Assembly: GCA_030523765.1 (NCBI GenBank)
Contig: JAUNHX010000007.1
Location: forward strand, 73,663 to 117,232
Origin: Bacteroidales bacterium
Lineage (GTDB): Bacteria; Bacteroidota; Bacteroidia; Bacteroidales; P3
DNA length: 43,570 bases
Direction of reading: 5' to 3'
In this document: piece after piece, positions 1 to 43,570 of the stretch
How positions within the stretch are numbered: the first letter of the stretch is position 1
Layout of the letters: each line of letters opens with the position of its first letter
The notes under the pieces: generated by a model
Databases searched by the model: none
What the model saw: the letters and a program-made list of their open reading frames with translations, nothing else
Told to the model about the DNA's origin: nothing
Translations under genes and position numbers: made by a program

Positions 1-1
1 A

Positions 2-45
2 AGAGTAAGGGTGATGTAAGGGTAGAGTAAGGGTGATGTATGGCT
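2..45. repeat. 11-bp tandem array A (about 4 units)
   Basis: Four consecutive 11-bp units can be read: AGAGTAAGGGT, GATGTAAGGGT, AGAGTAAGGGT and GATGTATGGCT. Units 1 and 3 are identical, so a 17-bp stretch at 2-18 recurs exactly at 24-40. The array decays after about position 45 and may continue left of the window. It lies in non-coding DNA downstream of the small membrane-protein gene that ends at 179. A related array with the unit inverted is at 12791-12834. Function unknown. Confidence 0.75.
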
Positions 46-178
46 GTAGCGTGATAAGAGCATGTTTTTAACACAAGAAAAAGGTACACCTATCGGGTCG
101 AGCTAGTGAAAGTCAGTCAACGAAAAGTGGAGTGTATTGTATGGGTTGGTTACTCGTACAGAATACAGTTTGTTGTAG
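46..178. other. Non-coding stretch
   Basis: I see no credible reading frame, RNA gene or terminator here. This is the DNA between the tandem array and the end of the minus-strand small membrane-protein gene. Confidence 0.5.
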
Positions 179-505
179 TTATGTGTTAGAGTCATGATGA
201 TGGTTGTGTTTCTTGGAATTATTGCGTTGTTCTATCCATGCAAGCAACCGGTACATAATCCATCCCCAGGCAAGAAAAAGAAGCACATAGATCCAATAGG
301 GGATAGAGGAAGGGTAGGATTGCGAAGGAATATACTTGTCGTAGTTGGGGATATCGGCGTAGTAATAGGCTCCAGCACCGAAGTCAAGTTGTGGACTGAG
401 TCCTATTTGATGAACCATAATGTAGAGTGCGCAGCATACTACAGCAGCAATCATCACCACTGTGATGATACGGAAGAGTAAAGTGCGGAAAGGATGCTTT
501 TTCAT
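179..505 (-). CDS. Small two-helix inner-membrane protein, unknown function
   Basis: A 108-residue protein I do not recognise. A basic N-terminus (MKKHPFR) leads into a hydrophobic helix at about residues 9-31. A polar, tyrosine-rich loop follows (about 32-68), probably extracytoplasmic. A second helix (about 69-90) and a basic, histidine-rich cytoplasmic tail containing HNHHH come next. It lies 61 bp downstream of the YeiH-type transporter on the same strand, so co-transcription is plausible. The ORF is supported by the membrane-protein organisation and by its position after a same-strand gene. A 95-codon frame on the opposite strand overlaps it almost completely but has no recognisable protein features. 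The histidine-rich tail might bind metal, but that is speculation. Confidence 0.6.
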   Translation of the reverse strand: MKKHPFRTLLFRIITVVMIAAVVCCALYIMVHQIGLSPQLDFGAGAYYYADIPNYDKYIPSQSYPSSIPYWIYVLLFLAWGWIMYRLLAWIEQRNNSKKHNHHHDSNT

Positions 506-566
506 GTTTAGGTTTATAAATAGATCACATAGAAACAGTTGTACTAAGTAGTCTTTGAATGCAGGT

Positions 567-1955
567 TTAATTAAGTAGCGTTAGGTCGGGGATGGGGAAG
601 ATAACACCGCTAAGGAGCAACCAAACAACGAGGGCAGTAAGTGCGATATTGAATACTTGACCTACCACGTACAGCCACAATACTTTCCCTCCCTGCATCT
701 GTCGGCCTATCTCCTTGAAATTGGTGTCGAGACCTATGGAGGTAAATGCCAACACGAAGGCCCAATTCTTGTATTGGTCAAGTACCTTGTTGATGGCACC
801 GACATCCTCTATACCACAAAGAGGTTGTATCACGAAACTGGCTATCAGCGAGGCTACGAAGAAACCAATGATAAACTTCGGGAATCGATACCATATTTCT
901 CTCGCGCCCACTTTTTGATTCTCCTTTTGATCGACTTTAGTTGCGAAAAAAACCGCTACAGCGAAGGCTACGAAGCCTATCAGTATATTTTGGATGCTCT
1001 TCACTAGAACAGCAGCGGTTTGTGCCTCCTCTCCCAAGGCGGTGCCTGCCACCACTACAGCACCAGTACTATCAACCGTGCCCCCTATCAATGAACCGCC
1101 CATTAACGGGCTCCAGCCGATATGTTTAAGTACAATGGGTTCGAAAACCATCATTAGGATGGTAAAAATGATGGAGATAGAAACAGCCAACGATAAATCG
1201 GTTTTCTTGGCTTTGGCAGCTGCACCAGTAGCAATAGCTGCCGATGTGCCGCATACACTTGTGGCAGCTGCAAGGGTGATGATGAGTGGCTTGTTGTTCA
1301 TTTTGAGCACCCGGGTACCGAAATACCAAATGAAGATGATGACGATAGGTGTGACAACCCAGGCAATGCCGAGTCCGTAAAGCCCAAATTTTGCTATGTT
1401 GCTAAACAACACAGAAAACCCCATGATCACTAAACCAGTTTTGATATAAAATTCAGTTTTAATGGCAGGTTTCAACCATTGGGGTACTCCTACTGTGTTG
1501 GAAATGAGCAGTCCTACCAACAAGGCCCAGAAGGCCCACTCAAGATAGCGATTCAAAGTGAATTCGGCACTGATAAGCCTTACAACAAAGGCTATAACAA
1601 AAAGAACAACAAAGGCAGGAGCATAGTTTTTGATTCTAGCCCCTTGCAATTTGGCCCCTAGGGTGAATAGAACACCAAGAACAAGGAACGTGCGTAGTAG
1701 TTTACCCCAAAAAGCAGAGTCAATTTGCGATCCTAGTGTTTTAAATTCCTCTACATTCTCCCATACGTGGAAAGTAGAGAATTTGAGAGCGCTAAAATTA
1801 AAGGCACCCGTCAGCACCGCCAAGCAGGCTATCAAGATAACGATAAATCCTATCCAATTGGCTAACCAGTCTTCTTTAGTCCAAAGATCGGATATTTTCG
1901 ATCGTTCGGCGATTACTACATCATTGTTTTCTTGTTTGATCTCTTTTTCTTCCAT
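567..1955 (-). CDS. YeiH/UPF0324 family putative sulfate exporter
   Basis: A 462-residue polytopic membrane protein of the UPF0324/YeiH family (Pfam Cons_hypoth698), annotated in databases as putative sulfate exporters; the substrate is not firmly established. A soluble, charged N-terminus (about 1-30) precedes about eleven hydrophobic segments. Family-typical stretches include the glycine/alanine-rich run SVCGTSAAIATGAAAKAKK and GGTVDSTGAVVVAG in the middle of the protein, and AFTSIGLDTNF near the end. It is longer than the roughly 340-350 residues of E. coli YeiH because of an extra N-terminal portion, as in other Bacteroidota members. A consensus promoter lies just upstream (1987-2018). 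The small membrane-protein gene at 179-505 follows on the same strand. Confidence 0.9.
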   Translation of the reverse strand: MEEKEIKQENNDVVIAERSKISDLWTKEDWLANWIGFIVILIACLAVLTGAFNFSALKFSTFHVWENVEEFKTLGSQIDSAFWGKLLRTFLVLGVLFTLGAKLQGARIKNYAPAFVVLFVIAFVVRLISAEFTLNRYLEWAFWALLVGLLISNTVGVPQWLKPAIKTEFYIKTGLVIMGFSVLFSNIAKFGLYGLGIAWVVTPIVIIFIWYFGTRVLKMNNKPLIITLAAATSVCGTSAAIATGAAAKAKKTDLSLAVSISIIFTILMMVFEPIVLKHIGWSPLMGGSLIGGTVDSTGAVVVAGTALGEEAQTAAVLVKSIQNILIGFVAFAVAVFFATKVDQKENQKVGAREIWYRFPKFIIGFFVASLIASFVIQPLCGIEDVGAINKVLDQYKNWAFVLAFTSIGLDTNFKEIGRQMQGGKVLWLYVVGQVFNIALTALVVWLLLSGVIFPIPDLTLLN

Positions 1956-1986
1956 AATAATTATAAATATTCGCTTTGAAAGTTTG

Positions 1987-2018
1987 CAAAAGTACTAATA
2001 ATTCAATAAATGACCAAA
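1987..2018 (-). promoter_or_regulatory. Bacteroidota-type promoter for the YeiH-type gene
   Basis: Read on the minus strand, TTTG (complement of 2015-2018) is followed after 20 bp by TACTTTTG (complement of 1987-1994). Both boxes match the Bacteroidota primary-sigma consensus TTTG / TAnnTTTG exactly. Transcription would start near 1980, giving a leader of roughly 25 nt before the ATG at 1955. Confidence 0.7.
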
Positions 2019-2448
2019 TGAGCATATGGAAATTTAACATTTTTCTTGTCGTTCTAACCTTTTAGGGTGTGTTATAAAGATAGTTATAGTAGAGGATAGA
2101 ATATTGCATGGGGTAGTATAAGGGAGAGGGTATTAAAACTGATGATGATTGTGGATATATATATAAAGGTATCCACTAAAAAAGATGTATTTTTATATGT
2201 ATTGTTTTTTTCTTCTATAGGTATAATATTTCGTTATTTTGTCGTTATAATAAAAGATAGGTCTTGTTATATGAATAGTGGAAATAGAGTTGTTTTTGAG
2301 AATAAAAACTTTGATGTGAGTAGTCGGTACGGTTTATGAGTGTTAGGTAAATGGATTGAGTAATACTGAATTATGCACTTGACTGATAACATGATGATAT
2401 TTTATAAGGAAATTATATCGTTCAAATATTAATAAAAAACAAACAAAA
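2019..2448. other. AT-rich intergenic region
   Basis: About 430 bp between the divergent YeiH-type and lipoprotein genes. A 65-codon plus-strand frame at 2142-2339 has one hydrophobic stretch but no family resemblance and AT-driven composition, so I do not call it a gene. No clear TAnnTTTG box was found in front of the lipoprotein gene at 2449. No terminator or RNA was recognised. Confidence 0.4.
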
Positions 2449-2955
2449 ATGAAAGTAATGTTCAAAAAAATGATGTTAGTGGTAGGTGTGCTGCTAATGG
2501 CTGCTTGTGGCGATGATCCCGTAATCAACGAGCCTGGTAATGAAGAGATGATTATCGGCAAATGGGCTGTGGAAAATTATTATTTAGTGGTTAAAGATCT
2601 TACTGACGATAACGAATGGCTACCAGGATCCTCCTATACTCGCGAAGAAAACTACAACTTGCCTGATACTAGTTATGTAGGATACGATTCGGCTATTTTC
2701 AGTGCTGACAAAACGATGCAATGGCACATGAATGACCGAATGGTCAGTGAGGGACAATATGATTACTCTTCTTCGTATGTCAAGTTCAATTGGATTATTG
2801 ATGGCGATACGCTAGCTATTAATGGTACCAAATATGCAATCAAGGAACTTGATAGTTTACATCTTGTTTTTGAAAACTACTATAAAGTCAACTCTTATCA
2901 AGATCATCATGGATGGGAACGTATTATTCGTTATACTTTCAACAAGGTGCAATAG
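2449..2955 (+). CDS. Lipocalin-like lipoprotein
   Basis: A 168-residue exported lipoprotein. A type II signal peptide is visible: basic MKVMFKK, hydrophobic core, and lipobox MAAC with Cys20 as the lipidated residue. The acidic residues after the cysteine (GDDP) match the outer-membrane/surface export tendency known for Bacteroidota lipoproteins. The mature part begins with IIGKWAVENYY, the G-x-W opening typical of small lipocalin-like domains in this phylum. Alternating hydrophobic strands follow (FSADKTMQWHM, YVKFNWIIDGDTLAI, YAIKELDSLHLVFENYY), consistent with a beta-barrel. The ligand is unknown. It stands alone: the next gene is 252 bp downstream and has its own promoter. Confidence 0.75.
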   Translation: MKVMFKKMMLVVGVLLMAACGDDPVINEPGNEEMIIGKWAVENYYLVVKDLTDDNEWLPGSSYTREENYNLPDTSYVGYDSAIFSADKTMQWHMNDRMVSEGQYDYSSSYVKFNWIIDGDTLAINGTKYAIKELDSLHLVFENYYKVNSYQDHHGWERIIRYTFNKVQ

Positions 2956-3114
2956 ATAGATGTAATAAAGATATAGCGATAACAATTGGATATACCTCGA
3001 AGAGGAAGTCAATTTGTCAATTGGAAGATAGGAACTGTAGAAAAAGTTGCATGTTAGAAAGCATTGAATAATAAATAGTTGGTGACTATTTTATCTTTTT
3101 TTCGACAAATAGTT

Positions 3115-3174
3115 GTTGATAGTTCAAAAAAAGTTTGTAATTTAGCATTTTGAAAAAGCAGAGTGTGTTCTGCT
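3115..3174 (+). promoter_or_regulatory. Promoter and leader hairpin of the TonB gene
   Basis: GTTG at 3115-3118, a 19-bp spacer, then TAATTTAG at 3138-3145, one mismatch from TAnnTTTG. The predicted start is near 3152. Just inside the leader is a 6-bp perfect hairpin, AGCAGA (3157-3162) / TCTGCT (3169-3174), with a 6-nt loop. The element arrangement matches that seen in front of the giant gene at 13195-13225. Confidence 0.55.
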
Positions 3175-3207
3175 AAAATAGTGTGTAAATAATTAAAAAA
3201 TAATAAC

Positions 3208-3897
3208 ATGGAATTAAAGAAGAATCCTAAAGCAGACCTCGAAAAACGTAAAGGCATTTACGTTGAGCTCGGTTTGATTCTTGCTTTGGCTACCTGCTTG
3301 GTTGCTTTCAATGTGAAGAGCTATGACCATGAGGAGATCGAAGTTAGCGACAGAACCGTTATCGACGAGGTTGAAGAAGTCGTCCTCCAGACGCAGGTAG
3401 AAGAAACACCCCCTCCTCCCGAACCTGAGGCTCCCGAGGTTATTACCGAGGTACACGTGATCGACAACGATCAAGAGTCGGACAACGAGATTGGTATTAT
3501 TAGTATGGACCTTACCGATGATATCGAGATGGGTGATGCTATTGTTGCTGCTCCCGATGAGGAAGTGGAAGTGAAAGAGGAGCAGATCTATATTGTTGTA
3601 GAGGAAGTGGCTCAATTCCCTGGTGGTGAAGAAGCCTTGTACAAATTCCTTAAGGAGAACATTGTTTATCCTCAAATTGCACGTCAAACGGGCATTGAGG
3701 GTAAGGTGTATATCCGCTTTGTGGTTGAGAAAGATGGTTCTATCTCCAATGTTCGTGTAATGCGCGATATCGGAGGCGGCTGCGGTGAAGAAGCTATGCG
3801 TGTGGTTAAAACCATGCCTAAGTGGAAACCTGCTAAACAGCAAACCCGTACTGTACGCTCTGAGTTCAACCTCCCTGTCAACTTCTCGTTTAACTAG
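3208..3897 (+). CDS. TonB family energy transducer
   Basis: A 229-residue inner-membrane-anchored TonB protein, which passes ExbB/ExbD proton-motive energy to outer-membrane TonB-dependent transporters. A short cytoplasmic basic segment (MELKKNPKADLEKRKG) precedes one transmembrane helix (about 17-36). A periplasmic spacer rich in Glu/Asp/Val follows, with a proline run ETPPPPEPEAPE near 68-79. The TonB C-terminal domain covers about 145-229: QFPGGEEALYKFL, then YPQIARQTGIEGKVYIRFVV, then MPKWKPAKQQ, ending in NLPVNFSFN. This domain order and the PGG motif are characteristic of Bacteroidota TonB proteins. No exbB/exbD genes are adjacent. A good intrinsic terminator follows, so it is probably monocistronic. 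Confidence 0.92.
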   Translation: MELKKNPKADLEKRKGIYVELGLILALATCLVAFNVKSYDHEEIEVSDRTVIDEVEEVVLQTQVEETPPPPEPEAPEVITEVHVIDNDQESDNEIGIISMDLTDDIEMGDAIVAAPDEEVEVKEEQIYIVVEEVAQFPGGEEALYKFLKENIVYPQIARQTGIEGKVYIRFVVEKDGSISNVRVMRDIGGGCGEEAMRVVKTMPKWKPAKQQTRTVRSEFNLPVNFSFN

Positions 3898-3949
3898 TCG
3901 ACGGCGAGGCTCGCAATCAAGGGCGAGCATCTACCTACGAAATCAACAT

Positions 3950-3992
3950 AGTAGAAAGCTGTCGGAAGCGATGGCTTTCTACTTTTCTTTTT
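3950..3992 (+). terminator. Intrinsic terminator after the TonB gene
   Basis: Perfect 10-bp stem AGTAGAAAGC (3950-3959) / GCTTTCTACT (3974-3983) with a 14-nt loop, followed by a T-rich tail TTTCTTTTT to 3992. Confidence 0.85.
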
Positions 3993-4038
3993 GCCACTAA
4001 ATCAGTTTTTGCTGTAGGTGGCGTATAATCACAATGGC

Positions 4039-5979
4039 ATGATCTCTATCAACAATTTATCGGTTCAGTTTACAGGGACTAACCTCTTCGACAATGTGAC
4101 TTTCAATATCAACGACCGAGATCGTATCGGTCTGGTAGGAAAGAATGGTGCTGGCAAGTCGACACTCCTAAAAATACTCTGTGGGTGGCAAGAGCCCGAA
4201 ACGGGTGTGATTGTTATCGCTACGGGCCAGACGGTAGGCTATTTGCCGCAAGAGATGGTCCCCGACAGTAGGCTTACGGTGATCAATGAGACCCTTACAG
4301 CCTTCGAGGCTATCGATCAGTTGGAACAGTTGCAAGAACGTCTTACGGCAGAGATAGCAGAACGTACCGATTATGAGTCGACCGACTATGAACGATTGCT
4401 GAATCGCCATCATGATGTTACTGAGCAGATTAGTATGCTGGGTGGCAGTAGTAGAAGGGAACAAGCAGAGAAGATATTATTAGGACTGGGATTCCGTCAT
4501 TCTGACTTCGATCGCCCTATTGCAGAATTTAGTGGTGGATGGCAAATGCGTGTAGAGTTGGCTAAGCTTTTACTTCGTCGTCCCGACTTTTTGTTGCTCG
4601 ACGAGCCAACAAACCATCTCGACATTGAATCAATTCAGTGGTTGGAAAACTTCTTGCAAACGTATCCAGGTGCTGTAGTATTGGTAAGTCATGACCGTAC
4701 TTTCCTCGATAATATCACTACTCGTACCATTGAAATTACAGCAGGACGTATATACGACTATAAGGCCTCCTATTCGGAATATGTGGTGTTGATGCAAGAG
4801 CGTAGGGCTAGCCAAATGGCTTCGCTTACCAATCAGCAAAGACAGGTGGCGCAAATAGAGGCGTTTATTGAACGTTTCCGATATAAGGCTACCAAGTCGA
4901 AACAAGTTCAAAGCCGAATCAAGATGCTAGACAAGATGGAGGAAATCCAAGTGGATGAGGTATCAACAGAGAGTATCCATTTTCAATTCCCTCCTGCTCC
5001 CCATAGTGGCAAGATTGTGGTACAGACCGAACACCTAGGCAAAGCTTATGATGGGAAGCCCGTATTCGATGATGTTGACTTAACGATTTTGAAAGGAAAC
5101 AAGGTGGCTTTTGTTGGTCGTAATGGTGAGGGAAAGACTACGTTGGCTAAAATCATAGTGGGCGATATCACCGATCAAACAGGCCTTTGCAAGATTGGTC
5201 ACCAAGTTCAGATAGGCTATTATGCCCAAAACCAGGCTGCAATGCTTGATGGTGAAAAGACGGTATTCCAAACTATCGATGATATAGCCCAAGGCGATAT
5301 ACGTCCTAAGATACGTAATATTTTGGGTAGTTTCCTCTTCGATGCCGATGACATAGAGAAGAAGGTGAAGGTGCTCAGTGGAGGAGAGAAAGCTAGACTG
5401 GCATTGGCTAAGTTGCTTCTAACCCCGTCGAATTTGTTGGTGCTCGATGAGCCTACCAACCACTTGGATATGAATTCCAAGGATATACTAAAGAATGCAT
5501 TACTTCAATATGATGGTACATTGATTGTGGTAAGTCACGATCGTGATTTTCTACAAGGTTTAACCGACACTCTTTACGAATTCCGTGATGGAAAAGTGCA
5601 CGAGTTTAAGGGTGATATCTTTGAATTTCTCGATCATCGCAAGATAGAGCATCTTAAGGAACTAGAGGTGGCCAAGAAAACGATAGCAACAAATAATACT
5701 CAGACCATATCGCAAAACAAGCTTAACTATCAACAATCCAAGGATCGTGAACGAGAATTGCGAAAACTGCGTAGTGTGGTAGAGAGGATTGAACAAGAAA
5801 TTGAGAAGCTAGAGGGGGAGATTGCTTCGAAAGATGCTTTACTGGCAGCAGGAAGCAATGAGGCAACAACGAATCCTGAGTTTTACGCCGAATATCAGCA
5901 ACTAAAAGAACTGCTTGAGCAGAAGATGGAGGCATGGGAAGAGGCTACGATTGCTGTAGAAGAATTTGGCACACGATAG
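4039..5979 (+). CDS. ABC-F family ATP-binding protein
   Basis: A soluble twin-ATPase of the ABC-F family, ribosome-associated translation factors without transmembrane domains. From the ATG at 4039 the protein has 646 residues. First cassette: Walker A GKNGAGKST (about 34-42), signature FSGGW (about 164), Walker B LLLDEPTNHLD. A linker with a long charged helix follows (RRASQMASLTNQQRQV, FRYKATKSKQVQSRIK), the P-site tRNA interaction motif region. Second cassette: GRNGEGKTT (about 360), LSGGEKARLALAK, LVLDEPTNHLD. The last 90 or so residues are a predicted coiled coil (SKDRERELRKLRSVVERIEQ). The frame can be extended to a GTG at 4018, but homologues begin at MISINNLSV, so ATG is preferred. 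The subfamily cannot be fixed by eye. Confidence 0.92.
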   Translation: MISINNLSVQFTGTNLFDNVTFNINDRDRIGLVGKNGAGKSTLLKILCGWQEPETGVIVIATGQTVGYLPQEMVPDSRLTVINETLTAFEAIDQLEQLQERLTAEIAERTDYESTDYERLLNRHHDVTEQISMLGGSSRREQAEKILLGLGFRHSDFDRPIAEFSGGWQMRVELAKLLLRRPDFLLLDEPTNHLDIESIQWLENFLQTYPGAVVLVSHDRTFLDNITTRTIEITAGRIYDYKASYSEYVVLMQERRASQMASLTNQQRQVAQIEAFIERFRYKATKSKQVQSRIKMLDKMEEIQVDEVSTESIHFQFPPAPHSGKIVVQTEHLGKAYDGKPVFDDVDLTILKGNKVAFVGRNGEGKTTLAKIIVGDITDQTGLCKIGHQVQIGYYAQNQAAMLDGEKTVFQTIDDIAQGDIRPKIRNILGSFLFDADDIEKKVKVLSGGEKARLALAKLLLTPSNLLVLDEPTNHLDMNSKDILKNALLQYDGTLIVVSHDRDFLQGLTDTLYEFRDGKVHEFKGDIFEFLDHRKIEHLKELEVAKKTIATNNTQTISQNKLNYQQSKDRERELRKLRSVVERIEQEIEKLEGEIASKDALLAAGSNEATTNPEFYAEYQQLKELLEQKMEAWEEATIAVEEFGTR

Positions 5980-5986
5980 CAATCTT

Positions 5987-6014
5987 ATAATAATATGATA
6001 CGTTATATTATTAT
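5987..6014. repeat. AT-only inverted repeat
   Basis: Perfect 10-bp inverted repeat ATAATAATAT (5987-5996) / ATATTATTAT (6005-6014) with an 8-nt loop, between the ABC-F gene and yraN. It could form a weak hairpin or cruciform, or be an operator. There is no T-tail, so it is not a standard terminator. Confidence 0.5.
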
Positions 6015-6040
6015 GGATAACCGATTAAAATAAGTGAAAG

Positions 6041-6442
6041 ATGGCGCTACATAATATTTTAGGTAATACGGGTGAGGATATCGCTTGTCGTTATTTGGAA
6101 GAAAGAGGACACAAAATACTGGAGCGTAATTGGCATCTTGGCCATTTCGAAGTGGATATCATTACACTTAAGGATGATCTTATCTGTTTCGTAGAGGTGA
6201 AGACAAGGAAAAGCAATAAGCGTGGAGAGCCAGAAGAGGCGGTCGATTATGATAAACGTGAGGCTTATATTGCTTGTGCTAATGCTTACGTACGTTCCAA
6301 ACGACGTTATGAAGAGGTAAGGTTTGATATTATAGGAATTGTTGCAAGTGGTGATGATTATGAGATTCACTACCTTGAGAATGCCTTTTCAACAGTGAGA
6401 GAGAAGCGTCGCAAACGTCATGAAGTAGGGCAAGTGAGGTAA
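6041..6442 (+). CDS. yraN: UPF0102 family protein YraN
   Basis: A 133-residue member of UPF0102, small proteins with a restriction-endonuclease-like fold and unsettled cellular role. The N-terminus (LGNTGEDIACRYLEERGHKILERNW) and the core E37-V-D39 ... E52-V-K54 match the PD-(D/E)xK arrangement of the family. ARG/LYS-rich residues close the protein. It begins 61 bp after the ABC-F gene on the same strand and may share its transcript. The ATG at 6041 gives the usual family length. Confidence 0.9.
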   Translation: MALHNILGNTGEDIACRYLEERGHKILERNWHLGHFEVDIITLKDDLICFVEVKTRKSNKRGEPEEAVDYDKREAYIACANAYVRSKRRYEEVRFDIIGIVASGDDYEIHYLENAFSTVREKRRKRHEVGQVR

Positions 6443-6463
6443 ATAAGGTTTTCATTATAAGTC

Positions 6464-6494
6464 AAAAAAATGCATAATCGGTAGTCGATTGCGC
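6464..6494 (-). terminator. Probable terminator of the flavoprotein gene
   Basis: On the minus strand, GCGCAATCG and CGATTATGC form a 9-position stem (one mismatch, one G-T) with loop ACTAC. It is followed by a run of seven T (the A-run at 6464-6470 on the plus strand). It lies between the convergent yraN and flavoprotein genes. Confidence 0.6.
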
Positions 6495-6538
6495 AATGAT
6501 AATGTGGTGTTAAAAAGGGTAGGAGTTGGCTTTGATAA

Positions 6539-7792
6539 CTATTTGGAACCAGCTGCAACAGAGGTTGAAAAGGCAATCTGGAGATTATAGCCACCAGTAT
6601 CTGCATCAAGATCGAGTACTTCGCCAGCAAAGAATAATCCAGGAATGATTTTGGATTCCATTGTTTTTGGGTTAACCTCTTTGAGGCTTACGCCACCCTG
6701 GGTGACGATAGCTTCGGGATAATCGTGTGTGCCAGTAAGGGTGAAGGGAACGCCTTTGAGAAACTGTAATAGTCGTTTACGTTCGTTGCCGTTCACTTGG
6801 TTGAGTCGTTTGAATTGCTCTATCTTGAGTCGTTTGAGTGCAAGGGGTATTAACTCGGCAGGGAGCCACATGCGCATAGCATCGTTGAGGATGCGGCTGC
6901 CGTTGGTGTCGAGATCATGGATAAGTCGTTTGTCGAGTACCTCGTTGCTGAGGGCAGGCTTAAGGTCGATCTTGGCTATTAACTGTTCGCCCTGATGGAG
7001 AGGCCTACTGGCTATGCGGCTTGCACTCATTACGAGTGGGCCTGCGAGTCCATCGGCTGTAAAGGTCATCTCTCCCTGTTGTTCGAAGAGTCGCTTCCCA
7101 TCAATTTGTTCGATGCGAAGGGATACGTTTTTCAATACAAATCCTATCAGATCGTCAGGTATAGGTTCGGCACAAGTTAATGGGACCAACGAGGGAACAC
7201 AATCGATGACAGTATGACCCACTGCTTGAGCCATACGATAGCCATCGCCAGTCGATCCAGTGGATGGATAGGATTGGCCACCAGTGGCAAGGATTACCTT
7301 GCGTGTAGAGAAGCTTTCGTGGTTTTTCATGCGTACACCGACAATGCGATGCTCTTCGGACGAGACGAGGAGCGATTCCACTTCAGCTTTCTTGATGAAA
7401 GTGATATTGGGATGCTTTTCGATAGGTTCAACGAGTGCCAAGAAGATATCGAGCGATTTGCCGCTAGAGGGGTAAACTCGATTGCCGCGTTCGATGGTGA
7501 GAGGGACTCCGTGTTGCTCAAAGAAATCCATCAACTCTTGGTTGAAGAAACGGGAGAAACTGTTGCGCATAAAACGATTGTCAGAACCTACATGCTCGAG
7601 GAATTCTTTCAGCGGTGCAGTATTGGTAAGGTTGCATCGTCCTTTGCCGGTAATACGGAGTTTGCGGCCAGGTTGATCCATCTTCTCAAGCAGAAGTACC
7701 CGCTGGCCCTGATTGGCAGCGGTGAGTGCGGCCATCAGTCCAGCAGCACCTGCTCCTATGATTATAACGTCGTTAGCGGGCAATGTCTCCAA
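6539..7792 (-). CDS. HI0933/YhiN-type FAD-dependent oxidoreductase
   Basis: A 417-residue flavoprotein of the HI0933/YhiN (BaiN-like) family. Near the N-terminus, VIIIGAGAAGLMAA (G13-x-G15-x-x-G18) is the FAD-binding Rossmann fingerprint, with an acidic residue at the end of strand 2 (LLLEK). The family motif GRKLRITGKGRCNLTN is at about 42-57, and ATGGQSYPSTGSTGDGY and FFAGEVLDLDADTGGYNLQIAFSTS near the end complete FAD binding. The natural substrate is uncertain; BaiN was proposed to reduce bile-acid intermediates, but most homologues are uncharacterised. The start overlaps the end of the upstream stress-protein gene by 20 bp, suggesting coupled translation. The C-terminus is slightly shorter than in some homologues. 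Confidence 0.9.
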   Translation of the reverse strand: METLPANDVIIIGAGAAGLMAALTAANQGQRVLLLEKMDQPGRKLRITGKGRCNLTNTAPLKEFLEHVGSDNRFMRNSFSRFFNQELMDFFEQHGVPLTIERGNRVYPSSGKSLDIFLALVEPIEKHPNITFIKKAEVESLLVSSEEHRIVGVRMKNHESFSTRKVILATGGQSYPSTGSTGDGYRMAQAVGHTVIDCVPSLVPLTCAEPIPDDLIGFVLKNVSLRIEQIDGKRLFEQQGEMTFTADGLAGPLVMSASRIASRPLHQGEQLIAKIDLKPALSNEVLDKRLIHDLDTNGSRILNDAMRMWLPAELIPLALKRLKIEQFKRLNQVNGNERKRLLQFLKGVPFTLTGTHDYPEAIVTQGGVSLKEVNPKTMESKIIPGLFFAGEVLDLDADTGGYNLQIAFSTSVAAGSK

Positions 7793-8612
7793 TATCTTCA
7801 GGGTGGATACAAAGAACAGGTATCTGCGATTTGTGTACTATCTGCTGAGCGTTGGTGCCAAGGAAGAGGCGGGCCAACAGGCGGTCTTGCTCGGTGTTGA
7901 TTACTACGAGGTCGGCCTTTACGTCATCGCAATATTGGAGTACGGTCTGCGTGTAGTTATCGTATCTACGTCCCACAGAATGGTATTCAATGCCTTCCTG
8001 TGCCATATATTGTTCTACTTGCTTGAGATAGGTTTTCAGCGTGAAAGCATCTTGGGCAGTTTCGATGAGACCTAGAATAAATACTTTCGAACCAAATATC
8101 TTTGCCATATGGGCAGCGGGTGGAACCTTCTGCCGCGAGTTGGCATTCACACGGATGGGCACAACGATACGTTCCAATGCTTTGTGGAAGTTGAAACCTT
8201 CGCGTATGGTAAGTACAGGACAAGGTACCTCTTGAACAATGCGGACAGCTGTACTACCCATAATGAATTTTTCATAGCCTGATGCACCATTGGTACCAAT
8301 AACCACCATGGAACCATCATACTGATGGACAGCCTCAGCGATGGCGTTCTCTACCTTTCCTCCTAAAATCTCCCATTCAATCCGCCCGAATTTCATGGAG
8401 GGGTTGTGTTTGTTGCAGAGTGCTGTGAGTTGCTCGGCGGCATTGCGAGCCGTTTCGTCTAGAATTTCGCTAGAGACCAGTTTCTTCTCCTTGCGAACCC
8501 AGATCAGTTTGATGTCGGAGCCCATCTTGTTGGCAATATCGACAGCCACTTCGAGGGCAACATACGACCCTTGCGAGAAATCGGTACCTACAATAATCGG
8601 TTTCATATTCAA
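7773..8612 (-). CDS. Tandem-domain universal stress protein
   Basis: A 279-residue protein with two UspA-like domains. Domain 1 (about 3-138) opens with KPIIVGTDFSQGS and carries the ATP-binding signature G-x2-G-x9-G-S exactly: G106, G109, G119 and S120, in GTNGASGYEKFIMGS. Domain 2 (about 150-275) opens with RIVVPIRVNANSR and ends with LVVINTEQDRLLARLFLGTNAQQIVHKSQIPVLCI. It lacks the full glycine signature, so only domain 1 probably binds nucleotide. Tandem Usp proteins of this length are common in Bacteroidota. It is first in a two-gene unit with the overlapping flavoprotein gene and is divergent from ruvB. Confidence 0.9.
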   Translation of the reverse strand: MNMKPIIVGTDFSQGSYVALEVAVDIANKMGSDIKLIWVRKEKKLVSSEILDETARNAAEQLTALCNKHNPSMKFGRIEWEILGGKVENAIAEAVHQYDGSMVVIGTNGASGYEKFIMGSTAVRIVQEVPCPVLTIREGFNFHKALERIVVPIRVNANSRQKVPPAAHMAKIFGSKVFILGLIETAQDAFTLKTYLKQVEQYMAQEGIEYHSVGRRYDNYTQTVLQYCDDVKADLVVINTEQDRLLARLFLGTNAQQIVHKSQIPVLCIHPEDIGDIAR

Positions 8613-8644
8613 GCGTTTCTTCTTTTTCGTTTTAGAATTTTATA

Positions 8645-8652
8645 CAAATATA
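8645..8652 (-). promoter_or_regulatory. Possible -7 box of the universal stress protein gene
   Basis: The complement reads TATATTTG, matching TAnnTTTG, 33 bp upstream of the ATG. No TTTG was found at the expected 19-21 bp upstream, so only the -7 element is supported. Confidence 0.4.
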
Positions 8653-8708
8653 ACGTCTGAGATGGTACTTTATTATATATAAGGTGTAAATTTTTGAAAG
8701 AAAAAATG

Positions 8709-8761
8709 TCGCATCTCCATACGGATGCGATCAACGAGAGGGCGGATGCGATGTTTTTTTT
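8709..8761 (+). promoter_or_regulatory. Alternative hairpins with T-run ahead of the ruvB promoter
   Basis: TCGCATC at 8709-8715 can pair with either of two GATGCGA copies, at 8724-8730 or 8745-8751. The two copies sit in a direct repeat CGGATGCGAT with a 21-bp period. Eight T follow (8754-8761). Paired with the distal copy, the structure resembles an intrinsic terminator on the plus strand. No plus-strand gene lies immediately upstream, so it might block antisense transcription from reaching ruvB, or serve as an operator in this divergent region. Confidence 0.45.
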
Positions 8762-8790
8762 CGGTGGTTCCATATTTTATCGTATCTTTG
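8759..8790 (+). promoter_or_regulatory. Predicted promoter of the ruvB operon
   Basis: TATCTTTG at 8783-8790 matches TAnnTTTG. Twenty bp upstream is TTTC (8759-8762), one mismatch from TTTG. The -33 element overlaps the end of the T-run of the hairpin at 8709-8761. The leader would be roughly 95 nt to the ATG at 8891. Confidence 0.5.
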
Positions 8791-8890
8791 CATTTCCATC
8801 GATGGGCCTACAAGAAGCAGCCCGACAGCGGAGTATCTGTATGTTGAGCGCTTTACGAGGGCTTGAGGGATGGGGTAAGATTATAATGAT

Positions 8891-9916
8891 ATGAATTCAA
8901 ATCTTGATGCAACAGGAAAAAGTCAGTCGGTGCGCGAACGTGAAACCGAGCGAGCGCTTCGACCTCAAGGGTTTGATGCCTTTGCTGGACAGCAACAGGT
9001 GTTGGACAACCTGAAGGTTTTCGTGAGTGCCGCTAAGGAACGGAGCGAACCGCTTGACCACGTGCTTCTTCACGGTCCTCCAGGTTTGGGAAAAACAACC
9101 CTATCCCATATCATTGCTAACGAGTTGGGCGTAGGAATAAAGATGACCTCGGGTCCTGTATTGGATAAACCTGGCGATCTGGCAGGACTTCTTACTAGCT
9201 TGCAACCCAACGATGTATTGTTTATTGACGAGATTCACCGTCTGTCGCCCATCGTTGAAGAATACCTATATTCGGCTATGGAAGATTATCGGATCGATAT
9301 CATGATTGAATCGGGTCCGGCAGCTCGTAGCGTACAACTTAATTTGAAACCTTTTACCCTTATTGGAGCTACTACTCGTAGCGGTATGCTGACAGCTCCA
9401 CTACGTGCTCGTTTCGGTATCAACTGCCGTTTGCAGTATTATGATGCCGAGACATTGACAAGCATTGTGAATCGTTCGGCAGGATTGCTGCAAGTGAAGA
9501 TTACTTCTGAATCGGCCATCGAGATTGCCCGTCGCTCGCGGGGTACTCCCCGTATCGCCAACCTGTTACTACGTCGTGTTCGCGATTTTGCACAAGTGAA
9601 GGGTGACGGAACGATAACGCTCGATGTGGCTCGTTATGCACTGCAGGCGCTGAATGTGGATCGCAACGGCTTGGACGAGATGGATATTCGTATTCTGAGT
9701 ACCATCATCGACAAGTTTAAAGGTGGTCCCGTTGGCTTGAATACCATCGCTACCGCTGTGGGTGAAGAGGCCGATACGGTAGAGGAGGTATATGAGCCTT
9801 ACCTTATCCAAGAGGGCTATCTGATGCGTACCCCTCGAGGAAGGGAGGTCACCCCAATGGCCTACCAACACTTAGGCAAAGTGAAGTTTGGCGGCTCCCA
9901 AGGCGAACTGTTCTAA
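8891..9916 (+). CDS. ruvB: Holliday junction branch migration helicase RuvB
   Basis: A 341-residue AAA+ motor that, with RuvA, drives branch migration of Holliday junctions in homologous recombination. Walker A GPPGLGKT at 62-69, Walker B FIDEIH with D113/E114, the sensor-1 segment GATTR (159-163), the arginine-finger segment APLRARFGI and sensor-2 [12 protein letters not shown] are present. The C-terminal winged-helix DNA-binding domain ends [15 protein letters not shown]. Length and motifs are as expected, with no defects. It heads a plus-strand run with hutI (67 bp later), an ABC ATPase and rlmB. ruvA and ruvC are not in the window. Confidence 0.97.
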
Positions 9917-9983
9917 ACACAACCAACGAAAACCATCATTCTTTTTTAATTCATAAGAAAAAAATAACCCTAAAATAGTAGAG

Positions 9984-11219
9984 ATGAAAATACTGATCAA
10001 AAATATCAAAGAACTTGTACAAGTAGAACAAACCCCTCGCCTCAAGGTGTGTGGCACCGATATGGCTAAGATGGCTACTGTGAAAGAAGCCTATCTTATT
10101 ATAGAAGATGAGATGATTGCCGACTTTGGCGAGATGAAGAATCTGAAGGAGCAACGCTTCGATCAGGAAGTTGATGCTACTGGACGAATGGTGTTCCCCT
10201 CCTTCTGTGACAGTCATACCCATTTGGTTTATGCAGGTAGTCGCGAAATCGAATACATTGATAAGATTCGTGGACTTTCCTACGACGAGATTGCCAAACG
10301 TGGTGGTGGTATCCTTAATTCGGCCAAAAGAGTGCAAGAGGCAAGCGAGGATCAGTTGTATGAGGATGCAATGCTCCGATTGGATAATATTATCCGCTAT
10401 GGTACGGGAGCTGTTGAAATCAAATCGGGTTATGGTATGACTACTGAGGCCGAGATGAAGATGCTCCGTGTTATTCGTCGTTTGAAGGAAAATTCGCCCC
10501 TCACCATTAAGAGTACTCTGTTAGGAGCTCATGGCATTCCGATGGAATATCGTGGCCGCCAAGAGAAATTTGTTGATTTGGTTATTGATGAGATGATACC
10601 TCAAGCTGCTGCCGAAGGATTGGCCGACTATATTGATGTATTTTGCGATGAGGGTTTCTTCACTGTAGCTGATACTGAACGAATGCTCGAGGCGGGTATC
10701 AAATATGGTATGCGCCCCAAGATTCATGCCAACGAGATGGCTCGTAGTGGTGGCATTCAATGTGCTGTCCGCTATAATGCTCTTTCGTGTGACCACTTGG
10801 AATATACAGGTCCTGAGGAAATCGAAGCGCTGAAAGGAAGTGAAACGATGCCTACCGTATTGCCTGGAGCCGCTTTCTTCCTCAATATGCAGCACGCTCC
10901 TGTTCGTGATATGATGGAGGCTGGTCTTCCTGTAGCTATGGCTAGCGATTACAATCCGGGTTCTTCGCCTTCGGGCAATATGCAGTTGGTATTGAGTTTT
11001 GCTTGTGTCAACTATCGAATGCTTCCCGAAGAGGCTTTCAATGCTACCACAATCAATAGCGGCTATGCTATGGGGGTTAGCAACGAACTGGGTAGTATCG
11101 CTGTTGGCAAACGTGCCAATTTCTACATCACCAAACCGATTGCCACCTATGAGTATATGCCCTATGCTTATGGTGAAAACAAGGTGGAAACGGTGTTCTT
11201 GAACGGAAAACAATACTAA
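9984..11219 (+). CDS. hutI: Imidazolonepropionase
   Basis: A 411-residue metal-dependent amidohydrolase for the third step of histidine degradation, opening the imidazolone ring to N-formimino-L-glutamate. The zinc-binding H-x-H is H78/H80 in [13 protein letters not shown]. Other family stretches are [48 protein letters not shown] and [15 protein letters not shown], which carries the catalytic aspartate. These patterns are specific for HutI. No hutH, hutU or hutG homologue lies beside it; it sits 67 bp behind ruvB and 25 bp before an ABC ATPase. Other hut genes are probably elsewhere on the chromosome. Confidence 0.95.
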
Positions 11220-11244
11220 TTTTCCCCACAATAATTACGGCAAG

Positions 11245-11898
11245 ATGATTTCGGTACAGCATATTCATAAATCGTACGGCAACCTCCACGTGTTGCAGGA
11301 TATCAATTTGGAGATAGCTCAGGGCGAGGTACTCTCGATAGTGGGTGCCTCGGGTGCGGGTAAAACTACGTTGCTGCAAATCATAGGTACGCTTGATCGT
11401 CCTGATAGCGGTACTATCTTAATCGATGGTACTGATGTAACCAAGCTAGGCGACCGAGAACTATCGCGTTTCCGCAATCAGCGTATCGGTTTTGTATTCC
11501 AGTTTCACAATTTGTTGCCCGAATTTACTGCTATCGAAAATGTATGTATGCCTGCCTTGATTGGTGGGAAAAGCATGGAAGAAGCCAAACAGGAAGCTAT
11601 GCGGTTGCTACAATTCCTCAATGTGGCCGATAGGGCCGAACATAAACCTTCTCAACTCAGCGGTGGTGAGCAACAGCGGGTGGCTGTGGCGCGAGCTTTA
11701 ATCAACCACCCAGCTGTCATTCTTGCCGATGAGCCTTCGGGCAATCTTGATAGTGTGCATGCGAAAGAACTCCACAATCTGTTCTTTCAGTTGCGCGACC
11801 AATACCAGCAAACTTTTATTATAGTTACCCACAATGAAGAGTTGGCCGATATGGCCGATCGTAAAATAACGATGAAAGATGGAAAGAACTGGGAATAG
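11245..11898 (+). CDS. LolD/MacB-type ABC transporter ATP-binding protein
   Basis: A 217-residue ATPase subunit of the LolD/MacB/FtsE-like group (MJ0796 type). Walker [10 protein letters not shown] at 34-42, Q-loop [18 protein letters not shown] (Q86), signature [15 protein letters not shown] at 138 onward, Walker [13 protein letters not shown] (159-169) and the switch histidine in [10 protein letters not shown]. In LolD systems this ATPase works with LolC/E permeases to release lipoproteins from the inner membrane. No permease gene is adjacent, so lipoprotein export is an inference. It follows hutI by 25 bp and runs into rlmB. Confidence 0.88.
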
Positions 11899-11909
11899 AC
11901 AAAACGATA

Positions 11910-11925
11910 AGTTTCACGTGAAACA
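11910..11925. promoter_or_regulatory. Putative parS centromere site
   Basis: AGTTTCACGTGAAACA at 11910-11925 contains the perfect 14-bp palindrome GTTTCACGTGAAAC (11911-11924). It differs from the Bacillus parS sequence TGTTTCACGTGAAACA only at the first base. ParB proteins of many phyla recognise this site. No other match of similar quality was seen in the window. It spans the probable GTG start of rlmB. In most chromosomes parS sites cluster near the replication origin. Confidence 0.8.
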
Positions 11926-12676
11926 ATCGTCTAAACAACAGTTAGTTTATGGGCTCCGACCCGTGATTGAAGCCATTGAGAGCGGTGTTCAGATCGACAA
12001 GATTCTAATCCAAAACGGACTCAGCGGAAACTTGGTAAACGAACTGAAAAGCAAAATACGTGCCGCTGGTCTTCCTTTCCAATATGTGCCTATCGAAAAA
12101 CTTGACAAAGTTACTCGTAATAACCATCAAGGGGTTGTTGCTACAGTGTCTCCTATCGAATACCAACAGTTCATGGACCTTATTCCGATGCTTTTCGAAC
12201 AGGGCAAGACTCCTTTCGTTGTGCTACTCGATCATATTACCGATGTTCGCAACATGGGGGCTATTGTTCGTACGGCCGAATGTGCTGGTGTTGATGCAGT
12301 TGTGGTTCCCGATCGCGGAAGCGCCCAAATGAGCGAGGATGCTATTAAAACCTCTTCGGGTGCGTTGTTGCGAGTGCCTATCTGTAGGGAACAGAACCTC
12401 AAAACGGTAATCAATTTTGCCAAACAAATTGGTTTACAGGTTGTGGCAGCTACCGAGAAAGGCTCTAAGCAGTATACTGAGGTCGATTTCAAGCAACCCA
12501 CTTTACTAGTGATGGGGTCGGAGGAGACGGGTATTTCCAACGAGGTACTTAGGCTCTGCGATGTACGAGCTAAGTTGCCTATTATGGGCGAGGTACAATC
12601 GCTCAACGTAGGTGTTGCAGCAGGTGTCTTTATGTACGAAGTGCTCCGTCAACGGGCGACTTCCAATGTTGAGTAA
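11918..12676 (+). CDS. rlmB: RlmB-type 23S rRNA 2'-O-ribose methyltransferase (SpoU family)
   Basis: A SpoU/TrmH-family enzyme, most similar to RlmB, which methylates the 2'-O of G2251 (E. coli numbering) in 23S rRNA. An N-terminal substrate-binding domain (LVYGLRPVIEAIESGVQIDKI) precedes the SPOUT knot domain with its three motifs: LLDHITDVRNMGAIVRTAECAG, LLVMGSEETGIS and LPIMGEVQSLNVGVAAGVFMYE. The frame can start at ATG 11879, overlapping the ABC gene by 20 bp and adding 13 residues ([13 protein letters not shown]). GTG at 11918 gives 252 residues and matches where homologues begin, so I prefer it, with moderate confidence. The parS-like palindrome covers that GTG. Confidence 0.9.
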   Translation: MKQSSKQQLVYGLRPVIEAIESGVQIDKILIQNGLSGNLVNELKSKIRAAGLPFQYVPIEKLDKVTRNNHQGVVATVSPIEYQQFMDLIPMLFEQGKTPFVVLLDHITDVRNMGAIVRTAECAGVDAVVVPDRGSAQMSEDAIKTSSGALLRVPICREQNLKTVINFAKQIGLQVVAATEKGSKQYTEVDFKQPTLLVMGSEETGISNEVLRLCDVRAKLPIMGEVQSLNVGVAAGVFMYEVLRQRATSNVE

Positions 12677-12790
12677 AATACTGCCAATATTCCTATATAA
12701 GTAATCTTTGTGGTCGATATTTCTCTTGTTGGAGAGTGGGATAATATTAAGGCTATGAAGAGGGCTTGCAGAAGGGATGCCTACGCTTGA

Positions 12791-12834
12791 CCTAACTCTA
12801 ACTCAACTCTAACATAACTCTAACCTAATTCTGA
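12791..12834. repeat. 11-bp tandem array B (4 units)
   Basis: Units CCTAACTCTAA, CTCAACTCTAA, CATAACTCTAA and CCTAATTCTGA follow each other exactly. A weak fifth unit may precede at 12780. The reverse-complement unit, AGAGTTAGGTT, matches the array A unit AGAGTAAGGGT at 9 of 11 positions. It lies in the rlmB to giant-gene intergenic region. Confidence 0.8.
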
Positions 12835-12868
12835 CTTTTTAGGTTGCTTAATCGAACAATCTAAAAAG
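12835..12868. repeat. Inverted repeat adjoining array B
   Basis: CTTTTTAGGTTG (12835-12846) pairs with CAATCTAAAAAG (12857-12868) over 12 positions with one G-T, loop 10 nt. It begins immediately after array B. No T-tail follows on either strand, so it is not a typical terminator, although it lies downstream of rlmB. Confidence 0.55.
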
Positions 12869-13194
12869 GGGAAAAACCAAAATGCACGAAGTTACTTTTA
12901 AGAGACGATTTTGTACACCTAAGCAGTCGTGATTAAATTGCATTAAAACATTCTTTTTCTTAGATTATAGAAGAAGAGGGTATAGTTAAAAAGATTGTTT
13001 TTAAGAATAATTATGAAAACGGTTTGCAACTTTTTGGCCCTCATAAACGTCTTTCTCACAGTTTATCGATGATTATTGGGGATAAGAATGCCTCGATATC
13101 TGAAAAAGAAAAAAAGATAGACTATAAAAGAATTGAAATAGAACTATGTAGATGATATGAAAAGTATTATTTATAAAAAAATAAACCTTAGGTG

Positions 13195-13225
13195 GTTGCT
13201 ATTTGAGAAAAATTTTGTAACTTTG
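13195..13225 (+). promoter_or_regulatory. Promoter of the giant T9SS gene
   Basis: GTTG at 13195-13198, 19 bp, then TAACTTTG at 13218-13225, a full match to TAnnTTTG. The predicted start is near 13232, leaving a leader of about 84 nt. Confidence 0.65.
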
Positions 13226-13245
13226 TAAATCTTTTTGTGCAAACT

Positions 13246-13268
13246 CCGATGGGGCTATGCCTCATCGG
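13246..13268 (+). promoter_or_regulatory. Strong hairpin in the giant-gene leader
   Basis: CCGATGGGGC (13246-13255) pairs with GCCTCATCGG (13259-13268) over 10 positions with one G-T and a 3-nt loop. It sits 14 nt inside the predicted transcript and 47 nt before the ATG. No T-run follows. It may stabilise the very long mRNA or act in translational control. Confidence 0.6.
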
Positions 13269-13315
13269 CAAATGCTATAAATAGTTGATAATAAAATAAA
13301 AAATATAATATAAAG

Positions 13316-16300
13316 ATGAAAAAAAACGCAGTACTCTTTGCTCTATTTTCGCTGATTTTTGGGTTTTCCCAAGCGCAGATCACCACTGCCTATCAGCAGG
13401 GATTTGAGTCCACTGGAGAGACATCTTCGTATGTAGTCGTTCAAGGTACGGCCCAACCACAGTCGTTATTTTACACGTCGGGTAGCCGTTCATTGAAGAT
13501 GACCCGTACTACAACGGAGGCGATTGTGATGTTGGACACTATCGACCTGACAAACAACTCTACGCTCACTTATTTTGTGCTAGAGTTTATGCACATCTGT
13601 AACGCCAATCCTTTCGATGGTGCTGCTGCCAACAGTGTGGCAACAATCGAGGTTAAGACGGTGAATGGCGACTGGCAGCAGTTGCAAGGTAATGGTGCCT
13701 ACGATATGGGATGGGGCGGCGGTTCGAGCGACTTTGCTCAGAACAGTTCCTTTAGCCGCAATAGCTATCCTGCTTGGTCGGGCGTGATCGACAACCGCAG
13801 TTGGAAGCGCGAGCGTTTCAATTTGGGTAACGTGCTGGTACAAACGCCTATGGCTATGCGTAAACTGCTAGTCCGTTTTCGTTTCAAACCCACTACGGTT
13901 TCCAATCCTACCGCCAATCAGGCTTGGTATTTGGACAATGTGTCGCTCAAGGCTAGTCCCCAGTCGTTGGCTGTGCCGGTTATCAATATGACCCACATCC
14001 CCGACCTTGAGGCCTATCCAACTAGCCGTAGTACACGTATAGAATGCGAAGTTACTACTAGCGTTTCGGCAGGCATGGATGCCGATTCCATCTACATGCT
14101 TTATCGTTTAGGTACGGGCAGCAGCATTACTACCCAACGGGTGCAGATGACTGCTGTTGCTGGTCATCCCAACCGCTATCGCGGTTACATCCCCTTTGCT
14201 GGTTACGATACAACGATTTATTTCCGTGTAGTAACGAAGGATGCTACCACTAACCACAATACGGCTACCTATCCAGACGATGCTTCGGGATGGGCAACCT
14301 ATCATAGTGTTCGTGGTTCTACCAATCAGGTCAGTATCTCGACAGGCTGTCTTAACGGTTCCACTGCTGGTACTTCTACCAATTACCCATTCCCCAATCA
14401 TGGTATCTCTCGAAGCCAGTTCATTTATCCTCGTTCGGAGATGGTTCGTGCTGGTTTTAAACCAGGTGCCATCACCATGCTGAGCTTCCTTGCCGCCAAT
14501 GCAACATCGGGGTCGCAGCACCTCAATATGCAGGTGCGGTTGGCCAATGTTGATACCAACTATGCTAATGTGATCAGTTCGATGGGCAATGCTCCCTTCT
14601 ATGATGGATTCATGAAGGTGGTGTACGATAGTTCGATGACCATCTCGCTGAGTGCTAATACTTATGGACTGATCAATTTCCAAGATACTTTCTTCTATGC
14701 TGGACAAGATCTGTTGGTTCAGATTATCTATAAGAACTATCCAGCAGGCGATCCCTCGGCCGTTTCGGTACGTACATACGCCCCTACAGCCCCGAATCCT
14801 TATCTGCTTCCTGCCAAGGGAACACTCTCGGCCCACTATGCCTCTTCGAGTGCCCTCGACCCCTATACCCACGACATGTTCAGATTGGGTATGCTCGACT
14901 CGGTGAAGAAACCCGACTTTTTATTCCGTGCTTGGGCCAACCCGCCACTAATCTATGATATCGGTATTTCGGGTCTTATTACCCCCAACGATTCTACTCC
15001 CGCTTCGGCTGTTACTGCCAACAACCTTATTGTTCGTCTGCAAAACTATGGTGTAAACACAGTCAATGCAGCCCGTATCTATTATCAAATCGATGATAGT
15101 ACGACCCACTACTATGACTGGACAGGCACTTTGGCTGGCAACTCTAGCGTACAGGTAACCATCAACTCATCCCAGATGCTGAGTCACGGTTATCATACCT
15201 TCTGTGCTTGGACCGATGATAGTATTACGAGCAACGGCATACGATATCGCGACCACGAGCCGCTGAACAACAATATCTGTTCTCGCTTCGTGTCCTGCTC
15301 GGGTCCCATGAGTGGAACGGTAACATGTGGAGGACCCTCTAGCGAATACAATACGATTGAGAACCTGCTCTATGTGTTGAGTCAGTGCGGTGTCAATGGT
15401 CCCCTTACGGTCAACCTTGCTGCTGGCACCTACTATGGTCCTATTGTCTTCCCCAATATTCCCGGAACATCGGTAACGAACTATGTTCAATTCCAACCGG
15501 CCAACGGGACGCTAGGGTCGGTCATCTTCGCCAACCAGAATGCTTGCAATAATCTTTTGAATTTGGCTAACGCTAACCATATTCGTCTCAGTAAACTCAC
15601 CTTCGCTCCCGTGGCTAACAAAACATGTACCTATCCTGTCCGTATGGGTATGTACAGTACGGGATGCCAAGTTCTCGATTGTCAGTTTACTGAGCCGGCT
15701 TATCTTTCAACTGCACAAATCTATTCGGGTGGTGCCGACTCGCTGCTTATCCAGGGCTGTACCTTTAATAAAGGTAAGATTGGTATCAGTATGGTAGGTC
15801 CCGCTTCCGATAATATGGCTCACGGCAATATTATTCGTGGCTGTACTGTAACGGGTCCTCAGAATACAGGTATTATCTTGCGCAACCAGGTGGATGGCGT
15901 TATCGACTCTTGTACTGTTACTGGTGTGGCAACCAATGCCAGCTACTGTATCTTGCTGCAAGACTGTTCGGGTGCTACCCATGTAACTCGCAATGTGGTA
16001 TACACCACCAAGGGTGCTCCCGCTATTGGTGCTACCGCATTCAACGGATCGGCTGATGCCTTCGCTGTTATTGCAAACAATATGTTGATTTGCGATGATG
16101 ATGGTACTGCCAATATGTTGGTTACCCCGCTCAACTTTATCACCGCTACTTATACTAAGGTGATTTACAACTCGGTGAAAATGAATGCTCCTTCCTTCTC
16201 GGGTGTAGCTGCTGCTACCTTTGGTGGTGGTGTTATCGATAGCTGCTATTTCTTCAACAACATTGTTAGCTGTATGGATACCACCAACTATGCGTTCAAT

Positions 16301-19300
16301 TTCATTCCCAATGCAGGCAATGTTAATTATATTGGATACAATATTTATTATTCTCGTAGCAGTTTGCTGAACAAATACAATGGAATCAACTGCACCTCCT
16401 TCACTCAGTGGCAGTCGGTTGTAAGCGATGCCGCTTCGCAGAATGTGAATCCCGCCTTCCTCGGCTCTGCTCCTACCGACCTCCGCACCTATAGTCAGAA
16501 TGTACGTCATCACGGTCTCGTTTCTTACTTCCCAGAAGTAACCACCGACCTCTTTGGTACGCAGCGCGATAGTGTAAGCTCTTGCGTGGGTGCTTTCGAG
16601 TTCTCATCGCTGCCTTACGATTTCGAGGTCGACGAGCTAATCGAACCTTATGATGAATACTGCTCGGTACCCTCAACGGTTCCTGTCCGTATCGCCATCA
16701 AGAACTCGGGTGTGAATACTTATAATGGTTCGGGTCTCTCGATTGCCTTCAATGTGAACGGCCAGCCTGGTCAGGCTTCCTACACCATTCCTATTACCGA
16801 CTCTATTCCTGGCGAGTCGATCGTGACAGTCAACCTCAACCAAAATGTGGCTATTCCTACCAATGGTATTCGCGACTCGGTACATAGACTCAATTTCTGG
16901 TTCGTCTCCTCTTCGCTCGACCCCAATCCCGCGAACGATACCTCGAGCTATCAAGTTATTGCTCGTTATCATTTCCCCGCTGTTACTACTGTTCACGATA
17001 CTATCAATTATGGTACTGCCGATACGCTGACCCTTACGCAAGGTGTTCAGTCTTGGCCCATCAACATCTACAACTCGGGTCGTCAAGACAAATCTACCCT
17101 TTATTGGTATACCCATCCCGATTCGGCTGCCTTCTTTGTAGGCAACCCCATAATAACTCCCATCCTTTATACCGATACGCTGTACTATGTTCGTCAGCGC
17201 CGCAATATGCCGATGGTGAAGATTACTGAGGTTCAAACCAAAAATAATGGTGCTGGTGTTACCTATCCGCAGCAACTGTGGATGAATGCCTCCACCCAGT
17301 TGGCTGTCGAGCTGACCAATGTGGGTGATGCTCCTGCCTATATGGAGGGCGATACGCTGCAGTTGGTTAGCAATACTAGCAGTATGAACCGTGTATATGT
17401 ATTCCCTGCTGTCACCATCCAACCTGGACAGTGTATGGTAATCCAGTATCGTACTGGTATTTCGGTCGACTCAAGCTATACTTTGGGTGGTATGGCTACG
17501 GTATCGCCCAATGCTACAGCCAATTTGGGTGTTGTATATCGCGATGGAAAGGGTATTGTTGATGCTGTGGCTATCAATTCTATCACTTCGCAAAATCAGT
17601 GGACTCAACTCAATGTGCCTTCTGTAGTTTGGTCGGGTGATGGTATTACGAACAATTCCGCTACCGCTGGTATGTACCGTATCAACTGGCCCACCAATGC
17701 TAATGCTACCCCCAACAATACGCGTCAATATTGGCAAGTAGCCGACTCTGCTCATGTGATGACCCTAGGTCAACCAAGCAACAATCTGATTCTCTACACC
17801 GATAATGGCTGCCCTGCAGATACGGCACACATCCATATCCATATCGAATCTCGTCCTCCTGTTGATATAGCACTCGATCAGGTCGTGTTGCCCGAGGGCT
17901 GCGGTCTTGGTATGGAATCGGTAACGGTATCGATGCATAACTATGGTGCTAATACCTCAGGCTCGTTTGCTGCCTACTATTCGGTAAATGGAACGTTGGC
18001 ATGTGTCGATACTATTGCTCCGATTGCTTCCAATGGCACCATTACCCACACCTTCTCTATCCCGCTCAATATGTCTGTTGCTTCGGGTACGCAGGAGTAC
18101 GATGTAGTGGCTTGGGTTGATGCTCAAGCAGGTGATGTATCGCTCTTCAACGACACCACCTCGGCTCACACCTATTCTTCGTATACACCAACAGCACCTA
18201 TTGTTTATATCTATGACACTGTTCAGTATGGTGATCGCGACACTCTCTCTACCATCCTGCCTACACCCGATTCGTTAGGTTGGTATGATCGTTACGGCAA
18301 TTATCTTGGTGCTTACAATACTTATATTACCGATTATCTCTACTCCAACGATACCTTCTATGTTACCGCCTATGGTACCGCTCCTAATCAGGTGCATGTA
18401 GGTACGTTGGCTTCTACAACAGGCAATACGGCACATCCTTCGCCCTATTGCCCCAATACGAAGTATGTGAAGGAACAGTACCTCTATCTGGCACAAGATT
18501 TGATTGATGCTGGTCATGGAGCTGGTCCTATCAGTGCTATCTCCTTCTATCTCGACTCGGTAATCGCTCCCGCTGCTAATCCCAATCCATCGTTTACCTT
18601 CGATCTCTTCCAGATTGGTATGGGTATGGTGACAGAGGCTACGTTTACTGCCAACAACAACTGGAAGAGCATCACTACCGTGATGGTCGATAGCAACCTT
18701 ACCTATAGCAATGCTAATCAGGGTTGGATTACCCATCAGTTCGATACCCCCTTCATTTGGGATGGTACCTCTAATATTGTTGTTGAGGTGGTTCATACTA
18801 CCACTACACAACTCACTACTGGTGCTCGCACCCGCTATACCGCTGGTCCTTCGCAGACCGCTCTATATAAGAGTGACAACTCCACTGCGGCTATTGCCAC
18901 ATTTACGGGCAATGGTAGTCGCAGTGCTAACCGCCCCGATATTAAGTTCACCTTCGTCGACCTAGGTTGCGAGGGTCCCTCTAGTCCTATCTATGTAACG
19001 GTGATTGGTACCCCCGATGTTGATGCTGCTTTGGAATGGCCCGAGGCTATGGATACGGTTCAGTTCAGTTCGTGTGGTGCTAACAACTTCGATGTGGTGG
19101 TTCGCAATAGCGGTTCCGATAGTATTACCGACTATACAATCAATTATTGGGTTGACACCACTCATGGCGTTTACAACAGTCTGCAAGGAGTAGCATCGCG
19201 ATCCTCTAGCGTCATCACTATCGCTACCCCATCCTTCGAACCTGGACGTCATGTTCTCAAAGCTATCATCAATACTACCGACGATACCGTTTCTACAAAC

Positions 19301-22300
19301 GATACCATTATCCGCATGATCAATGTGACCTTCTGTGCTGGCACCTACACCATTGGTAGTGCTGCCACCAACGATTACTTGTCGTTCACAGAGGCCATCG
19401 ATACGTTGAACAATGCTGGTGTTGCTGGTCCGGTAGTCTTCGTTGTTCAGGATGGTCTCTACGAGGAGCAACTCTCGTTGGGTGCTATCAATGGTGTTAG
19501 CGGTATCAATACGATTACCTTCCGCGGGTCGCTTACCGATAGTTCGGCTGTCGAGCTGCGTTATGCTACTGCCAACAACAGCAACTATGTACTCAACTTT
19601 GATGGTGCTAGTTATATCAACTTTGATCATATGACCATCGCTAGCTTGCCTACGGGCAACACCAACTATGGTCATGTGGTTGTCATCAACAGTTCCGATC
19701 ACATTGGTTTCACCAAGACAGTTATCAAGGTGAAGGAAACTATCAATAATGTCAACGCTTGTGGTGTCGTTGCAGGCAACGAGGTGAATAGTCTCTCGTT
19801 CGATAGCTGTCTTGTCCTCTATGGTTATTATGGCATCAAGGCGCTTATCCCCAATGAATACACTAGTGCAGGCTTCCGCTTTGATGATGGCGAGGTGCGC
19901 AACTTCTGGTTCCAGGGTATCGCACTGCGTAAGTTCAACGATGTTGTAATTCGCCGCAACCAGATCAACTCGGGTGTAACGGTCAACAGCCGTGCGCTTA
20001 CGGGTATCTTTGTGGCCCAGGTGGATGGTGGTATCGATATTGAGCGCAACAATGTAGTACTCTACGATACCAAGAATGGTGGTAAGCGTGGTATCTCGGT
20101 TATCAACTGTGTTGCTAGCAATACTATCCGTGGTCGTATCTACAACAATATGACTGCGGTGTATGGTACAGGCGTCTCGGGTCAGACTTCGGCTGGTATC
20201 TGGGTTGATAGTTCACACTTCCTCAATGTCTACTACAATTCGTGCCGCGTCTATGCTGGCCTTAACTCAGCCAACACCCGTGCTTTCTCAGTACAGACCA
20301 CTAGCTCGAATGTCCATGTGCTGAATAATATCTTTGCCAACAACAGTAAGGGTTATGCTCTCTATGCTCAGAGTGCTTTCAATATTGCTAACTGTAATTA
20401 TAATGTATACTTCTCTACAGGCGACACCATCCGCTTCTGCTACTGGGGCGCTGAAGTTACTTCGCTCGATGCATTACGTGCTGCCAACAACAAGGATGCT
20501 AACTCCTACAATGAGTCGCCTTATTATGTTGCTGCCAACGATCTTCATCTGAGCATCGCCCAGTTTGCTGAGAAGGCCCAGTATAATACTGAGGTGCCTG
20601 TCGATATCGATGGTGTTATTCGTCCTCAGATTCCGCAGCCTTGTATTGGTGCTCATGAGCCTATACGTGATCCTCACGACATCGCTGTGCTTGAGTTTAT
20701 CGAACCTACTCTCGACTCCAATACTGTAGAGACCGATTCGCTCCGCATCATTGTGAAGCTCTACAACAATGGTACCTCTACAGAGACCAATGTTAGATGG
20801 TATGCTTATATCGCCAATACCGAATCCTATAATAACGGTCAAAACCTGATTACCCCAACCCGCACAATCAGTGAGATGGTTCCCACCGAACCGGTATTCG
20901 ATACTGCCTATATTCTCTTACCTCTTGGTCTGATTGATACGAATCATATCCATGCTGTGATCGACTTCGCTCCTGGATTGAACTACTATGAGAGCGATAC
21001 AGTCAATAACCATACTGACACAGTCTTCATGATCGAACCTGCCTTCGATATTCGTGCTGAATGGGTTGCTATCAACGATTCCCTCTCGGGTGTTCACGGC
21101 TGCCGTCTCCATGAAACACCTGTATCGATGCGTATCGTCAATGTCGGTCGCAAGCCTATCCCCTCTGCATACCCCATCACTATTGGTTATCAGGCACGAG
21201 TTCAAACTAACGGTGCTACTGTGACTACCTTACCTCAGGGTCATATCGAAACACTCAATCTCACGGAGGATTTACCCGTTCAAGGCTTTATTGACTTCAC
21301 CTTCCAAACACCCGCCAATCTCTATCCTACAGGCAACGAGCGTGACCTACAGATGCAAATCCGTTCGTGGGGCACCTATGTCTACGACCAAAAGCATGCG
21401 TTCAATCTCCAAGGTCGCGATACTACGGGATGGACTAACTTCACCTCGAAGTATACTCCCAACATGCCTACGGGTCCCGATCTCCATATCCCCTATGCTA
21501 CCTGGGATACTATCAAGGCTACTCAGACCGATAATGGCTTGAGTGTTGTACACCGTCCTATCCGTTGGTACAAAGACTCTACCGATGCTGAACCCTTCTA
21601 TGCTCCTAGCAACTACAATCAGTCAACCTGGTGGGAGACTCCGCAGTATTTTCGCGATACTGTCTACTACCTCAGTGCTATCAGCAGCTCGGGTTGTACC
21701 AGCTACTACAACCCCATCCATGTATTCATCAATCCTCGTGTACCTACCGATGCCTCTATTACCCAAATCGTTACTCCCTATTCTATGGTTTACATGTTTA
21801 ACGATACGGTGAAGGTTCGTATTACCAACTATGGTACGCAAGCTATCTCTAATATCCCTGTTACCTATCAGTTGCGTCAAGGTCTCAATGCTAATGGTAC
21901 CTTGCTGCAAGAGGTAACTGAAACCTGTACGGCCACCATCCAGCCCGATGATTCGTATGTATTCGCTTTCGATTCGTTGGCAATCTTCCCCACCAACCCG
22001 CTTACTAGTCAGCAGACCTATACTGTTCGTGCTTGGACTAACCTAAGCAATGAACAGACTCGTCTCAACGATACTATCCGTGACCTCGACCAATTCTATC
22101 AGCGACGTGAGAATGGTGTGGCAGATGCAAATGGCTACTTCGACTCTTATTCCACTCCCGTGGTGGGTAATCCTGCAGGTCACGATATTACTCGTGTAAC
22201 TTATACCACCCTCGATCAGGTTACCCCCGAGGTTGGTCATACTTATATCAACTTTGGTGATTTCAACAATCCTGCTGTTCCTGTGCTTCGTCTTGTGAAG

Positions 22301-25192
22301 GGTACTACCGATACCATGTTGATTAATTTGGCCAATAGTAGTCGCCACTCCGACTACAATTCGCAAGGCTTCCTCTCGGTATACATCGACTACAACCGCG
22401 ATGGTTACTTCTATGAGGGCGAAGAATTCGTTAACCCCGATGGCACCTCCAACAATATCATGCGTGAGGTCATCTTTGCCGATACCGTTTATAGTCGTCA
22501 ACCTGTGAAATTCGTCTATACGCTGCCCGATAGTTGTAACCTCGGTTACACCCGTATGCGTGTTTGTCTGCATCAAACGCAGACCGACTCGGTAGCTATG
22601 AAGGAGCCATTCAACTTTGATTTCGGTCAGGTACAGGATTATCTGCTCTATGTTGAGGATCTTCCTGTTGATGTCGATGCTGGTCTTGGACGCGTTGTTT
22701 CGCCCAGCAGCAATATTATTTCGGGTACCGATAGCACTGTTGTCACCTTTATGTTAAGCAACAAGGGTGGGGCTAACCTTGAATCAGCTACAATCGGTTA
22801 TCGCACTATCCACAGAAACGGTAATAGTAACAATAGCTTTACCTGGACTGGTATGCTTGCACCGGGTCAGTCGGCTCCCGTTTCGCTGCCTGCTGCTTAT
22901 CTGCCCGAGGGTACTACCCGCTATGCTATTTGGGTACAAGCACCTGGCGACACCATTACCTATAATGATACCATTCGTTGCGAGTTCCATCGTTTCGCTG
23001 TCAAGACGCTGATTATTGAAGATAACTTCGATGATTTGAATGTCAACCTCTGGTATGCTCCTGCTGGTTACAATAATTATTCACGCAACCTCTGGACACG
23101 CAACTATCCTTGGAATAAACCGCATCTCTCCTACTGTATGAGTGACTCGTTGGCCTACATCACTGGCAACGAGGGTATGGTCAATACTGGCAACTATGGT
23201 AGTTTGAGTTACCTCTATTCGCCTCTCATCGATATCTCTCAGATTCGTCCCGATACCATCTCCTTCTGGTTGGCTCACGATATTGGAGAGGGTGCACGTG
23301 TCTATGTTGAGTTCTGGGATTGGCAGAGCACATGGCAGACCCTAGGTTCTGCTGCCGATACCTTCTGGTACACCGAGCCTGCGGGTATCACCGGTACCTC
23401 TTCGGGCTATGCCTTCACCGAATATCGTTATCCCACTTCTCACGCTAGTGGCGACTTCCAGCAAACTCTCCAGTTCCGTATTGTTTACGAGGCTCCCGAA
23501 GGAGTTCCCGCTGCTGAGGGTGCTGTACTCGACAATATGCTCATTGGTCGCGCTCGTCGTGCTATCGATGTGGGTGTTACCTCGATTCTCTATCCTACCG
23601 AACCTCGATTCGGTGAAACGATCTATCCCAAGGTAACCATCCATAACTATGGTCTCGATACTGCTCGTTCCGTAACGTTGGCATATGTGCCCTATGGCTC
23701 CTTCTTGGCCAAGGTAGGAACATACAATGGTACTATTGCTCCCGATGAGTCGGTTATCTACACCTTCCCCGATCCATTCGTAGTGATGGCCGACTTCCCC
23801 GATACCTTCCAGATTTATTCCTATACTACAGTCAATATGGATATCTATCATGAGAACGATACCGTATTCCAAGACTTCGTATTGGCTCCTCTGGACGATG
23901 ATATGGCTGTTACCGACATCCTCTATCCTCTCGATCATATCGTAGCAGGCGACTCTATCCAAGTAACCGCACGTCTGCGTAACTATGGACAACAGCCTGT
24001 AAGCAGCTGCGATGTCACCTACGTCTTCAACGATAACTTCACGGTTACCGAGACAGTCGACTTCGAAGCTCAGTTGGGCGCTCCACTTGGATCCTTCGAA
24101 TACTATAATTACTCCTTCTTGCGCAAGTGTCGTGCCTCGATGGGACAGATGCCACTCTATGTGTACGTCACCTATAATGGCGATGGCTATCCCTACAACG
24201 ATACAGTCAGCAAGAATATTGATGGTCTTCAGAATATCACCGACCTCTATGCTCGCTCTATCGTTATCGATACCACCGATGCTCACAGCGTCAAGTTCCA
24301 GCTAACAATCGACAATATTGGTTCTCGTTCAGCTAACAACTTCACTGTAGGCTATTGGTATGATAACGATACCAGTACTATGGTTATCGAGCATTTCAAT
24401 GCTGGTATGCCGTTGGCTGCCCTCCACACCAGTTACTATGTCTTCGATTCGGTTCAGCCGCGTCGTGCAGGTAACCCCTACGTCTACGTCTCTGGCTTCG
24501 TCCATATTGATGGCGATAACGACAGTACCAACGATACCACCTCGGTCATCGATGATCAGTATGTCGACCTTCATGCGTTGCGTGTCCTTGTCCAAGAAAA
24601 CCGTGAAGACTATTGTAAGGTACGTGTTGAATTGGAGAATCTCGGTAATATGTCCTATAGTCGTGCCTTCCGTGCCAATGCTACTGTGAATGGTACCACG
24701 CTCTATGCTGTAAGTCAACGTATCATCTCGCCGGGCGAGGTATTCTCTATCGTCCTTGATGGTTCCATTCCTAAAAACAGCGATCGTAGTTATACTGGTA
24801 CGGGCTTCCTCACCATGCCGCTCAACTCTGTCGATGCTCCTTGGAATGATAACAACGATGCCAACAACCAGACCTCTATCGTAGAGGTAGAGAACTACTA
24901 CAATCCCGATGGTATTAGCGATGTGGCCACCAATGGTATGACGCTCGATCAGAACGTCCCCAACCCCTTCACTGCCGATACCCGTATTGAGTTCTCTATT
25001 CCTACGCCTGGTCAGGTACGCTTCTTCGTCATGGATGCTGTAGGTCGTCTAGTCTACCAGTCGATTGGCGACTTCTCGGAGGGCGATCATAGCATCACCT
25101 TCGGTAAGCAGCTCAACAGTACTGGTACCTATTTCTATGGTATCGAGTACAATGGCGAGCGCCTCATGCGTAAGATGGTATTTACCAAATAA
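13316..25192 (+). CDS. Giant multidomain T9SS-secreted surface protein
   Basis: A 3,958-residue intact exported protein. Signal peptide 1-21 (MKKNAVLFALFSLIFGFSQA). A jelly-roll-like domain (QGFESTGETSS...) spans about 22-210. A parallel beta-helix-like domain at about 668-1095 ends VGAFEF. A region at about 1301-1500 resembles a lamin-tail fold. A second beta-helix-like domain at about 2010-2441 ends IGAHEP. A GEVED-like segment (FLSVYIDYNRDGYFYEGEEF) starts near 2977. A second jelly-roll-like domain lies at about 3233-3415. Between these are many CARDB-like Ig modules, most closing with an NDT motif, for example near 1206, 1612, 1993, 2919, 3216, 3516, 3629 and 3740. The C-terminus from about 3876 (DQNVPNPFTADTRIEFSIP ... 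GTYFYG ... RKMVFTK) is a T9SS type A sorting domain. It is probably an adhesin or surface-layer component. It has its own promoter and terminator. Confidence 0.93.
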   Translation: MKKNAVLFALFSLIFGFSQAQITTAYQQGFESTGETSSYVVVQGTAQPQSLFYTSGSRSLKMTRTTTEAIVMLDTIDLTNNSTLTYFVLEFMHICNANPFDGAAANSVATIEVKTVNGDWQQLQGNGAYDMGWGGGSSDFAQNSSFSRNSYPAWSGVIDNRSWKRERFNLGNVLVQTPMAMRKLLVRFRFKPTTVSNPTANQAWYLDNVSLKASPQSLAVPVINMTHIPDLEAYPTSRSTRIECEVTTSVSAGMDADSIYMLYRLGTGSSITTQRVQMTAVAGHPNRYRGYIPFAGYDTTIYFRVVTKDATTNHNTATYPDDASGWATYHSVRGSTNQVSISTGCLNGSTAGTSTNYPFPNHGISRSQFIYPRSEMVRAGFKPGAITMLSFLAANATSGSQHLNMQVRLANVDTNYANVISSMGNAPFYDGFMKVVYDSSMTISLSANTYGLINFQDTFFYAGQDLLVQIIYKNYPAGDPSAVSVRTYAPTAPNPYLLPAKGTLSAHYASSSALDPYTHDMFRLGMLDSVKKPDFLFRAWANPPLIYDIGISGLITPNDSTPASAVTANNLIVRLQNYGVNTVNAARIYYQIDDSTTHYYDWTGTLAGNSSVQVTINSSQMLSHGYHTFCAWTDDSITSNGIRYRDHEPLNNNICSRFVSCSGPMSGTVTCGGPSSEYNTIENLLYVLSQCGVNGPLTVNLAAGTYYGPIVFPNIPGTSVTNYVQFQPANGTLGSVIFANQNACNNLLNLANANHIRLSKLTFAPVANKTCTYPVRMGMYSTGCQVLDCQFTEPAYLSTAQIYSGGADSLLIQGCTFNKGKIGISMVGPASDNMAHGNIIRGCTVTGPQNTGIILRNQVDGVIDSCTVTGVATNASYCILLQDCSGATHVTRNVVYTTKGAPAIGATAFNGSADAFAVIANNMLICDDDGTANMLVTPLNFITATYTKVIYNSVKMNAPSFSGVAAATFGGGVIDSCYFFNNIVSCMDTTNYAFNFIPNAGNVNYIGYNIYYSRSSLLNKYNGINCTSFTQWQSVVSDAASQNVNPAFLGSAPTDLRTYSQNVRHHGLVSYFPEVTTDLFGTQRDSVSSCVGAFEFSSLPYDFEVDELIEPYDEYCSVPSTVPVRIAIKNSGVNTYNGSGLSIAFNVNGQPGQASYTIPITDSIPGESIVTVNLNQNVAIPTNGIRDSVHRLNFWFVSSSLDPNPANDTSSYQVIARYHFPAVTTVHDTINYGTADTLTLTQGVQSWPINIYNSGRQDKSTLYWYTHPDSAAFFVGNPIITPILYTDTLYYVRQRRNMPMVKITEVQTKNNGAGVTYPQQLWMNASTQLAVELTNVGDAPAYMEGDTLQLVSNTSSMNRVYVFPAVTIQPGQCMVIQYRTGISVDSSYTLGGMATVSPNATANLGVVYRDGKGIVDAVAINSITSQNQWTQLNVPSVVWSGDGITNNSATAGMYRINWPTNANATPNNTRQYWQVADSAHVMTLGQPSNNLILYTDNGCPADTAHIHIHIESRPPVDIALDQVVLPEGCGLGMESVTVSMHNYGANTSGSFAAYYSVNGTLACVDTIAPIASNGTITHTFSIPLNMSVASGTQEYDVVAWVDAQAGDVSLFNDTTSAHTYSSYTPTAPIVYIYDTVQYGDRDTLSTILPTPDSLGWYDRYGNYLGAYNTYITDYLYSNDTFYVTAYGTAPNQVHVGTLASTTGNTAHPSPYCPNTKYVKEQYLYLAQDLIDAGHGAGPISAISFYLDSVIAPAANPNPSFTFDLFQIGMGMVTEATFTANNNWKSITTVMVDSNLTYSNANQGWITHQFDTPFIWDGTSNIVVEVVHTTTTQLTTGARTRYTAGPSQTALYKSDNSTAAIATFTGNGSRSANRPDIKFTFVDLGCEGPSSPIYVTVIGTPDVDAALEWPEAMDTVQFSSCGANNFDVVVRNSGSDSITDYTINYWVDTTHGVYNSLQGVASRSSSVITIATPSFEPGRHVLKAIINTTDDTVSTNDTIIRMINVTFCAGTYTIGSAATNDYLSFTEAIDTLNNAGVAGPVVFVVQDGLYEEQLSLGAINGVSGINTITFRGSLTDSSAVELRYATANNSNYVLNFDGASYINFDHMTIASLPTGNTNYGHVVVINSSDHIGFTKTVIKVKETINNVNACGVVAGNEVNSLSFDSCLVLYGYYGIKALIPNEYTSAGFRFDDGEVRNFWFQGIALRKFNDVVIRRNQINSGVTVNSRALTGIFVAQVDGGIDIERNNVVLYDTKNGGKRGISVINCVASNTIRGRIYNNMTAVYGTGVSGQTSAGIWVDSSHFLNVYYNSCRVYAGLNSANTRAFSVQTTSSNVHVLNNIFANNSKGYALYAQSAFNIANCNYNVYFSTGDTIRFCYWGAEVTSLDALRAANNKDANSYNESPYYVAANDLHLSIAQFAEKAQYNTEVPVDIDGVIRPQIPQPCIGAHEPIRDPHDIAVLEFIEPTLDSNTVETDSLRIIVKLYNNGTSTETNVRWYAYIANTESYNNGQNLITPTRTISEMVPTEPVFDTAYILLPLGLIDTNHIHAVIDFAPGLNYYESDTVNNHTDTVFMIEPAFDIRAEWVAINDSLSGVHGCRLHETPVSMRIVNVGRKPIPSAYPITIGYQARVQTNGATVTTLPQGHIETLNLTEDLPVQGFIDFTFQTPANLYPTGNERDLQMQIRSWGTYVYDQKHAFNLQGRDTTGWTNFTSKYTPNMPTGPDLHIPYATWDTIKATQTDNGLSVVHRPIRWYKDSTDAEPFYAPSNYNQSTWWETPQYFRDTVYYLSAISSSGCTSYYNPIHVFINPRVPTDASITQIVTPYSMVYMFNDTVKVRITNYGTQAISNIPVTYQLRQGLNANGTLLQEVTETCTATIQPDDSYVFAFDSLAIFPTNPLTSQQTYTVRAWTNLSNEQTRLNDTIRDLDQFYQRRENGVADANGYFDSYSTPVVGNPAGHDITRVTYTTLDQVTPEVGHTYINFGDFNNPAVPVLRLVKGTTDTMLINLANSSRHSDYNSQGFLSVYIDYNRDGYFYEGEEFVNPDGTSNNIMREVIFADTVYSRQPVKFVYTLPDSCNLGYTRMRVCLHQTQTDSVAMKEPFNFDFGQVQDYLLYVEDLPVDVDAGLGRVVSPSSNIISGTDSTVVTFMLSNKGGANLESATIGYRTIHRNGNSNNSFTWTGMLAPGQSAPVSLPAAYLPEGTTRYAIWVQAPGDTITYNDTIRCEFHRFAVKTLIIEDNFDDLNVNLWYAPAGYNNYSRNLWTRNYPWNKPHLSYCMSDSLAYITGNEGMVNTGNYGSLSYLYSPLIDISQIRPDTISFWLAHDIGEGARVYVEFWDWQSTWQTLGSAADTFWYTEPAGITGTSSGYAFTEYRYPTSHASGDFQQTLQFRIVYEAPEGVPAAEGAVLDNMLIGRARRAIDVGVTSILYPTEPRFGETIYPKVTIHNYGLDTARSVTLAYVPYGSFLAKVGTYNGTIAPDESVIYTFPDPFVVMADFPDTFQIYSYTTVNMDIYHENDTVFQDFVLAPLDDDMAVTDILYPLDHIVAGDSIQVTARLRNYGQQPVSSCDVTYVFNDNFTVTETVDFEAQLGAPLGSFEYYNYSFLRKCRASMGQMPLYVYVTYNGDGYPYNDTVSKNIDGLQNITDLYARSIVIDTTDAHSVKFQLTIDNIGSRSANNFTVGYWYDNDTSTMVIEHFNAGMPLAALHTSYYVFDSVQPRRAGNPYVYVSGFVHIDGDNDSTNDTTSVIDDQYVDLHALRVLVQENREDYCKVRVELENLGNMSYSRAFRANATVNGTTLYAVSQRIISPGEVFSIVLDGSIPKNSDRSYTGTGFLTMPLNSVDAPWNDNNDANNQTSIVEVENYYNPDGISDVATNGMTLDQNVPNPFTADTRIEFSIPTPGQVRFFVMDAVGRLVYQSIGDFSEGDHSITFGKQLNSTGTYFYGIEYNGERLMRKMVFTK

Positions 25193-25215
25193 GCAGTAAT
25201 ACTGCACTACAAGCC

Positions 25216-25247
25216 AATACCCCGAGCCTTTGCTCGGGGTATTTTTT
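25216..25247 (+). terminator. Strong intrinsic terminator of the giant gene
   Basis: Perfect 12-bp stem AATACCCCGAGC (25216-25227) / GCTCGGGGTATT (25232-25243), tetraloop CTTT, then six T (25242-25247). It lies 24 bp after the stop codon. Confidence 0.95.
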
Positions 25248-25295
25248 CTACTCTTATTCATCTTTTATTATTATCAATCAACGAAACCAACACTC

Positions 25296-26651
25296 ATGCT
25301 CCATCATTTCCTTTCATATATTGAACAGCAGCAGCTCTTCACTCCTCAGCAACGAGGATTGTTGGCTGTGAGTGGAGGTATCGATTCGGTGGTAATGCTT
25401 CACCTCATGCATCGAGCAGGCTTCCCCGTTGCTATTGCCCATTGCAACTTCCATCTCCGTCCTGGCGATTGCGATCGCGATGAGCAGTTCGTTCGTCAAT
25501 TGGCTAATCATTATCAGATACCCCTCTTTGTAGCACAGTTCGATACCCATGCCTATGCTGAAGAGGAGAAACTATCAGTCGAAGAGGCAGCCCGCAACCT
25601 ACGTTATCGTTACTTCGAAACACTGCTGCGTGACCATCATTTCGACTATATAGCAACAGCCCATCATCGCGATGATGCTACCGAGACCTTCTTCATCAAC
25701 CTACTTCGTGGCACTGGCATCTCTGGGCTTCATGGCATCCTCCCCCGCAATGGAGATATTGTTCGTCCAATGCTTGTATTCTCCCGTCAACAGATTGAAG
25801 CGTATGCTGAACAAGAGAATCTCTCGCATGTTGAGGATGTCACCAATCAGTCGCTAGCCTATCGTCGAAACCAGATTCGTCATCAGCTACTCCCATTGCT
25901 TCGCAGCATCAACCCTTCCATCGATGAGATTATGCAGCGCAACATCACCCATCTATCCGATGCCGAACAGCTCTATCGTCAAGCAGTCGATAGTCAGCGT
26001 CAGCAGTATCTTAAGTCGCAAGGCGATAGTTTCCTTTTATCGCACCATGATTTGATGCATCTCCATCCGCAGCGAACACTCCTCTTCGAATTCCTTCAGC
26101 CCTTTGGGTTCAACACCTCCGTTGTTGATAGTCTTCTGCAGTTGCAAGGCGATCCCCATTTCGGTCAGCAATTTCTTTCATCTCAATACCAACTTCTTCG
26201 CAGTGCCGAGGGGTTGCTGATAGAGCCAATCCGTAAAGATGAAAAACAAAACAACACCCAATTTATCGAACGTTTCGAGGTAGAGCAGTCCGAAAACTAC
26301 CAAGTCACACTTAATAATAAAACCCTTTCTTTTTGCATCCTACCCCGTACCCAAGTCCCTTCGTTGAAGGTGCCTCCCACCCAAGCCCTCTTCGATGTAG
26401 ATCGATTGGCATGGCCCTTGACGCTACGTTCATGGCAAGAGGCCGATCGCATTGCCCCCTATGGTATGAGTGGCACACAGTTGGTGAGCGATCTGTTTAC
26501 CCATCATCATTATACCCCGCATCAAAAGAGAGAAGCGTTGATGCTATGCGATGCCGATAACCATCTTTTATGGGCAGTAGCACTCCGGGCCTCCCGCTAT
26601 GCTGCTATTAGCACAAATACCACCCTTATTCTTATTGTCACTATGCAATAA
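25296..26651 (+). CDS. tilS: tRNA(Ile)-lysidine synthase TilS
   Basis: An ATP-dependent enzyme that adds lysine to C34 of tRNA-Ile(CAU), changing its decoding from AUG to AUA; essential in most bacteria. From ATG 25296 it has 451 residues. The PP-loop SGGIDS is at 26-31, followed by the family motifs AHCNFHLRPGDCDRDEQFVRQ, YIATAHHRDDATETFFINLLRGTGISGLHGI and RNQIRHQLLPLL. The C-terminal domain includes LTLRSWQEADRIAPYGMSGTQLVSDLF. The frame is open back to 25230, but that extension encodes a hydrophobic stretch within the preceding terminator, so 25296 is the likely start. Its leader must contain its own promoter; none was obvious. Confidence 0.95.
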   Translation: MLHHFLSYIEQQQLFTPQQRGLLAVSGGIDSVVMLHLMHRAGFPVAIAHCNFHLRPGDCDRDEQFVRQLANHYQIPLFVAQFDTHAYAEEEKLSVEEAARNLRYRYFETLLRDHHFDYIATAHHRDDATETFFINLLRGTGISGLHGILPRNGDIVRPMLVFSRQQIEAYAEQENLSHVEDVTNQSLAYRRNQIRHQLLPLLRSINPSIDEIMQRNITHLSDAEQLYRQAVDSQRQQYLKSQGDSFLLSHHDLMHLHPQRTLLFEFLQPFGFNTSVVDSLLQLQGDPHFGQQFLSSQYQLLRSAEGLLIEPIRKDEKQNNTQFIERFEVEQSENYQVTLNNKTLSFCILPRTQVPSLKVPPTQALFDVDRLAWPLTLRSWQEADRIAPYGMSGTQLVSDLFTHHHYTPHQKREALMLCDADNHLLWAVALRASRYAAISTNTTLILIVTMQ

Positions 26652-26684
26652 GTGTTCTATAACAAAGAAAACAAAAAAACAAGT

Positions 26685-27482
26685 ATGGAAAATTTAAAAG
26701 GTGTAGCCAATACCCTCTATCTCCCTATGGTAGCACGCATCTACGTTAGCCGCCATTTTCCTGAGTATTTCTGCGATCAGAAAGCCCTTTCATTAGCCAA
26801 TTCCCTACCAGCAGGGGTAGAGCAAGGCAGCGATGAATATACCCACATGGCCCATGTTGATCGCTGTTGGCAGATGGATCACACAGTCCAATCCTTTATC
26901 CTATCCCACCCAGGCTGCAATATCATCTATTTAGGTGTAGGACTTGACACCGGTTTCGATCGTGTGCCACATGGTGCAGAACACTTCTATGGCATCGATC
27001 TTCCCGAAGCCATCGCCTTGCGTAAGCAAGTGTTAGGCGAACGCGAAGGGGAAACCCTCATTGCAGGCGATATGTTCGCTATGGGGTGGGTGTCATCCAT
27101 CGATAAGACCTTGCCCACATTGATAGTAGTTAGTGGAGTATTCCAATATTTCCACATCGAACAGGTGCAACGTTTTATAGGCCAACTCAAACAATCCTTC
27201 CCACAAGGCGAATTGGTTTTTGATGCCACCAACAGTACAGGACTCAAATTCACCAATAAATTTGTCCAGCGTTCGGGCAATACCGCCTCCCTTATGTATT
27301 TCTATGTTGATGATGCCAACCTCTTCGCCAAACAAACTGGCACACACATCCTCTCCGAAAAGATGTTCCATACCCAAGCACGCCATATTCTTCGAGGCAA
27401 ACTCAAATTCCGTACACGCCTCTTCATGTTTGGTTGTGATCTACTCAAAAGAGCCAAAATCATCCACCTACAGTTAAGGTAG
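26685..27482 (+). CDS. LCM/TcmP-type SAM-dependent methyltransferase
   Basis: A 265-residue class I methyltransferase of the leucine-carboxyl-methyltransferase (PPM1/TcmP/LCM) family. The SAM-binding motif IIYLGVGLDTGFDRV is at about 80-95, with acidic motif II FYGIDLPEAIALRKQVL, LIAGDMFAMGW and then LIVVSGVFQYFHIEQVQRFI. The substrate is unknown; such proteins methylate small molecules such as polyketides or phenolics. The frame can start at GTG 26652, but ATG 26685 gives the natural N-terminus MENLKGVANTLYLPM. It follows tilS by 33 bp. The last codons, TTA AGG TAG, fall in the left end of a 151-bp repeat element, so its C-terminus and stop are supplied by that repeat. Confidence 0.85.
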   Translation: MENLKGVANTLYLPMVARIYVSRHFPEYFCDQKALSLANSLPAGVEQGSDEYTHMAHVDRCWQMDHTVQSFILSHPGCNIIYLGVGLDTGFDRVPHGAEHFYGIDLPEAIALRKQVLGEREGETLIAGDMFAMGWVSSIDKTLPTLIVVSGVFQYFHIEQVQRFIGQLKQSFPQGELVFDATNSTGLKFTNKFVQRSGNTASLMYFYVDDANLFAKQTGTHILSEKMFHTQARHILRGKLKFRTRLFMFGCDLLKRAKIIHLQLR

Positions 27483-27624
27483 GTTCTATAAATTTGAAGT
27501 CTTGTCGACATCGGGCCGCTTGTTACTCGGTTGCATAGCCCACTATTCTCCCTCGCTTCGCACAGCAATCTGTTCGACAATCCCTTCAAAATCGCAGGAA
27601 ATGTATTTGTAGAATCCACCTTAA
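27474..27624. repeat. 151-bp intergenic repeat, copy 1
   Basis: Left end TTAAGGTAGGTTCTATAAAT (27474-27493) and right end ATTTGTAGAATCCACCTTAA (27605-27624) are inverted repeats matching at 17 of 20 positions. The core carries TCGGTTGCATAGCCCACTAT, shared with copies at 38037 and 42562. The left end overlaps the stop codon of the methyltransferase gene. No coding capacity and no obvious target duplication. It looks like a MITE-type element or a structured repeat family. Confidence 0.85.
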
Positions 27625-28232
27625 ATGAATGAAGTAGTATTACAACCTAAAATCTTTATATCCTTATCAAAAATATCAATTATATTATTCCACTACCATA
27701 CAACAATCCATCAGAAATACTAGCCCCAAACAAGAATGATCGTATTGATATCTATGTTAAAGAAAATCAGATTATTAATATCCATCATTAGTGAAGTTTC
27801 AAACACTCCCATGTGTATGGTTTCACATTCTTAAGAGAAACCCTCCTCGGACGTAGGCTTTGGGGAGGGTTTCTCCTATGAACGAGGAGGGTCGTTCCTA
27901 TAGAGAGTGAAGCCACCCTTTTATAGGGGGGGATCAACACACCATAGAAGTTAATTCCCATTATTATTGTTTATATATAACAGTGGATATCTATCTCTTT
28001 CAAAATAGCATGTAGGCATGCCATCCCTTGCTTGTTCAGAACGAGGGAAGCAACATCATCTCTATGTTTAAGTTCTAAGATAATATGGGAGGCAGTGTAG
28101 GGGAAGACCCCTTAGAGTGAAGCTGTGTACTCTTCAAGTGGGTTCAATAAATACGCTTTCGTTTTTTATAAAGATAACATTATAATAATGGATACATAAT
28201 GAAGCACTGAAGGCTACACCATACCATATCGC
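27625..28232. other. Non-coding region between convergent genes
   Basis: About 600 bp between copy 1 of the repeat and the end of the regulator gene. It contains the competing hairpins at 27835-27891, listed separately, and a short open stretch near 27660-27770 with no start codon in frame or recognisable product. No RNA gene was identified. It may be degraded DNA. Confidence 0.4.
27835..27891. repeat. Mutually exclusive hairpins
   Basis: GAGAAACCCTCC (27835-27846) pairs perfectly with GGAGGGTTTCTC (27864-27875), a 12-bp stem with a 17-nt loop. The inner part CCCTCCTCG (27841-27849) can instead pair perfectly with CGAGGAGGG (27883-27891). The two structures cannot form together. No T-run follows. 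It lies between convergent genes. Confidence 0.65.
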
Positions 28233-28820
28233 TTACATCAAGTTGTGGAGCATAGCGTAAACAGCCAGACCCGCAACCGATTTGATACCCGTTTTGTGAG
28301 TAATGTTCTTTCGATGGCTGTTGACGGTATGGATAGATATATGGAGTTCATCGGCTATCGCTTTGCTGCTATACCCCTTGGCCACAAGTACCAGCACATC
28401 TAGTTCGCGATCGCTGAGGTCAGCATTCTCATTGCCATCCATATCTGTCTCATCGCAGGTGGAGGCAAAGCTCTCGTTGATGATGCTGATGATGGTGCTG
28501 CGATTCTCCCTTATATCGATTGTGCTCTTGAACGCTTGCAGCAAGTCGGGCTCTACATATTGGTATATGAGCGAGATGATCGACAGTTGAGGTCTTGTCT
28601 GCTGGAGCGAGGCAAGGAAAGACCTAACAGGTTGGGGTAGTAGGGTAGGATTGATGATTAGGACATCGGGTTGGGAGGCGATAATACGTTCGTTGAGGTT
28701 TGTGCTATCGCAAAGCGAAGCCAATATATTGAAGCCCCCCGCTTCTTCAAGGATGGTGCGCAAACCCTCAACAATGATATCGGAGGGTTCTATAATAAGG
28801 ATACTCGTAAGATGTTTCAT
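28233..28820 (-). CDS. LuxR/NarL-type regulator with degenerate receiver domain
   Basis: A 195-residue protein. The N-terminal receiver-like domain (about 5-125) has the response-regulator outline ILIIEPSDIIVEGLRTIL. The strand-3 phospho-acceptor position carries Asn57 (DVLIINP) instead of Asp, and the conserved lysine of strand 5 is not recognisable (DIRENRSTI). Phosphorylation by a standard histidine kinase is therefore unlikely. The C-terminal LuxR helix-turn-helix (about 134-195) is canonical: LSDRELDVLVLVAKGYSSKAIADELHISIHTVNSHRKNI. Its start overlaps the end of the hemerythrin gene by 4 bp (ATGA type), so the two are co-translated. The hemerythrin partner may replace kinase input, which is an inference. 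Confidence 0.9.
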   Translation of the reverse strand: MKHLTSILIIEPSDIIVEGLRTILEEAGGFNILASLCDSTNLNERIIASQPDVLIINPTLLPQPVRSFLASLQQTRPQLSIISLIYQYVEPDLLQAFKSTIDIRENRSTIISIINESFASTCDETDMDGNENADLSDRELDVLVLVAKGYSSKAIADELHISIHTVNSHRKNITHKTGIKSVAGLAVYAMLHNLM

Positions 28821-29509
28821 TTCAGCCTCCCGCTTAGATAGTTGGCATAGGGTAACATAATTTTTTCTTCAATAAGTGCATGTTTTTCAAGATCGGTGCT
28901 GAGTTGGAGGATATCGAATACCAGTTCAATACTCTCATCAGGGATAGCGTTAGGGGGAAGATATTTGTAAACGATAGCGGTAAGGTCGGATAGTTTGTCT
29001 TCGATATCGCTATGGCCATCAATGAAATGGCTAGCTAGGTTGCCATCAGTTTTTTCTCCTTGTTGCATCCGTTGCAGTACAGGAAATACATTCTTCTCCT
29101 CCTCTTGGAAATGGTCATTAACCTCCTTCTCATAGTCGGTCATGAACTGGAGAAGTATTTGGCTATATCGAGGTTCGATGGTATCAGCCACATGCTTCAG
29201 ATGACGTTCTATATGAGGTAGGCGTTGCTGCAAGTAATATACGTGCGAGGCCTCAAGATAGGGGATAAGATGCTCCATGTTGATGCACGACAACTCGTCT
29301 ACCGAGGGGAGGTAGTCATTAAAGGTATAGACATTGAAAATGAGAATAACAAAATCGGCCGAAACCTGATGGTGTTGACATACTTGCTTCACACTTTGAT
29401 CTCCGAATCCAAGCGATATGCCAAATCGAGGCAGCATAAGGATAAGGCTAGGGTTGGCAGAGATGATGTCGGCCAGTTTCATTCGTTCGTTGAAAAGGGT
29501 TTTGCTCAT
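28817..29509 (-). CDS. RIC/ScdA-like hemerythrin domain protein
   Basis: A 230-residue protein resembling RIC (YtfE/ScdA) di-iron proteins, which repair iron centres after nitrosative or oxidative stress. The N-terminal ScdA_N-like segment (about 10-58) reads LADIISANPSLILMLPRFGISLGFGDQSVKQVC. The diagnostic CCGG of RIC proteins is replaced by GFGD. The hemerythrin-like helical bundle (about 85-225) keeps candidate iron ligands: SHVYYLQQRLPHIERH, NDHFQEEEKNVFP, SHFIDGHSDIEDK and EKHALIEEKIMLP. It probably binds two irons and senses O2, NO or redox state. It overlaps the LuxR-type regulator gene and follows the DUF4954 gene by 48 bp. Confidence 0.88.
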   Translation of the reverse strand: MSKTLFNERMKLADIISANPSLILMLPRFGISLGFGDQSVKQVCQHHQVSADFVILIFNVYTFNDYLPSVDELSCINMEHLIPYLEASHVYYLQQRLPHIERHLKHVADTIEPRYSQILLQFMTDYEKEVNDHFQEEEKNVFPVLQRMQQGEKTDGNLASHFIDGHSDIEDKLSDLTAIVYKYLPPNAIPDESIELVFDILQLSTDLEKHALIEEKIMLPYANYLSGRLK

Positions 29510-29557
29510 ATTGGTTAATAGTTATTATGGTTGGTTGATAAAGGGTGGATTGTTTTG

Positions 29558-31345
29558 TTATTTCTTATAAATAGACTCCCATTCAGTTTCGCTGTCCGAG
29601 GTAGCGTGACGGAAGGGATTGGAGTCGTCTTTCTCGCGCGAGGAGGCGATTCGTTCAGCAATTAAGTCTTGTATCTCTTGGTAGCGTTTATTCATGCGGT
29701 TCCATTGCTGCTTATCGATGCTCGATGAGTGGAGCAGCTCGCAGAGTAGGGCATAGGCATGGGTGGCTTTGGTTGTAGGATAGTCGTTCCATAGGTAATC
29801 GATATGAGAACCCACCATGTACCAATTGGTGAATGCCCCATGTTCTATTTGCTGGATAAGGGTGTCTACATCCGATTGTTGTACTATCTGGCCTCCCATG
29901 TTGAACCATTCCCGTGTTCGAGGTATATCGAACGATAGGGGAGTAGGTATTTGCCCCTTGCTGTATTCAGAGATCGTTTTGATACAGTAGTAATAAAGCA
30001 TATCCTGATAAGCTTTGAGGGCCTCTTTCTGCTTGAGGATAACTACATTGCGTTTGCCATGCTCTATGTTGGCTAGCCGCTCGTTTAATTCCTCCTTAGG
30101 TAACTCTAGGATATGAATAGCCTGCATAATCTCTTCCGCCACATCGGGGCTCCACAAATCGAATTCTATATGGTTAGATTTGTGCTGACGGCGATCGCGC
30201 GCAGCAAACTTGCGGGCATTGCGATCCAGGGCAAACATGTTATACATCCACCAATAGGCAGGCATTATTTCGAGGGTATCCGTGCTAGCGTTATTGTTTA
30301 CAAGGGCAAAGGGGAAAGGAATATTCAGCTCGGCAGGGTAATCGCCCTTGGCCAATAGGCAGTAGGAGGCAAAGCGGCTGTTGTGTTTCAAACTGGTGCA
30401 CAATCCAGGCCAAAAGCCCCGATGAGCACGAATCTCACCATCGGCAGTCCGACTATTGTGATTGCTGCCTATAGTGGCACCAGCAGCGATATTGCTCTGC
30501 CCCATTACCAGCGTGGCAATCAAGAACGAATTGTTGTGGTGTTGCTCGTGTGAGGGAAAAATAAAACTATTGCCTACCTCGCAACGAGCAATGGTGCTGT
30601 TATCACCTATCACAGTGTCGTTGATGCGGGCCCCCATTTCAAGATGCACATTCTCGCCCAGCAAAAACCGTTCAGCCATAACCCCCATACCTATACAGCA
30701 TCCATAGCCTACCACCCCATCGTGGAGTGCTATGCAGTCTTCTATTATTGTAGGAGCCTCAGCGTCCGATCTTACCGCTACCCTCATAAGACTCTTGCAG
30801 CCCACTATAGTGGCGTAATCACCAATGCGGTTCAGAGCCCCTTCGTTTTCCCGTTCCTGTTGAGTAAACTGTTCGAAGAGGTTCATCAGATGGGTGTGTT
30901 GACGGTAGCGAGCCCAAAGGTAAGCTTCCGCAATACTCATCTGAGCAAAGGGGAGTATGCTGCGCTTGCCATTCTCGTTCATTACCTCGATTTTAGCGTA
31001 ATGCGGATGGGTCACATCATCACCTATCATTTGGCCTATGTCGTGCAGAATGCAACAATTCCCTATATGATAGTGGGCCATCATGCCAATACGATGAATA
31101 ACAGGGTGATCGCCTATAGTGCAGTTGCATAGCGTACTATCATATATACCCTCAGGCCAAGGGGCTTGGTTGATGGTGTGGATAGTTGTCTCGATAAGGC
31201 CTATCTGCACAGTGCCATAAAAATGACAGCGCTGAATACTATGAAGGTCGCAGTGTTCGGCCACCTTAACAAGCTCCCAACTTTCGGCAGTACAGCCTTG
31301 AACGGTAAGCGTGTTGATATCGGAAGGGGAGAGGGTTTTGTACAT
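29558..31345 (-). CDS. DUF4954 family protein (left-handed beta-helix)
   Basis: A 595-residue protein of the DUF4954 family, common in Bacteroidota and of unknown function. Residues from about 15 to 330 contain hexapeptide-like repeats typical of left-handed beta-helix acyltransferases and sugar-nucleotide enzymes: IGDYATIVGCKSL, IEDCIALHDGVVGYGCCIGMGV, LGENVHLEMGARINDTVIGDNSTIARCEVGNS, IAAGATIGSNHNSR. The second half is helical and charged. Some relatives have been compared with nucleotidyltransferase-linked beta-helices, but no reaction is known. It begins 5 bp after the radA stop, so it is clearly in the radA transcript. No signal peptide, so cytoplasmic. Confidence 0.88.
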   Translation of the reverse strand: MYKTLSPSDINTLTVQGCTAESWELVKVAEHCDLHSIQRCHFYGTVQIGLIETTIHTINQAPWPEGIYDSTLCNCTIGDHPVIHRIGMMAHYHIGNCCILHDIGQMIGDDVTHPHYAKIEVMNENGKRSILPFAQMSIAEAYLWARYRQHTHLMNLFEQFTQQERENEGALNRIGDYATIVGCKSLMRVAVRSDAEAPTIIEDCIALHDGVVGYGCCIGMGVMAERFLLGENVHLEMGARINDTVIGDNSTIARCEVGNSFIFPSHEQHHNNSFLIATLVMGQSNIAAGATIGSNHNSRTADGEIRAHRGFWPGLCTSLKHNSRFASYCLLAKGDYPAELNIPFPFALVNNNASTDTLEIMPAYWWMYNMFALDRNARKFAARDRRQHKSNHIEFDLWSPDVAEEIMQAIHILELPKEELNERLANIEHGKRNVVILKQKEALKAYQDMLYYYCIKTISEYSKGQIPTPLSFDIPRTREWFNMGGQIVQQSDVDTLIQQIEHGAFTNWYMVGSHIDYLWNDYPTTKATHAYALLCELLHSSSIDKQQWNRMNKRYQEIQDLIAERIASSREKDDSNPFRHATSDSETEWESIYKK

Positions 31346-31350
31346 GATGA

Positions 31351-32718
31351 TTAGGCAAAAAGTTTACGGAAAGCCTCTTCAATCACGCCCACTTGCACAA
31401 TCTCGATATCGTACTTGGACTGTTTGATAGCTTTACCGTTATATTTGGAAATAAAAATCTTTTCGAATCCTAGGCGGTTCGCCTCTCCTACACGCTGCTC
31501 CACTCGGGCCACAGGACGTATCTCGCCCGAAAGGCCCATCTCGGCAGCAAAGCAGAACTTGGGACTGATAGCAATGTCAACATTAGAGGAGAGGATAGAG
31601 CATACCACCGCGAGGTCCAGGGCAGGGTCGGCTACCTTGATGCCTCCAGCAATATTAAGAAACACATCCTTGGCAGCCAGTTTGAATCCACATCGCTTCT
31701 CGAGGACAGCCAACAGCATAGAAAGTCTGCGATAGTCGAATCCATTGGCGTTGCGTTGCGGGGTACCATAAACGGCACTCGATACGAGCGATTGCACTTC
31801 AATAAACATCGGACGGGCCCCCTCGAGGGTAGCACCGATGGCAGCACCGCTCAGGTTTTCATCACGTTGCGAGAGGAGAAATTCAGAGGGGTTGGCCACC
31901 TCGCGCAGTCCATCGCCCTGCATCTCGAAGATACCCAGTTCGGCAGTGCTGCCAAAACGATTCTTGAGCGAGCGAAGCATACGGAAACCATAATTGCGAT
32001 CGCCTTCAAACTGGAGCACACAGTCTACAATATGCTCCATCACCTTGGGTCCTGCAAGGGTCCCATCCTTTGTAATGTGGCCAATAAGCAGTACTGGCAC
32101 CCCCGATTCCTTAGCAAAACGTTGAAATTCTGTGGTGCATTCGCGTATCTGCGATACGCTTCCAGAAGCCGAATCAACATGTTCAGTGCTGATGGTTTGA
32201 ATGGAGTCGATCACCACCAAATCGGGTTGCACCTGTTCTATATGTTCGAAAATACGTTGCGTTACCGTTTCGCTAACCACATAGCAAGTGTTGTTGTGCT
32301 GGTTGATACGATCGGCACGCATCTTGATTTGTTGTTCGCTCTCCTCTCCGCTCACATATAGCACCCTCAAGTTGGTAATACTGAGGGCTGTTTGTAGCAA
32401 GAGGGTCGATTTACCAATGCCAGGTTCACCTCCTATCAGGATAAGCGATCCAGGCACAATACCTCCTCCAAGCACCCTGTCAAGTTCTGGGTAATGGGTA
32501 GGAATACGGGTGGTTTCGCTATAGGTTACATCCTTGATCAGCTTGGGTTTTGAGGTAGGGCTGATGCTACGTTGCGAAGCTTTAACAGAGCTTACGGCAG
32601 CCTTCACCACCTCTTCCACCATGGTGTTCCATTTGCCACATTCTGGGCAACGGCCTAACCACGAGGCGCTTTGGTAGCCACATTCTTGGCAGTAGTAATA
32701 TTTCTTTGATTTCGCCAT
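31351..32718 (-). CDS. radA: DNA repair protein RadA (Sms)
   Basis: A 455-residue RecA-like helicase that aids branch migration in recombinational repair. An N-terminal C4 zinc finger (C10, C13, C24, C27 in YYCQECGYQSASWLGRCPECGKW) is followed by Walker A GGEPGIGKSTLLLQ (about 93-106) and Walker B LVVIDSIQT. The RadA-specific KNRFGSTAELGIFEM is at about 255, and a Lon-protease-like C-terminal domain includes DLAVVCSILSS and GLSGEIRPVARVEQRV. All motifs intact. It is the third gene in a minus-strand run, 15 bp after the U32 gene and 5 bp before the DUF4954 gene. Confidence 0.97.
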   Translation of the reverse strand: MAKSKKYYYCQECGYQSASWLGRCPECGKWNTMVEEVVKAAVSSVKASQRSISPTSKPKLIKDVTYSETTRIPTHYPELDRVLGGGIVPGSLILIGGEPGIGKSTLLLQTALSITNLRVLYVSGEESEQQIKMRADRINQHNNTCYVVSETVTQRIFEHIEQVQPDLVVIDSIQTISTEHVDSASGSVSQIRECTTEFQRFAKESGVPVLLIGHITKDGTLAGPKVMEHIVDCVLQFEGDRNYGFRMLRSLKNRFGSTAELGIFEMQGDGLREVANPSEFLLSQRDENLSGAAIGATLEGARPMFIEVQSLVSSAVYGTPQRNANGFDYRRLSMLLAVLEKRCGFKLAAKDVFLNIAGGIKVADPALDLAVVCSILSSNVDIAISPKFCFAAEMGLSGEIRPVARVEQRVGEANRLGFEKIFISKYNGKAIKQSKYDIEIVQVGVIEEAFRKLFA

Positions 32719-32733
32719 AGAGGATTTGTTGAA

Positions 32734-33972
32734 TTAATATTCATCGATAGTAGCAATCACCTTATATAGTTTGTCGCCCCGATGGAGAGGTTGAGAGGTG
32801 GCAAACGAAAAAGCATCACCTTGATGGGCCGCATCAACCGACTGGTTGTCAACCCGTATTTCTTTTATGGTATCATCGTAAACACCTGTGGTCTGTCCTA
32901 GCACCATATAGCGGTCACCAACCTCTAATGTGTTAGCCGTTTCGAGTCGTACCTCAGCCACATTGATGCGGTAGAAATAGTTGGTTACCTTGCCTAAATA
33001 AACCTTCGTCTCAGTGGCCTGACTGCCATAGCGCTCACTCCATTCTCCTAGGGTACGTCCCATATAGTATCCATCCCAAAAGCCACGATTAAAGACCGTA
33101 GCCAAACGGCGATTCCAATCGGCAATCTTTTCTTGAGTATAGGTTCCCTCCTCCACCGCTAGGGCTGCCTCTTTGTAGCATTGTGTTACCACTTTTACAT
33201 AGTCGGCACTGCGTCCGCGCCCTTCAATCTTCAACACCTTCACACCCGCATGGATGATTTTATCAAGGAAGTCGATTGTCTTAAGATCTTTAGGCGACAT
33301 GATATATTTATTGTCAACCACCAATTCCATATCGCTCTCAAGGTCTTTAACCAGATATTGCCTACGGCATAGTTGCAAACAGGCGCCTCTGTTAGCCGAA
33401 TAGTTGTAGTTATCGAGACTCAGATAGCATTTCCCACTTACCGACATGCAGAGGGCACCATGTCCAAATATTTCAATCTCAACCAAGTTGCCCTTGGGTC
33501 CGCGTATATCATTGTCCTTGATATACTGAGTGATTTCCGCCACCTGACGTAGCGGCAGTTCGCGTGCTGTAACCATGACATCGGCAAACTGTGCATAGTA
33601 GCGTACCGCCTCAACGTTGCTGATATTGCATTGGGTAGAGATATGGATCTCCATACCAATGCTATTGGCATAACTGATCACAGCCATATCGCTAGCAATG
33701 ATAGCGCTGATGCCTGCAGCTTTGGCAGCCGCTACAATTTGGTGCATCTCCTCGATCTCCTGATTGTAGATGATGGTGTTAACAGTGAGATAGGTGCGCA
33801 GACCATGAGAGTGGGCTATCTCGGCAATCTTTTGTAAATCATCGAGTCCGAAGTTGTTGGCCGAACGCGATCGCATATTGAGGTTGCCCACTCCGAAGTA
33901 TACCGAGTCAGCGCCACCTTGGATAGCGGCCATCAGACTTTCGTAGCTTCCTACGGGCGACATGATTTCCAT
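32734..33972 (-). CDS. Peptidase U32 family protein, YegQ/TrhP-like
   Basis: A 412-residue U32-family protein. The TIM-barrel-like N-terminus MEIMSPVGSYESLMAAIQGGADSVYFG is diagnostic. The four cysteines in CMSVSGKCYLS and GACLQLCRR, together with KIEGRGRSADYV, match the YegQ (TrhP) group, implicated in tRNA U34 5-hydroxylation; RlhA is a related rRNA C-hydroxylation factor. Assignment as TrhP is an inference from the family, and protease activity is doubtful. The C-terminal region is a beta-barrel-like domain (LEVGDRYMVLGQTTG). It lies 20 bp after the esterase gene and 15 bp before radA, in the same direction. Confidence 0.88.
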   Translation of the reverse strand: MEIMSPVGSYESLMAAIQGGADSVYFGVGNLNMRSRSANNFGLDDLQKIAEIAHSHGLRTYLTVNTIIYNQEIEEMHQIVAAAKAAGISAIIASDMAVISYANSIGMEIHISTQCNISNVEAVRYYAQFADVMVTARELPLRQVAEITQYIKDNDIRGPKGNLVEIEIFGHGALCMSVSGKCYLSLDNYNYSANRGACLQLCRRQYLVKDLESDMELVVDNKYIMSPKDLKTIDFLDKIIHAGVKVLKIEGRGRSADYVKVVTQCYKEAALAVEEGTYTQEKIADWNRRLATVFNRGFWDGYYMGRTLGEWSERYGSQATETKVYLGKVTNYFYRINVAEVRLETANTLEVGDRYMVLGQTTGVYDDTIKEIRVDNQSVDAAHQGDAFSFATSQPLHRGDKLYKVIATIDEY

Positions 33973-33992
33973 AGTGCTATAGCAGTTTTTGT

Positions 33993-34943
33993 TTATTTAA
34001 AATAGAGTTGGAAGATATTCATCTGGGCCCACTCCCATTGGGGGAGGGCTGTATCAGTACAGGTGGCATCGTAAAAGGTTTTCCTTCCCGCCAGTGTCAG
34101 CTCTACAAAAGCGGTAAACTCCTGGATTGTATAGGGAAGGTAAACACTTGCTTCGTGTCCTCGATCTTCGAAACGGAGAATCCAATAGGGATACTTTTGT
34201 TTGGCAAAATGTTTAGCCAATTGGTTGCCACCATAAAGGATGTTGCCACCTGTTGAATGGAACTTGTTGTAGTTAACAATCTTGTCTAATGTCCCGTGTA
34301 CTATCATGGTAGGGGCTGGCGGTGTGGCGTAGCTGAGATTACCTCTTTTACAGAATATACCACCGCTATAGGGTGCCACCGCTAGCGGTTTCCATCCCTT
34401 GGGCAGTGCTGCTGTTGGGGGCATATTGTTGGCACGGAAGTAATCGGTCTCGGCAACGGTGATGGCTCCAGCGCTGCATCCAGTAAGGACTATACGATCG
34501 GGAAGGATACCTAGTTCTTGGCTGTGGTCGCAGAGGTAACGTATGGCATGGCTGCAGTCTTCAACAGCGATATGTATGGAGTAAAAGAAAGGGTTGCTAA
34601 CGGTGCGAAGGTGTACGGTATCGAAGTCCACCATATTGAGTCCCAGCCTATAGTCGGCACTAACAGCCACAAAGCCTTTCTCGAGCAATGCTTTAACAGC
34701 GTTGAGGCTGCTGGTACTATCGCGCGAACCGTTCACAAAACCACCTCCAAAAAGATAAAGTACCGTAGTGCTATCGGCACGTCGCTGTTCGGGATAATAA
34801 ATGTCCATCTTTATAGGCATAGTATCACCCCAGTTCACAAAGGTTACTGTGAGTGGCGTAGGCAGCGATGGCTTTGCGGGCTGTTGGGCATAGAGCGAGG
34901 CCGAGAGGCAAAGCAGTACTATGATAGGGAGTAATCTCTTCAT
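33993..34943 (-). CDS. Exported alpha/beta-hydrolase (esterase-like)
   Basis: A 316-residue alpha/beta-hydrolase with a cleavable signal peptide (MKRLLPIIVLLCLSASLYAQ), so periplasmic or beyond. The oxyanion region LYLFGGGFVNG (about 63-72) resembles the HGGG motif of HSL/BD-FAE-type esterases. The nucleophile elbow is G-C-S157-A-G, and D220 (HGTLDK) and H263 (DRGHEAS) complete a plausible triad. The substrate is unknown; carboxylic esters or acetylated glycans are likely from the family. It is the first gene of the minus-strand run esterase, U32, radA, DUF4954, hemerythrin, regulator, all with small gaps or overlaps. Confidence 0.82.
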   Translation of the reverse strand: MKRLLPIIVLLCLSASLYAQQPAKPSLPTPLTVTFVNWGDTMPIKMDIYYPEQRRADSTTVLYLFGGGFVNGSRDSTSSLNAVKALLEKGFVAVSADYRLGLNMVDFDTVHLRTVSNPFFYSIHIAVEDCSHAIRYLCDHSQELGILPDRIVLTGCSAGAITVAETDYFRANNMPPTAALPKGWKPLAVAPYSGGIFCKRGNLSYATPPAPTMIVHGTLDKIVNYNKFHSTGGNILYGGNQLAKHFAKQKYPYWILRFEDRGHEASVYLPYTIQEFTAFVELTLAGRKTFYDATCTDTALPQWEWAQMNIFQLYFK

Positions 34944-35050
34944 TGTTGTTTAATTGTTGTTTATATTAATAATAACATTTTATTAACGCAACAGTAACGG
35001 AATTATTGTTGAAGGTGTCGCTATTTATCGATAAGTGCTTCGCTTTCAGC

Positions 35051-35094
35051 TAAAATAGTAAAACCCGAACGGCATCATCATACTATTCGGGTTT
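35051..35094 (-). terminator. Terminator of clpB
   Basis: On the minus strand AAACCCGAA and TTCGGGTTT (plus-strand 35086-35094 and 35061-35069) form a perfect 9-bp stem with a 16-nt loop. It is followed by TTACTATTTTA. It lies 33 bp downstream of the clpB stop. Confidence 0.8.
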
Positions 35095-35104
35095 GAGGTT
35101 GGTA

Positions 35105-35122
35105 GGTGTTGGGGTCAACACC
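35105..35122 (-). terminator. Small hairpin at the clpB 3' end
   Basis: GGTGTTG (35105-35111) / CAACACC (35116-35122), perfect 7-bp stem with a 4-nt loop, 4 bp after the clpB stop and before the terminator at 35051-35094. It probably protects the 3' end, or assists termination. Confidence 0.5.
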
Positions 35123-35126
35123 TTGT

Positions 35127-37745
35127 TTAACTGTTTTTGTTGTCCATTGGGTTTTCAGCGTTGTAGAATACGAAGTGGTCATCAATCACGTCAATGATGA
35201 CGTTGCTATCGTTACTGATGTGACCTTCAAGCATCTGGCGGCTCATCTCATTGAGGATTTCGCGTTGAATAACTCGTTTTACAGGACGGGCTCCCATAGC
35301 GGGATCATAGCCTATTTCGGCCAAATGATTGATAGCTTCTTCGGTAGTAGAGATGAGGATATTGTTCTTTTCGAGCATCTTGCCTACCTGGTTCATTTGG
35401 ATGCGTACCACTTCGCGTATCTGATTCTTCGTGAGGGGACGGAACATGATAATCTCATCGATACGGTTCAGAAATTCAGGACGCAGATGCTGCTTCAGTA
35501 GTCCCATTACCTCGTTTTTAGTCTCATCGAGCACATATTGGCTTCGCAGTGTGTCAATATCAGCCAATCGTTCCTGAATGATGTTTGAACCCATGTTGGA
35601 AGTCATAATGATGATGGTGTTCTTGAAATCGGCTGTACGCCCCTTGTTATCCGTTAGACGTCCATCTTCGAGCACCTGTAGCAGAATATTGAACACATCG
35701 GGATGGGCCTTTTCTATCTCATCAAAAAGAATAATGCTATAGGGTTTGTGGCGCACTGCTTCAGTAAGTTGTCCACCTTCATCGTAGCCTACATATCCCG
35801 GAGGTGCTCCTACTAGACGGCTAACGCTGTGGGCCTCTTGATACTCAGTCATATCGATACGCACCATCATGTTCTCGTCATCGAAGAGTACCTCAGCCAA
35901 AGCACGTGCCAATTCTGTTTTACCAACACCAGTGGTGCCAAGGAAGATAAAACTGCCTATGGGGCGACGTCCATCGGTGAGGCCCGTACGGCTGCGGCGA
36001 ACAGCATTGGCAATATCGCGTATAGCTTCATCTTGACCCACCACACGTTTGTGCAGCTCCTCTTCAAGGTGGAGCAACTTTTCTTTCTCGCTCTGCATCA
36101 TGCGTGTTACAGGTATTCCAGTCCATTTGCTCACCACTTCGGCAATCTGTTCGCTGTCAACCTCTTCGTTGATCATCGCATTATCGGCTTGCATAGCTTT
36201 GAGCTGAGATTTCAGTTCTTCAACATGACGTTCGGCCTCTTTGATGCGACCGTAGCGCAATTCAGCTACTTTCCCGTAATCGCCTTGACGTTCAGCCTGT
36301 TCGGCTTGGAATTTGTAACTTTCAATGTTTTTAACTTCGGTTTGGATATCTTCAACAATGGTTTTCTCGTTCTGCCAACGAGCCTTCATCTGGTTGCGTT
36401 GTTCGTTGAGGAGACTAATCTCGTTGCCCAGTTTTTGAAGTTTATCCTGATCATCTTCCCGTTTAATGGCTTCGCGCTCAATCTCCAACTGACGTATACG
36501 ACGCTCTATCTCATCGAGTTCCTCGGGTACAGAATCGATCTCAAGACGTAGTTTAGCAGCAGCCTCGTCAATCAAGTCGATAGCTTTATCAGGGAGGAAA
36601 CGATTGGTAATATAGCGGTTCGATAGTTCGGCAGCAGCGATGATAGCTTCATCTTTGATACGCACTTTGTGGTGCACCTCGTAGCGCTCCTTTAGTCCTC
36701 GGAGTATAGAGATGGTATCAGCCACATCGGGTTCATCGATGAGGACACTTTGGAAACGTCGTTCCAAAGCCTTATCTTTTTCAAAATACTTCTGATATTC
36801 AGCCAGTGTGGTAGCACCAATAGCTCTCAGTTCGCCACGAGCCAGTGCTGGTTTAAGGATATTAGCAGCATCCATTGCACCTTCGCCACCACCAGCACCT
36901 ACAAGGGTATGTATCTCATCAATAAAGAGGATAATCTCGCCATCAGCTTCATTGATTTCACGGATCACACTTTTCAGTCGTTCCTCGAACTCTCCTTTGT
37001 ATTTGGCACCTGCCACGAGGGCTCCCATATCGAGCGAATAGAGTGTTTTGCTCTTCAGGTTTTCAGCTACATCACCACTTACAATACGTTGGGCCAAACC
37101 CTCAGCGATGGCAGTCTTACCCACACCAGGCTCGCCTATAAGTATGGGGTTGTTTTTGGTACGACGTGAGAGGATCTGAAGCACACGACGTATCTCCTCA
37201 TCGCGGCCAATCACAGGATCCAGTTTGCCAGCTTGTGCTAGTTGGTTCAGGTTTTTAGCATACTTATTTAGCGCATTGTAGGTGTCTTCAGCGCTTTGCG
37301 ATCCCACTTTGCTGCCTTTGCGCAAATCGGCTATAGCGGCTTTGAGGGCTTTCTCGTTTACTCCGTTGTCTTTCAAAAGCTGTGCTGTGGTGTCACGTCC
37401 GCTGAGCAGACCGAGTAGTAGGTGCTCGATCGATACAAATTCATCGCCCATCTCGTTGGCATATTGCGATGCCTTGATAAGGGCGTTGTTGGCATCGCCG
37501 CTCAGATATTGGGCAGCACCACTAACACGGGGTATGGAGTTGATGATAGCATCGAGTGCACTCGTCATCCGAGCAACGTTCACGTCAAGCTTCTTCAGCA
37601 GGTAGGGGGTCACGTTCTCGTCTTCGCTCAGGATACCCTTCATAATGTGGGCCGTCTCGATGCTTTGATGCTGTCGGCCTAAGGCAATCTCCTGAGCCTT
37701 TTGGATGGCTTGTTGCGATTTGATTGTAAAATTATTAAGGTTCAT
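35127..37745 (-). CDS. clpB: ATP-dependent disaggregase ClpB
   Basis: An 872-residue Hsp100 hexameric chaperone that extracts polypeptides from aggregates together with DnaK. N-terminal double Clp-N domain (about 1-145), first AAA+ domain with GEPGVGKT (about 204-211) and [20 protein letters not shown]. The long middle coiled-coil (about 405-525), which distinguishes ClpB from ClpA/ClpC, contains [18 protein letters not shown]. Second AAA+ domain with GTTGVGKT (about 602-609), [14 protein letters not shown] and [14 protein letters not shown]. No ClpP-binding loop was seen. Length and motif set are normal. It is transcribed alone, with terminator hairpins downstream. Heat-shock control is likely, but no CIRCE-type repeat was seen upstream. 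Confidence 0.97.
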
Positions 37746-38036
37746 ATTGATTATGGTTTGTTTATTCGTTGTATTAGCTTTGCATTAGTCTTTGCCATAG
37801 GGCTTTTAAATGCTCCCCATCAACCTTTATTCCAATAGAAGGTTGCATGACTATTTGGCGCAGTCATAGAGTAAAAGTGGGTACAATGTATGACAAAACG
37901 GCAATATTGTTTTCTCTCAGCAAACGCTTTGTTTACTCTCTCAGTAGGGATGGCTCCACCCAACCCATTATCTTCATAACGAAATGATTAATTGTTGCAA
38001 TACTTATGCAGTCATTACTAGCAACACTTCAAATAC
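37746..38036. other. Intergenic region upstream of clpB
   Basis: About 290 bp between clpB and copy 2 of the repeat. It must hold the clpB promoter, but no TAnnTTTG match was found on the minus strand, so a different sigma factor may be used. No gene was seen. Confidence 0.4.
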
Positions 38037-38187
38037 TTTAGGTAGGATCTACAAATTTGAACTCTTGTCGGTATTGGACCACTTGTTACTCAGTTGCATA
38101 ACCCACTATGCGCCCTTGCTTCGCATAGCAATCTGTTCAACAATCTCTTCAAAAACGCAAGTAATTAATGTGTCGAACCTACCTAAA
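38037..38187. repeat. 151-bp intergenic repeat, copy 2
   Basis: Left end TTTAGGTAGGATCTACAAAT (38037-38056) and right end ATGTGTCGAACCTACCTAAA (38168-38187) match as inverted repeats at 17 of 20 positions. It has exactly the same length as copy 1 and shares its core, including CACTTGTTACTC, GTTGCATA and CAATCTGTTC. It lies between clpB and the exported TonB-domain protein, whose stop is 26 bp away. Confidence 0.85.
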
Positions 38188-38212
38188 AGGTCAGAAAGAA
38201 TCAAAATAAAGT

Positions 38213-38689
38213 CTAACGATTATGGCCGAACAATCGGCGGAAGAGGCTACGTGAGGGTTTGTCGGTATCATCATCTAGACGGAAAACGACAGGGAGGGTA
38301 AAGAGGGCTCGCACAGGTTTCCCACTCTGCATCGCGGGTGTCCAACGAGGCATAGCGTTGACAACACGTACTACTTCCTCGCTCATACCAAAGCCAGGAT
38401 CTTTTAGTACCTTGATATTGGAGATAGAGCCATCTGTTTCGACAATGAAAGTGACTATCACAGTACCTATAATGCCCTTTTGGGTGGCAGTGGCAGGATA
38501 GATGATGTTGCTACCCAAATATTGATATAGCGCATCGATGCCTCCAGGAAAGGAGGGTTCTTGTTCAACAATAACGTAATAAGTATTGTCGGCGTTAATA
38601 CTATCGGATTGGGCTTGAAGTGGCAATAACCATCCAAGAAGAAGTGATATAAGAAGCGTGCAGAATAGTTTATTTGTTTTCATTGTCAT
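38213..38689 (-). CDS. Exported stand-alone TonB C-terminal domain protein
   Basis: A 158-residue protein with a cleavable signal peptide (about 1-27, ending LLPLQAQ) and then only a TonB C-terminal domain (about 40-140). The domain reads PSFPGGIDALYQYL, YPATATQKGIIGTVIVTFIV, MPRWTPAMQSGKPV, LPVVFRL. The C-terminus is basic (SRSLFRRLFGHNR). There is no membrane anchor, so it cannot itself couple to ExbB/ExbD like the TonB at 3208-3897. It may act in the periplasm on outer-membrane transporters or as an adaptor. ATG at 38683 is an alternative start. A near-perfect promoter precedes it. Confidence 0.87.
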   Translation of the reverse strand: MTMKTNKLFCTLLISLLLGWLLPLQAQSDSINADNTYYVIVEQEPSFPGGIDALYQYLGSNIIYPATATQKGIIGTVIVTFIVETDGSISNIKVLKDPGFGMSEEVVRVVNAMPRWTPAMQSGKPVRALFTLPVVFRLDDDTDKPSRSLFRRLFGHNR

Positions 38690-38771
38690 GACTATTGAAA
38701 GTTTTTTTTCTATTGTGGTTGAGCATAAAAGCGTTGTTTCTCGACCCTTGGATTATCTCTAAAAGGTGCTA

Positions 38772-38802
38772 CAAAGATACGTTTTTTCTATTATTTGGCA
38801 AA
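38772..38802 (-). promoter_or_regulatory. Promoter of the exported TonB-domain gene
   Basis: On the minus strand TTTG (complement of 38799-38802), 19 bp, then TATCTTTG (complement of 38772-38779): both boxes match the Bacteroidota consensus. The predicted start is near 38765, with a leader of about 76 nt. Confidence 0.75.
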
Positions 38803-38843
38803 AAATATTTTTGTTTAAATGCTGTCATATTCAATAATATTAG

Positions 38844-38851
38844 TATCTTTG
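38844..38851 (+). promoter_or_regulatory. -7 box of the aldolase gene
   Basis: TATCTTTG matches TAnnTTTG. At 19 bp upstream is only GCTG (38821-38824), a weak -33. It is divergent from the promoter at 38772-38802. The leader would be about 130 nt. Confidence 0.5.
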
Positions 38852-38988
38852 CAGTGTCGTCAATAAGAGGGTGGTTGGTGAGTGAGGTGCGTAAAGACTT
38901 GAATCTCATTTACTACTCGATTTATTGGTAGCTAATTAACAAGACTATAAAACAAGTATCAACCCCAATTAAAACGCGTTATTTTATC

Positions 38989-40170
38989 ATGGTAGATTAC
39001 AAAAAAATAGGACTTGTGAACACCCGCGAGATGTTCGCTAAGGCTGTTGATGGCGGTTATGCTATCCCCGCTTTCAACTTCAACAACATGGAGCAGATGC
39101 AGGCTATCATTCAGGCTGCTGTTGCTACCAATTCGCCCGTTATCCTTCAGGTTTCTAAAGGCGCCCGCGATTATGCAAACCAAACCCTTTTGCGCTATAT
39201 GGCCGAAGGTGCTGTGGAATACGCCAAGGAACTGGGATGCAAAAAGCCTGAGATTGTGCTCCATCTCGATCATGGCGACAGCTATGAAACTTGCAAGAGT
39301 TGCATCGATATGGGCTTCTCATCAGTGATGATTGATGGATCTTCCCTTCCTTATGATGAGAATGTGGCACTGACCAAGAAAGTGGTGAAGTATGCTCATA
39401 AGTATGACGTCACTGTTGAGGGCGAGCTAGGAGTATTGGCAGGTGTTGAAGACGAGGTGTCGGCAGAAGAGAGCCACTATACCAAGCCTGAAGAGGTGAT
39501 TGATTTCGTAACCAAGACGGGTGTCGATAGTTTAGCTATCTCTATCGGTACTAGTCATGGTGCCTATAAGTTCAAACCTGAACAGTGCACCAAAGATCCT
39601 AAGACGGGTCGCCTTGTTCCTCCTCCCTTGGCTTTCGATGTGCTGAAGGCTATCGAGAAGAAACTGCCTGGATTCCCCATCGTGCTGCACGGCTCGAGCT
39701 CGGTACCTCAAGATGAGGTTGACACCATCAACCAATATGGTGGTAAGATGGTTGCTGCTGTTGGTATTCCTGAGGAACAACTGCGTAAGGCCGCCAAGAG
39801 TGCTGTCTGCAAGATCAATATCGATAGCGACAGCCGTCTGGCTATGACCGCTGCCATCCGCAAGGCAATGGCTAACGATCCCGCTGCTTTCGATCCTCGC
39901 AAATACCTGAAACCGGCTCGCGAAAGCATGAAACAGCTATATATCCATAAGATCGAGAAGGTTCTTGGTTCGAAGGATAAGTTGCTCTCGGTTCAGAAAA
40001 CCAAGAAGGCTGCCGCTAAGAAAACAACGGCTAAGAAGACTACCGCTGCAAAACCCGCAGTGAAGAAAGCAGTTGCAAAACCTGCAGTGAAGAAAGTTGC
40101 TGTAAAGCCTGCAGTGAAGAAAGCTGCCACCAAGAAACCTATTGCTAAGAAAACCACCGCTAAGAAATAA
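38989..40170 (+). CDS. fba: Class II fructose-bisphosphate aldolase with histone-H1-like tail
   Basis: Zinc-dependent aldolase that splits fructose 1,6-bisphosphate in glycolysis and works in reverse in gluconeogenesis. The first 336 or so residues form the complete enzyme: IPAFNFNNMEQMQAI, catalytic D94 and zinc ligand H95 in LHLDHGDS, SIGTSHGAYKF and VLHGSSSVP with further zinc histidines, and NIDSD. Family members in Bacteroidota normally stop near VLGS. Here a further 57 residues (337-393) follow: 22 lysines, many Ala, Thr and Pro, and no acidic residue. The tail includes three 9-residue repeats KPAVKKAVA, KPAVKKVAV, KPAVKKAAT (355-381). It resembles eukaryotic H1 and bacterial H1-like tails. 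The reading frame is continuous. The gene is monocistronic by its own promoter and terminator. Confidence 0.95.
   Translation: MVDYKKIGLVNTREMFAKAVDGGYAIPAFNFNNMEQMQAIIQAAVATNSPVILQVSKGARDYANQTLLRYMAEGAVEYAKELGCKKPEIVLHLDHGDSYETCKSCIDMGFSSVMIDGSSLPYDENVALTKKVVKYAHKYDVTVEGELGVLAGVEDEVSAEESHYTKPEEVIDFVTKTGVDSLAISIGTSHGAYKFKPEQCTKDPKTGRLVPPPLAFDVLKAIEKKLPGFPIVLHGSSSVPQDEVDTINQYGGKMVAAVGIPEEQLRKAAKSAVCKINIDSDSRLAMTAAIRKAMANDPAAFDPRKYLKPARESMKQLYIHKIEKVLGSKDKLLSVQKTKKAAAKKTTAKKTTAAKPAVKKAVAKPAVKKVAVKPAVKKAATKKPIAKKTTAKK
40051..40131 (+). repeat. Three 27-bp tandem repeats in the aldolase tail
   Basis: Units at 40051-40077, 40078-40104 and 40105-40131 begin AAACCCGCAGTGAAGAAA, AAACCTGCAGTGAAGAAA and AAGCCTGCAGTGAAGAAA. 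They encode KPAVKK plus three variable residues. The unit length keeps frame, so the tail could grow or shrink by slippage. Confidence 0.9.
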
Positions 40171-40221
40171 TAACGCCATACGTTGGTTTATATAGCAAAT
40201 GAAAATATGTAAAGCATTCTC

Positions 40222-40256
40222 AATGGGTGAGGGTGGAATAACCGCCTTCACCCATT
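40222..40256 (+). terminator. Terminator-like hairpin after the aldolase gene
   Basis: AATGGGTGAGGGTGG (40222-40236) pairs with CCGCCTTCACCCATT (40242-40256) over 15 positions with two G-T pairs and a 5-nt loop. The following T-rich sequence is short, so termination may be partial. Confidence 0.7.
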
Positions 40257-40295
40257 TATAAGATAAATGGTTTTATATCCGTGAACAGATTAATT

Positions 40296-42491
40296 ATGTG
40301 CAGACTCCTTGTAATCTTTTCCTTCTTGTTGGTATTGCCTATGGCGTTGGCAGCCCAGTCTATCAAGCCTGTCATCTCGACAAACTTCCCTTTCTATGAC
40401 TCCCAGCTACCAATCGAGCAACGTGTGGATGATTTGTTAATGCGTCTTACCCTCGAAGAGAAAATATCTTTGATGGAACATCAGAATCCAGCCATCGAGC
40501 GATTGGCTCTTCCTGCCTATAGTTGGTGGAATGAGGCGCTTCATGGTGTGGCCCGCAACGGATATGCTCATGTTTATCCTATGCCTATCGCTTTAGCAGC
40601 TACCTTCGATGTCGATCTGATTGAGAAAACTTATCAGGCTATCGCTATCGAGGCTCGCCAAAAGCATTATAATGATGCGGTGATGAGTGGCATAAGGCAA
40701 GATTACACAGGCCTTACCTTTTTTACCCCCAATATCAATATTTTCCGTGATCCGCGATGGGGTAGAGGTATGGAAACTTTTGGAGAGGATCCCTATCTTA
40801 CAGCTCGTATGGGATTGGCTGTGGTTCAAGGACTACAGGGGCGTGATACTACCAAGTTGGTTACGGCTGCTTGTTTAAAGCATTTAGCTGTTCATAGCGG
40901 TCCTGAAGGGGTACGCCATGAGTTCGATGCTCGTGTTTCGCCACGTGATTTGTGGACTACCTATCTCCCTGCCTTCGAGTATATTATCAAGCATAGCAAT
41001 GTGCAGCAGGTGATGTGCGGATACAACCGTTTGAATGGTGTTCCTTGCTGTACCAATCGCGACTTATTGGTCGATATTCTTCGCAACAAGTGGAACTATA
41101 ATAATATCTTGGTTACCGACTGCTGGGCGCTGAACGACTGCTGGGAACGCGATACTGTTATTCCTCGTCATAAAACGCACCCTTCCGCCGCCCTTACTGC
41201 TGGCGATGCTTTCGGCAGCGAGGTCGACCTAGAATGTGGCAGTGGATTGCCAGCACTGAAGGCGGCTGTGGATAGCGGATATATCGATGAGAGCAAAATC
41301 GACGATCATCTGCGGCGTGTTCTCCGTACTCGACTGATGGTTGGTGTTGATGATCCTAATGCCGATACTGCTTATCTGCATATTGAAGATCCGTTTGTCG
41401 ACCTACATGGTGAAAGTATTGTGATGCTAAAACGAAGCCAACTAACACCGCTCAACGGTAAGAAGACAAAGCGCATCGCTGTGGTTGGCCCTAACGCTGC
41501 CGACTCTATTATGCTGCAAGGTAATTATAATGGTACACCTCGTCATGCTGTAACGATTCTAGAGGGCATGCAGCATTGGGCTGCCAATCAGCATGTCGAC
41601 CCAGTAACATTGTACTATCATCCGTTGTGCGACAGAGTGAACGATACCGTTGCTGTTGATCGGTCGGTTTGGGATGATTTGAAGAAAAACGACGTAATCA
41701 TCTTTGTGGGAGGTCTCTCGCCCGAGTTAGAGGGTGAAGAGTTGCAAGTAGAATTGGATGGATTCCATAAAGGGGACCGTACATCGATCGAACTGCCCAA
41801 GGTGCAGCAGCAGATGATACGTGAGATTCGTAAGCGTACAGGTAAGCCAGTGGTCTTGGTACTTTGCTGTGGCAGTGCCATTGCTTTGGGCGATATTGAG
41901 AAGGAACTTGATGGTATCTATGTGGCTTGGTATGGTGGTGAGACCATGGGATTAGATGTTGCCAATGCACTCACATGTCACCATTTCTCGTTTGGACGTC
42001 TTCCTCTTACGTTCTATCGTTCAACCGAACAGATGCCACCTTTCGATGACTATAGTATGAAGGGACGTACTTATCGTTATATGACTGAGCGTCCGATGTA
42101 TCCTTTTGGTTACGGACTCTCTTATCGTCAGTTCAAACTGAAAGATCTTCGTTTTGACGATGTGGCGCTTAACCTTACAGGCACTGTTGTTGATCCTCAT
42201 CCTATTCGGGGGAAGGCTCTTCCTACAACTACTGTTGTTCAGGTTTATCTGCGCAATCCTAACGATCCTGAAGGCCCCATCAAGAGTCTTGTTGGTTTTA
42301 CTCGTGTAAGGGTTTATCGAACAAGTCCTGAGGGTACTCCTTTTAGCATAGTGATTGATCCCGACTGGCTTCGCACCTTCGATGAACAGACGCAGCAGAT
42401 GGGCGAACTAACCCATGGGTTGCGCTACGAACTTCAAGTAGGATTCTCGTCAGACGACAAAGATTTAATCACCATTCCTTTTGAGTATTAA
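40296..42491 (+). CDS. Exported GH3 family glycosidase (beta-xylosidase/glucosidase-like)
   Basis: A glycoside hydrolase family 3 enzyme with a signal peptide (MCRLLVIFSFLLVLPMALAAQ). The GH3 N-terminal domain contains AYSWWNEALHGVARNGYAHVYPMPIALAATFD, RDPRWGRGMETFGEDPYL and VTDCWALNDCW, whose aspartate (codon 41118-41120) is the likely nucleophile. The C-terminal alpha/beta sandwich includes KRIAVVGPNAADSIMLQGNYNG and VFVGGLSPELEGEE-like sequence. The FnIII-like domain (VVQVYLRNPNDPEGPIKSLVGF) closes it. The YSWWNEALHG form points to beta-xylosidases, but beta-glucosidase activity is possible. A GTG at 40281 would add MNRLI; I chose the ATG. No other polysaccharide-utilisation genes adjoin it. 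Confidence 0.9.
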   Translation: MCRLLVIFSFLLVLPMALAAQSIKPVISTNFPFYDSQLPIEQRVDDLLMRLTLEEKISLMEHQNPAIERLALPAYSWWNEALHGVARNGYAHVYPMPIALAATFDVDLIEKTYQAIAIEARQKHYNDAVMSGIRQDYTGLTFFTPNINIFRDPRWGRGMETFGEDPYLTARMGLAVVQGLQGRDTTKLVTAACLKHLAVHSGPEGVRHEFDARVSPRDLWTTYLPAFEYIIKHSNVQQVMCGYNRLNGVPCCTNRDLLVDILRNKWNYNNILVTDCWALNDCWERDTVIPRHKTHPSAALTAGDAFGSEVDLECGSGLPALKAAVDSGYIDESKIDDHLRRVLRTRLMVGVDDPNADTAYLHIEDPFVDLHGESIVMLKRSQLTPLNGKKTKRIAVVGPNAADSIMLQGNYNGTPRHAVTILEGMQHWAANQHVDPVTLYYHPLCDRVNDTVAVDRSVWDDLKKNDVIIFVGGLSPELEGEELQVELDGFHKGDRTSIELPKVQQQMIREIRKRTGKPVVLVLCCGSAIALGDIEKELDGIYVAWYGGETMGLDVANALTCHHFSFGRLPLTFYRSTEQMPPFDDYSMKGRTYRYMTERPMYPFGYGLSYRQFKLKDLRFDDVALNLTGTVVDPHPIRGKALPTTTVVQVYLRNPNDPEGPIKSLVGFTRVRVYRTSPEGTPFSIVIDPDWLRTFDEQTQQMGELTHGLRYELQVGFSSDDKDLITIPFEY

Positions 42492-42561
42492 CTCCTTTTG
42501 AATATAAAGGTGGGTTATAGAAATTCACCAATTAAATAAAAAAGAAAATGATAATGGGCAA

Positions 42562-42712
42562 TAGGAATCTTTTCTGCGTTTTAGAAGTTATGTCGACCTC
42601 TTGCTGCTTGCCACTCGGTTGCATAGCCCACTATGCATCCTCGCTTCGCACTGCAATCTGCTCAACAATCCCTTCAAAATCGCAAGAAATGATTTTGTAG
42701 AACCTATCTTAA
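42562..42712. repeat. 151-bp intergenic repeat, copy 3 (left end decayed)
   Basis: The core and right end align with copies 1 and 2 at the same spacing: TCGGTTGCATAGCCCACTAT, CAATCTGCTCAACAATCC and the end TTTTGTAGAACCTATCTTAA (42693-42712). The left 20 bp are diverged and no longer pair well with the right end. An internal hairpin GCATAG / CTATGC with a 4-nt loop is perfect here. It lies between the GH3 and FAH-family genes. Confidence 0.8.
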
Positions 42713-42726
42713 CAACAATCAATAAC

Positions 42727-43365
42727 ATGAAAATTATCTGTATAGCAAAAAACTATCCAGCCCATGCCGCCGAGATGAGGCCTAAAGAGACCTTCCTCCC
42801 CGAAGGGCAAAGCAATGTGCCTACCGAACCAGTGATATTCCTTAAGCCCGATAGCGCACTTCTTCTCAAACATCAGCCTTTCTTCTATCCTGAGTTTAGT
42901 AAGGATGTTAACTATGAACTCGAGGTGGTGGTTCGCATTTGCCGTGTGGGCAAAAGTATAGAACCTCGATATGCAAGTCGTTATTATGATGCGATAGCCC
43001 TCGGTATCGATTTTACGGCTCGCGATCTGCAAGGCCGTTTCAAGGCAAAAGGTCAGCCATGGGCTCTAGCCAAAGGATTTGATGGCAGTGCTGTGCTAAG
43101 CGAGTTTATTCCCCTAGAAGGTCATGATATTAATAATCTCGACTTCCATCTGCTTCACAATGGTAAGGAGGTACAACATGGTAATACGCGCGATATGTTC
43201 TTCTCGACCGATACGATTGTAAGTTACGTTTCTCAGTTTATGACGCTGAAAACGGGCGATATCATCTATACGGGTACTCCTGCTGGAGTGGGCCCTGTTC
43301 AGGTAGGCGATATCCTTGAAGGCTACCTTGAGGGACAGAAGATGCTTGAATGCCCAATCAAGTAA
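42727..43365 (+). CDS. Fumarylacetoacetate hydrolase family protein
   Basis: A 212-residue FAH-superfamily enzyme of the YcgM/FAHD1 size class (acylpyruvase, oxaloacetate decarboxylase or similar; not resolved here). MKIICIAKNYPAHAAEM is the typical start. Metal-binding residues are in VNYELEVVVRI (the E-x-E motif) and GIDFTARDLQ. The C-terminal motif GDIIYTGTPAGVGPVQVGDILEG is diagnostic. The frame is open back to 42601, but that stretch is translated repeat element, so ATG 42727 is the genuine start. It is 14 bp after the right end of repeat copy 3. Confidence 0.9.
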   Translation: MKIICIAKNYPAHAAEMRPKETFLPEGQSNVPTEPVIFLKPDSALLLKHQPFFYPEFSKDVNYELEVVVRICRVGKSIEPRYASRYYDAIALGIDFTARDLQGRFKAKGQPWALAKGFDGSAVLSEFIPLEGHDINNLDFHLLHNGKEVQHGNTRDMFFSTDTIVSYVSQFMTLKTGDIIYTGTPAGVGPVQVGDILEGYLEGQKMLECPIK

Positions 43366-43529
43366 ATAAAGGGTAAATCCTATATTGTACATTTTTCACA
43401 AAAGAGGCGGCCCTTGGATGGTCCTTGTTCGGGCGACAGACAGTAAAAGCGCAAGCGGAGTCGTTTATAACAATACAAGGAATAGAATGGAATCTAGGCC
43501 TTTTCGAGGCAGTTGTCGCTGGGAAATAG

Positions 43530-43562
43530 GGCCAATGGGGCGAAAGAGGCCAAAGGGGCGAA
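43530..43562. repeat. G-rich direct repeat at window end
   Basis: GGCCAATGGGGCGAA (43530-43544) is followed by GGCCAAAGGGGCGAA (43548-43562), 14 of 15 identical with an 18-bp period. GGGCCT then begins as if another unit were starting. The array may continue beyond the window. The DNA at 43366-43529 shows no gene. Confidence 0.6.
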
Positions 43563-43570
43563 TTGGGCCT

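Follow-up and report, generated by a model that had tools for sequence, protein, structure and literature searches.

The class II fructose-bisphosphate aldolase (FBA) of a Bacteroidales bacterium runs in frame beyond its core into a lysine-rich, histone-H1-like tail, and a tail of the same character but different sequence persists in a sister species, past the point at which synonymous sites of the gene are nearly saturated. A similar basic arm is present on a second central-carbon enzyme in the same two species. I read these arms as polycations that may be selectively retained on both enzymes and tether them to nucleic acid, an interpretation to which I give somewhat less than an even chance. 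The kind of tail is already known from bacterial nucleoid and granule proteins; what is new is finding it, in two species, on enzymes of housekeeping metabolism, where the charge is kept as the sequence turns over. A literature search confined to an open library returned no title on a lysine-tailed FBA.

Core, junction and tail of the aldolase

The window, that is the whole stretch of DNA analysed here, comprises 43,570 bp (G000:C48:73663-117232) of a 2.40 Mb genome assembled in 56 contigs and 95.8% complete. FBA is encoded on the plus strand at 38989-40170 in a single uninterrupted frame of 393 residues, which ends in two consecutive stop codons, TAA TAA (40168-40173). Upstream, on the minus strand, are genes for a ClpB-type AAA protein and a TonB-C protein, and downstream for a GH3 glycosidase and a FAA hydrolase. 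A short 18-bp tandem array of the GGGCCAAAG type was seen at the end of the window (43525-43569).

Residues 1-332 (38989-39984) form the aldolase core and pass the NF005481 cut-off of 511 with a score of 623.8 bits, with residues 10-331 matching PF01116 at 333.8 bits (cut-off 25.5, E 1.2e-99). D94, H95, H190 and H234, which I take to be the catalytic aspartate and the zinc-binding histidines, are invariant across a 23-row alignment and also align with 2isv_A, the best sequence match that has a solved structure. The protein is the single match of the class II FBA family in its genome, where the sole PF01791 protein is a deoxyribose-phosphate aldolase (DeoC), and on a search of these two families the tailed enzyme may be the only FBA of this organism.

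Tailless relatives end at or before the junction (residues 333-336, LSVQ, 39985-39996), where the frame of the window goes on into the tail (residues 337-393, 39997-40167, net charge +22). The first-pass annotation had described an in-frame fusion of a full-length class II aldolase to a basic tail of 57 residues with 22 lysines, no acidic residue and three KPAVKK-type repeats, and the translation agrees on every count: residues 336-393 comprise 22 K, 16 A, 8 T, 6 V, 4 P, 1 Q and 1 I, with neither D nor E. Three 27-bp tandem units coding for the KPAVKK-type nonapeptides lie at 40045-40124 (Tandem Repeats Finder: period 27, 3.0 copies, 84% matches), and their score of 118 is the highest among the 16 rows obtained for the window.

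The H1-like composition that had been proposed for the tail was recovered in profile searches, though short of family membership: the tail alone matched the HC2 histone-H1-like model PF07382 with an E-value of 3e-4 and 21.4 bits, and the whole protein with 12.5 bits, under the Pfam cut-off of 40. Scores against NF038052 (14.0 bits) and NF038053 (14.3 bits) were likewise under the curated cut-offs. Taken together with the diverged tail of the same character in the sister species, the HC2 match puts the resemblance beyond chance. In an AlphaFold model built on the 23-row alignment, ten-residue blocks of the core had mean pLDDT values of 71 to 98 except for two, with weak stretches at 152-160 and 189-193. 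Values fell below 50 at residues 351-393, as expected for a disordered tail, and the tail is accordingly predicted to be disordered.

Distribution and divergence of the aldolase tail

A search of the genus gave a match in 111 of 120 genomes, some of the genes being cut by a contig end with the C-terminus unseen there, and only in G000 and the sister species G106 did the match reach residue 393 with no stop on the way. The first-pass annotation had called for a survey of class II aldolase C-termini, and these were read at 111 loci: the top 30 from the genus search (G000 included), the best 80 of 559 in named genome contigs, and the G106 locus (L111), which was added since its match reached the end of the tail. 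The two sets may share some genomes. Two of the 111 loci, the window's own and that of G106, are tailed, and the other 109, close relatives included, stop 4-10 residues past VLGS. On this count the tail is a lineage-specific gain, and an aldolase can do its work without one.

A homology search in which 8000 proteins were scored was consistent with this picture. Among the 120 proteins listed, 28 were longer than 340 aa, and of those listed only P0005, a metagenomic cluster of 38 members (389 aa), was a tailed FBA; the other long proteins owed their length to internal duplications or N-terminal extensions. The tails of P0005 and G106 differ by A/T and S/A exchanges only, with K and P kept. A region search with residues 305-393 was flooded by low-complexity words and missed P0005, which makes it uninformative on distribution; it picked up two unrelated enzymes that have K-rich tails.

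The G106 contig spans FBA from about residue 174 onward. Across 160 codons of the core, 155 residues are identical between the two species while third positions are only 57.5% identical (dN 0.018, dS 1.34), which is near synonymous saturation. Counted from residue 334, the tails measure 60 aa with a net charge of +22 in the window and 56 aa with +20 in G106, neither contains an acidic or aromatic residue, and the stretches on either side of the repeats (VQK first, TAKK last) are kept as well. The repeats themselves differ: autocorrelation is strongest at 5 and 9 residues in the window tail, and at 10 in that of G106. When evolution of the window tail was simulated under a neutral null of point mutation alone, without slippage or gene conversion, 0 of 5000 runs kept the frame, the lack of acidic residues and a net charge of at least 20 at 0.5, 1.0 or 1.34 substitutions per site, compared with 24 and 23 of 5000 (two base compositions) at 0.2; the result argues against neutrality only as far as point changes are concerned. 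I regard this as an apparent constraint: selection seems to hold on to charge, composition and length even as turnover of the repeats replaces the letters, which is what would be expected of a charge-dependent disordered arm. Tails kept with changed letters suggest that they matter to the cell, and the retention seen is that of one divergence, the tailed genomes being two at species level.

The foremost alternative is a neutral, self-regenerating expansion, in which loss of the stop codon followed by slippage or gene conversion of K/A codons would leave a harmless, self-renewing repeat without function. Both the unlike repeat periods of the two FBA tails and the tailless state of most relatives are as this explanation would have it, but the open frame, the absence of acidic residues and the near-equal net charge after a dS of ~1.3 are not, nor is the conservation of the tail ends that lie outside the repeats. 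I consider it unlikely, with a chance well short of that given to tethering.

A second tailed enzyme and basic C-termini elsewhere

Searching G106 with the FBA tail DNA led to a pyruvate-carboxylase-subunit-B / oxaloacetate-decarboxylase-alpha-like protein (PC-B-like hereafter; L184:4056-6104, G106:C26) with a basic tail of 85 residues, and its G000 orthologue (L182:10564-12645, G000:C54), encoded outside the window, has one of 96 residues. The best NCBIfam match of the latter is NF006761, at 225.9 bits below the cut-off of 402, and PF02436 is above its cut-off. AMKM is the usual biotin-attachment motif; the C-terminal biotinyl-like domain of the PC-B-like protein lacks it, as do relatives such as P0126.

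Of 20 genomes searched for the PC-B-like protein, 15 gave full-type matches, two weak ones and three none. Among the 15, only the matches of G000 and G106 extend into the tail; those of the remaining 13 end at query residue 451-478. In the eight relatives whose C-terminus was read, the last residues are GW[ILMVT]E or GWMK. Three of 120 listed PC-B-like proteins are tailed, namely P0123, which is nearly identical to the G000 protein, P0124, and the more distant P0135 (80% identity), whose different and weaker basic tail may have been gained independently. P0125, 88% identical over the matched part, is tailless. The cores of the G000 and G106 proteins have diverged to a dN of 0.045 and a dS of 1.59, and 40 of 81 aligned tail residues are identical.

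This second enzyme bears on neutral expansion from both sides. The tail of P0124 has one whole 16-residue unit more than that of G106, a step that slippage could take, and this difference, along with the change of period between the FBA tails, is in keeping with the repeat turnover and length change that the first-pass annotation had foreseen. Against such an expansion stands the fact that both genomes have the same pair of tailed enzymes, and that no other metabolic enzyme is tailed in the sample of G000 that was scanned. The sample comprised 836,573 bp (35%) and 612 complete ORFs of at least 100 aa, called by a longest-first rule under which some may be spurious; its first 20 stretches were chosen partly by pattern hits (the PC-B-like locus by design), and the second 20 were hand-picked regardless of hits. 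A net charge of at least +11 in the last 40 residues was found in five of the 612 ORFs: RNase R (+16), FBA (+15), the PC-B-like protein (+13), ribosomal protein L2 (+12, identified by its sequence) and a DUF4810 protein (+11). The last of these shows that a basic C-terminus need not mean nucleic-acid binding. In the relative G095, 1 of 223 complete ORFs reached +12, and its composition was not H1-like.

Protein and DNA searches of G000 and G106 yielded no convincing donor or second copy of the FBA tail, and no shared origin of the FBA and PC-B-like tails. Tail-only and family searches cannot prove absence here: when 20 genomes were searched with HC2, six gave a match at an E-value of 10 or less, none passed the cut-off and 4 of 14 controls matched; this search found the G000 FBA tail and missed both the PC-B-like tail and the G106 tails, and is thus insensitive, and another tail/family search missed the G106 PC-B-like tail. 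One DNA pattern search stayed at the level of its reversed control (134 vs 114 and 66 vs 66). Another exceeded its control roughly twofold (65 vs 34 in G000, 59 vs 28 in G106), and the places it returned, besides the known tails, were checked only inside the stretches that were read.

Possible roles of the arms and comparison with known systems

On the tethering interpretation, the disordered polycationic extension of ~57 residues (net +22) that the lineage gained at the C-terminus of FBA is one of which selection would keep the charge, composition and length as repeat turnover changes the letters. The arms would bind a cellular polyanion through electrostatic contacts that do not depend on sequence, nucleoid DNA or RNA being the likeliest partner. 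A fraction of the FBA and PC-B-like pool would then be held on it and the two enzymes perhaps brought together, with repeat number tuning the strength of binding. That nucleic acid is the partner is inferred from composition and from AlgP and PhaF of Pseudomonas: KPAA peptides of AlgP bind DNA in vitro and its KPAA tail is required to position granules, while PhaF is proposed to tether storage granules to the nucleoid through its own KPAA tail (PMC9239181). Both proteins have C-terminal disordered K/A/P repeats of H1-like composition whose number varies between isolates (PMC9239181). The FBA tail is of the same type (C-terminal disordered K/P/A repeats, no acidic residue), which is a likeness in kind and not common descent, low-complexity sequence giving no basis to judge homology. 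Unlike FBA, however, AlgP and PhaF are nucleoid- or granule-associated and not metabolic enzymes, and their tails are far longer, the AlgP repeat region spanning 154 residues (PMC9239181).

In an extended version, an H1-like arm gained by each of several central-carbon enzymes (at least FBA and the PC-B-like protein) would bring them to the nucleoid or an RNA condensate. The resulting metabolic assembly would depend on charge and not on specific protein contacts, would be tuned by repeat number, and would couple sugar and C4 flux to chromosome or RNA state; I find this version doubtful, though not negligible. Should tethering itself be true, stop loss and repeat growth would offer a simple evolutionary route to the spatial organisation of metabolism, and the tailless close relatives would be a natural control for whether position on a polyanion alters flux.

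The arm might instead bind a partner other than nucleic acid, be it anionic membrane lipid, another protein or polyphosphate, and I rate this as improbable. A simple polycation is able to bind any polyanion, and AlgP associates with polyphosphate granules (PMC9239181). Set against this, the tails are devoid of aromatic residues, and PPK1 (PF02503), the one polyphosphate kinase family searched for, gave no match in four genomes of the genus (G000, G106, G084, G034) in a search that matched 7 of 14 control genomes. Polyphosphate, one of the tethering partners that had been suggested from the sequence, is less likely because of this result.

The chance is smaller still that the arm, without any specific ligand, alters how soluble or stable an abundant enzyme is, or how it is assembled or degraded. 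Highly charged disordered tails are common solubility aids, and FBA is an abundant enzyme, but an exclusively basic charge and the choice of two particular enzymes would be left unexplained, and relatives manage without a tail. Finally, low-complexity repeats are error-prone in assemblies, but an assembly or frame artefact is hardly credible given the clean frame with its double stop and the diverged in-frame tails of similar length and charge in G106 and in the 38 members of P0005. The first-pass annotation would have given way had the tail been absent from all close relatives and the product of an assembly error, neither of which is so; its interpretation is partly supported overall.

Returning to the tether, other known systems resemble the tailed aldolase in part. 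Chlamydial Hc2 and bacterial H1-like proteins (PF07382, NF038052, NF038053) share its lysine/alanine-rich composition, whereas the FBA tail scores below all of their curated cut-offs and is fused to a full enzyme. The spore HU of Streptomyces likewise has a lysine-rich C-terminal arm on a conserved core in one lineage, but the HU core itself already binds DNA (PMC3784963). A class II FBA of Francisella is reported to be a transcription regulator that binds promoter DNA; the available text names no added tail there and reports the binding as promoter-specific (PMC5636795).

H1-like tails also occur on enzymes elsewhere as single cases: P0121 (PF03065) and P0122 (PF00218) have long KPAVKK-type basic tails behind their enzyme domains, and differ from FBA in being single sequences of other enzyme families with longer tails. 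An N-terminal H1-like KKTTTAKPAVKK arm precedes a domain in proteins of G058 (L112:1665-2363) and G098 (L114 / L141). Apart from the tail itself, neither G000 nor G106 gave a match to this N-terminally armed protein, and the G058 protein has no Pfam domain but weak HC2/extensin matches. In G071, an open frame of 283 residues on the minus strand of L115 combines an acidic middle with an H1-like lysine-rich C-terminus.
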